A stretch of 40,004 nt of DNA from NCBI GenBank assembly GCA_028873845.1, contig JAPPNO010000048.1:1-40004 (forward strand), in the 5' to 3' direction. Of this stretch, positions 1-40,004 are shown piece by piece (within the stretch, counting starts at the first letter, position 1; each line of letters starts with the position of its first letter). Source of the stretch: Gemmatimonadota bacterium (GTDB lineage: Bacteria; Gemmatimonadota; Gemmatimonadetes; Longimicrobiales; Gaopeijiaceae). The position numbers and the translations under genes were made by a program. The notes under the pieces were generated by a model that was given only the letters and a program-made list of their open reading frames with translations, did no database searches and was not told the DNA's origin.

Positions 1-575
1 ATCTTCACCTTGAAGCCGCGCCCGATGATCATCGGCTCGAGCTCCGGGTGGTTGATGTTGGCGGGGATGATCGCGCGCCCGCGCGCCACCTCGTCCCGGA
101 CGAAGCGCGGGTCGAGCCCCTCCCGGATCGCGATGAACTCCATCTCGGGGGTGACCTCGCCACGGCGCGCGTAGTGCATCTGGGTGACGGGGCCGTTGCC
201 GCGGCGGGTGGTGCGGCGCAGCGCGGGGGGGAATTCGAGGGGGTCGTCGCGCTTGCCGGGGATGAGGGGGGCGGAGCGGCCGGTGACGCGGACGTCCCGG
301 GCGGCGATCCAGGGTTCGCGGAGTGGGGGCAGGCCTTCGCGGACATCGTGGCCGGGCGGGCCGCTGGTGTCGTAGACGCGCAGGGGGGGCTCGCCGCCGG
401 AGAGGGAGATCTCCCGCATGGGGACGCGGATGCCGGAGGGGCCGTCCATGTGGACGCGGGTGGAGTTGGGGAAAGCGTCGGGGTAGGCGGGGGGGGGTGG
501 GGGGGCGGTCGGCGGGAGGGTCGCACCCGGCGTCGGGGGGACGGATGGCGCAGGTGGACCGGCTGGCTCGATCAT
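1..575 (-). CDS. thiC: Phosphomethylpyrimidine synthase ThiC, N-terminal part (cut by window edge)
   Basis: ThiC is the radical-SAM enzyme that rearranges aminoimidazole ribotide to hydroxymethylpyrimidine phosphate in thiamine synthesis. About 191 codons are visible; the C-terminal catalytic barrel and its Fe-S cysteines lie outside the window. Family motifs seen: [11 protein letters not shown] near residue 36, IRVPMREI, the segment [20 protein letters not shown], then FIAIREG and [22 protein letters not shown]. The ATG at 575 is in frame and is followed by an unusually proline-rich stretch of about 30 residues, encoded by C-runs, before the conserved part begins. A TPP riboswitch lies just upstream on the same strand, which independently supports the call and indicates repression by thiamine pyrophosphate. 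The exact start within the proline-rich leader is uncertain. Confidence 0.95.
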
Positions 576-654
576 GGCGGATAGGCTTTCCCCCGGCTGC
601 GGCGTCGTCGCCGGAGGGGAAGCGGGCGGGCGGCGGGATCGCACCCCACGCAAG

Positions 655-757
655 CCGCGCTTCCTACGCCGGTATCAGCCGGATCAGGTTCTGGGGTGCA
701 GTCTCAATCCCGTTGGCGCGCACTGCGCACGCAGCGGGATACCCCCGGCGACTGCGC
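655..757 (-). ncRNA. TPP (thi-box) riboswitch upstream of thiC
   Basis: Reading the minus strand, the conserved thi-box elements occur in order: a GGGGGTATCCCG 5' arm, a variable GC-rich P3 stem, CGGGATTGAGAC (the TGAGA core is at 702-706), CACCCCAGAACCTGATCCGG (ACCTGATC at 682-689) and TACCGGCGTAGGAA. These form the pyrimidine- and pyrophosphate-binding helices of the TPP aptamer. It ends about 80 nt before the thiC ATG, so control is probably of translation start or of termination in the short leader. The outer P1 boundaries are approximate. Confidence 0.93.
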
Positions 758-876
758 CAAAGATAGGCGAAGGAACTTCGGCGGGCCACGATATACCGGC
801 GATCCGTGCCGCGTCGCCGGGCGCCAAACGCCCCTGGCGGCTCCGGGAAGGATGGGCCGCAGCTACTTTCGAGGTG

Positions 877-916
877 GTATGGGTTGCCCATACTGGTCGA
901 TATGGGTAGTATGGGT
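877..916 (+). promoter_or_regulatory. Palindromic operator and repeats before vapBC
   Basis: A perfect inverted repeat GTATGGG-TTG-CCCATAC sits at 877-893. The half-site TATGGGT recurs as direct copies at 901-907 and 910-916, ending one base before the antitoxin ATG at 918. This layout fits autoregulation by the VapBC complex; that role is inferred from other VapBC systems. The remaining DNA from 576 to 917 holds only the TPP riboswitch and spacer sequence. Confidence 0.6.
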
Positions 917-917
917 C

Positions 918-1172
918 ATGAAGACCACCATCGACATCCACGATCAGTTGCTGGTCCGCGCGAAGCGACATGCGCGCGATACCGGCCGCCCTTTGCGAGC
1001 CGTCGTGGAGGAAGGGCTTCGGCTCGTGCTTTCCACGCCTGAATCCGCGCGGTCCTACCGGCTGCCCGACCTGAGCGCCGGCGATCCGACCGATGACGAT
1101 CCCCTGGAGGCGTACTCCTGGCAGGATCTCTCAGAGATCATCTACGAGCACCCGGGAGATGACGAATCGTGA
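918..1172 (+). CDS. vapB: VapB-type antitoxin
   Basis: An 84-residue protein. The N-terminal half MKTTIDIHDQLLVRAKRHA.. with the following helix (GRPLRAVVEEGLRLVL) is the short ribbon-helix-helix pattern of DUF2191/VapB47-like antitoxins, which bind operator DNA as dimers. The acidic C-terminal tail (SAGDPTDDDPLEAYSWQDLSE..) is the part that normally wraps around and neutralises the toxin. The stop overlaps the toxin start by four bases (GTGA), so the two are translationally coupled. The ATG at 918 is preferred to upstream codons in the same frame because it directly follows the operator repeats and starts the conserved MKTTIDI motif. The symbol reflects family only. Confidence 0.85.
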   Translation: MKTTIDIHDQLLVRAKRHARDTGRPLRAVVEEGLRLVLSTPESARSYRLPDLSAGDPTDDDPLEAYSWQDLSEIIYEHPGDDES

Positions 1173-1603
1173 TTGCGGTCGACACGAATGTGCTCGTCTA
1201 TGCCCATCGCCGGGAATCGCGGGTGCACGAGCCGGCGCGTGCGACCCTCCGGGAGCTGGCCGAGGGGACTCGGCCATGGGCGATTCCCTGGCCCTGCTGC
1301 TACGAGTTTTTCAGCGTCGTCACGAACCGCCAGATCTGGCGGGGCGCCCAGTCGACTCCGGACCAGGCATGGAGCCAGTTGAGGGTCTGGATCGATTCGC
1401 CCTCGAACCGGCTACTCGCCGAGACGAGCGACTTCATGGGCATTCTGGAAGGGTTGCTGCTCAGGCCCCGCGTGCGCGGTCCCGTCGTCCACGACGCGCG
1501 TGTGGCCGCGATCTGCCTCGCGCACGGGATCGAGGAACTGCTGACACGGGATCGGGACTTCGGTCTCTTCCCCGAATTGAAGACGCGCAATCCGTTTGCG
1601 TGA
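1169..1603 (+). CDS. vapC: VapC-type PIN-domain ribonuclease toxin
   Basis: A 144-residue PIN-domain protein of normal length. The acidic residues that hold Mg2+ in PIN nucleases are visible: D5 in VDTNVLVYA, E46 in CCYEFFSVV, D109 in VVHDARVAAI and D128/D130 in LLTRDRDF. VapC toxins cleave tRNA or rRNA when freed from VapB. It starts with GTG at 1169 inside the antitoxin stop. It is convergent with the carboxypeptidase gene, 19 bases away. All catalytic residues are present, so the toxin looks intact. The RNA target cannot be predicted from sequence. Confidence 0.9.
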   Translation: MIAVDTNVLVYAHRRESRVHEPARATLRELAEGTRPWAIPWPCCYEFFSVVTNRQIWRGAQSTPDQAWSQLRVWIDSPSNRLLAETSDFMGILEGLLLRPRVRGPVVHDARVAAICLAHGIEELLTRDRDFGLFPELKTRNPFA

Positions 1604-1622
1604 GGTTCGGCCCGGGGCGATT

Positions 1623-2747
1623 TCAGTCCCGCCGCGCCCCCACCGCCCCCAGCCCCGCCCGAATGAACGCCCACTGGAAGCGCATCTGGTCCTCCACCGG
1701 CATCGCCCCGAGTCCCGCCCGCGCCATCTCCTCGCGCACCTCCGTCTCCACCCGCTCGGCGGCCCCGCCGTCGCCCGCTTCCGCTCGCACCTTCGAGCCA
1801 GGCCGATCGGCCACCTCCTCGCCCCCTCCCGGCCCGCCATCCTCCCCCACCACCCCCCGCAACCGACCCTCCCACACCGCGATCCGCTCCCGCCACCTCT
1901 CCAGCACCGGATCCGGCGGCCCCAACTCGTCCCCCACCCCCGGCGTGATGAAGAGCGGCATCTCGGTCACGAGGGTGAGCGGATCGCCACCCAGCGCCCG
2001 CACCGCTTCCATCGAACTGGGACGGAATCGCGCCGCCGTGTCCGGGTCCCCGAGGTCGAGAAAATGCCGCCTCATCGCGCGGGAATCGGGGCGGCTGCAG
2101 AACCCCTTCGCCAGGCGGTGAAACCCCTTCTCCCCGTTGCGCTCGACATCGTGCAGCGTGTATCCGGCGGCCTCCACGTCGCGCACGAGGGCGGCCGCCG
2201 CCTTGCCGAAGGACGGCCACCACGACCGCTCGACAAGGAAATACGGCCCTGCCGCCATGCCCATGCCGTGCATGCTGACATGCAGGTCGAAGGGTGCATG
2301 GGCACGCCAGAAATCCCGGGCGGCGCGGTTCTCGGGGCGGGCGCCTGTGTCGTCCTGGTCGCGCGGAAACCCGAACTCGATGTCGTCGCCGGGGAGTTCG
2401 CGGACGCGGTGTTTCAGGTATGCGGCGAAATCATACCGGTCGGCGCCCGGCGGCTGCCAAGCGGCGTTTGCGTCCGCGCCGTCCGGGTTGAGGTGGGGGA
2501 TGATGAACCAGGTGGCCGCTTCGTGGAGCGCCGAGCCGCCGGGGCTCGCCAGAAAGCGTACCAGCCGTCCGAGGAAGCGCGGACCGACGGGCTCGTCGGC
2601 GTGGCAGCCTCCGACGAGGCTCACCCGGAGCGGGCCTGCGCCGAGCCGGTACGCGAAGATCGGCCGCCCGTCGCGCGAGCGGCCGATCTTGCGGGGTGTG
2701 GGGTGGCCGGGCGGTGACTCGACCGGCCCGAATGGGTGCCGCGTCAC
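1623..2747 (-). CDS. M14-family zinc carboxypeptidase-like protein
   Basis: A 374-residue protein of the M14 (carboxypeptidase A / succinylglutamate desuccinylase-like) fold. Zinc ligands: H49 and E52 in GGCHADEPVG, and a third His at 156 in FDLHVSMHG. The likely catalytic Glu is E262 in VTEMPLF. The N-terminal motif IGRSRDGRPIFAYRLG.GPLRVSLVGGCHADE is typical of M14 peptidases that start with the substrate domain. No signal peptide is visible, so it is probably cytoplasmic. The C-terminal 100 residues are charged and low in complexity (GGPGGGEEVADRPGSK) and outside the core. The lipoprotein gene ends 10 bases upstream on the same strand, so the two may be co-transcribed. Substrate unknown. 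Confidence 0.8.
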   Translation of the reverse strand: MTRHPFGPVESPPGHPTPRKIGRSRDGRPIFAYRLGAGPLRVSLVGGCHADEPVGPRFLGRLVRFLASPGGSALHEAATWFIIPHLNPDGADANAAWQPPGADRYDFAAYLKHRVRELPGDDIEFGFPRDQDDTGARPENRAARDFWRAHAPFDLHVSMHGMGMAAGPYFLVERSWWPSFGKAAAALVRDVEAAGYTLHDVERNGEKGFHRLAKGFCSRPDSRAMRRHFLDLGDPDTAARFRPSSMEAVRALGGDPLTLVTEMPLFITPGVGDELGPPDPVLERWRERIAVWEGRLRGVVGEDGGPGGGEEVADRPGSKVRAEAGDGGAAERVETEVREEMARAGLGAMPVEDQMRFQWAFIRAGLGAVGARRD

Positions 2748-2757
2748 CGCGGTCCGG

Positions 2758-3345
2758 TCACAGGTCCACTACAAGGAGGTCGGCAGCATCAATCTCCACC
2801 TCGTGTCCGCACAACGTGCCGCTGTAGGTGCCAACCAGCGTCTGCGTGGCGAGGTCGGGCACCGCCGCGAGCGTCAGCGCGATCTCACAACCGCCGGACC
2901 GGTCCTCGAGCTGCCAACTCAGTCCTCCCGTTATCATGCCGGAAACGTCGAAATGCTCTAACAAGCCGACGATTTCGACGCGCAGTTGGTATCGCAAGGC
3001 CGGATCGCCCCCCAGTGTGAACTCCAACGCGTCTCCCGTCACCACGCACCCGGTCGGCGTGATCAGGTAGTCCAACCCCAAAACCGCCGTATCCCCCGGT
3101 TCCTCGATGACCGCCCCGACCAGTTTCGCCCGTCCGCCCGCCGGACAGGCGACCACGATGCTGTCCTCGGACACGTGGATCGGGATAATCGTCGTATCCG
3201 CCAACAGCGCGCCAACCCCCTTGACCAGCGCAATCGACTCCTCCACAGTGAGCTCGTTGCCGGGCTCGGTTTCGTCCTCGCAGGCTGCAACGGCAATGAC
3301 AAGCCCGAGTCCGGGCAGCAGTCGTCGTGAGAGCATCTTCTTCAT
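2758..3345 (-). CDS. Small exported lipoprotein, unknown function
   Basis: A 195-residue protein. The ATG at 3345 was chosen because it follows AGGAGACAGGAG and begins a classic lipoprotein signal: MKKMLSRRLLPGLGLVIAVAAC with lipobox VAAC and the acylated Cys followed by EDETEPG. The open frame extends further upstream, but that part is arginine-rich and lacks a ribosome site. After an acidic linker come beta-rich segments with paired cysteines (VVACPAGG, PTGCVVTG, GGCEIALT, GTLCGHEV), suggesting disulfides in a secreted beta-sandwich. I do not recognise the family. It sits upstream of the M14 gene in the same direction and is divergent from aconitase X. Confidence 0.7.
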   Translation of the reverse strand: MKKMLSRRLLPGLGLVIAVAACEDETEPGNELTVEESIALVKGVGALLADTTIIPIHVSEDSIVVACPAGGRAKLVGAVIEEPGDTAVLGLDYLITPTGCVVTGDALEFTLGGDPALRYQLRVEIVGLLEHFDVSGMITGGLSWQLEDRSGGCEIALTLAAVPDLATQTLVGTYSGTLCGHEVEIDAADLLVVDL

Positions 3346-3543
3346 CTCCTGTCTCCTGGTGGGTCGCAAGCCACGGCAGCCGATGCTCCCGGGCGCGTGA
3401 CCCAACCACATGTTGCCAGATGATTCTACTACCCGCTCCAAACGGAAGTTCCCGACAACGGGTCTCAACTCACCTAACTTAGCGCAGGTCGAGTCGCCCG
3501 TGTACTTGCCCCGCGTCCCCACAGTGACGATTTCCCCAATTCA

Positions 3544-4809
3544 ATGACCGACACCAGGTTGCGCCTCACCACGCACGAGAAACGCCTTCTCGGCGGAGAA
3601 GCCGGCGCCGCCATCCGCCTCGCCATGCGGATCGTCGTGCGCATGGGCGAGATCCTCGGCGCCCGGGAGCTGGTCCGGATCACCTCCGCACACATCGACG
3701 GCTGCCTATACCACGGCGACGGCGGCGTGGAGTTCGCGGAGCGGCTGGTGGAACTGGGTGGCCGCGTTTCGATCCCCGCCACCCTGAACGTGGGCGCCCT
3801 CGACCTCCTCAACCCGGCACGTGTGCGCGCCTCGGACCGGCGGCGCGCGATGGCTCTGCGCCAGATGAACGCGTACCGGGCGCTGGGCTGCACGCCCACC
3901 TGGACGTGCGCGCCGTATCAGGCCGGGCACAGGCCGGCGGCCGGCGATCACGTGGCGTGGGGTGAGAGCAACGCGGTCGCCTTCGCGAACTCCGTCCTCG
4001 GGGCGCGCACGAACCGCTACGGCGACTTCATGGACATCTGCTGCGCGCTCACGGGGAGGGCGCCGCGCACGGGCCTGCACCTGGGCGAACGGCGGCGCGC
4101 GACCGTGGTGGTGGACACGGAGGCCGTTGCGGCCGCTCTGAAGGGGCGCGACGTGTTCTATCCCGTGCTGGGGACGTGGCTGGGGAGGGTGGTGGGGGAC
4201 CGCGTGGCCGTGGTGACGGGCCTGCCCGCGAGCGTCGGCGAGGACCAGTTGAAGGCCATGGGGGCCGCGGCGGCCTCCTCGGGGGCGGTCGGGCTCTTCC
4301 ACGTCGCGGGGGTGACCCCGGAAGCGCCCGACCGGGCAACCGCGCTGGGTGGCCACCGGCCCGAGGAGGTGATCGCGCTCAGGCCGGATGTCCTGCGGGC
4401 CGCGCGCGACACCCTCAGCACGGCGGCCGCCGACCGCATTGACGCGGTGGCCGTGGGGAGCCCCCATTTTTCACTTGGCGAGTTCGCCCAGCTCGAAGCG
4501 CTCCTCCCGGCGACGTCCTTCGCGGTTCCCTTCTACATCTGCACGGGCCGGTCGGAGTACGCTCGACTCGACGCGGACGGACGTCTCGCGCGGTTCGTTG
4601 AAGCCGGCGTCGAGATCGTGGTGGACACCTGTGTCGTCGTCACCCCGATCCTGCCCCCGAAGAACGGCGTGCTCATGACCAATTCCGGCAAGTTCGCCCA
4701 CTACACGCCCTCCAACACCGGCTATGGGGTGGTCTACGGAAGCCTCGAGGACTGCGTCCGCTCCGCGATCCGGGGCCGAGTCAGGCGGGACGAGAGCCTG
4801 TGGAGCTGA
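3544..4809 (+). CDS. Aconitase X (AcnX, DUF521) large catalytic subunit
   Basis: A 421-residue protein, full length for the DUF521/AcnX catalytic domain. Conserved segments: AGAAIRLAMRIVVRMGEILGA, the substrate-site motif SAHIDGCLYHGDGGVEFAERL at 48-68, ATLNVGALDLL, GCTPTWTCAPYQ with C116 and C122, WGESNAVAFANSVLGARTNR, YICTGRSE with C333 and VDTCVVV with C363; three of these cysteines would hold the Fe-S cluster. Characterised members dehydrate cis-3-hydroxy-L-proline (bacteria) or phosphomevalonate (archaea). No proline-catabolism or isoprenoid neighbour is seen, so the substrate is open. The small subunit starts 40 bases after the stop. No good Shine-Dalgarno precedes the ATG, but the N-terminus aligns with the family start. 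Confidence 0.88.
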   Translation: MTDTRLRLTTHEKRLLGGEAGAAIRLAMRIVVRMGEILGARELVRITSAHIDGCLYHGDGGVEFAERLVELGGRVSIPATLNVGALDLLNPARVRASDRRRAMALRQMNAYRALGCTPTWTCAPYQAGHRPAAGDHVAWGESNAVAFANSVLGARTNRYGDFMDICCALTGRAPRTGLHLGERRRATVVVDTEAVAAALKGRDVFYPVLGTWLGRVVGDRVAVVTGLPASVGEDQLKAMGAAAASSGAVGLFHVAGVTPEAPDRATALGGHRPEEVIALRPDVLRAARDTLSTAAADRIDAVAVGSPHFSLGEFAQLEALLPATSFAVPFYICTGRSEYARLDADGRLARFVEAGVEIVVDTCVVVTPILPPKNGVLMTNSGKFAHYTPSNTGYGVVYGSLEDCVRSAIRGRVRRDESLWS

Positions 4810-4849
4810 AGAGAGTACCGGCCTGCGGCGGCCACGCCGAGAACAGCCC

Positions 4850-5281
4850 ATGGAGCTGACAGGAACCCCGGTCTGCGACGGTTCCGCCGAGGGCCGTCTC
4901 CTGGTGCTGCGAAAACCGCTCAGCTTCTGGGGCGGCGTGGATCCGCTGACCGGGGAAATCGCCGATCCGCGCCACCCGCAGTACGGCGAGGGAACCGGCG
5001 GACGCATCCTCGTCATGGAGCGCGTGATCGGGTCGAGTTCCTCGAGTGCGATCATGCTGGAGCTCCTGCGGAACAATGTCGCTCCGGCGGCAATCGTCGT
5101 CGCCGAACCGGACGCGATCCTGGTGCTGGGGATCCTGGTGGCCGGTGAACTCGGGTATCCCACGATTCCGCTGCTGCGCGTGGGAGCAGGGGGGATCGGC
5201 AGGTTGACCGGGGTGGGCGGGTGCCACGCAATGCTTCGCAACGGGAGGTTGCGAGTGGAACGGCCCGGCGGTGTCGGATGA
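4850..5281 (+). CDS. Aconitase X small (swivel) subunit, DUF126
   Basis: A 143-residue swivel-domain protein that completes the AcnX active site. Motifs: a Gly-rich start (GTPVCDGSAEGRLLVL), LSFWGGVDPLTGEIADPRHPQYGE, GGRILVMERVIGSSSSSAIMLELL, where the serine run carries the catalytic Ser, and APAAIVVAEPDAILVLGILVAGELGYPTIPL. The split large/small arrangement is the two-gene form of AcnX; in other bacteria the two parts are fused. The ATG at 4850 is chosen because it opens the conserved domain; an upstream in-frame ATG at 4724 would overlap the large subunit. It ends convergent with the propeller gene, with an imperfect hairpin (CCGTGGA/TCCACGG) in the gap. Confidence 0.87.
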   Translation: MELTGTPVCDGSAEGRLLVLRKPLSFWGGVDPLTGEIADPRHPQYGEGTGGRILVMERVIGSSSSSAIMLELLRNNVAPAAIVVAEPDAILVLGILVAGELGYPTIPLLRVGAGGIGRLTGVGGCHAMLRNGRLRVERPGGVG

Positions 5282-5340
5282 CCCGCTAGGAGTCCGTGGA
5301 TAAAGCCGCCCGAGCACCGGGGGATTTTGTCCACGGGCTG

Positions 5341-6531
5341 CTACGGCAGCGCGTACCGCTCCAGGACCTGAAGCCCGTACTCGTCCATCCGCACCGCGTA
5401 CAGCTTCCCGTCGCCGAAGCTGACCACGCGCCGCCCCTCCCCCACTACGACCGTCATCTCCACCTCACCTGAACCGTCGAAGACATCGTAGACCGTGGCC
5501 TCGCCCGCCTCACGATGCCGCCTGATCCAGGCCCGCCCGCGGCCGTCCACCGGCACGGGTCGGCTGTAGAAGGCCGGCTTCACCTCGGGCCATGCGTAGC
5601 GGTCCAGGTCGTCATCGTCGGAGGTCCCGCCCCGGCTGGCCCGGATGGTGAGCACGCCGTTGACGTTCATTTGCTCGATGCCGAAGCCGCCGCCCACCTC
5701 GGACCGCGCGTCCCGCCATTCCTCCCGCTCGGCCCGCCCGATGGCCACGGGGTCGTATGGGACCGCCGGCCCACTCGTCACCGAACCGTCTTCCCCCCCG
5801 ATCCAGTCCAGGTGATAGTCCCCGGAACGAGCCACCACCACCTGCCCATCGCGGGATACGCCCCACGCGTCGGCAGGCGACAGGGGGATGGCGCTCACCT
5901 GGACGTTCCGGTTGCCTCCGTCTCCGGTCTCTCGCCGCGTCATGTCCGGCATCTTGAACAAGCCGAGCGAGTCCACGACGCCGGTTTCCAGGTCGATTCG
6001 CAGAATCCCCGCCGAATCGGCACCCCCGCCCATCCCGCCGATATCGGGGAAGTAGAGGCGACCCCGGTCGTCCACCGCCTGCGGCAGCACCATGAGCAGC
6101 GTGCCCTGCTCCGGGTCGACCATGGCATAGGGGCGCGTCTCGCCGAACCTCAACTCGGGGCTCAGTTCGGTGAGGCGGCCGTTGCCGAGGTCGACGAGCA
6201 GCGTCCTGCCGCCGGGGAGCGGCCACACCGCGTCTGGCTGGCGGTATTCGTCGGGGCCCTCGCCGACGGCGCCGATGGTGTCGGCCGTGCCCGCGTCCAG
6301 GTCGAGGCGCACCAGCACCTGCCCCAGCGGATCGGCCACCAGAACGCGTCCATCCTCGAACTCGCGCACCGTGGACACCACCGCGAACGGCTCCGGGTAG
6401 ACCGCCTCCGGTTCACCGAGCTGTACGCCGTCGGGCTGCCCGTCGGCACCGGGCGCACCACGATCGCACCCACCCAATGCGCACGCGATCACCGCGGCGC
6501 CGACACCGAGTTTCACGGCGACCTCTCCCAT
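5341..6531 (-). CDS. Exported six-bladed beta-propeller lipoprotein (copy 1)
   Basis: A 396-residue lipoprotein with signal MGEVAVKLGVGAAVIACALGGC (lipobox ALGGC, Cys at 22). The mature part has propeller-blade repeats of the 6-bladed NHL-like type: VREFEDGRVLVADPLGQVLVRLDL, IGAVGEGPDEYRQPDAV, GRTLLVDLGNGRLTEL, DDRGRLYFPDIGG, and a C-terminal GDGKLYAVRMDEYGLQVLERYAL. The motif IGAVGEGPDEYRQP matches the FGREGEGPGEFEAL of the second propeller lipoprotein at 22810-24021, so the two are paralogues. The start lies 10 bases after the glnN stop with no ribosome site of its own, suggesting coupling with glnN. Function unknown; probably an envelope scaffold or binding protein. Confidence 0.78.
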   Translation of the reverse strand: MGEVAVKLGVGAAVIACALGGCDRGAPGADGQPDGVQLGEPEAVYPEPFAVVSTVREFEDGRVLVADPLGQVLVRLDLDAGTADTIGAVGEGPDEYRQPDAVWPLPGGRTLLVDLGNGRLTELSPELRFGETRPYAMVDPEQGTLLMVLPQAVDDRGRLYFPDIGGMGGGADSAGILRIDLETGVVDSLGLFKMPDMTRRETGDGGNRNVQVSAIPLSPADAWGVSRDGQVVVARSGDYHLDWIGGEDGSVTSGPAVPYDPVAIGRAEREEWRDARSEVGGGFGIEQMNVNGVLTIRASRGGTSDDDDLDRYAWPEVKPAFYSRPVPVDGRGRAWIRRHREAGEATVYDVFDGSGEVEMTVVVGEGRRVVSFGDGKLYAVRMDEYGLQVLERYALP

Positions 6532-6541
6532 GGCGGCCCGG

Positions 6542-8719
6542 CTACTTGACGAACAGCATGTCGCGGTACGTCGGCAGCGGCCACAGATCGTCCGGAATCA
6601 CCTTCTCCATCCGGTCCGCGACCTCGCGCACCGCGTTCATTGCGGGGATCACGTTGTTCTTCATGTGGATCACCTTCGACGACACCTCGTCGCCGCCCAG
6701 CTCCTCGTTCTGCGCGTCGAGCTCGTCCAGCGCGGCGCTCAGCTCGTCGATGAGCCCGGAGATCCGCGCGATGTTGCTGTCCAGGCCCAACGTCGAGCCC
6801 GCCTTCTTCGCACCCTTCCGCGCAGACCCGAGCTGGTTCAGGTAGTTCACCGCCGCCGGCAGAATCATGCAGCGGGCGATGCGAGCCGCCGTCTCGCCCT
6901 CGATGTTGATCTTGATGAAGTACTGCTCGGTGAGCACCTCGAGGCGGGCCTCCAGCTCACGCGGGGACATCACCCCGTACTTGTCGAAGAGCACCTCGTT
7001 CTTGTGGTCGGCCAGTGCCGGCAGTGCGTCGACCGCCGAACCGGTGTTGAGCAGCCCGCGGCGCGCCGCCTCCTCGACCCACTCGTCCGAGTAGTTGTCG
7101 CCGTTGAAGATGATGCGCTTGAAGGAAGGGATCTCGTTGGCCAGCAGCGTCCAGAGCGCGTCCTCGATCGAGGTGCCGGCTTCGACGATCGGCTCCAGCA
7201 CGTCCGTCCACTGGTCGATCGCCTCGGCCACGATGGTGTTCAGCACCGTGGCCGGCAGCGAGATGCTGGCCGACGAGCCCACCGCGCGGAACTCGAACTT
7301 GTTCCCGGTGAAGGCGAAGGGCGAGGTGCGGTTGCGGTCGCCCGAGTGGCGCGGCAGATCCGGAAGCACGTTGACGCCCAGGCCGAGCAGGCCCTCGCGC
7401 TCCCTCTCCCTCGCGCGGCCCGACTCCTCCAGCTGGTCGAAGATGTCCTCGAGCTGGCGCCCCAGGAACACCGAAATGATCGACGGCGGCGCCTCGTTGG
7501 CGCCGAGGCGGTGATCGTTCCCGGCGGTCGAGACGGAGGCCAGAAGCAGATCCTGGTGCTTCTCCACCGCGCTCATCACCGCCGTGCAGAAGAAGAGGAA
7601 CATCAGGTTGTCATGCGGCGTGTCGCCCGGGTCCACCAGGTTGCGATCCCTGGTGCCGAACGACCAGTTGACGTGCTTGCCGCTTCCGTTGATCCCCGCA
7701 AAGGGCTTCTCGTGCAGGAGGCAGATGAAGCCGTACTGGCGCGCGTTCCTTTCCAGAACACGCATGGTCAGTTGCTGGTGATCCGACGCCACGTTCGCGT
7801 TCTCGTAGACGGGTGCCATCTCGTACTGGCCCGGGGCCACCTCGTTGTGGCGGGTCTTCATGGGGACGCCCAGCCGGTAGAGATCCATCTCGACGGACTG
7901 GATGCACGCGAGCACCCGCTCGTGGATCGAGCCGAAGTAGTGGTCGTCGAGCTCCTGTCCCCGGGGCGGCTTGGCCCCGAAGAGGGTGCGGCCCGAGGTC
8001 ATCAGGTCGGGACGGCGGTAGTAGAACTCGCGGTCGAGAAGGAAAAACTCCTGCTCGGGTCCCAGGCTGGCATTGACGCGCCCGGCCTCCACGCCGAAGA
8101 GCCTGAGTGCCCGGCGCGTGACCCTGTCGAGGGCGTCCATGGAGCGCAGCAGGGGAATCTTGGCATCCAGGCTCTCCCCGGCCCAGCTCGAAAAGGCGGT
8201 GGGGATGCAGAGGTAGGTGGCCGACTCGCCGCCCATGATGAAGGCGGGCGAAGTCGGGTCCCAGGCGGTGTAGCCGCGTGCCTCGAAGGTGGCGCGCAGG
8301 CCCCCCGACGGGAACGAGGAGGCGTCCGGTTCGCCCTGGACGAGCTCGTCACCCCCGAAATCGGTGATGGCGCGGCCATCGCGGCCGACCTTGAGGAAGG
8401 AGTCGTGCTTTTCGGCGGTGCTCCCGGTCAGCGGCTGGAACCAGTGCGTGTAGTGGGTGGCGCCCCGCGAGAGCGCCCAGTCCTTCATGGCCGCGGCAAC
8501 GGTGTCCGCGATCTCGGGATCGAGTTCCTCGCCGTGTTCGATGGTGCTGACGAGCTGTTTGAAGACGTTGTCGGGCAGCCGCGACTGCATCTCGCGCATG
8601 CCGAAGGTGTCCTCTCCGAAGACGCGCGGAAGGAGGTCGCGGTCCCCCGATCGGGATTCCTGTCTCCGGCTCCAGGTCTTGGCGGCGCTGACGGAATCGA
8701 AACGTCTCTGGGTGCTCAT
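6542..8719 (-). CDS. glnN: Glutamine synthetase type III
   Basis: A 725-residue protein, the usual size of GSIII (about 700-730) and much longer than GSI or GSII. It makes glutamine from glutamate, ammonia and ATP. GSIII-specific N-terminal motifs are seen: FGEDTFGMREMQSRL, DTVAAAMKDWALSRGATHYTHWFQPLTG and STAEKHDSFL. Later come EVAPGQYEMAPVYENANVASDHQQL, NGSGKHVNWSFGTRD (ATP/Glu site), GNDHRLGANEAPPSIISVFLG and AVGSSASISLPATVLNT. The C-terminus carries the helical GSIII tail (SAALDELDAQNEELGGDEVSSKVIHMKNNVIPAM). No other nitrogen-regulation gene lies nearby. A propeller lipoprotein gene follows at 10 bases. Confidence 0.97.
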   Translation of the reverse strand: MSTQRRFDSVSAAKTWSRRQESRSGDRDLLPRVFGEDTFGMREMQSRLPDNVFKQLVSTIEHGEELDPEIADTVAAAMKDWALSRGATHYTHWFQPLTGSTAEKHDSFLKVGRDGRAITDFGGDELVQGEPDASSFPSGGLRATFEARGYTAWDPTSPAFIMGGESATYLCIPTAFSSWAGESLDAKIPLLRSMDALDRVTRRALRLFGVEAGRVNASLGPEQEFFLLDREFYYRRPDLMTSGRTLFGAKPPRGQELDDHYFGSIHERVLACIQSVEMDLYRLGVPMKTRHNEVAPGQYEMAPVYENANVASDHQQLTMRVLERNARQYGFICLLHEKPFAGINGSGKHVNWSFGTRDRNLVDPGDTPHDNLMFLFFCTAVMSAVEKHQDLLLASVSTAGNDHRLGANEAPPSIISVFLGRQLEDIFDQLEESGRAREREREGLLGLGVNVLPDLPRHSGDRNRTSPFAFTGNKFEFRAVGSSASISLPATVLNTIVAEAIDQWTDVLEPIVEAGTSIEDALWTLLANEIPSFKRIIFNGDNYSDEWVEEAARRGLLNTGSAVDALPALADHKNEVLFDKYGVMSPRELEARLEVLTEQYFIKINIEGETAARIARCMILPAAVNYLNQLGSARKGAKKAGSTLGLDSNIARISGLIDELSAALDELDAQNEELGGDEVSSKVIHMKNNVIPAMNAVREVADRMEKVIPDDLWPLPTYRDMLFVK

Positions 8720-9056
8720 CTGTGGGCTGTCCTTTGGGTTGCGTCGGCGCGCGCCGCGCGAGAGTGGAGCGGGGGCGGCCGGGTGTCGTGAACGGCAGGG
8801 CTATAGTGGGAACCTGCAATCGGGAGGGCGGATGTTCAAGGGGGGAGAATAGCGTTAGGGAGATGGCGGCGCACGGGGGCGGGGACGGGGGACTGGAAGG
8901 GAACAAATGTTGTGGGTGCCATAGGAATCGGAGCGCCAGTTTGCGGACAAGAGCCGCACGAATGCCGGGGGGTTTTCCCTCAGGCCGCTGCGGCGGAGGT
9001 GAACGCGACCAGCCACCCGGGCCGTCCCGCTCCCGCCCTGGTCGGTCCACCCGCCG
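8720..9056. other. Intergenic region between glnN and the K+ channel gene
   Basis: No convincing gene. It must hold the glnN promoter on the minus strand, but I see no clear -35/-10 pair. On the plus strand, four G-tracts at 8875-8879, 8881-8884, 8887-8891 and 8899-8901, with loops of 1, 2 and 7 bases, meet the usual pattern for an intramolecular G-quadruplex; this places the G-rich strand opposite the glnN coding sense. Open frames here have shadow-like composition. Confidence 0.5.
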
Positions 9057-9740
9057 CTATCCCTCCTGCTCCCCCGCACTCGCCTCCCGCAGCGCATCCG
9101 CCATGATCCCGCAAGCGGACCCGATGACTCCGATTCCGGCGAACATCGCGACCGTGGCCAGGATCTTTCCGCCGGCCGTTATGGGCTGGATATCTCCGTA
9201 GCCCACCGTTGTCAGCGTGATCACCGCCCACCACAGCCCGTCGTACACCGAGCCGAAGATGTCGGGCTGCACCCCGTGCTCCAGATGGTACATGCCGAAG
9301 CCGGCCGTGATCACGATGATCCCCGTCCCGGCGAAGAGCGCCCCGGCCTCGTCCAATGCGAAACGGAACGCCCTGGCGAGCTTGGCCACCGCGCTGGTGC
9401 GGCTGGCCAGCTTCGCCGTGGTGACGAAGAGGCGAAACAGGCGAAAGGCACGAAGCGCTCGCAGGTCGAATCCCGTGAACGCCCACAGCGGCATGATCGC
9501 CAGGAAGTCCACGATCCCGATGAAGCTGAAGGCGTACTTCCTCCAGTCCTCGGCGCGGCGGATGCGGACGATCCACTCGGCGGTGTAGAGAGCCCAGATG
9601 CCCACGCCGGCCCAGAAGAAGAACGTCTCCGCGTGGGCGAAGGCGTCCACGGTCTCAACGCACTGGAGCAGCAGGTCGATGCCGATGACAACGAGGATCA
9701 GCCGTTCGATACGTTCCGGAAACGGAGGAGTGTGTCGCAT
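9057..9740 (-). CDS. Voltage-gated potassium channel (six-helix Kv type)
   Basis: A 227-residue protein from the ATG at 9740; the frame stays open to 9884, but the extra 48 residues are Pro/Arg-rich and unlike a channel. S1 is LILVVIGIDLLLQCVET; S2 WAGVGIWALYTAEWIVRI; S3 YAFSFIGIVDFLAIMPLW; S4 FDLRALRAFRLFRLF with four regularly spaced arginines (91-105). The pore follows: LWWAVITLTTVGYGDIQP, with the selectivity filter TVGYGD at 178-183, then S6 ILATVAMFAGIGVIGSACGIMADAL. It is a minimal KvAP/ion_trans channel with no cytoplasmic RCK domain, so gating is likely by voltage alone. It is not clearly in an operon. Confidence 0.93.
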   Translation of the reverse strand: MRHTPPFPERIERLILVVIGIDLLLQCVETVDAFAHAETFFFWAGVGIWALYTAEWIVRIRRAEDWRKYAFSFIGIVDFLAIMPLWAFTGFDLRALRAFRLFRLFVTTAKLASRTSAVAKLARAFRFALDEAGALFAGTGIIVITAGFGMYHLEHGVQPDIFGSVYDGLWWAVITLTTVGYGDIQPITAGGKILATVAMFAGIGVIGSACGIMADALREASAGEQEG

Positions 9741-9946
9741 TCGGGGGGTCTCCCGGGGTTGCGGGTCGGGCCTGGGTGGTCGTGGCCGGAAGCGCCCGGC
9801 ATTGGACTGGGGATTCATCAACGGACTCCCGGCTGGCGGGTCGCGGTATCGGGTGGAGCTTGCCGGTGAACGGCCGGCGGACACAAGTCGCGTCCCGGGT
9901 CCCCATCCGGCGGCGGCCCGCCAGCCGCCAGGTCATGACATTCGCA

Positions 9947-10652
9947 TCACCCCCGGATCCGCCCGGCCACCCACTCCACCATCTCATCCGGCACGCCTGC
10001 CGCACGCGCCTGCTCCCGCCACCCACCCACCGCCTCCTCCACCGCCCCCACCACCTCACGCCCTCCCCCCCGGCACATCGAACATCTCCCCCACCTCCAG
10101 CAGGTCGCCCCGCGTGATCTCGCGAAACTTCCCTCTCACCGACATCTGGTGCTGGCGTGTCCACGCATCGCTCTCCGCGTAGGTCACGTCATACGCCGGC
10201 GCCAGGCGCCATTGCCCCGCCGGATCCATGAGTAAGCCGAAGTTCTTTACGTGGTCGTCGAAGTTGACGGTGGCCACGCTGAAGACCATCCGCCGGTGCG
10301 CCTCGTTGACCGAGCGCTGGCCGAGTCCGATGGCGCGGATGGTGTCGAAGTACCCCTCGTAGCTGAACACGTACCGGTCGTTGAAGTCGATATGCTGCAG
10401 ACCCCCCAGGCTGTGGAAATGAAGCCTGCCGAAGGTCCCCTTGGTGTCGTCGCGGACCCGGTCGAAGCGCCTGGTCATGAAGTGCGCGAACCGTCCGTCG
10501 CGAAGCAGATACGTGTCGGGCATGTCGATCCCGGCATTCCTCGCCATGCGCGAGTAGGCGTACTCGATGCGTCCCCAGGGTCCGGGGTTTCGGGCGTGGC
10601 GCATGCGCTGGCCTGCCGCGTCCGCCGAGACCCCGTCGAAGACGTTTTCCAC
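9947..10652 (-). pseudogene. Decayed hipA-like kinase: N-terminus lost, C-terminal frameshift
   Basis: The frame from GTG 10652 gives only the C-terminal lobe of a HipA kinase: GRIEYAYSRMARNAGIDMP, HFMTRRFDR, YEGYFDTIRAIGLG, NFDDHVKNFGLLMD (catalytic loop) and WRLAPAYDVTYA (metal Asp). The N-terminal half and P-loop are absent; upstream DNA turns AT-rich and codes for nothing similar. The frame ends at 10056, but a run of seven C (10065-10071; G7 on the coding strand) lies just before it. Reading it as six restores the sense REVVGAVEEAVGGWREQARA and on to VEWVAGRIRG, stop at 9947, the expected HipA tail. So it is a truncated gene with a homopolymer frameshift, the latter possibly a sequencing error. 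It belongs to a different HipA subfamily from the intact copy at 32483-33760. Confidence 0.8.
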
Positions 10653-10655
10653 AGC

Positions 10656-10678
10656 GACATATATGACGTATAACTGTC
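10656..10678. promoter_or_regulatory. AT-rich partly palindromic site at the hipA breakpoint
   Basis: A 23-bp AT-rich stretch starting GACATATATGACG and ending ACTGTC has GACA/TGTC ends and loose internal symmetry. It sits where the hipA similarity stops, in very GC-rich surroundings. It may be a leftover operator or promoter; symmetry is imperfect and the role is a guess. The gap 10653-10818 holds no gene. Confidence 0.3.
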
Positions 10679-10818
10679 AAAATAGGAGCCTATGCGTCGT
10701 TTCTGACGCGAATACCGCTTCCCATGCTCACCCTGGACACGCTGCCGTCCCCAGCCGGCTCACCCGCGCACCATCCCACCATCCCCACGCCTGCAACGTC
10801 AGAACCGCCCGCGCCCCC

Positions 10819-12096
10819 TCATGACGGACTGTACACGTACACCACCCGCAGCCTGGAAACGTCCGTGATGCTCGTATCGGTATGATGGTAGATGTTCATC
10901 CTTCCCGTGCCACAATCGCCGAAATCGTCGCACGATGCCGTCCCGACCAGACCGCTGATGTCGGTTGCTCTCACCGCCCGGCGCAGTCTCGCCCGGTCGA
11001 TATACAACCTGTCCCCCACCTCCACGGCCACGGACCTGATGGCCGCGAGCAGCATGGTGGTCGCGTCGTAGGCGTGCGCCCAATAGGGTGACTCGGGGAA
11101 ACCGCCGTGTCTGTCGGCGAACGCGTCCAGAACCTGCTGCCCGCTCCGCCCCGTCAACTCGTTCACGTTCGAGCTGAAGTCCGCCTCCGGTCCCGCGAAG
11201 TACATCCCCTCCGACTGCGGCGTCGCCAGGAACGAGGAGACCAGCAGTGCGGCCGCTGAAATCAGGGTCGTCCCTTCGAGCCCGTCGAAGGCCCGTGCCT
11301 GGGCGGCAAAGGCCGTTCCCTCGTTCACGAACAGCGGGAAGAAGACGGCGTCGGGGCCGGCGGCCGCGAACTCGGTGAGAACCTCCGTCATGTCGGTCTC
11401 GCCCTTCGCGATTTCGGCCTGGACCGGCACTTCGCCCCCGACCTCGGCAAACGCGTCGGCGAACGCCTCGACGAGGGCGGAGGTGTACGCGTCGCCATCG
11501 TGAAGGGTGGCCACGCTCCTCAGCTCCAGCTCGTTGTACACGAAGTCCGAGAGGGCGCGCGCCTGGTGAAGGTCGTTGGACGACACGCGGAAGTAGCCGG
11601 GGTGATAGTCGGGATTCGCGTTCCCGGACAGATCCGAGGTGAGGCGCGGCGAGGTGTTGCTCGGCGAAATCATGAGCAGACCCGCCTCGCTGATGACGGG
11701 GGACGCCGCCACGGCCGCGGCCGAGCAGTTGGTTCCGATGACTCCGGCCACCTGCGGGTCCCCGACGATGCCGCCCGCACCCGCCCGCCCGCCCGCCGGC
11801 GAGCAGCTCGTGTCGACGGGGTCGCCCAGCCGGACCCGGCGCCCGTGGATGAGGCCCATGTCCTCGACGGCGAACTCGGCCCCACGTTGAGACACGGCCC
11901 CCAGCGTGGGCGCGACCGTGACCGAAAGCAGCGTGCGGATCCGTATCGGTTCGTCCGCTTCGAGTGTGACCGCGCCGAGCGGACCGGGCTCGAACCGTGT
12001 CGGCCTGGTCGTCTCCGTCTCGGTGCACCCCGCCGTCAGGACAACGGCGGCCAGGGTCGCAACGGAAAAAACGATACAGATGAAACGCTTGCGCAT
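10819..12096 (-). CDS. Branched-chain amino acid type ABC substrate-binding lipoprotein (orphan)
   Basis: A 425-residue periplasmic binding protein of the Leu/Ile/Val-binding (type 1) fold. The signal MRKRFICIVFSVATLAAVVLTAGC has lipobox LTAGC (Cys 24). Fold motifs: RGAEFAVEDMGLIHGRRVRLG, VAGVIGTNCSAAAVAASPVISEAGLLMISPSNTSPRLT, YFRVSSNDLHQARALSDFVYNEL, EIAKGETDMTEVLTEFAAAGPDAVFFPLF and YDATTMLLAAIRSVAVEVG. The start follows a strong AAGGAG eight bases ahead of the ATG. No livHMGF permease or ATPase genes are in the window, so it either works with a transporter elsewhere or acts as a sensor. Ligand unknown. The cysteines in CDDFGDCG near the C-terminus may pair. Confidence 0.88.
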   Translation of the reverse strand: MRKRFICIVFSVATLAAVVLTAGCTETETTRPTRFEPGPLGAVTLEADEPIRIRTLLSVTVAPTLGAVSQRGAEFAVEDMGLIHGRRVRLGDPVDTSCSPAGGRAGAGGIVGDPQVAGVIGTNCSAAAVAASPVISEAGLLMISPSNTSPRLTSDLSGNANPDYHPGYFRVSSNDLHQARALSDFVYNELELRSVATLHDGDAYTSALVEAFADAFAEVGGEVPVQAEIAKGETDMTEVLTEFAAAGPDAVFFPLFVNEGTAFAAQARAFDGLEGTTLISAAALLVSSFLATPQSEGMYFAGPEADFSSNVNELTGRSGQQVLDAFADRHGGFPESPYWAHAYDATTMLLAAIRSVAVEVGDRLYIDRARLRRAVRATDISGLVGTASCDDFGDCGTGRMNIYHHTDTSITDVSRLRVVYVYSPS

Positions 12097-12319
12097 GGGA
12101 CCTGCTCCTTCTCTTCAAGTATGTGTCACAATCGCCTGTATTGGCGGGCAACCAGCACCCCCAAAGCTAAACCGGCGGGACCGGGGGTTACAACTTGCGG
12201 CCCAGGAGTACCTTGGGACCGGTGTCGAAGGGTCCTCGCATAGACCCACGCGAGCGTCGAGAGCGGGGGAGCGGCGGCCCGGGAAGGCGCCGGGTCGAGG
12301 GACGTGTGTCGTCGTGCCC

Positions 12320-12937
12320 TCACCCCGGCGGGCCAGCCGTTCTCGGCGCCAGACTGTAGGGTTCGCGCGCGAACACGCGACGCACCATCGGCTCGAAGAA
12401 CTCCAGCGGCAGCGACTCGTAGTCGGGATCGAACGCACACTGGTCCCACCGGTGACAGAAGTCCACGGCGTCCCGATACCACGGATGGTCGAGGAACTTG
12501 TCGCGCGCGTTGCGGTCGCCGCCCACGTGGTGGCCGTAGTAGTAGTACTGGAACAGCCCGTGGTGCCTGACGATCCAGTGCGTCCGCTCGCTCACGAAGG
12601 GGCGGAGAAGCAGGGCGGCCAGCTCGCCGTGGCTGTGCGGGGCCAGCAGGTCGTCGATGTCGTGAAGGAGCGCCGCCACCACCAACTCCTCTTCCGCGCC
12701 GTCGCGATGGGCTCGGGTCGCGGTCTGGAGGGAATGCTCCAGCCGGTCGACCCGGTAGCCGCCCATCGAGCCGGACAGCTCACGCAGATGCGCCAGCACC
12801 CGGTCGGCGGTGCCGGCGGTGAACTCCTCCTCGAGGCGATCGAGCAGCTCGTAGTCCTCGCGGGTACCGTCCTCCATGCGGGTGAAGCTCACCGTCTGAC
12901 ACGTCGGTGGTGACTCGCCATCGGGCATGCTCGTCAT
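12320..12937 (-). CDS. HD-domain protein (COG4341-like), possible mixed-valent diiron oxygenase
   Basis: A 205-residue HD-domain protein. Metal residues in order: H68 (DRLEHSLQTATRAH), H92-D93 (LLHDIDDLL), H103, one of H120/H125/H126 (WIVRHHGLF) and D165 (HRWDQCAFDPDYESLPLEFF). Spacing of the first three matches PhnZ-type HD oxygenases (24 residues from H68 to the HD pair). The PhnZ residues that hold its substrate (Tyr24, Glu27) correspond here to M58 and Y61, so it is not a simple PhnZ. It is divergent from a dioxygenase of the family that precedes PhnZ-like enzymes in known pathways. It may instead be a phosphohydrolase. An AGGAG lies one base from the ATG at 12937; the ATG at 12928 is better spaced. 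Confidence 0.72.
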   Translation of the reverse strand: MTSMPDGESPPTCQTVSFTRMEDGTREDYELLDRLEEEFTAGTADRVLAHLRELSGSMGGYRVDRLEHSLQTATRAHRDGAEEELVVAALLHDIDDLLAPHSHGELAALLLRPFVSERTHWIVRHHGLFQYYYYGHHVGGDRNARDKFLDHPWYRDAVDFCHRWDQCAFDPDYESLPLEFFEPMVRRVFAREPYSLAPRTAGPPG

Positions 12938-13217
12938 TCTCCTGGCTGAGTGTTTCCCGTCAGGCAGCGTGCCCGGAAGCGAAGCGCCATGTCAAGGGCC
13001 GATGCACGAAGCCGATCTCGGCCGGCGTGTCCACCGGGGCCGGGTGCTTGACACGCCGGAGACAACCGGCCCAGATACCGGGTATGCGGTTGCGCGCGTT
13101 GCGATTGGGGACCCAGCGCGGCTGCCCGTCGCCATCTGCGGCCGCGCACCCGCCGGGCCCTGCGCAGCGGACGCGTCGCCGGATGGGGCCCGCCCACGGA
13201 TACCGAGGAGGTCGACC

Positions 13218-14333
13218 ATGCGTCATTCGATCAGCAGCATCGCCGGCAATGACGACGCCGTGACCGCAGTCTGGAGCGACGGCAAACGCACCGACATCCC
13301 CCACCTCTGGCTGCGGGACAACTGCGGTTGCAGCGAGTGCCGCGTCGTGCAGACCACCGAGAAGCGGTTCCACCTCTTCCGCGTCCCCGGCAACCTGCAG
13401 CCGCGGCGGATCGCCATCGAACACACCGGGTCGGACGAAGAAGCGCTCTCCATCGACTGGCCGGACGGGCACCGCACCAGCTACCCGTCGAGCGAGCTCC
13501 GCGGCCACCTGAGCCTGCCCCGTCTCGAGCTGCACTACTGGGACGGCGGGTTCCAGCCGCGGCGGTTCGACCATGGGCGATTCCTGGCGAGCGACCACGC
13601 GGCGGCGGAGCTGATCGAGGAGTTTCTGCGGACCGGGGTCTGCGTGCTGGTCGACGCCCCCACCGAACCGGATTCGTCCGAGCAGCTGGCTGCCCGCCTG
13701 GGGCCGATCCGCGAGCTGCTGTTCGAGCGCATTCACAACGTCAAGGTCGATCCGAAGGGGTACAACATCGCGCACACGGGCCTGGCCGTCGCACCGCACA
13801 ACGACTTCACGAGCTACAGCTGGCCGCCGAACGTGCAGGCGCTGCACATGCTGGTCAACGAGTGCGAGGGGGGCGAATCCTGCGTTGTGGACGGGTTCGG
13901 CCTGCTCAACCGGCTACGCGACGATCACCCCGGGAAGTTCGACATGCTTTGCACGGTGCCGGTGCCGTTCCGGATCTTCAGCAAGGAGTGCGAGTGCTAC
14001 GCGGTCAAACCGATGGTCGAGGTGGACGGCGGCGGCGCGGTCAGGCTGTTGCGCTTCAACACCGCGCAGATGCAGGCCGTTCCCCTCTCGGAGCCCCGCC
14101 TGGCCGACTTCTACGCCGCCTACCATGAGCTGTCCACACGCGTCAATTCCCCCGGCTCCCAGGTCACCTTCCGGCTGGAGGGCGGGCAGATCCTGCTCTG
14201 CGACGGGCACCGGGTGCTGCACGGCCGCACGGCCCTGCGCTCCGACGGCCGACGCCACCTGCAGGACGCCTATTTCGAGCACGACAACGTGCGGAATCAC
14301 CTGAGGTGGCTGCGGCTCAGCGGACGGGTGTGA
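13218..14333 (+). CDS. Gamma-butyrobetaine hydroxylase-like Fe(II)/2-oxoglutarate dioxygenase
   Basis: A 371-residue protein of the TauD/GBBH family. The N-terminal zinc-binding domain (DUF971-like) shows HLWLRDNCGCSECRVVQTTEK near residues 30-50, characteristic of gamma-butyrobetaine and trimethyllysine hydroxylases and of TmpA. The catalytic jelly roll has the iron motif H-x-D in LAVAPHNDFTSYSWPPNVQAL, the distal His in LLCDGHRVLHGRTAL and a following Arg for 2-oxoglutarate (RRHLQDAYFEHD). The ATG at 13218 is chosen because GAGGAG lies seven bases ahead; the frame is open upstream, but that is the divergent promoter region. The HD gene is divergent, about 280 bp away. Substrate is probably a trimethylammonium or aminophosphonate compound (inferred). 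Confidence 0.85.
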   Translation: MRHSISSIAGNDDAVTAVWSDGKRTDIPHLWLRDNCGCSECRVVQTTEKRFHLFRVPGNLQPRRIAIEHTGSDEEALSIDWPDGHRTSYPSSELRGHLSLPRLELHYWDGGFQPRRFDHGRFLASDHAAAELIEEFLRTGVCVLVDAPTEPDSSEQLAARLGPIRELLFERIHNVKVDPKGYNIAHTGLAVAPHNDFTSYSWPPNVQALHMLVNECEGGESCVVDGFGLLNRLRDDHPGKFDMLCTVPVPFRIFSKECECYAVKPMVEVDGGGAVRLLRFNTAQMQAVPLSEPRLADFYAAYHELSTRVNSPGSQVTFRLEGGQILLCDGHRVLHGRTALRSDGRRHLQDAYFEHDNVRNHLRWLRLSGRV

Positions 14334-14339
14334 CGGCGG

Positions 14340-15332
14340 TCACCCCGCCTCCGCACACCTCTCCAACTCCCCCAGCATCTCCAGCAGAGGCGCCTTGTCC
14401 TCCTCGCTCACCGCTTCCAGCGTCGCCAGAAGCTCCCGCGTGATCTCCTCACCCCCCTTCTCCCACCCCGACCATTGCCACATTCGCCCCTCCCACGAAT
14501 CCGGCTCGGGCCCCCGCGCGGCCTCGCACGACTCCAGGCCGTAGCCGAGCACGGTCAGCCCCTGCTCAACTGCCTCGGCAAGGTGACGGCCGTTCGGGAA
14601 GTCGATCCAGTACCTGGCCAACCTGTTGATGACGCTCTCCTCCACGTCGCAAACGAACACCCCCTCACAGTCGCGGCGGACCGATTCGCTCGCGTACTCC
14701 CACAGGATATCCTCTGCGAACGGGTCCGGCCGGTGCCTCTCGTACAGGTTCAGATACGCCTCGGACCAGGGGTCAGGGTCCTGTGCTACCTCGACCGCCA
14801 TGGCCAGCAAGGCCGTGCGCCGCTCGGTGAGGACGGCCGACGCCTCCAACCGATCCCGGTACCAGGCGGAACTCTCCAACAGGTTGTGCACGGCGAGCAG
14901 TTCGTCGAGGGCTGGCCGGACGCTCGCTGACAACAGCCCCTCGACCAGTTGCACGAAGTGGCCGATGTCCGTCGTTCGAGCCACCCTCGAGGAGGGCACC
15001 CAGCAGCCACCGGGAATCCCGTAGCCGCCGGACCGGCTCGGCGCGACATGCATCCACTGACCGGGCACCGCGGATGCGCGTCGGTTGACCAGGACCACCT
15101 TGCCGATCTCGAACCTTCCCACCGCGTCCGCCGAAAGCGAGGGCTCGGCGCGGCAGACGGTCTCGGTTGAGACAACCGCGGCCCAGCTCTGCCCGGCGGC
15201 GGGATCGGCTTCAGCGAGAACCGCCGCCAGCAACCCGGCGGCAAACCTTGTCCTCCAGAGGGAAGTCAGCTTCGGTCCGGCCTTTCCTCTCACTTTCGCG
15301 AAGTTCCTCGTCACCGCATCCGAGATAGACAC
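14340..15332 (-). CDS. Exported SH3b-domain protein, unknown function
   Basis: About 330 residues from a GTG at 15332. The frame is open much further upstream, but that part overlaps the ATPase gene and is Gly/Arg-rich noise. A signal-like stretch (TRFAAGLLAAVLAEADPAAGQ) precedes a bacterial SH3 domain: VVSTETVCRAEPSLSADAVGRFEIGKVVLVNRR, then WMHVAP and GGCWVPSSRV. The rest is helical with repeated WYRDRLEAS.., VEVAQDPDPWSEAYLNLY and acidic segments, with single cysteines (RRDCEGVFVCDVEES) that could form a disulfide. The family of the helical part is not recognised. It is on the same strand as the DUF4143 ATPase, 26 bases downstream. The exact start is uncertain because no ribosome site is convincing. 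Confidence 0.6.
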   Translation of the reverse strand: MSISDAVTRNFAKVRGKAGPKLTSLWRTRFAAGLLAAVLAEADPAAGQSWAAVVSTETVCRAEPSLSADAVGRFEIGKVVLVNRRASAVPGQWMHVAPSRSGGYGIPGGCWVPSSRVARTTDIGHFVQLVEGLLSASVRPALDELLAVHNLLESSAWYRDRLEASAVLTERRTALLAMAVEVAQDPDPWSEAYLNLYERHRPDPFAEDILWEYASESVRRDCEGVFVCDVEESVINRLARYWIDFPNGRHLAEAVEQGLTVLGYGLESCEAARGPEPDSWEGRMWQWSGWEKGGEEITRELLATLEAVSEEDKAPLLEMLGELERCAEAG

Positions 15333-15358
15333 CCCTGGCCCACAACGCAAACGTCCGC

Positions 15359-16720
15359 TCACACCCCCAGCCCCCCCACCGGAATCACCCCAACGCCATC
15401 CGGCCGCGCGTACCCGTACCCGCTTCCCACGATCACCCCCAGCGCCGCCGGCTTCCCGCACCGGTCCGTGTCCACCCGGTCGGCAAGCTTCAGCAACGCC
15501 TTCGCGGCTTCGTCGACCCGGCTCGCCCCGAGCTTGATCTCGAACGCCGCCCACTGGCCGGGCCCGGCGTCCACGACGGCGTCCACCTCCAGCCCCGTGT
15601 TGTCGCGGTAGTGGTACACGTCGGCGCCACTCGCCCGGGCGTAGACGCGGAGATCCCGCACGACCATCGACTCGAAGAGGAAGCCGAACCACTCGAAGTC
15701 GCTCAGCAGGTGTTCCGGGGTGGCGCTCAGGGCCGCAACGGCAAGCGACGGATCCGTGAAGTGCCGTCTTGCCGCAGTCCGCAGCCGCGACCGCGACCTC
15801 AGGTGCGGAGCCCACGGCGGCTGGTCTTCCACGATCATGAGGCGCTCCAGGGCGGTCATGTAGGAGCGGGCGGTGTGGTTGGTGAGGTGACGGTCCGGTC
15901 CACCGGTGTCCCGGGCCAGGGTGGACATGCTCGCGCAGGTGGCGACGTTGCGGCCCAGGGACTGCAGGAAGCGCCCGACCCTGGCCGGGTCCCTGTCCGA
16001 CCCGTCCACCCGCCGGATGTCGGTCCGGCAGACCTCGCCCAGGTAGTCCCGGTTCTCGGCCATCGCGTCCTCGACGGAGAGTGGCGGGTCCTCCTCCGAT
16101 GAACCCAGGTGCCCCGGCCATCCCCCGACGCACACGAAGTCCGCCAGTTGACGGACGGACAGCTTGGCCGCCAAGCTCGGCACCGGGTCGCCCGCCAGCA
16201 GCCGCATGAGCGAAACCGCTCCCGTCGAACGCTCCAGTTCGAAGAGCGACATGGGCCGCAAGCGCAGTCTTCCGATCCTCCCCGCCCCGGTATGCCGCGT
16301 GATGTCGTCGGGCGGAACCGCCGACCCCGTGAGGATGAAATGACCCCGCCCCGGGCGCTCGTCGACCGCGTGCCGAACCTGGTTCCAGACTTCGGGTACC
16401 AGTTGCCATTCGTCGATCAGCCGCGGGTTCTTCCCCTCCAGCAGGAATCCGGGATCGACCGCGGCCGCCCGGCGTGCCGACGGCTCGGCGTCGAGCATGA
16501 CGCTGCTGGCCGCGATCTGCCTGGCCGTGACCGTCTTCCCGCACGCCCGGGGCCCTTCGATCAGGACCGCCCCGGAACGGGCGAGGCGATCATTCAACTC
16601 GGCGTCCGCCACGCGGGGCCGATACTTCCGAAGGACGGGGCCGTAGGACGCCTTCGGAGGGGGTTCGCTCACGAGGTGGCGCGAGGGGATGTCGGGATGG
16701 CGGGTCGGCTGTGGAGTCAC
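15359..16720 (-). CDS. DUF4143-type AAA ATPase (copy 1)
   Basis: A 453-residue ATPase of the AAA_14/DUF4143 family. Walker A GPRACGKT at 56-63, a Walker B-like LIDEWQ at 100-105 followed by LVPEVWNQVRHAVDE, and the sensor FILTGSA. The C-terminal DUF4143 part has a PD-(D/E)XK-like core: NTGLEVDAVVDAG then WAAFEIKLG, where D, E and K could form a nuclease-type site. The middle holds a winged-helix-like segment (STLARDTGG..HLTNHTARSYMTALERLMIVEDQPPW). These ATPases are common, often horizontally mobile and of unsettled function. AT-rich repeats lie just upstream (16769-16826). Sequence differs strongly from the second copy at 18604-19767, so they are not a recent duplication. Confidence 0.88.
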   Translation of the reverse strand: MTPQPTRHPDIPSRHLVSEPPPKASYGPVLRKYRPRVADAELNDRLARSGAVLIEGPRACGKTVTARQIAASSVMLDAEPSARRAAAVDPGFLLEGKNPRLIDEWQLVPEVWNQVRHAVDERPGRGHFILTGSAVPPDDITRHTGAGRIGRLRLRPMSLFELERSTGAVSLMRLLAGDPVPSLAAKLSVRQLADFVCVGGWPGHLGSSEEDPPLSVEDAMAENRDYLGEVCRTDIRRVDGSDRDPARVGRFLQSLGRNVATCASMSTLARDTGGPDRHLTNHTARSYMTALERLMIVEDQPPWAPHLRSRSRLRTAARRHFTDPSLAVAALSATPEHLLSDFEWFGFLFESMVVRDLRVYARASGADVYHYRDNTGLEVDAVVDAGPGQWAAFEIKLGASRVDEAAKALLKLADRVDTDRCGKPAALGVIVGSGYGYARPDGVGVIPVGGLGV

Positions 16721-16752
16721 GGGGTGCGGGGGTGAATGTGCCAGGGGGCACC

Positions 16753-18522
16753 ATGATAGCTCTTCAACAACAAGATCGCAAGATTATTGACGACAATACT
16801 GCAATATTGACAAAGACAAGATTGCAACATCAGGCCGCACCCGCCGTGGCCCCGTCGATCGCCGGCCAGGTAGGTTTGAGACTCGATTCAACCCCAAACC
16901 CTCACCCGACCACCGCCTTGGAACTCCGCTGCTTCAACAACGCTGTCTGCCCGGCTCGGAATCCCCGATCGGCTTGCCGGGAGCCTCGGTCCCACCCGTC
17001 GGAATCGGCAGCTGCTCTTCGACCCCCCACCCTCACCTGCGGCCCGCCCGCCCCCCTCTCCCCACCGGACGACCTGCTCGTCATCGCCACCGTCACCGAA
17101 CGCGGCGTCCTCATCCCGATCGCGCGGTACGCCGACGGCACCTGGGACCGCCCCCCCTGGGCCGGCACGGTCGACATGGACCGCATTGCCGCATCGCCCG
17201 CCGGTGGAACAGGCTGGCGATGGCCCGACGGACGCCGGACATGGCACCACCCGGGAAGAGCGTGGGACACCATCGGGCAACCCGGGCATGCCGTTGCGGT
17301 GGGCGTCCCGGACACATGGCACACCTACTCCGGCACGGAGCCGGACCCGACGCTCACGACACTCGGACTCAGCATCGTCAGGGGGAGTTGCTACATCGGC
17401 GAGCGCCGATCGACAGGGCTGAAGAGGACGATCAGCTGGGCCGTGCGCACGCGGGACCCGGAGCGGCCGGCCTATGCCGCCGCCTTCGATGCCCCCGTTG
17501 GCCTCGCCCTTAGCCGCCCGCCAACGGCAGTCCTGTCCGCTGCCGACGCCCCCGATCCTCGACAGATCCAGGAGCAACTTCGGAGGGAAGACCCGGGAGG
17601 AGTATCTCCATCTGCCAGGTTTCGATGGCTTGGGACATACCGGTTCGAGGACATGCGCGTCGGAGTGCTGGGCCACGTCGGGCCCACTACAGGCGTGATG
17701 TACGCGGTGGTCGAGCTGCACAGCGACCAGCCCCGCGTCGTCCTCACGGTCCGGCGCCGCGAGCGGTGTTCCTCCGAACCCGAACCCACGCCGCAAGCAC
17801 CCTCCCAGGTCGCGGGTGACCAGGCCTCACCCGCCCCGGACGCCCTGTGGATCGCCATCGCCGACCGCCTACAGGGGATCCTGGTGCCGGTCGCGCGCTA
17901 CCAGGATGACTCCTGGGACAACCCGCCCTGGACCGGCCTGTTCCCGGTGGAGCGGCTCGCGGCCAGCCGCAGCGGCGACGGGGTCTGGAGCTGGCCCGAC
18001 GCCAGTATGCTCTGGGACCACTCGGCGAGGGACTCGGACACCTTGGGCCGCGCTCCCGAGGTCATCGCGACGGGAGTGCCGGCATCGTGGGTCCTGCATT
18101 CGCCGAGGAACCGGGGACTGCCGCTGTTCACCACCGGACTGAGGGTCGTGATGGCTCATTGCGACGAGCGCTGGGGCATCAGGACGAACCTTGACACGCT
18201 GCCCGCGTTCGACGACGACCGCTTCGAGAACATCTCCGGGATCGTGTTCTCACGTCCGCCGTCGGCAGTGCTCTCCGAAGGCGACATTCCGGCCCTCGAC
18301 AGGATCACGGAGGACCTGGGCTTTGTCGACCGCCTCAGGGACGGCGAAGGCTACAGGCGCTTCCACTGGCTGGGCCTCTTCCGCTTCGACGAGGGCGGGC
18401 CGGGCACCGCTATCCTCGGCGTCCTGCAGGGAGACTACTACGAGGGCAGAGGTTACATGATCATCCGGATCGACGGCGACCGGGGTCGGGTGGTTGCGCG
18501 GGCCAGCGAAGGCGGCTGCTGA
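16753..18522 (+). CDS. Unrecognised protein built from two copies of one domain
   Basis: A frame of 589 residues from the ATG at 16753. Two homologous halves are clear, starting near 17068 and 17839 (771-nt offset). Half 1 has LLVIATVTERGVLIPIARY, TWDRPPWAGTV and WRWPDGRRTWHHPGRAWDT; half 2 has LWIAIADRLQGILVPVARY, SWDNPPWTGLF and WSWPDASMLWDHSARDSDT. Each then has a conserved VGVP/TGVP..W, LSRPPTAVLS / FSRPPSAVLS, FRWLGTYRF / FHWLGLFRF, and ends before CSSEP or GGC. I do not recognise the domain. The first 100 residues are low in similarity and may be untranslated; no ATG lies between 16753 and the domain, though in-frame GTG (16846) and TTG (16918) exist. It sits between two DUF4143 ATPases. 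Confidence 0.7.
   Translation: MIALQQQDRKIIDDNTAILTKTRLQHQAAPAVAPSIAGQVGLRLDSTPNPHPTTALELRCFNNAVCPARNPRSACREPRSHPSESAAALRPPTLTCGPPAPLSPPDDLLVIATVTERGVLIPIARYADGTWDRPPWAGTVDMDRIAASPAGGTGWRWPDGRRTWHHPGRAWDTIGQPGHAVAVGVPDTWHTYSGTEPDPTLTTLGLSIVRGSCYIGERRSTGLKRTISWAVRTRDPERPAYAAAFDAPVGLALSRPPTAVLSAADAPDPRQIQEQLRREDPGGVSPSARFRWLGTYRFEDMRVGVLGHVGPTTGVMYAVVELHSDQPRVVLTVRRRERCSSEPEPTPQAPSQVAGDQASPAPDALWIAIADRLQGILVPVARYQDDSWDNPPWTGLFPVERLAASRSGDGVWSWPDASMLWDHSARDSDTLGRAPEVIATGVPASWVLHSPRNRGLPLFTTGLRVVMAHCDERWGIRTNLDTLPAFDDDRFENISGIVFSRPPSAVLSEGDIPALDRITEDLGFVDRLRDGEGYRRFHWLGLFRFDEGGPGTAILGVLQGDYYEGRGYMIIRIDGDRGRVVARASEGGC
16769..16826 (-). promoter_or_regulatory. AT-rich repeated/palindromic region before DUF4143 ATPase copy 1
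   Basis: Read on the minus strand, a GTCAATA-TTGCAG-TATTGTC inverted repeat (one mismatch) is followed by a second GTCAATAAT half-site and repeated CTTG/TTG motifs. It lies 50-110 bases upstream of the ATPase start, where promoter and operator are expected, and its base composition differs sharply from the 65-70% GC around it. Likely operator or promoter; no binding protein can be named. Confidence 0.45.
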
Positions 18523-18568
18523 CAGATTGTTTGAGGGCACGTCCCGCATTCCCGATAGGAAACAATCC

Positions 18569-18601
18569 TTGAAATATGAATATGAGTCGTTCATATTTCA
18601 A
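18569..18601 (+). promoter_or_regulatory. Perfect 12-bp inverted repeat abutting DUF4143 ATPase copy 2
   Basis: TTGAAATATGAA (18569-18580), a 9-base spacer, then TTCATATTTCAA (18590-18601), perfectly complementary. It ends two bases before the ATPase ATG at 18604, so it takes the place of the ribosome site. It could be an operator, or a hairpin in the mRNA that controls start-codon access. It lacks a T-run and is not a normal terminator for the upstream gene. Confidence 0.65.
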
Positions 18602-18603
18602 TA

Positions 18604-19767
18604 ATGTCAATACCCCGAAAGCACCACTTGGCCCGAGTCCGCCTCCTGCTGGACGAGTTCCCCGTCGTCGCACTCCTGGGCGCACGCCAGGTCGGCAAGA
18701 CCACCCTCGCCCGCCAGCTCGCAGCCGCCCACCACAGCCCCGTGGCCTGGTTCGACCTCGAGGACCCGGCGGATCTTGCCCGGCTGGAAGATCCCGGCCT
18801 CGAACTCCGGCCCCTGCACGGCCTGGTGGTCCTGGACGAGATCCACAGGCTGCCCGGCATCTTTCAATTGCTGCGCGTCCTCGCCGATCGTCCCGGCCTT
18901 CCGGCCCGCTTCCTCGTCCTCGGCAGCGCCTCCACCGATTTGCTCCGGCAGACCTCCGAGTCGCTCGCCGGGCGCGTCGCCTTCCATCACCTCGACGGCT
19001 TTGAACTCACGGAAGTGGACGACGGAGAGCGTCTCTGGCTGCGCGGCGGCTTTCCCCGATCCTACCTGGCGCGGTCGGACGCGGCGAGCCGACGCTGGCG
19101 CGACGGATTCGTCCAGACGCTCCTCGCCCGGGACCTGCCGGACCTGGGAAGCACCATTCCCCGCGAGACGCTGCGCCGCTTCTGGACGATGCTCGCGCAC
19201 TGGCACGGTCAGCTCTGGAACGGCGCCGAGTTCGGTCGGGCCTTCGGCGTCTCCCACACCACCGTGCGGCGGTACCTGGACCTGCTGACCTCCGTGTTCG
19301 TGGTCCGACAGCTCCAACCGTGGTTCGAGAACATCCGGAAGCGGCAGGTGCGCTCCCCGAAGGTGTACATCGCCGACTCGGGGGTTCTCCACGCCCTGCT
19401 CGGTCTGGCCGACCGGATCGATGTCGTATCGCACCCCAAGGTCGGGGCCTCCTGGGAGGGATTCGTGATCCAGCAGATCGTCCAGCTGTTGCGGGCGCCG
19501 GCATCGCAGTGCTTCCACTGGTCGACTCACGCGGGCGCGGAGCTGGACCTTCTGGTGATGGCCGGTGTGCGGCGCTACGGCTTCGAGGTGAAGCGGGCAG
19601 AGGCCCCGCGATTGACGAAGTCCATGCGGTCGGCGCTGGAGACTTTGGCGCTCGACCGGCTGGATGTGGTGCACGCCGGGACGGAGCGGTACCGGCTGGC
19701 GGAGGGAGTGCGGGCGCTGCCGGCGAGGGAACTGGTCGGGACGTTGCGGGCGCTGCCCGGGGGGTGA
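18604..19767 (+). CDS. DUF4143-type AAA ATPase (copy 2)
   Basis: A 387-residue ATPase of the AAA_14/DUF4143 family. Walker A GARQVGKT at 26-33, the typical AWFDLEDPADLARLEDP segment, Walker B VVLDEI at 75-80 followed by HRLPGIFQLLRVLAD, and sensor FLVLGSAS. Next come LAGRVAFHHLDGFEL, the winged-helix-like FGRAFGVSHTTVRRYLDLL, YIADSGVLHALLGL and WEGFVIQQIV. The C-terminus has a PD-(D/E)XK-like signature: HAGAELDLLV then YGFEVKRAE. It starts at the ATG directly behind the 12-bp palindrome, with no separate Shine-Dalgarno. It is convergent with higA, eight bases away. The role is unknown; some authors treat such ATPases as selfish or toxin-linked genes. Confidence 0.9.
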   Translation: MSIPRKHHLARVRLLLDEFPVVALLGARQVGKTTLARQLAAAHHSPVAWFDLEDPADLARLEDPGLELRPLHGLVVLDEIHRLPGIFQLLRVLADRPGLPARFLVLGSASTDLLRQTSESLAGRVAFHHLDGFELTEVDDGERLWLRGGFPRSYLARSDAASRRWRDGFVQTLLARDLPDLGSTIPRETLRRFWTMLAHWHGQLWNGAEFGRAFGVSHTTVRRYLDLLTSVFVVRQLQPWFENIRKRQVRSPKVYIADSGVLHALLGLADRIDVVSHPKVGASWEGFVIQQIVQLLRAPASQCFHWSTHAGAELDLLVMAGVRRYGFEVKRAEAPRLTKSMRSALETLALDRLDVVHAGTERYRLAEGVRALPARELVGTLRALPGG

Positions 19768-19775
19768 GTGGACGG

Positions 19776-20069
19776 CTACGCCGCGCCGCGGGGCCGGATG
19801 GCTGCGAGGGCATCACCCAGCCGACGTTCCGCCAGCGCGAGTTCGTAGCGATCCTGCAGGTTCATCCAGCTCTGGGCATCGGTGCCGTAATACCTGGCCA
19901 GACGCAGCGCGGTCTCTGGCGTAATGCCGCGCCGGCAGCGCACGATCTCGTTGATCCTCGCCGGGGTCACGCCGATTGCCCTGGCCAGCGCGTTGGATGA
20001 CAGCGCGAACGGTGCCATGAAGTCGCGCTTCAACACCTCGCCAGGATGCACTGGATCGAGTCTCGTCAC
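19776..20069 (-). CDS. higA: HigA-family antitoxin
   Basis: A 97-residue XRE-type helix-turn-helix protein. The motif RLDPVHPGEVLKRDFMAPFALSSNALARAIGVTPARINEIVRCRRGITPETALRLARYYGTDAQSWMNLQDRYEL is the standard HigA/VapI antitoxin pattern, with the recognition helix around ARINEIVRC. The start is GTG at 20069, preceded by GGAG eight bases ahead; the frame continues upstream but overlaps the toxin end with Arg/Thr-rich noise. It lies 10 bases after the toxin stop, so the order is toxin then antitoxin, as usual for higBA. It should bind the promoter palindrome upstream of higB. Confidence 0.92.
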   Translation of the reverse strand: MTRLDPVHPGEVLKRDFMAPFALSSNALARAIGVTPARINEIVRCRRGITPETALRLARYYGTDAQSWMNLQDRYELALAERRLGDALAAIRPRGAA

Positions 20070-20079
20070 GGTGTTTCTC

Positions 20080-20358
20080 CTAGTGGTAGTCGACGATCTC
20101 CGCCTCGTAGGCATCGCCCGATTCGTAGCGGAAACAAAGTCGCCATCGGTCGTTGACCCGAATGCTGTAGAAGCCCTGACGGTCGCCCTTGAGAGCCTCC
20201 AGCCGGTTGCCCGGCGGCACTCTCAGAAAGTCGAGCGTCGCGGCCGCGTCCAGTTGCGCGAGCTTCCGCTGGGCAACCCGTTCGAACGCCTGGAAGCGGC
20301 GGACCCGGTATCCGGCCGCCAGGCGCTCAGTGTCCTTGCAACGGAAGCTCCGAATCAT
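20080..20358 (-). CDS. higB: HigB-family ribosome-dependent mRNA interferase toxin
   Basis: A 92-residue RelE-fold toxin. It begins MIRSFRCKDTERLAAG, then RVRRFQAFERVAQRKLAQLDAAATLDFLRVPPGNRLEALKGDRQGFYSIRVNDRWRLCFRYESGDAYEAEIVDYH, the canonical HigB pattern with RLEALKGDR..YSIRVNDRWR and the C-terminal VDYH. HigB toxins cut mRNA on the ribosome. AGGGG precedes the ATG. All conserved C-terminal basic and His residues are present, so it looks active. It forms an operon with higA. Confidence 0.93.
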   Translation of the reverse strand: MIRSFRCKDTERLAAGYRVRRFQAFERVAQRKLAQLDAAATLDFLRVPPGNRLEALKGDRQGFYSIRVNDRWRLCFRYESGDAYEAEIVDYH

Positions 20359-20368
20359 CCCCTACGGT

Positions 20369-20385
20369 ATATCGCGTATCGATAT
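20369..20385 (-). promoter_or_regulatory. Palindromic operator before higBA
   Basis: ATATCG (20369-20374), spacer CGTAT, CGATAT (20380-20385): a perfect 6-bp inverted repeat about 10 bases upstream of the higB ATG, overlapping a TATACC element that could be the -10 box. Typical place for HigA autorepression; role inferred. Confidence 0.6.
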
Positions 20386-20613
20386 GCGGCAAGGTTCTGG
20401 CCTGATACCGTGTCCGTCTCGAATTCGTGAATCGAGTGATATCATCCTTCGCCCACACCGCACCCGCCCGGACCGACTCTCGGTGCGACCCCGGGTTGAA
20501 GGTCTCCCATCCCCGAATCCGTATTCTCCGAAGTTCACTTCGATTCAACGGGACGCAGGCGGGCCGACCTCGCCGGCTCCCTCGCCCGGCACACGCCATT
20601 CGGAGGACCACAG

Positions 20614-20904
20614 GTGAAAGACAGCGACGACACCGACGATAGCTGCGACGGCGACGACACCAGCAAGGACCCCTTCTGGCGGTCACTTGAATCCGTGGCA
20701 AAGGCTTGGAACCGCGGGAATCCGGGCTTCTGGACGCTCCTCAGCCTGATGTTGATCGGCCTCAAGCTGACCGATCACATCGACTGGTCCTGGTGGTGGG
20801 TGCTCGGGCCGATCTGGATCAAGTACGCGTTCCTGCTCCTCGTGGTCGCGGTCGTGATCATCGTCAAGAAGCGTACCGGCTGGAAACCGTCGGGGGAGAC
20901 CTGA
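20614..20904 (+). CDS. Small two-helix membrane protein
   Basis: A 96-residue protein from a GTG at 20614 with GGAGG seven bases ahead. The first 20 residues are very acidic (MKDSDDTDDSCDGDDTSKD). Two membrane segments follow: PGFWTLLSLMLIGLKLTDHI, then a Trp-rich WSWWWVLGPIWIKYAFLLLVVAVVIIV ending in basic KKRTGWK. The motif WSWWWVLGPIWI resembles that in many short bacterial and phage membrane proteins of unknown role. It is preceded by about 250 bp with no recognised gene, and followed by an AT-rich palindrome. Function unknown. Confidence 0.7.
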   Translation: MKDSDDTDDSCDGDDTSKDPFWRSLESVAKAWNRGNPGFWTLLSLMLIGLKLTDHIDWSWWWVLGPIWIKYAFLLLVVAVVIIVKKRTGWKPSGET

Positions 20905-20961
20905 AGCGTCGACTAGGATTCCACCGTGTCGTGGAACATCCTCCCCGCATCAGTAGCCGCC

Positions 20962-20998
20962 GTAAACTACACATTACAATTAGTCAAGTGTAGTTTAC
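20962..20998 (+). repeat. AT-rich 11-bp inverted repeat with no gene behind it
   Basis: GTAAACTACAC (20962-20972) and GTGTAGTTTAC (20988-20998) are perfect inverted copies around a 15-base AT-rich spacer. A Shine-Dalgarno-like AAGGA follows about ten bases later on the plus strand, but no open frame starts there: the next sequence is the 3' end of the multicopper oxidase gene. It resembles the promoter palindromes at the DUF4143 genes. It may also act as a weak bidirectional terminator between the two convergent genes, although it lacks GC pairs. Confidence 0.6.
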
Positions 20999-21019
20999 AT
21001 TCTGATAAGGAATACCCCC

Positions 21020-22708
21020 TCACCCCTCCACCCTGAACCCGAACATCATCCCCGCGTGCAGATGCTCGGCGATGTGACAGTGCACCATCCACTCCCCCGG
21101 ATTCGACATCTCCACCAGGATGTCCATCGTCGACCCCACCGGCACGATCGCGGTGTCCTTCCACGCCATGTTGTCGCTCGGGACATCGTCACGGGCCAGC
21201 ACCAGGAACCGCTGCCCGTGGACGTGAATGGGGTGGTTCATGGGGTGGAACGAATCGGGTGAATTGAAGACGCGGATCTTCACCAGGTCGCCCACCCGGA
21301 AGGTCCACTCGATTTCGTCGTTTTCGCGCCCCGTGTCGGCATCCCGCAGAATCCATGTGACCTGGGTCCCCGCCGAGAGCCAGTTCATCATGGGCATGGC
21401 GTCGTTCCACTCGATGGGGGGGATGTAGAGCGTGTCCATCTCCATCGAGCGCACGATCGGGAGGGGCAGGCCGTGAACGCGCACGGTGGCCTCGAGGGTG
21501 TGGTCGGGGGGGCGGTTCAGGTGGGCGCGCAGGGCTGAGGCTTCGGCGGCCTCGGCGTCGTGGGCGCGCAGAGTGGCGTAGGCTTGGGTGAGTTCGTCGT
21601 CGACGGGGGGACCCGCGACGGTGACCCGCACCAGGGTGTCCACATGCGGGTAGAACTCGCCCCGGAAGTGGTTGATGGCCTGGATCGTGTTCGCGATCGC
21701 CACCTCGCCCGACTCCGGGAAGACCACGTCGACCACGTACCGCTCGGCGGGCGCGATGACCACGCTGGGCACCCACATCTCGCGCTCGAAGCGGCCCACG
21801 TCCGACGCGACCAGCTTCACCCGCGCGTCGCCGAAGGTGACGTTGAAGGTGCGCGTGTTGGCGACGTTGGTCATGAAGAAGCGCACGACCTCGCCCGCGC
21901 GGACCTCGAGCGCGTGTCCCGTCACGCCATTGACGAGCATCACGTTGCCGAAACGCCCCATGAGCGCGTGGGTGGGCGCCTCCTTCCCCCACGGGATGAA
22001 GCCCTGGCCGTCCATGAGGATGTCGTCGAGCACGAGCATCTCCTCGCGGTGGGCGGGGCCATAGTAGTCCGGGTCGGGGGACGACACGAGGAGGTTGCCG
22101 TAGAGGCCCAGATCCATCTGCACGTCCTCACGCACGTGCGGGTGGTACCAGAACATCCCCGCGTCGGGGACGCGCAGTTCGTAGACGAACGACTCGCCGA
22201 CCTCGATCGGGTCCTGGGTCACGCCGGGCACGCCGTCGAAACGGTTCTCGAGGCGGAGGCCGTGCCAGTGCACGGTCGTGGGGAACTCGATCCGGTTGAT
22301 CACGCGCACCACGACGGTCGACCCCTGCGGCGCCTGGATGAGGGGGCCGGGGTACTGCCCGTTGTAGCCGTACATGGCCGACATGTGGCCGTTCAGGGTA
22401 CGCCGCACGATCGTGACGTCCACGTCGAAGGTGTCGCCGGGTTCCAGGTGGACGACTTCGCTGGGCCGCGCTTCGGGGAGCGTCATGAGGTCGATGCCGG
22501 CCGCGGCGAGGAACGGCTCGACCGGGGGGAGCGCCATCTCCAGGCCCGGGATCATGGGCATGTTGGGGTCCATGGGGGGCATGCGCCAGCCGCCAGCCAT
22601 GTCGCCCATCATGTGGGCGGCGTGGTCCATCTCCTGAGGGGCGGCGGGCGGAGCAATGGCGAGGAGGGCGGCGGCAGCCGACAGGACAGTCCGACCCGCC
22701 GTGGTCAT
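21020..22708 (-). CDS. Multicopper oxidase with Met/His-rich N-terminus
   Basis: A 562-residue exported three-domain multicopper oxidase. Copper motifs: HWHG (about 147-150), WYHPH (about 187-191), HPMNHPIHVHG and near the C-terminus HCHIAEHLHAGMM, the axial Met of the type 1 site. The signal is MTTAGRTVLSAAAALLAIAPPAAPQ from the ATG at 22708. The mature start is rich in Met and His (EMDHAAHMMGDMAGGWRMPPMD), as in copper-resistance oxidases (CopA/PcoA, CueO-like); it may bind Cu(I). Alternative starts exist at 22723 (ATG) and 22759 (GTG). The 22708 start overlaps the stop of a toxin remnant (ATGA). Likely a periplasmic copper or phenol oxidase; no other copper gene is near. Confidence 0.93.
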   Translation of the reverse strand: MTTAGRTVLSAAAALLAIAPPAAPQEMDHAAHMMGDMAGGWRMPPMDPNMPMIPGLEMALPPVEPFLAAAGIDLMTLPEARPSEVVHLEPGDTFDVDVTIVRRTLNGHMSAMYGYNGQYPGPLIQAPQGSTVVVRVINRIEFPTTVHWHGLRLENRFDGVPGVTQDPIEVGESFVYELRVPDAGMFWYHPHVREDVQMDLGLYGNLLVSSPDPDYYGPAHREEMLVLDDILMDGQGFIPWGKEAPTHALMGRFGNVMLVNGVTGHALEVRAGEVVRFFMTNVANTRTFNVTFGDARVKLVASDVGRFEREMWVPSVVIAPAERYVVDVVFPESGEVAIANTIQAINHFRGEFYPHVDTLVRVTVAGPPVDDELTQAYATLRAHDAEAAEASALRAHLNRPPDHTLEATVRVHGLPLPIVRSMEMDTLYIPPIEWNDAMPMMNWLSAGTQVTWILRDADTGRENDEIEWTFRVGDLVKIRVFNSPDSFHPMNHPIHVHGQRFLVLARDDVPSDNMAWKDTAIVPVGSTMDILVEMSNPGEWMVHCHIAEHLHAGMMFGFRVEG

Positions 22709-22809
22709 GGGGCGCGCAACCATGCCGGAATATCGCGTCGTTCGTGCAGGACGCGCCACACATCGATGCGGTCGGCGGTCGTCATGTGGAAGACCTGCCG
22801 GACTTCGCG
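22705..22809 (-). pseudogene. 3' remnant of a RelE/ParE-like toxin gene
   Basis: Directly behind the propeller stop, in the same frame, 34 codons read REVRQVFHMTTADRIDVWRV then LHERRDIPAWLRAP, ending with TGA inside the oxidase start codon. The pattern IDVWRVLHERRDIPAWL resembles the C-terminus of RelE/ParE family toxins (..WRVLHG.RDIP..). No N-terminal part or antitoxin is present. Interpretation rests on a short match and is tentative. It could alternatively be translated from ATG 22785 as a 26-residue leader coupled to the oxidase. Confidence 0.4.
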
Positions 22810-24021
22810 CTACGAGCTTCCCCGTTCGAGGCGCCAGACGTCCACGTGGTCCAGGTCGAGGCTGTCACGGCGGATCGTCAGCAGGTGATCGGAAGGGCCA
22901 AAGGCCGGGGCCACGCCGTTTGCGACGTGCGGAGGCGCCGGTACGCCGGCCAGGAGCCGTCCGTCGGCGTCGAAGACCTCCCAGAGGTCGCCGCTCGCGC
23001 GGCGCACCAGGACCCAGAGCTTGCCGTCGGTCGCAATGTACAAGGGGCCCAGGATCGGTTTTGTCGGGTACCGGGTGGGGCCGGAGGGTTCGCACTCCGC
23101 GCTTCTGTTCTCCGCGCGCCACTCCTCGAAATCCCGGGTGCGCTCCTCCCACTCGGCGTCCGTGACCGGTTCGGCGGGCAGCGGACGCTGTATCAAACGC
23201 AAGGTGTCGGCGCCGTGGTTCCGGGTAACCGCGATCCGGTAGTCGCTCGTGAGCGCGGAGTACATGACGCCGCCGCGCCCCGGGTGCTCCATGAGACTCG
23301 GAGCGAAGGGAATCGTGAAGCCTCTGATACCCCCGCCAGACTCGCAGAAGATCGCCGACGTGGACGCGTCCGGCAGCTCCGGCAGCGTGTCGCCCGTTGC
23401 GCCCCGGCTGTTCAGGCCCACGTACAGCGACCGGAGCGCGGAGCCGAAACTGGTTTCGTACGCGGCACCCAGCGCAAGTCGGTACAGCTCGTCCGGGCCG
23501 ACGGGGTAGAATTGAGGGCCCGGCCAGCCCGTGATGCGCCCCCGCGTCCGCCGCTGCCCGAGCCATTCGCCTTCTCCCGACCACTCGCCGACGCGGCCCA
23601 GCATGGGATCCAGCGTGAGGAGCACGTCCCCCGCCCACGCCAGCGAAGAGAGGGCCTCGAATTCGCCCGGCCCCTCGCCCTCGCGACCGAAGGTGCGTCG
23701 GTGCGCGCCATCCAGCCCGAAGACCCTCACCTCGTAGTTGCGGCCGTCGGCCACGTAGACTTCGCCGTCCGGCCCCAGCGCCACGCTGGTCACGCCGCCG
23801 AATTCGTCCGGCGAGCCGGTGGCGGTCAGTGTCTTCGGCCCGATCGAGACGACCGGAACGAGGCGCGCCGGTGGCGGGGAGCCGGTGTTGGTGACGTGGA
23901 CGATGCCGCCGATGGTATCGAAGCTGGTGGCGGAGTCGCCGGGTCGCGGCTCGTCATCCGGGGCGCAGGCGGCAGCGAGGCCCGCGGTCGACGCGAGAAG
24001 CAGGGATCGGACTCGATACAT
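22810..24021 (-). CDS. Exported six-bladed beta-propeller lipoprotein (copy 2)
   Basis: A 403-residue lipoprotein from the ATG at 24021 (AGGA nine bases ahead), with MYRVRSLLLASTAGLAAAC and lipobox LAAAC. The blade pattern is clear: LGPDGEVYVADGRNYEVRVFGLDGAHRRTFGREGEGPGEFEAL, LAWAGDVLLTLDPMLGRVGEW and IATDGKLWVLVRRASGDLWEVFDADGRLLAGV. The first blade matches NHL/6-bladed propellers and copy 1 at 5341-6531. Cysteines in EWRAENRSAECEPS and IFCESGGG may pair. Genes of this type are abundant in Gemmatimonadota (general knowledge). The start could also be ATG 24030. Ligand unknown. Confidence 0.8.
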   Translation of the reverse strand: MYRVRSLLLASTAGLAAACAPDDEPRPGDSATSFDTIGGIVHVTNTGSPPPARLVPVVSIGPKTLTATGSPDEFGGVTSVALGPDGEVYVADGRNYEVRVFGLDGAHRRTFGREGEGPGEFEALSSLAWAGDVLLTLDPMLGRVGEWSGEGEWLGQRRTRGRITGWPGPQFYPVGPDELYRLALGAAYETSFGSALRSLYVGLNSRGATGDTLPELPDASTSAIFCESGGGIRGFTIPFAPSLMEHPGRGGVMYSALTSDYRIAVTRNHGADTLRLIQRPLPAEPVTDAEWEERTRDFEEWRAENRSAECEPSGPTRYPTKPILGPLYIATDGKLWVLVRRASGDLWEVFDADGRLLAGVPAPPHVANGVAPAFGPSDHLLTIRRDSLDLDHVDVWRLERGSS

Positions 24022-24050
24022 TCGGGGCATCCTTTCGGGGCGAGCGACGG

Positions 24051-24140
24051 TCAGCAAGAGGGCCGGGCAAGCCGAGTTGGGCGGAGCCGTTCCCGGTTCT
24101 TGTTCAGATAGGCTCTATCAGCGGCCAAGGTCTTGCTCAT
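24051..24140 (-). CDS. Possible short ORF or truncated gene start
   Basis: A 29-codon frame (MSKTLAADRAYLNKNRERLR, then PTRLARPSC) with GAGATGG just upstream. The ADRAYL.KNRE motif recalls the start of DUF5678-type small proteins, which continue further; here a stop follows soon, 29 bases before the propeller start. It may be a broken 5' end. Weak evidence. Confidence 0.25.
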   Translation of the reverse strand: MSKTLAADRAYLNKNRERLRPTRLARPSC

Positions 24141-24239
24141 ATCCCATCTCGCCCTGGTCAGCGTGGCCTTTCGAAAGGGCAGTGATCGTACCGGGGCCGT
24201 CAAGGTCCTCCGCGTCCGTCCTGCCGCATACCAACCTGA

Positions 24240-24377
24240 TCACATACTCACCTGCTCGTACCCGTACGCCGCGCAGTTCTCCTCTTCGAAGGGTCCGTGG
24301 CCGGCCATGGTGTGCGTCATCCCGCTGCGCGACATGCCGCGGATCACGACGGTGGGCGGCCGCGTATGAGGCGGCAT
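24240..24377 (-). pseudogene. C-terminal fragment of a paralogue of the 27845-28480 protein
   Basis: This frame encodes VVIRGMSRSGMTHTMAGHGP followed by FEEENCAAYGYEQVSM, nearly identical to the last 33 residues of the exported protein at 27845-28480. At DNA level 24256-24349 and 27849-27942 differ at 5 of 94 positions, in the same orientation. Everything upstream of the motif is missing, so this is a remnant. It has lost the original stop and runs four codons further. See the finding on flanking direct repeats. Confidence 0.75.
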
Positions 24378-24395
24378 CTTCAGGCGGCATCTTCA
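24370..24395. repeat. 13-bp tandem duplication
   Basis: GGCGGCATCTTCA occurs twice head to tail (24370-24382 and 24383-24395), immediately beside the gene fragment. Short slippage or repair duplication; supports the view that this spot was rearranged. Confidence 0.8.
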
Positions 24396-24541
24396 GTTGC
24401 GGCTGGACTACGCTTTTCCGTACACTGCGGGAGCCCAACGAATTTGCGCGCCAGATTCGAGCGGAAAGTCTACTCTGGGCGGAACGCCGGACGCGACCCG
24501 GATGCGATTGCGGTCATTGTAGCACTCTTGTTGCGAGGCAG

Positions 24542-24598
24542 ATGAATATGAAATCGGGCAGTCACCCGGCACCGACCTCGGACGAACCGCCATGCTGA
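24542..24598 (+). CDS. Possible 18-codon leader peptide before the P450 gene
   Basis: ATG at 24542, with GAGG a few bases ahead, opens MNMKSGSHPAPTSDEPPC and stops by overlapping the P450 start (ATGCTGA). The P450 ATG has no good ribosome site, so translational coupling through this frame is plausible. Could be chance. Confidence 0.3.
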   Translation: MNMKSGSHPAPTSDEPPC

Positions 24599-26589
24599 GG
24601 TTCGCGGAGGAGATTCTCGTTCTCGTCCTGGACGAAGGGCGCGGGGAACTCGCCCCCAGCCTGCCCGCCCGCTCGCTCGATCTGGCGCTGGCCGGGGCGG
24701 TGCTGATGGATCTCGCGCTCGAAGACCGCATCGACACCGATCCCGAGCGGCTGATGCTCGTGGACCGCACCCCGCTCGGCGACGACATCCTCGATCCGGC
24801 GCTCGGCGAGATCGCGAAGGACGGCCGCTCGCGCGACACCGGCTACTGGCTCGCACGGATCGCCGGACGGGGGGACCGGATCCGACGGGCCGCGATCGCC
24901 CGCCTGATCGGGCGCGGCATCGTGAGATCCGAGGCGCACGGAGTCCTGTCCCTGGTCCCGTCGGTGTCACGGTCGCGGCGCTATCCCACCGCTGACGGGC
25001 AGTCGGACGAAGAAGCGAGACTGCGGATCATGCGCGTGCTGTTCAGCGACGATGTGCCCGACCCGCGGGACATCGCGATGATCGCGCTGGCCGACGCCTG
25101 CGGCCTGTTCCGCACCATTCTGACGTCGGAGGAGCACACGCAGGTTCGGGATCGCATCGATCTGCTCAAGAATCTCGATCTGATCGGCCGGACGATGAGC
25201 CTGGCGATCGAAGGTCTCGAGGCGCCCGACGAACCCTCCCCGGAGCCCCGGCGACCGAAGGAGATCCCGGCGGTGCCGGGCCTTCCGCTGCTGGGCAACG
25301 GCCTGGCCATGCGGAAGGGACTGGTGACTTTCCTCGCCCGCCAGTACCGCGAACTGGGTCCGATCTTCAGGATCCGCGCTCCGGGACGCCGGTTCGTGTG
25401 CATGGCGGGGCCGGAGGCGGCCAACTTCCTGACCTCGCACGGAAAGACCGTTTTCCGGTCGCTGGAACCGATGGCGAGCTTCCACAACCAGATGGACTCA
25501 TCGCGCTCGATCCTGACGATGGACGGGATCGATCATGTCACGACGCGGAAGGCCCAGGCCAACGGATACGCCGTCCGGGTCATGCGGGACCGGTCGCGGG
25601 AGGTCGTCGACATCACCCGGGACGAGATCGGCAAGTGGCCGGTGGGGAAGCCGTTCGAGGTGTTGCCCGCATTCCAGCACCTGATCGCCGAGCAGATGGG
25701 CCACATGATGGCGGGCTACTCTCCGGAGGGCTACACGCGCGATCTGTCCACGCTGCTGGGAGGTCTGCTGCTCGGCGCCGCGACGGTTCCGCACGTCATG
25801 AAGCTCGCGCGCTTCCGCCGCGCGAGAGAACGGGCCCGCGAGCTGGCCCGGGCGGTCCTCGCACACAAGAGCAAGGTGGGTCCGCGTAGAACGACGCCGG
25901 ACTTCATCGACCTGATGCTCGAGCTGCGCCGGGCCGACCCCCAGCTCCTTCCCGAGACCAACCTGCCCCTGACGGTGCTCGCGCCCTACATGGTCGGACT
26001 GGACACCACGGCGAGCACATGTTCGTTCATGATCTACAACGTCCTGAAACGCCCGGAGCTCATGGAGCGCATGACCGCCGAGGCGGACGCCCTGTTCGAC
26101 CGGGGCCCGGTGAGCGGCGACGGCCTGCGGGAGCTCGACCTCGCGCGCCGCGTCGCGATGGAGACCCTGCGGCTTCACCCGGTCTCGCCCGCCGTGCTGC
26201 GGACCACCGCCAACTCGTTCGATTTCGCGGGTCATCGTGTTGCCGCGGGCACCCAGGTCATGATCGGTACGGCGGTAGGACACACGCTCGAGGAGTATTT
26301 TCCGGATCCGGAGCGCTTCGACATCGACCGGTACACGCCGGCTCGGGGCGAACACCGGCAGCGCGGAGCCTACGCCCCGTTCGGTGCCGGCAACCACCGG
26401 TGCCTCGGCAGCGGTCTCGTGCCGGTCCAGCTCGCGCTCACAATGGCCACGATATTGAGGGAGCTCGCTGTGGAGCCGCTCGCGCCCGACCATGTGCTGC
26501 GCGTGAGATCCTTCCCGACCATGCAGCCCGTGGGCTTCAGAATCCGCGTTCTCGGGGAACGGACACACGACGTGCCGGCGACGGCGTAG
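24592..26589 (+). CDS. GPP34 (GOLPH3-like) domain fused to cytochrome P450
   Basis: A 665-residue protein with two parts. Residues 1-210 match the GPP34/GOLPH3/Vps74 fold: RFAEEILVLVLDEGRGELAP, LALAGAVLMDLALEDRIDTD, ILDPALGEIA, WLARIAGRGDRIRRAAIARLIGRGIVR and IAMIALADACGLFRTIL; eukaryotic members bind phosphatidylinositol-4-phosphate on membranes. A Pro/Glu linker (211-226) leads to a complete P450: IPAVPGLPLLGN, I-helix MVGLDTTAST (467-476), ExxR at 524-527 (ETLRLHP), PERF-like PDPERFDIDRY and heme loop FGAGNHRCLG with Cys604. No signal peptide or membrane helix is seen, so the N-terminal domain may recruit the P450 to the membrane (inferred). Acyltransferase gene follows at five bases. A weak start: a short frame at 24542-24598 overlaps it. 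Confidence 0.88.
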   Translation: MLRFAEEILVLVLDEGRGELAPSLPARSLDLALAGAVLMDLALEDRIDTDPERLMLVDRTPLGDDILDPALGEIAKDGRSRDTGYWLARIAGRGDRIRRAAIARLIGRGIVRSEAHGVLSLVPSVSRSRRYPTADGQSDEEARLRIMRVLFSDDVPDPRDIAMIALADACGLFRTILTSEEHTQVRDRIDLLKNLDLIGRTMSLAIEGLEAPDEPSPEPRRPKEIPAVPGLPLLGNGLAMRKGLVTFLARQYRELGPIFRIRAPGRRFVCMAGPEAANFLTSHGKTVFRSLEPMASFHNQMDSSRSILTMDGIDHVTTRKAQANGYAVRVMRDRSREVVDITRDEIGKWPVGKPFEVLPAFQHLIAEQMGHMMAGYSPEGYTRDLSTLLGGLLLGAATVPHVMKLARFRRARERARELARAVLAHKSKVGPRRTTPDFIDLMLELRRADPQLLPETNLPLTVLAPYMVGLDTTASTCSFMIYNVLKRPELMERMTAEADALFDRGPVSGDGLRELDLARRVAMETLRLHPVSPAVLRTTANSFDFAGHRVAAGTQVMIGTAVGHTLEEYFPDPERFDIDRYTPARGEHRQRGAYAPFGAGNHRCLGSGLVPVQLALTMATILRELAVEPLAPDHVLRVRSFPTMQPVGFRIRVLGERTHDVPATA

Positions 26590-26594
26590 GCCGC

Positions 26595-27788
26595 GTGCCC
26601 GGGGTCCGGCCACCGGCGAACCTTCCACGGTACCACGCCCTCGACAGGCTGCGTGCATCCATGATGCTGCTCGGGGTCGTCCGTCACGCCGCGGTCAGCT
26701 ACGTGCCCGTCGTCTTCTTCGAATGGCCGTACCGGGATGCTCAGGCCGACATGCTCTCCTACTGGGTGGTCATCTTCATCCGCGTGTTCAACCTGCCCGT
26801 CTTCTTCGCGATCGCGGGGTTCTTTGCCGCATACCTGGTCGAGACGCGGGGCGCGCAGGGATTCCTGCGGCACCGGTGGAGCCGGATCGGGGTGCCGTTC
26901 CTGGTGGCATGGCCCCTCCTCGGGGTCACGATGTTCTTCATCGTGCCGTTCGCCGCCCGCTTCAGCACCACGCCGCCGAACGCCGCCTACAGCCTTGCGG
27001 AGCTGACTTCGTCCAGGGCCCTGGACCACCTGTTCATGCATCTGTGGTTCCTCTACCACCTCATGATCCTGTGCGTGGCCGCGTGCGCACTGCGCCCGCT
27101 CGCCGCCCGGATTCCCGCAGCCGTGCGCGCCCGGGCGATGGACCTCTTCGAGCGCTGCGTGCACCGCGGAGGCATGGCCGTGCTGATTCCGGCCACGGGC
27201 CTCGTACTGTACCGGATGCAGTCGTGGGCGATCGACTACTACGCCGGCCCGTTTCCCGCCCCGCGCCAGCTGGCGCTGTACGGGCTGTTCTTCGGATTCG
27301 GGTGGATGCTGTTTCGCAGACGCGGGGCGCTCGAGGGCTTCAAGCGGCCCGCGTGGACACTGCTCGCCGGCGGATTCCTGTGCTTCCTCGCGTACCGGCA
27401 CTTCTTCGAGATCGGCTGCCCTCCCAGGCCGGACAGAACGTGCCCGGTGGCCGGCGAGGGGCACCTGGCGGCGGTCGTCTTCCTCGCGCTGACCATGTGG
27501 TGCATGGCGTACGGCCTGATCGGTCTCTTCCTGCGCTACATGGACAGGCCGAGTCCGCGCTGGCGGTACATGGCGGACGCCTCGTACTGGATCTACATCG
27601 TCCACGTGCCGTTCGTCATGCTGCTCCCCCTTCTCCTGGCGAGCGTGCCCCTTCCCGGGATCCTGAAGCTCGCGCTCGTCTCGGTCATGGCGATCTGCCT
27701 GATCCTGGTGACGTACCACTACTTCGTGCGCGCGACGTTCATCGGGAAGCAGCTGAACGGGCGCCGCCATCCGCGAGGAGTGACGTGA
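26595..27788 (+). CDS. Acyltransferase-3 family integral membrane protein
   Basis: A 397-residue protein from a GTG at 26595, five bases after the P450 stop. The longer open frame starting earlier runs through the P450 gene and is not real there. The conserved AT3 start YHALDRLRASMMLLGVVRHAAVSYVP contains the Arg and His of the acyl-transfer site. About ten hydrophobic segments follow, including YWVVIFIRVFNLPVFFAIAGFFAAYLV, FLVAWPLLGVTMFFIVPF, LWFLYHLMILCVAAC, LALYGLFFGFGWMLF, and near the end YMADASYWIYIVHVPFVMLL and LILVTYHYFVRATFIG. Closest in style to OpgC/glucan-modifying members. It probably O-acylates a lipid, glycan or the P450 product at the inner membrane (inferred from operon). Confidence 0.88.
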   Translation: MPGVRPPANLPRYHALDRLRASMMLLGVVRHAAVSYVPVVFFEWPYRDAQADMLSYWVVIFIRVFNLPVFFAIAGFFAAYLVETRGAQGFLRHRWSRIGVPFLVAWPLLGVTMFFIVPFAARFSTTPPNAAYSLAELTSSRALDHLFMHLWFLYHLMILCVAACALRPLAARIPAAVRARAMDLFERCVHRGGMAVLIPATGLVLYRMQSWAIDYYAGPFPAPRQLALYGLFFGFGWMLFRRRGALEGFKRPAWTLLAGGFLCFLAYRHFFEIGCPPRPDRTCPVAGEGHLAAVVFLALTMWCMAYGLIGLFLRYMDRPSPRWRYMADASYWIYIVHVPFVMLLPLLLASVPLPGILKLALVSVMAICLILVTYHYFVRATFIGKQLNGRRHPRGVT

Positions 27789-27844
27789 CGGCGGCGGGCG
27801 GCGGGAACAGTCGCCGCGGGCGCCAGTTCCGCTACCGTGGCGGC

Positions 27845-28480
27845 CTACTCATACCCGTACGCCGCGCAGTTCTCCTCTTCGAAGGGCCCGTGCCCGGCCA
27901 TGGTGTGCATCATGCCGCTGCGCGACATGCCGCGGATCACGATGGGACCGGTCCACATCGTCGCGTCCGGATCGAAGGCCGGCTCCAGCGTGACCACCAC
28001 GAGGAACTTGTTCCACGCCACCTTGCCGGCGAACGAAACCGGGTCGGTCAGTTCGCCGGCCAACACCACCTGGTCGAGCTCCGGGGTCGTGGCCCACACC
28101 ACGTAGGTGCCGCTGCGCGCCGGTCGCAACCGCTCGAAGCGCACCGTGAAGTCGTATTGGTAGCTGCCGTCCTCCGCGAGGGCCACGCCGAAGGGCGACT
28201 GCTCGAAGGCCACCTCGCCCACCCCGGTCGCGTTGCCGGTTCCCGGGACCCGCCTGGTCGACACCATCGGGAACCGGTAGTACTCGGGGCCGGAAACCGA
28301 GCCCGCCGCGCCTACAACCGCGCCGGGCCCCATGCCGCATCCGCCGACCAACCCTGCCACCTCGGACCGCAAGCCGGCCACCCGCCCGCCATCCGCGGCG
28401 TTCCGGACCGGCGCCGCGCCCAACAACACCGCCGCCACCACCATCCAACCCCCCGGTTGCACCCATCCAGTAACCCTCAT
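27845..28480 (-). CDS. Exported protein of unknown function, partner of LVIVD gene
   Basis: A 211-residue protein with ATG at 28480 behind AAGGAGGAGAGGAG. A signal-like segment (GGWMVVAAVLLGAAPVRNA) is followed by a Gly-rich stretch and then a beta-rich domain: SGPEYYRFPMVSTRRVPGTG, YQYDFTVRFERLRPARSGTYVVWATTPELDQVVLAGEL, AWNKFLVVVTLEPAFDPDATMWTGPIVIRG, and the very conserved tail MSRSGMMHTMAGHGPFEEEN followed by CAAYGYE. Family not recognised; the middle recalls domains that report on charges or strain (sequence style only). It lies 22 bases downstream of the LVIVD-repeat gene on the same strand. Its 3' end is one of two 94-bp direct repeats flanking the P450 unit. Confidence 0.75.
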   Translation of the reverse strand: MRVTGWVQPGGWMVVAAVLLGAAPVRNAADGGRVAGLRSEVAGLVGGCGMGPGAVVGAAGSVSGPEYYRFPMVSTRRVPGTGNATGVGEVAFEQSPFGVALAEDGSYQYDFTVRFERLRPARSGTYVVWATTPELDQVVLAGELTDPVSFAGKVAWNKFLVVVTLEPAFDPDATMWTGPIVIRGMSRSGMMHTMAGHGPFEEENCAAYGYE

Positions 28481-28502
28481 TCTCCTCTCCTCCTTCGTCC
28501 GC

Positions 28503-29855
28503 TCAGCTGATCGGCCGCTTGACCGGCCCGTTGTCCCAGTCCTGCGCCGACGAGATGTTCGGCACGCCCCACTGCTCCCCGTTCCAGCCGCTGAACCCGT
28601 CCATGCGGAAGGTCCAGAAGCCCGTCGTCATGTCGCTCACCACGATCAGGCCGTCGGCGTTGCGGATGTCGACCCCGAACGCACCGTTGAAGACGGCCGT
28701 GCGGTCCTTGTTGGGCGGCCCGACGTAGGTGTCGTAGAAGCCGACCGTCACCGGGTTCTCGGGATCCATCAGCGAGAAGATCTGGAGGCCGTCCAGGTAG
28801 CCCGACGCGAAGACGTAGGGCCAGCGGACCTCGTGGTTGTGCACCAGGTTCTGCCAGTCGGCGGTCCAGGCCGAGATGGGGCGGCGGATGTTGGTGACCT
28901 CTTCGCTTTCGAGTGCGGGCTGGAGGTCGAAGATGCGGATGGGGGCGTATTGGTACTCGGTCTCGGCGACGGCGTAGCGGCCGTCGGGGCTGGGGGTGAA
29001 GGTGTGCCCGCCGCGCACGCCGCTGACGCCGGCCAGCGTGATCCGCAGCCGGGGGTCGTCGAGGTTGGTGACGTCGTAGATGTAGTAGCCGCCGGTGCCG
29101 CCGCCGTAGAAGCGGTCCTCGCCGGTGTCGGGGTGGTAGCCGACGTAGAAGTCGTGGTAGCCCCGCCCGCCGCGGCTGAACTCGGTCTCGGGGACGGGGA
29201 CGCGGCCGACGAGCGCGTTCTCCAGGTCGCCGCCCACCACCCGGGCCATGTCGTAGACGTGCGCGAAGGGGCCGCGGACAGTCGTGAAGAGCAGGACCCG
29301 GCCGTCGGAGTGCTTGTAGATGAAGATGTTGTGGAAGCCGCCGGGGAGTTCCGGCTCGCGGATGCGGGCCACCTCGCGCACGGTCGAGGCGTCGGGGAGC
29401 CCGGTCACGTCGAGGACCACAGCGCCCAGGTCGGTGTTGGGGCCGCCCTGCCCGAACTGGAGCGACTGCACCACGTAGTAGCGGTCACCCAGCTTGAAGT
29501 GCTTCACGTCCATGCCGCCGGTGCGCATGTGCAGGTCCTGGTTCTCGATGCGCCACTCGTAGAGGAGCTCGGGGTGCTCCGGGTCGGCGATCGAGATGAT
29601 GTCGAGGCCCTTGGGGCCGACGTCGCCGTAGACCATGCGGGCAATGTAGGCGTAGGGGCGGTCCATCTCCTGCTCGAGGTCGAGGTCGGCTACGGAAAGG
29701 CGCGGGCCGAGGGGGATGTGGCCGAGGATGTCGATGTTGTCGCTGCCGGGCTTGGAGGCGGTCCACTGGGCGTGGGCGGGATGGGCCGCAACGGCGGCGA
29801 GGAGGAGGAATGCGGCGAGGGCCGGGGTGGCCGTGCGGAAGGCTTTGGGTGGCAT
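28503..29855 (-). CDS. Secreted LVIVD-repeat beta-propeller protein
   Basis: A 450-residue exported protein. The ATG at 29855 is chosen for its GGAG seven bases ahead and its signal peptide MPPKAFRTATPALAAFLLLAAVAAHPAHAQ; upstream codons are Pro/Arg-rich noise. Blade motifs of the LVIVD type repeat: GLDIISIADPEHPELLYEW, GAVVLDVTGLPDASTVREVARI, YYIYDVTNLDDPRLRITLAGV, IRIFDLQPALESEEVTNI and LQIFSLMDPENPVTVGFYDTY. The first and last mature parts (SDNIDILGHIPLGPRLSVADLDLEQE; GFWTFRMDGFSGWNGEQWG) close the ring. Such proteins occur in envelopes of many phyla; a ligand is not known. It heads a two-gene operon with the 27845-28480 gene. Confidence 0.88.
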   Translation of the reverse strand: MPPKAFRTATPALAAFLLLAAVAAHPAHAQWTASKPGSDNIDILGHIPLGPRLSVADLDLEQEMDRPYAYIARMVYGDVGPKGLDIISIADPEHPELLYEWRIENQDLHMRTGGMDVKHFKLGDRYYVVQSLQFGQGGPNTDLGAVVLDVTGLPDASTVREVARIREPELPGGFHNIFIYKHSDGRVLLFTTVRGPFAHVYDMARVVGGDLENALVGRVPVPETEFSRGGRGYHDFYVGYHPDTGEDRFYGGGTGGYYIYDVTNLDDPRLRITLAGVSGVRGGHTFTPSPDGRYAVAETEYQYAPIRIFDLQPALESEEVTNIRRPISAWTADWQNLVHNHEVRWPYVFASGYLDGLQIFSLMDPENPVTVGFYDTYVGPPNKDRTAVFNGAFGVDIRNADGLIVVSDMTTGFWTFRMDGFSGWNGEQWGVPNISSAQDWDNGPVKRPIS

Positions 29856-30298
29856 GGGGACTCTCCATGTCGGGGCGGTGGGTGGGCTCCGGGTGGGGAG
29901 AAAGCTACGGTGGGGTTCGGGCGGGGGGCAATCGGCGCGGACGGGTAGCTGGGACACCCGGTGCCCCGATGCCGGTCGTGGCGCCTGCGATGTCATCCAC
30001 CGGTGGCTCGAGGCGAGCGAGGCGGTGACGGAAGAGTCGTGGCGGAAATGGGTGGGATTCTACCGGAAGGGCAACGGCGCGGGGTTGCGGACAGGGGTGT
30101 TGCGGGCACCTTGCCAGCCCCAACGCCGCGGCCTACGATTCCGGAGCACCGGGGTGTCCGTGGGCTACGAATCGCACCGAAAACAAACGTGGCCGATTCT
30201 GCCATGCCGTTGACCCGTTGGTCTTCGTATTGATGTGAAGAACCACAACTGGGCAGCGGGTCGAATCCCTGCTCCGCGGGAAACGGAAGGGGGAAGTG
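29856..30298. other. Intergenic region, no gene recognised
   Basis: This 443-bp stretch contains the LVIVD promoter region on the minus strand and ends at the ribosome site of the small membrane protein on the plus strand. A T-arm-like AGCGGGTCGAATCCCTGCT occurs near 30255-30273, but no tRNA body surrounds it. Nothing else stands out. Confidence 0.5.
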
Positions 30299-30490
30299 AT
30301 GAAGAAACACTTTGAGACCTGGGTGCCGGTAGCGGCTATCGTGGCTTCGGCAGTGACAGCCACGTGGGTGGTCAGTGGGCGGATCGCGGAGATCCGGGCC
30401 GACCTGAGTAAGGAGATGGCGGCGCTCGATTCTCGGCTTTCGGGAGTCGAGGCGAAGCTGGACCTGCTGATCGAGGGTCTGGGATATTGA
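30299..30490 (+). CDS. Small membrane-anchored coiled-coil protein
   Basis: A 63-residue protein; ATG at 30299 with GGAAGGGGG close ahead. One membrane segment WVPVAAIVASAVTATWVV near the N-terminus, then a heptad-rich helix GRIAEIRADLSKEMAALDSRLSGVEAKLDLLIEGL. The build (short TM anchor plus coiled coil) resembles small accessory proteins of unknown role. Stand-alone gene, convergent with the HupE-like gene 50 bases away. Confidence 0.6.
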   Translation: MKKHFETWVPVAAIVASAVTATWVVSGRIAEIRADLSKEMAALDSRLSGVEAKLDLLIEGLGY

Positions 30491-30540
30491 CGTGTCGCCG
30501 GGGAGGGCTGGCGAATGATTTCCCACCCACCGGCCACCCC

Positions 30541-31140
30541 TCACCCCGGCCAGCGCTGCACCGCCATCACGGCCGCGACTCCACCCGCCAGCGCCGACAG
30601 CAGCAATGTCCACGCACGCTCCGGGAGGGAGAGAAAGCGCACGGCCACCAGCGCCACCACCAGCACCCCCACCGCCACGACGATCTGGGCGAGTTCAAGA
30701 CCGATGTTGAAGGACAGCAGGGGGACGAAGAGGCTCCTCTCCTCGCCGAGCGCCAGTCGCAGGAAGTTGGAGAAGCCGAGTCCGTGCACCACTCCGAAAG
30801 CGAGGGCCAGCGCGTAGCGGAGGGGACGCGCGGCGACCTTGTGCTCGGCCGGATCCTCGCGCCGAAGCCCCACCAGGTTGGTCACCGCCGTGGCCACGAT
30901 CGTAACGGGGATCAGGAACTCGACCAGCCCGGTGTCGACGCGCACCAGGCGGAGCGTGGCCACAGCGAGCGAGACCGAATGGCCGATTGTGAACGCGGTC
31001 ACAAGCACGAGCAGCTCGCGCCAGCGCTTCAGCGAATACGCGGCGCAGAGGACCGCCAGAAAGAGGATGTGGTCGTAACCCTGCAGGTCGAGGAGGTGCT
31101 CGAAGCCGAGCCTGAGGTAGACCGTGAAGGTGCTGATCAT
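30541..31140 (-). CDS. HupE/UreJ-like integral membrane protein
   Basis: A 199-residue membrane protein of the HupE/UreJ_2 family. The ATG at 31140 overlaps the PHP gene stop by ATGA. Family motifs: FEHLLDLQGYDHILFLAVLCAAY (with the metal-ligand His/Asp), VLVTAFTIGHSVSLAVATL, GLVEFLIPVTIVATAVTNLVG, FGVVHGLGFSNFLRLALG and FNIGLELAQIVVAVGVLVVAL. Six hydrophobic helices. Characterised HupE proteins carry Ni2+ or support hydrogenase and urease metal supply, but no such enzyme is encoded here. Last gene of an operon with hipB-hipA and the PHP protein; the metal could supply the PHP protein (speculative). Confidence 0.85.
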   Translation of the reverse strand: MISTFTVYLRLGFEHLLDLQGYDHILFLAVLCAAYSLKRWRELLVLVTAFTIGHSVSLAVATLRLVRVDTGLVEFLIPVTIVATAVTNLVGLRREDPAEHKVAARPLRYALALAFGVVHGLGFSNFLRLALGEERSLFVPLLSFNIGLELAQIVVAVGVLVVALVAVRFLSLPERAWTLLLSALAGGVAAVMAVQRWPG

Positions 31141-32486
31141 GACTCGCCTGCTGCCTCCCGGTGCCGGGCAATCGTCCTCGCCTTGAGGCGGTGCCAGGCC
31201 GTCCGGACCAAGACGAGAATCCCGATCCAGGCGATCCATGACCCCCGCTCTGCCACCGTCAACATGCGGAAATGCTCCCAGAGCAGCCACGGCACGGTCA
31301 GGGCGACCCCCACCCAGGTGCCATCGTGGTACGGCATCCGCCGCTCGACCACCGTCGCCGCCCTGCGCCGATCCCGGTGCAGCGCCCCCTCGATCGCGCC
31401 CCCGAGCTCGTCCGGCGACATCTCACGCCATCCCGGCACCCTCATCACGCTCCAGGCCGCGACGGTGCGCCCCCACCCATGCAGGTTCGACCCCGCAACA
31501 ACCGCCAGATCCATGCTGTCGGCGATCGCCAGGATCTGCGCGCGCTCGGCCTTCCCCTGCTCGAGCCCCCTCGGCGCCCCGTCGCTCAACTCGACCCCGA
31601 CCACCCCCGCCGGCGACCCCGGCCCAAACGGCACAACCTGGTCCAGAGGGCCGGGGATCGTGTACAGCATCGTCACGGGCGGCGCCCCCCGCTCCCGCGC
31701 GGCCGCGATCGAGTCGGGGGCGAGGTGGTGCCGGGTGCTGTCCAGTGCGAACACATACCGCTGCCGGCCCCCGAGCAGGTTGACGTGCCGGTCGCGGAGC
31801 CGGACCTCCATCCCCGACAGCATCACGGCGCGCTCGCCCGCACGCGCCGGGTTGGCGGACGCCGCGTCGTCCACCCCGGCCCACGTGTAGTGATCGGTGA
31901 TGTACGCCGCGTGAAAGCCGCCGTCCTCGTGCCAGGCGCGATTGCGCTCGGCCGTGAAGCGGGACCGCCCGTCGTGGGAGTGGTTGGTGTGCGAGTGGAA
32001 GTCGACCGCGAGGAGGTCGGGGTCGTCGAGCTGGATGGCCACCATGGGGCGCGGGAAGAAGACGGCGGCGGCGTAGAAGGCGGCCAGCGCGATCAGGAAA
32101 AAGACGGCGCCGCCGAGTTCCAGCACGGCCAGCATCACGCTGAACCCGGGGTGGGCGGCATCTTCGGCGGTGGTGGGGTCGGCGGCCAACTCGCGGCGTC
32201 CGGTTCGAACCGTGTGGACGCGACGAAAGAGGTAGATGAGGATCAGGGTCGCCAGGACCGCGTAGTGCTGGCTGACCGTGAGCAGCGACAGGGTGTCCCA
32301 GATGCCGAAGAGGGGGGCGAGGAGGAGGTAGCCGAGCGACTGGTGGAGGTGGGTGGAGGGGACGGGGGTGGCGGTGGCGGCGTCTTGGAGCGGTGGGGTG
32401 GCGAAGAGGGTGCTCAGAACGACCAGGGCGAGGAGAGCGATGAGGAGGCGGGGGACGGGTGGACGGCGTGTGGGAGTACGAATCAT
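31137..32486 (-). CDS. Membrane-anchored PHP-domain protein
   Basis: A 449-residue protein. The N-terminal 150 residues hold four membrane segments (LLIALLALVVLSTLFATPP, LGYLLLAPLFGIWDTLSLLTV, YAVLATLILIYLFRRV, LELGGAVFFLIALAAFYAAAVFF). The catalytic part starts with PHP motifs: LLAVDFHSHTNHSHDG, AWHEDGGFHAAYITDHYTWAG, VMLSGMEVRLRDRHVNLLG, and AVVAGSNLHGWGRT, giving several His/Asp metal ligands. A C-terminal membrane pair (WVGVALTVPWLLWEHF, WIAWIGILVLVRTAWHRL) closes it. PHP proteins hydrolyse phosphoesters. ATG at 32486 overlaps the hipA stop (ATGA), and its own stop overlaps the HupE start. Active site predicted on the periplasmic or cytoplasmic face cannot be told from sequence. Confidence 0.82.
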   Translation of the reverse strand: MIRTPTRRPPVPRLLIALLALVVLSTLFATPPLQDAATATPVPSTHLHQSLGYLLLAPLFGIWDTLSLLTVSQHYAVLATLILIYLFRRVHTVRTGRRELAADPTTAEDAAHPGFSVMLAVLELGGAVFFLIALAAFYAAAVFFPRPMVAIQLDDPDLLAVDFHSHTNHSHDGRSRFTAERNRAWHEDGGFHAAYITDHYTWAGVDDAASANPARAGERAVMLSGMEVRLRDRHVNLLGGRQRYVFALDSTRHHLAPDSIAAARERGAPPVTMLYTIPGPLDQVVPFGPGSPAGVVGVELSDGAPRGLEQGKAERAQILAIADSMDLAVVAGSNLHGWGRTVAAWSVMRVPGWREMSPDELGGAIEGALHRDRRRAATVVERRMPYHDGTWVGVALTVPWLLWEHFRMLTVAERGSWIAWIGILVLVRTAWHRLKARTIARHREAAGES

Positions 32487-33760
32487 CGCGCGGTGGTCTC
32501 CCCCCGTGTCGTCCCGGCAAGCCGGCCGGCGCGCTCGATGATGCGAGCCGCGAAACCGGACAGTGCCTCCTCGTCGAGCCCCGGTCGCTCCAGCTCCGCC
32601 GCGACACCCTCACAACGCTCGCGCGCCACCTCGCAGAGTTCGCGGACGCGCCGCCGCACGAACGGAACCGAGAGGCCGCAGTCGCGTGCGAAACGGTTCC
32701 AGGTGCCGGGGCGAAACTCCTTCAGCGCACCCCTTCTGCCGATCTTCATGGCCAGGGTGGCCGCGAGGTGCGGATACGCGACCGTGCACATCAGGTCGTA
32801 GAGCGGGGCGAGCGTGGCCGCGGCTGCCGGGTCGTGCAGGATGCTGTAGTTCTTGCCGTGCGCGTCCGCGTTGCCGATCAGCACCTGGGTGATGGCCGCG
32901 TCGAGGAGTTCGAGCACGGCGGCGGCCGGGCGCGTGCAAACCCGCCGCAACAGGTCGAAGCAGCGGGCGAACCCCGGTCCACCGTCGGAGGCATACTTCC
33001 GGGCCGGCGGCACTCCCAGGGCCTGGCAGAAGTCCTCCTGGTGCAGCCGCCGCACCGTTCCGTCGGCCCCAACCCGCCGGTCATAGCGCTCCACCAGCAG
33101 GAACGGACGGCCGCCCACCACCCTGACCTCCACGGGAGCCACCCTGAGGCCAAGCTCGGCGGAGAGGCGCATCGCGAAGGCCTCGTTCTCGGTAGTGGCG
33201 GCCAATCCGGGGATGGGAGGCTTCAGGATGTGCGTCGTCGGTTGCCCCGGCGAGGGAACCGCAATCCCGTGGCCGGTGACCACGACCGGCAGTTTCGACT
33301 GCGCACCGGCGAGGGAGAGCCGTAGTCCCTCCTCCTGGCCCGCCAGAAACGGCCGCGTCCTGATGGTGTCGAGAAGTTCGACCAGTCCATCGTCCGACAA
33401 CATCCGTCCACCGCCGACCTCCGACACGGACGGACGCACCCCCTCCGGACACAGGGTGAGCGCGCCGGCCACTTCCTCCCCCAGCGCCGCCAGCAGGCGA
33501 AAGGTGTTCGACGAGGAGACCCCGAGCGCCGCGGCGACCGCGTCACGCTGTGAGCCTTCCGGCAGAAGGCCCTCGAAGAAAGGTGCACAAGCGCGCGCGC
33601 TGAACGACTCCGGCCGCTTGGGCAGCGAAAAGGACACCGGCGGTGCGGCCGGCTCCGCGATCCAGTCGCCGCCGTACGCGAAACGCATGGCCCCATGGCG
33701 GTCCAGCCCCAGCGACCCGACGACGACCCCGTCCCACCACACCGTCAGTGCACGCGTCAT
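32483..33760 (-). CDS. hipA: HipA-family serine/threonine kinase toxin (full length)
   Basis: A 425-residue full-length HipA-type kinase. The N-terminal subdomain begins TVWWDGVVVGSLGLDRHGAMRFAYG and includes SFSLPKRPESFSARACAPFFEGLLPEG. Kinase features: Gly-rich loop SLAGAQSKLP (149-158), HILKPPIPGL (ATP-lysine), the catalytic loop IGNADAHGKN (295-304) and the metal Asp in LAPLYDLM (320-324). HipA phosphorylates glutamyl-tRNA synthetase in E. coli; the target here is unknown. hipB ends 16 bases upstream. Its stop overlaps the PHP gene start, an unusual continuation for a hipBA operon. All catalytic residues are present. Confidence 0.92.
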   Translation of the reverse strand: MTRALTVWWDGVVVGSLGLDRHGAMRFAYGGDWIAEPAAPPVSFSLPKRPESFSARACAPFFEGLLPEGSQRDAVAAALGVSSSNTFRLLAALGEEVAGALTLCPEGVRPSVSEVGGGRMLSDDGLVELLDTIRTRPFLAGQEEGLRLSLAGAQSKLPVVVTGHGIAVPSPGQPTTHILKPPIPGLAATTENEAFAMRLSAELGLRVAPVEVRVVGGRPFLLVERYDRRVGADGTVRRLHQEDFCQALGVPPARKYASDGGPGFARCFDLLRRVCTRPAAAVLELLDAAITQVLIGNADAHGKNYSILHDPAAAATLAPLYDLMCTVAYPHLAATLAMKIGRRGALKEFRPGTWNRFARDCGLSVPFVRRRVRELCEVARERCEGVAAELERPGLDEEALSGFAARIIERAGRLAGTTRGETTAR

Positions 33761-33776
33761 CGCACGGCCCGAAGTC

Positions 33777-34022
33777 TCACCGCTCCCCGTGCCCGGGCGC
33801 GTTCATTTCCGGGCCGCCGGGCGAATCGATCCGTACCTTGCAACCCAGCGCGTCCAGCACGGCGAGCGCCTTGCCCACCCGAGCCGTCTCCTTCCCCCGC
33901 TCCAGTTCGGACAGGAAGCGCACACCGACTCCCACGGCCCCCGCCAACTGATCCTGGCGCAGACCCTGGGCACGCCGTGCGGCGCGAATGATCCGTCCCA
34001 TCTCTTTGGTCGTCATCATCAT
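33777..34022 (-). CDS. hipB: HipB-type XRE antitoxin
   Basis: An 81-residue helix-turn-helix protein: TTKEMGRIIRAARRAQGLRQDQLAGAVGVGVRFLSELERGKETARVGKALAVLDALGCKVRI, the typical HipB XRE fold with the recognition helix VGVRFLSELERG. Three consecutive ATG codons (34022, 34019, 34016) can start it; the first is used. The frame upstream is open but overlaps the two operator palindromes. The C-terminal tail is short and acidic/polar (DSPGGPEMNAPGHGER). It should repress the operon by binding the CCCGATC-core palindromes. Confidence 0.9.
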   Translation of the reverse strand: MMMTTKEMGRIIRAARRAQGLRQDQLAGAVGVGVRFLSELERGKETARVGKALAVLDALGCKVRIDSPGGPEMNAPGHGER

Positions 34023-34023
34023 G

Positions 34024-34041
34024 TTTTCCCGATCAGGAAAA
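34024..34041 (-). promoter_or_regulatory. HipB operator-like palindrome, proximal copy
   Basis: TTTTCC-CGATCA-GGAAAA, a perfect 6-bp inverted repeat directly in front of the hipB start codons. It shares the CCCGATC.GG core with the distal copy at 34074-34089. E. coli HipB operators (TATCC-N8-GGATA) have the same kind of symmetry, so binding by HipB is the simplest reading. Confidence 0.6.
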
Positions 34042-34073
34042 TAGCGCTTCCGTGCACCTCCGCAAGCCCGGAT

Positions 34074-34089
34074 TATCCCGATCGGTATA
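34074..34089 (-). promoter_or_regulatory. HipB operator-like palindrome, distal copy
   Basis: TATCCCGATCGGTATA, a near-perfect palindrome with one odd base (TATCC/GGTATA), about 49 bases from the proximal copy centre to centre. The shared core suggests cooperative binding by one repressor. No certain -35/-10 pair seen between the two. Confidence 0.55.
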
Positions 34090-34197
34090 GCGGCGCGGTC
34101 GGTGGTGCATCGTCCCCCGTCCCCCGTCACCCATCCCCCCCCTTCGCGGGTTTTCAGCCCTGCCGTCAGGCCGCGTGACACATGGCGAGGAGCCCCT

Positions 34198-36498
34198 TCA
34201 CCGCACAAACGCGTGCGAATACTTCACCATCACCACCCGCCCGGTCGACAGCGGCTCCCGCCCCCTCCCGACGCCCCGGTCGTTGTCCAGCCCTTCGTTG
34301 TACACCACCCACAGATCCGTCCCTTCGCGGAAGTGATACCGGAAGCGCACGTTCACGCTGGTCTGGTCGATGGTGCTGTTGTACTGGGCGAAGGTGCTCA
34401 TCGAGATGCGCGGGTTGAGCGCCGTGTTGAGCTTCAGGACCGCCAGTTGGGTGGTGGTGTTCACCGACGTGCGCGGGAACGGGGTCGGGAACCGGATGTG
34501 ATTGACCTCGTAGCCGGCCTCCACTTCCAGGTATTTGGAGACGGTCCAGGTGGGGCCAAGGGAAAGGCCGAGGCGGGTGCCGCCGTAGAAGGTCCCCGCC
34601 GACCCCTCGAATTCGCCCCGGAGGGTCGCGCTGCGGGGAAGGCGAAGCATGACGTTGGCCTCGTGGAACCAGTATTCGCCGGGCCGGACGGTCAAATCCG
34701 CGACGCGAAACCCTGACCGCACGCTCTCGAAGCTCGACAGCGCCCCGATCGTCAGGTTCGATCCCCCCTTGAAGTCGAACTCGAACTCGGGCCGGATTTC
34801 GCGCGATTCCGCCGATCCGTCACCCCTGCGGTTGTAGTGCGCCGTCTCCACGCTCACCGCCCTGGACCGGAGGGGCGAGTCGGCATCCCGATACTGCCGG
34901 TATCCCAGCTGCCCGGCTACGTAGTTGAAGTCCCTGCGCGACTGGAAACCGAGCCCGGGCCGGTAGAGCGCGCCCACCCGGATCATCTCTCCGTAGTAGA
35001 AGAGCCCGTCGTCCCGGCGCCGCTCCAGCCGGGCCCGCAGCAGCCCGGACTCCGGTCCCGGCTCCTCGTCGGCGAACCGCTGCTGCCATTCGTCGAAGGT
35101 CTGCGCCCACTGCACCACGAGATACTCGTCGCCGAACAGCCGCAGCACCGCATCCAGCCCGTACGCGGCGTTGGCGCCCGCGGGCGAGTCCCGGTCGTAG
35201 GTGTAGGACCCCAGCCGCGTGGTCGCCATGGCACCCACCGAGGAGTACGGGTTGAAGACCTGCTGCCTGAGGCGCAGCACACTCATGGTCTCCGACGGGA
35301 AGTTGCCCCGGGCCGCGGTCTGCATGCTCAGGAAGCCGAAGTCGGTGCCGGCCAGCCGTCCGACCGCGCGCACGCCCCCGTAGATGCGCACCGGTTCGCC
35401 CTCGTCCAGGCCGATCCGGCGGCTGTGGAAGAGGCGGTTGAAGAAGCCGCCCGTGTTGAAGTCGAAGGTCGACGCCCGCTCCTGGAAGAACTGGCGCTTC
35501 TCGGGGAAGAAGAGCGAGAAGCGGGTCAGGTTGATCTGCTGCTCGTCCGCCTCGACCTGTGCGAAGTCCGTGTTGACGGTCACGTCCAGGGCGAGGTTGG
35601 AGGTGGGGGACCACTTGACGTCGAGACCCGCCTCGGTGGTAGGGTCGCGTTCGGTCCGCCATTCGTACCGGGTCGTGCCGGGCGGCCGGACGAGCACCGG
35701 CGTCTGCTGGACGCCGCCCAGGGCATAGGGGGTCACGTAGAGCGGGGTGGCCTGGCGCACGTCCCGGAGTACCACCCGCTGGGCCCGCGACGGGCGGGCG
35801 AAGCCGAGCCGGCCCGAGCTTGGGTCCATGGCCGGATAGGTCTGGCGCTCGTTCTTGCGCGGGATCATGCGGTAGGTGATGAGCCCCATCGTCACCTCGC
35901 CGTCGACAGTCTGGAAACCGAGCGTCGAGAAGGGGATGCGGAACTCGGCGAACCAGCCGCGGTCGTTCTTCGTGGTGGCCACGTCCCAGTGGGCGTTCCA
36001 GTCCCAGTTCATGGGCATGCCGCTCGTGAACTGCGCGTCGTTGGAGACGGTGCGGTCCTGCCGCACGCCTTCGGGGTTGGTGACGAACCAGACCGCGGTC
36101 TCATAGTCGTTGTAGCTGTCGATGACCACGGCCAGGATGTCGTCGCCGCTGTAGCTGTCGCGGTAGAAGGTGCCGGTGCGGATCCGGTGGGGCTCGGAGT
36201 CGTACATGCGGCCGGACACGTACAGGTAGCGGTCGTCGTGGGCGACGCGCACCTCGGTGGCCTCGGTGAGGGGGCCGCCGAAGGTCGGGGTGTACAGGGT
36301 CATGGGGAAGGGGGTTATTTCGTCCCAGGCGGCTTCGTCGACGATGCCGTCCAGTGTGATTGGGCCCGTGAGACGGGGGATGGTGACGGGGGAGGGGAGC
36401 GGGTCGGGGTCCTGGGCCTGGAGAGGGGCCGGAAAAGCGAGGGGACCTCCGAACAGGGCGACGGCAAGAAGGGTTGGAAGGCGATGTATACTGCACAT
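34198..36498 (-). CDS. DUF5916 outer-membrane barrel protein with CBM9-like N-terminus
   Basis: About 766 residues from the ATG at 36498, with signal MCSIHRLPTLLAVALFGGPL followed by AFPAPLQAQ. ATG 36519 is an alternative; both candidate starts lie in a repeated CATGACAT. The first domain is carbohydrate-binding family 9-like: ITLDGIVDEAAWDEITPF, ATEVRVAHDDRYLYVSGRMYDSEP, DDILAVVIDSYNDYETAVWF and WFAEFRIPFSTLGF. The DUF5916 part follows: EAGLDVKWSPTSNLALDVTVNTDFAQVEADEQQINLTRFSLFFPEKRQFFQE, the family hallmark, then a barrel of alternating strands ending STGRVVMVKYSHAFVR with terminal aromatic/Arg. Probably a surface protein working on glycans or peptides. Stand-alone gene on this strand. Confidence 0.92.
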   Translation of the reverse strand: MCSIHRLPTLLAVALFGGPLAFPAPLQAQDPDPLPSPVTIPRLTGPITLDGIVDEAAWDEITPFPMTLYTPTFGGPLTEATEVRVAHDDRYLYVSGRMYDSEPHRIRTGTFYRDSYSGDDILAVVIDSYNDYETAVWFVTNPEGVRQDRTVSNDAQFTSGMPMNWDWNAHWDVATTKNDRGWFAEFRIPFSTLGFQTVDGEVTMGLITYRMIPRKNERQTYPAMDPSSGRLGFARPSRAQRVVLRDVRQATPLYVTPYALGGVQQTPVLVRPPGTTRYEWRTERDPTTEAGLDVKWSPTSNLALDVTVNTDFAQVEADEQQINLTRFSLFFPEKRQFFQERASTFDFNTGGFFNRLFHSRRIGLDEGEPVRIYGGVRAVGRLAGTDFGFLSMQTAARGNFPSETMSVLRLRQQVFNPYSSVGAMATTRLGSYTYDRDSPAGANAAYGLDAVLRLFGDEYLVVQWAQTFDEWQQRFADEEPGPESGLLRARLERRRDDGLFYYGEMIRVGALYRPGLGFQSRRDFNYVAGQLGYRQYRDADSPLRSRAVSVETAHYNRRGDGSAESREIRPEFEFDFKGGSNLTIGALSSFESVRSGFRVADLTVRPGEYWFHEANVMLRLPRSATLRGEFEGSAGTFYGGTRLGLSLGPTWTVSKYLEVEAGYEVNHIRFPTPFPRTSVNTTTQLAVLKLNTALNPRISMSTFAQYNSTIDQTSVNVRFRYHFREGTDLWVVYNEGLDNDRGVGRGREPLSTGRVVMVKYSHAFVR

Positions 36499-36611
36499 GA
36501 CATTAAGTAAACTTCTCATGACATGTTGAACGTGTCCTGGGCACCCCCGGGATGATGGATGGTCGGTCGCGGGCCGACATTCGCCCACGACCCTTGATGA
36601 TAAGATACGGG

Positions 36612-37418
36612 ATGCCACCGCTCCACCTCGATACCCTCACGGCCCCCGGGGCCGCGCCAACCCGCAACATGCTGCTCCTGCACGGCATCTACGGCGCGGG
36701 GCGGAACTGGCGCACCGTCGCGCGCCGGCTCGTGAACGCGCGTCCCGGCTGGCGCGTTACGCTGGTCGATCTGCGTGCGCACGGGCGGTCGCCGCGGCTG
36801 GCACCCCACACGATCGAGGCGTGCGCGGCGGACCTGAGGGGTGTGGAGGCGGATATGGGTGCCCCCGCCGACGCCGTGCTAGGTCATTCCTTCGGGGGCA
36901 AGGTGGCGCTCGTGCATGCGCGCCGGGCCGAGGGGGCGGCCCGCCAGTTCTGGATCATCGACTCGGCGCCGGGGACGGGGCGGCCGGCGGGGGGCGCGTG
37001 GCGGATGCTCGGGGTGCTGCGGCGTCATCCCGGCCCGTTCGGGAGCAGGGCCGAGGCGGCGGCCGCGGTCGAGGACGAGGGGTATTCGCGGCTGGTGGCC
37101 GCGTGGATGGCGTCGAATGTGGGGCGGGACGGGGTGGGGGGGTGGCGGTGGCGGCTCGACCCGGACGAGATGGAGGGGTACCTGCGCGACTACTTCCGGA
37201 GCGATGCGTGGGATGTGGTCGAGGAGCCCCCCGCGGGCGTGACGATCCACTTCGTGAAGGCGTCGGCCTCGAGCGTGCTGGACGACGACGACGTGAAGCG
37301 CATCCGGGGGGCGGGGCGGCGGACGGGCCGGGTCTTCCTGCACGAAGTCGAGGGTGGACACTGGCTCAACACGGAGAATCCGGCAGCCCTCCACGAGTTG
37401 CTGGTGGCCAACGTGTAG
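36612..37418 (+). CDS. Alpha/beta hydrolase (YbfF-like esterase)
   Basis: A 268-residue hydrolase from ATG 36612 (in-frame ATG 36597 also possible). Signatures: LLLHGIYGAGRNWRTVARRL (oxyanion hole), VTLVDLRAHGRSPRL, nucleophile elbow GHSFGG with Ser93, and catalytic His in VEGGHWLNTENP near the C-terminus; the acid is likely an Asp in the KASASSVLDDDDVKR region. The cap domain has the Trp-rich DGVGGWRWRLDPDEMEGYLRDYF segment. Cytoplasmic. Divergent from the DUF5916 gene, with about 110 bp between starts. Substrate unknown; family members are acyl-thioesterases or esterases. Confidence 0.9.
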   Translation: MPPLHLDTLTAPGAAPTRNMLLLHGIYGAGRNWRTVARRLVNARPGWRVTLVDLRAHGRSPRLAPHTIEACAADLRGVEADMGAPADAVLGHSFGGKVALVHARRAEGAARQFWIIDSAPGTGRPAGGAWRMLGVLRRHPGPFGSRAEAAAAVEDEGYSRLVAAWMASNVGRDGVGGWRWRLDPDEMEGYLRDYFRSDAWDVVEEPPAGVTIHFVKASASSVLDDDDVKRIRGAGRRTGRVFLHEVEGGHWLNTENPAALHELLVANV

Positions 37419-37429
37419 GACGCCGGGTC

Positions 37430-37690
37430 TCAGTCCGCGTCCCGAAGCACCATGTACACCGTGCCGGCACCCACCAACAGCAACGCGAAGACCCAGGCGA
37501 AGGTGGTATCGGTCACCGCCCCGCCCCATCCGGTCCTCCACAGCACGATCAGGCCCACGAAGCAGAGAACCAGTTCGACCGCGCTGAAGACGAAGATTCC
37601 GGCGCGCTGCTGTTCAGGCAGCTTCCGCGTAAGCCACGGCAGCGAAATCAGCGTCATCGCCGTCCAGCCCGCCAGTACGTAGAAGAACAT
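37430..37690 (-). CDS. Small three-helix membrane protein
   Basis: An 86-residue protein from ATG 37690 with GGAGG seven bases ahead; codons upstream in frame lack a ribosome site. Three hydrophobic helices: FFYVLAGWTAMTLISLPWL, IFVFSAVELVLCFVGLIVLW and FAWVFALLLVGAGTVYMVL. Family not recognised. Convergent with the hydrolase, 11 bases away. Confidence 0.68.
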   Translation of the reverse strand: MFFYVLAGWTAMTLISLPWLTRKLPEQQRAGIFVFSAVELVLCFVGLIVLWRTGWGGAVTDTTFAWVFALLLVGAGTVYMVLRDAD

Positions 37691-37734
37691 GTCATCCCCT
37701 CCCCTTGGTGGTGGTCGGTTTAAGGACTGAAAGC

Positions 37735-37769
37735 GGGCCCCCGCGCCGATCACCTCGGCGCGGGGGCCC
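37735..37769 (-). terminator. Strong hairpin behind the TonB receptor gene
   Basis: GGGCCCCCGCGCCGA, loop TCACC, TCGGCGCGGGGGCCC: a perfect 15-bp GC stem 42 bases past the receptor stop. On the minus strand it is followed by GCTTTCAGTCC, a poor T-run, so termination may need more than the hairpin. Confidence 0.7.
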
Positions 37770-37810
37770 GACCGGTCAGCGCGCGGCTGACACGCTTACG
37801 TCACCCCTTC

Positions 37811-40004
37811 CTAGTGATAGATCTGGAACCCGAAGTTGAAGTTCCGCGGGTACCCCAGGTAGACCTCGGCGTCGTCGGCCTTGTGGCTCAGGCTGCCGCG
37901 CTCGCGTTCGGCCGAATCCCGATACCCGTTGAAGCGCGAATTGTCGGTGGCGTCCTGGATGTAGATCGCGTCGAACATGTTGTAGCCGTGGATGAAGAGC
38001 CTGACGTTGCCGCCGAATGGCGCCGCCATCTCGTCCGAAAGCCGGTACGACACGTGGAAGTCGAAGACCGAATACCCCGGCGGCCGCCACGACTGGACGC
38101 CCGCATCGACATCGGTCGTGCGCGAGAAGGGATCGAAGTTGGCGTAGTGCTTCCCGAAGGTCTTGCCCTGGAGCCGCACGTAGAGGCCTCCGGACGGGAA
38201 GAGCGACAGGGCGTAGGCCATCTGGAACTGAGGCGCATCACCCACCAGCAGGTCCTTCACAAAGAAGGTGTAGTCCAGCGTCTCGGACTGCCGATCCTCG
38301 GCACTGTAGCTGCCCTGGATGTTGTCGGTGTGCTTCCAGTCGCCCAGCGAGAGAGCGCCATCGAAGCGCATGAAGTCCGACGGCTGGAAGGCGGCCTCAA
38401 GCTCGACGCCCATATGGCGCGCGTCCATCCCGAGCATCCTGATCACCGCATCGTCACCCTCTCCGAAGAAGTCCCGGGCAAACCGCCGGGCGGTCCGGTC
38501 GTTCCACTGGGTGAAGTAGAGGTTGGCATCGAGCGAGAACCGCCGGCCCAGCGAGCGGAAGCGCGTCCCCGCCTCGAACGAGAGGAAGGTCTCGTTCTGT
38601 GGATTGTCGATCAGGAGCCCGTTGATGTCGTCGATCGCGCCGTCGAAGATCGGGACCTTGGAGACCACGCCGGCGTTCCCGTAGACGGACCACTCGGGTC
38701 CCATGTTGCGGACTGCGCCGCCCTTGATCTGATAGCCGGTGAGTCCACCGCTGGTCAGCTCGAGCGGGCCGCCGCCCGGGCCCTTGGTGAAGAAGTCGGT
38801 GAAGTTGTAGGCGTTCCGCGACCACCCGACCATCCCGTAGAAGGATCCGGCGGGAGAGGACTTCTCGGCCTGCAGGTGCACGCCGACCCAGTTGACGTCG
38901 TTCTCGTTGTGGTAGTGGATCTTGTCGCCCAGCCCGCGGTTGGCGTCCGCATCGGTCCAGAAGTCGGAGTGGCAGTTGCCGCGGAAGCACCCGTTGAAGT
39001 AGTCGCCTCCCAGCAGGTCGCGCACCTCGCGGTAGTGTTCGATGGTCGCGGTCCGCCAGTCGATTCCGAGCTCGGTGTTCAAATCGCCGCCGAACTCCTT
39101 GTGGAGCCTCGTGATGAACCCCCAGGTGTCCTGGTTGTTGACCGAGTTGCGCAGGATGCCGAACGATCCGGTGTTGCTGCCGCTGTTGCGGTCGATGGTG
39201 GCGTTCCAGTCCGCGAATCGCTGGCCGTATGTGTAGTCCCAGCGCAGCGAACCGAACGTCCCCGTACCACCCCCTTTGCCGCCGGAGTAGTAGGCCACCG
39301 TGTTCGCGGTCAGGCCGTTCCCCAGGTTGGAGTACCAGTTGAGGTTCACCTGCGGCTTGTGGAAGTAGTTCTCACGTTCGTTGATGAAGTTCCGGCTGTG
39401 GCGGCTGAAGACCCCGTTGCCGGGCCCGGTGCTGGTGAACTGCCGTCCGCTGTAGCTCGGATCGACCCCATTGAAATTCGGGTTCCAGAACCGGCCCGCC
39501 TCGTTCGCGAAGCGGTCCAGCGCGGCAGGGTCATAGTCGTCCAGCGACGCGGCGAACTCCCGGTTCAGGGTGGCGATGTTGAGCTTGTACAGGTTGTGGC
39601 CGTGCCGCTGCGGGGCGCCGAGGGCGTAGAATTCGAGGCGGTTTCGGTCGCCCATTCTGTACTGCGAGGCCAGATAGAAGGACCAGGCGTCGGTCCAGGT
39701 GCCGTCGATGATCCCGTCGCCGGTCTTGCGGGCCACCGAGGCGGTCAGGGCGAAGTCGCCCACCGGGCCGGTCGAGGCGGTCATCGTCGTCTTCAGGAAG
39801 TTGCCGCTGCCGAACTCCTGCTTGAGGTTGTAGCCGGGATTCCTGGCGCTGGGGTCGGTGATCACGTTCAGCGTGCCGCCGATGGAGGGCGTGGCCAGGT
39901 TGATCGCGCTCAGTCCACGCTGGAGCTGGATGCTGGTGGCGGCGTCGCCGAGGCCGTCCCAGTTGGACCAGTAGACCCACCCGTTCTCCATGTCGTTGAC
40001 GGGC
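37811..40004 (-). CDS. TonB-dependent outer-membrane receptor, N-terminus outside window
   Basis: At least 730 residues; the frame runs off the right edge. The visible start (VNDMENGWVYWSNWDGLGDAATSIQLQRGLSAINLATPSIGGTLNVIT) is the end of the plug domain, with the conserved GGTLNVIT. The barrel shows many strands: FALTASVARKTGDGIIDG, NRLEFYALGAPQRHGHNLY, TWGFITRLHKEFGGDLNTELGID, YGNAGVVSKVPIFDG, NETFLSFEAGTRFRSLGRRFSLDANLYFTQWNDRT, and the C-terminal YPRNFNFGFQIYH ending in an aromatic-rich strand. No SusD-like partner is seen. Asn/Cys pairs (FNGCFRGNCHSDF) suggest a disulfide in an extracellular loop. Cargo unknown. Confidence 0.93.
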   Translation of the reverse strand, partial: PVNDMENGWVYWSNWDGLGDAATSIQLQRGLSAINLATPSIGGTLNVITDPSARNPGYNLKQEFGSGNFLKTTMTASTGPVGDFALTASVARKTGDGIIDGTWTDAWSFYLASQYRMGDRNRLEFYALGAPQRHGHNLYKLNIATLNREFAASLDDYDPAALDRFANEAGRFWNPNFNGVDPSYSGRQFTSTGPGNGVFSRHSRNFINERENYFHKPQVNLNWYSNLGNGLTANTVAYYSGGKGGGTGTFGSLRWDYTYGQRFADWNATIDRNSGSNTGSFGILRNSVNNQDTWGFITRLHKEFGGDLNTELGIDWRTATIEHYREVRDLLGGDYFNGCFRGNCHSDFWTDADANRGLGDKIHYHNENDVNWVGVHLQAEKSSPAGSFYGMVGWSRNAYNFTDFFTKGPGGGPLELTSGGLTGYQIKGGAVRNMGPEWSVYGNAGVVSKVPIFDGAIDDINGLLIDNPQNETFLSFEAGTRFRSLGRRFSLDANLYFTQWNDRTARRFARDFFGEGDDAVIRMLGMDARHMGVELEAAFQPSDFMRFDGALSLGDWKHTDNIQGSYSAEDRQSETLDYTFFVKDLLVGDAPQFQMAYALSLFPSGGLYVRLQGKTFGKHYANFDPFSRTTDVDAGVQSWRPPGYSVFDFHVSYRLSDEMAAPFGGNVRLFIHGYNMFDAIYIQDATDNSRFNGYRDSAERERGSLSHKADDAEVYLGYPRNFNFGFQIYH

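Follow-up and report, generated by a model that had tools for sequence, protein, structure and literature searches.

A GPP34–cytochrome P450 fusion that travels with a membrane acyltransferase among sponge-associated bacteria, and its possible link to sterols or triterpenoids

Cytochromes P450 fused to redox domains are known, and so are bacterial GPP34 proteins as a family. The CYP51-ferredoxin fusion of Methylococcus capsulatus likewise joins a P450 to another domain, although the partner is a ferredoxin and not GPP34. The I-helix signature of CYP51, the sterol 14-demethylase, is of the GQHTS type. As for bacterial GPP34 proteins, we found no assigned biochemical role for them in the literature searched. 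The closest described relatives of the GPP34 domain considered here are GOLPH3, a Golgi protein of humans, and Vps74. GOLPH3 binds PI4P via W81, R90, R171 and R174, inserts a hairpin (residues 190-201) and also binds client enzymes (PMC13408441). A different kind of described system is represented by KshA/RND sterol-handling sets, which combine a Rieske protein with an RND-type transporter (e.g. the Bst sterol transport proteins, PMC10942540). Here we describe a gene in which a GPP34 domain and a P450 are covalently joined. A full-text literature search, with subscription journals mostly outside it, returned no description of such a fusion, and the papers found for GPP34 together with P450 or bacteria mostly dealt with an insecticidal protein that is unrelated but also called GPP34. 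Within that literature, therefore, the first-pass annotation of this DNA was right to treat the fusion as an undescribed system.

The gene resides in a 40,004-nt stretch of a Gemmatimonadota contig (JAPPNO010000048.1, assembly GCA_028873845.1), hereafter referred to as the window. The gene, its parts and its downstream neighbor are as follows:

24592-26589, + strand: GPP34-P450 fusion ORF, 665 aa, ATG start, open throughout
24592-25221, + strand: GPP34 (GOLPH3-like) domain, residues 1-210, assigned by Pfam match and fold
25222-25281, + strand: Pro/Glu-rich linker, residues 211-230, with pLDDT below 50 at 211-221
25282-26589, + strand: cytochrome P450 domain, residues 231-665 including the stop codon, assigned by Pfam match
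26595-27788, + strand: acyltransferase-3 membrane protein, MdoC/OpgC-like, 397 aa, GTG start

Both halves of the fusion have significant Pfam matches. PF05719 (GPP34) covers residues 5-204 and scores 127.6 bits (cut-off 29.1, E 8.5e-37), and PF00067 (P450) matches with 175.1 bits (E 3e-51). The features that define the P450 superfamily, namely the heme-cysteine loop, the ExxR motif and the P450 profile, are all present, and Cys604, E524 and R527 (E524xxR527) are invariant across an alignment of 35 fusions. The I-helix of the window P450 reads GLD471T472T. In the same alignment, the acid-alcohol pair D471-T472 is kept in the clade of the window but missing from paralog clades B and C. Since the pair is retained, the clade of the window looks like a monooxygenase, and hydroxylation is its probable reaction. 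Motifs and Pfam matches thus agree with the initial reading, in which a complete P450 (Cys604 heme loop, ExxR, I-helix) follows a GPP34-type domain and a linker in a single frame. The acyltransferase-3 partner proposed along with it is equally well founded: its ORF begins 5 bases past the fusion stop codon (26587-26589), and it matches PF01757 with 84.2 bits against a cut-off of 31 (E 1.2e-23).

The fusion is found in the same frame in many independent assemblies and at dozens of loci. A frameshift or assembly artefact, a concern raised in the first-pass annotation, is excluded by this recurrence, and the question is settled in favor of a genuine fusion. The dN/dS ratios of 0.14-0.28 for the GPP34 and P450 domains reveal purifying selection, and the acyltransferase has ratios of 0.20-0.33; in most comparisons the linker has a higher ratio than the domains. 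These low values throughout indicate that both halves of the fusion, as well as the acyltransferase, are kept by selection. The gene product is a genuine GPP34-P450 fusion enzyme maintained by selection. Strong matches occur in 48 of 395 Gemmatimonadota genomes, representing 8 of 138 genera, and full-length fused copies were counted in the table of matches for 5 of those 8. The fusion was not found on plasmids (no plasmid match covers 80% of the query), on phages, where the matches correspond to the P450 only, or on viral contigs. Standalone GPP34 genes coexist with fusions in the same genomes. In a tree built with no outgroup, the fused P450s form nearly one clade, while standalone GPP34s nest among the fused ones. 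The genome of the window itself has two standalone GPP34 genes in tandem (G000:C24:18882-20284), and standalone copies are also present in other bins of the same kind.

An AlphaFold model of the GPP34 domain alone (pLDDT 92) has the same fold as GOLPH3 (9qpq; Z 19.2, 194 residues, rmsd 2.7) and Vps74 (Z 17.5, about 194 residues aligned), while the best non-GPP34 chain reaches only Z 4.0. This places the domain in the GOLPH3 fold, as the initial reading had supposed. The profile matches to GOLPH3/Vps74 are also significant (E 3e-12 to 4e-11). On the other hand, sequence identity is only about 20%, and the window domain is N-terminal to a P450 rather than on its own. The model of the full-length fusion (pLDDT 84, pTM 0.65) consists of two folded domains connected by a low-confidence linker; at this pTM the arrangement of GPP34 relative to the P450 is uncertain.

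The similarity to GOLPH3 does not extend to the phosphoinositide site. In a profile alignment with the solved GOLPH3, residues W81, R90, R171 and R174 correspond to P25, A34, D94 and R97 of the window, so that only R97 is kept. With three of the four GOLPH3 ligands missing, the sequence does not support PI4P binding, nor the phosphoinositide binding suggested at first pass. The hairpin region, however, is still hydrophobic and is followed by an SRRYP motif (128-132), which is at least 90% conserved over fused and standalone copies. Taken together, the hydrophobic hairpin and SRRYP make docking on an acidic membrane plausible. The covalent link to the P450, kept across phyla, would then tie the GPP34 domain to enzyme placement on membranes. 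Alternatively, the domain could be a protein adaptor which, as GOLPH3 does for Golgi enzymes, holds the P450 by its redox partner or by the acyltransferase instead of binding lipid, a role compatible with any substrate. GOLPH3 does bind client enzymes (PMC13408441), the acyltransferase is the single constant neighbor of the fusion, and standalone GPP34 genes are present in the same genomes. However, those standalone genes occur without this acyltransferase nearby, and no interface was seen in our analysis. We therefore regard an adaptor function as quite unlikely and favor membrane docking.

The acyltransferase is the most constant feature of the fusion neighborhood. It is MdoC-like rather than MdoC, as its score against the MdoC/OpgC equivalog NF003014 is 153.6 bits, under the cut-off of 338. 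The fusion architecture and this neighbor were looked for in other genomes and recur, with the acyltransferase 3' of the fusion, in at least 10 unrelated genomic settings. Within the set closest to the window, in which fusions are 65-90% identical over their full length, the acyltransferase comes next in nearly every intact copy on contigs long enough. Comparison across the fusion settings revealed no other widely shared neighbor. In the window, the two genes constitute an inserted unit flanked by direct repeats:

24353-27843, + strand: two-gene insert of 3.49 kb; the collinear locus of relative G007 lacks it (empty site, L182)
24251-24352, no strand: left copy of a 102-nt direct repeat, the displaced 3' end of gene 27849-28466 (- strand)
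27844-27945, no strand: right copy of the repeat, the 3' end of gene 27849-28466 (- strand)

The two repeat copies are 93% identical, and the left one adjoins the native flanking sequence seen at the empty site of G007. There, the collinear flanks enclose a single copy of the 102-nt sequence and no unit. Other loci resemble the window only from about 24561-24592 on the left to 27802 on the right, near the gene ends, and an all-against-all comparison of loci distinguished more than 10 unrelated settings. Genomes with rpoB identities of just 48-57% have fusions that are 71-80% identical; in one genome pair, the fusions are 90.5% identical compared with 62% for rpoB. Fusion identity so far above rpoB identity indicates that the two genes moved between phyla as a unit. 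Judged by these identities, the fusion and the acyltransferase travel as a cassette between sponge-associated bacteria of several phyla, the association with sponges being drawn from record names and from studies of these bacterial groups in sponges (e.g. PMC8163846, PMC10469786).

Misbinned contigs are a risk for any such inference of transfer, and some record titles are plainly wrong. Nevertheless, two of the contigs behind the transfer pattern are long, L038 with 403 kb and L050 with 2.5 Mb, and several settings were seen twice in independent assemblies (L033/L036, L038/L054). Record titles were rejected as a source of taxonomy, since contigs with the title Gammaproteobacteria have flanks 90% identical to those in Gemmatimonadota, and rpoB was used instead. 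The loci concerned are L026, L051, L053 and L063, whose Gammaproteobacteria MAG titles conflict both with these flanks and with rpoB.

The 3' end of gene 27849-28466 (- strand) is duplicated around inserts in several relatives (L182, L183, L184). In relative G021, copies of this gene end flank a 7.3-kb insert carrying a 1543-aa helicase-nuclease that is probably a defence gene. Together with the unit in the window, this insert shows that the 3' end is a repeated landing place.

What the P450 might act on can be approached through its relatives. The nearest solved P450s by sequence are CYP51 (E 2.1e-35), at 21-25% identity, and CYP51 structures are also the best fold matches for the P450 part of the model. 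Taken alone, this proximity is a weak pointer to a sterol substrate. CYP51 is well represented among P450 relatives in PDB, and the window P450 has GLDTT in place of the CYP51 I-helix signature.

The neighborhoods of paralogous fusions are more informative. These fusions, about 30-33% identical to that of the window, come from bins titled Chloroflexota, Actinobacteriota, Latescibacterota, Gemmatimonadota, Binatota and Acidobacteriota, titles that are partly backed by rpoB. A neighbor about 360 residues long is conserved in 11 of 15 fetched loci and proves to be a Rieske oxygenase carrying the C-terminal domain of KshA (KshA_C); many of the paralog loci also hold an AcrB-type RND system or an MMPL protein with sterol-sensing and Patched matches. 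Within the genus of the window, genomes nearly always have either both the paralogous fusion and KshA_C or neither, and the two often lie within a few hundred bases of each other. The Rieske and RND-type components of the described sterol-handling sets are thus found beside paralogous fusions, but both are missing from the unit in the window, in which the P450 and acyltransferase are accompanied by no further sterol gene; neither KshA_C nor a paralogous fusion was found in the genome of the window. Moreover, the sterol-linked paralogs lack the acid-alcohol pair and so may do other chemistry than the clade of the window. Across several phyla, an FAD oxidase also accompanies the paralogous fusions, the KshA-type Rieske protein and the RND/MMPL exporter (L193-L205). 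A KshA clade restricted to sponges is already known from sponge metagenomes (PMC5790920).

Among the plasmid sequences, the closest unfused P450 is WP_227398350.1 of Planktothrix agardhii, with 236 bits compared with about 100 for the others listed; this best plasmid match has 32% identity over 422 residues. In the tree without an outgroup, it branches next to the fused P450s. Its cluster encodes a squalene synthase, a squalene epoxidase, a squalene cyclase, Rieske proteins (the two examined carry KshA_C) and a product annotated as emopamil-binding. This P450 has KshA_C Rieske companions like the paralogous fusions but is not fused to GPP34. The region concerned, plasmid p2 37000-62266 (L188/L228), is a sterol/triterpenoid-type cluster with several P450s and Rieske proteins. 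In the genus of the window, squalene cyclase matches were seen in few genomes only (G000, G006, G010, G012), with no simple correlation.

The paralog neighbors and the Planktothrix gene cluster make a sterol or triterpenoid a more likely substrate than a phospholipid or glycolipid, and the related fusions beside sterol-type enzymes point to an undescribed sterol- or triterpene-modifying pathway. This bears on the first-pass annotation, which envisaged a membrane lipid or glycolipid oxidised by the P450 and then acylated, taken here as a phospholipid or glycolipid with GPP34 bound to acidic phospholipid. The GPP34 fold, an MdoC-like partner, and a hydrophobic hairpin and nearly invariant SRRYP that could face an acidic membrane all fit that proposal; the loss of the PI4P ligands and the sterol-like substrates indicated by paralog neighbors weigh against it, and we consider it very unlikely. 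Its general form, a membrane-tethered P450 whose lipid product is subsequently acylated, remains the best kind of reading.

The unit could also encode tailoring enzymes for a natural product other than a sterol, such as another terpene, a polyketide or a fatty-acid-derived compound, with the acyltransferase modifying that product, as happens in the tailoring of macrolides or glycans. Proteins of the PF01757 family acylate glycans and antibiotics too, the unit is without a cyclase or synthase, and the top NCBIfam P450 matches, far under their cut-offs, are the terpene enzymes pentalenene oxygenase and albaflavenone monooxygenase. However, the two-gene unit has no biosynthetic core gene beside it in any of its various settings, and the KshA-type Rieske partner of the paralogs points elsewhere. 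This possibility thus appears rather unlikely, and we return to sterols and triterpenoids.

In the mechanism that we propose, an otherwise soluble P450 would be held at the cytoplasmic membrane by the GPP34 domain, which lacks a canonical PI4P pocket. The enzyme would draw its substrate, a sterol or triterpenoid, out of the bilayer and add a hydroxyl using electrons from a putative redox partner, and the membrane acyltransferase-3 would then esterify the new hydroxyl (O-acylation). We put the chances of this whole chain, from oxidation by the membrane-docked P450 to O-acylation of the product, at about even. Sponge sterols may be the natural substrate. If the sterol reading is true, the fusion is a marker for a chemical trait common to sponge symbionts and offers a direct route to test who makes or modifies unusual sponge sterols.

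In addition to traveling with its partner, the fusion gene is itself a target for insertion in relatives, at a site that corresponds to the following feature of the window:

26401-26414, + strand: TGCCTCGGCAGCGG, heme-Cys codon and following codons, unoccupied in the window and element-occupied in ten relatives, as seen from junctions

Ten related genomes (G002, G004, G008, G012, G014, G017, G019, G022, G129 and G170, from three genera and two families) have an integrative element that interrupts the fusion gene at its heme-cysteine codon. The junctions have in common the core CTCGGCAGC, which follows the Cys codon, and the acyltransferase follows the right junction of the element wherever that junction was located. 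The sole complete copy (G002:C42, L103 ~6464-16580) is about 10 kb long and carries two GmrSD restriction proteins, beta-propeller genes and a tyrosine recombinase adjoining the right end; no RNA family was found in the element. It is possible, albeit doubtful, that sponge symbionts of about six phyla share an undescribed system in which GPP34-anchored P450s, KshA-type Rieske oxygenases, acyltransferases and RND/MMPL exporters jointly remodel sterols of the host; one member would be open to inactivation, and perhaps reactivation, by an element located precisely at the heme-cysteine codon.

The recombinase belongs to a large family. Some genomes in the genus of the window have at least 27 related recombinases, and dozens of copies that are 68-76% identical occur in many genomes of this genus. 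Recombinase copies and shared left ends are the marks by which we recognize an expanded integrative-element family. The conserved 125-nt left end is present at many other sites, and those that were read carry the short core CTCGGCA.
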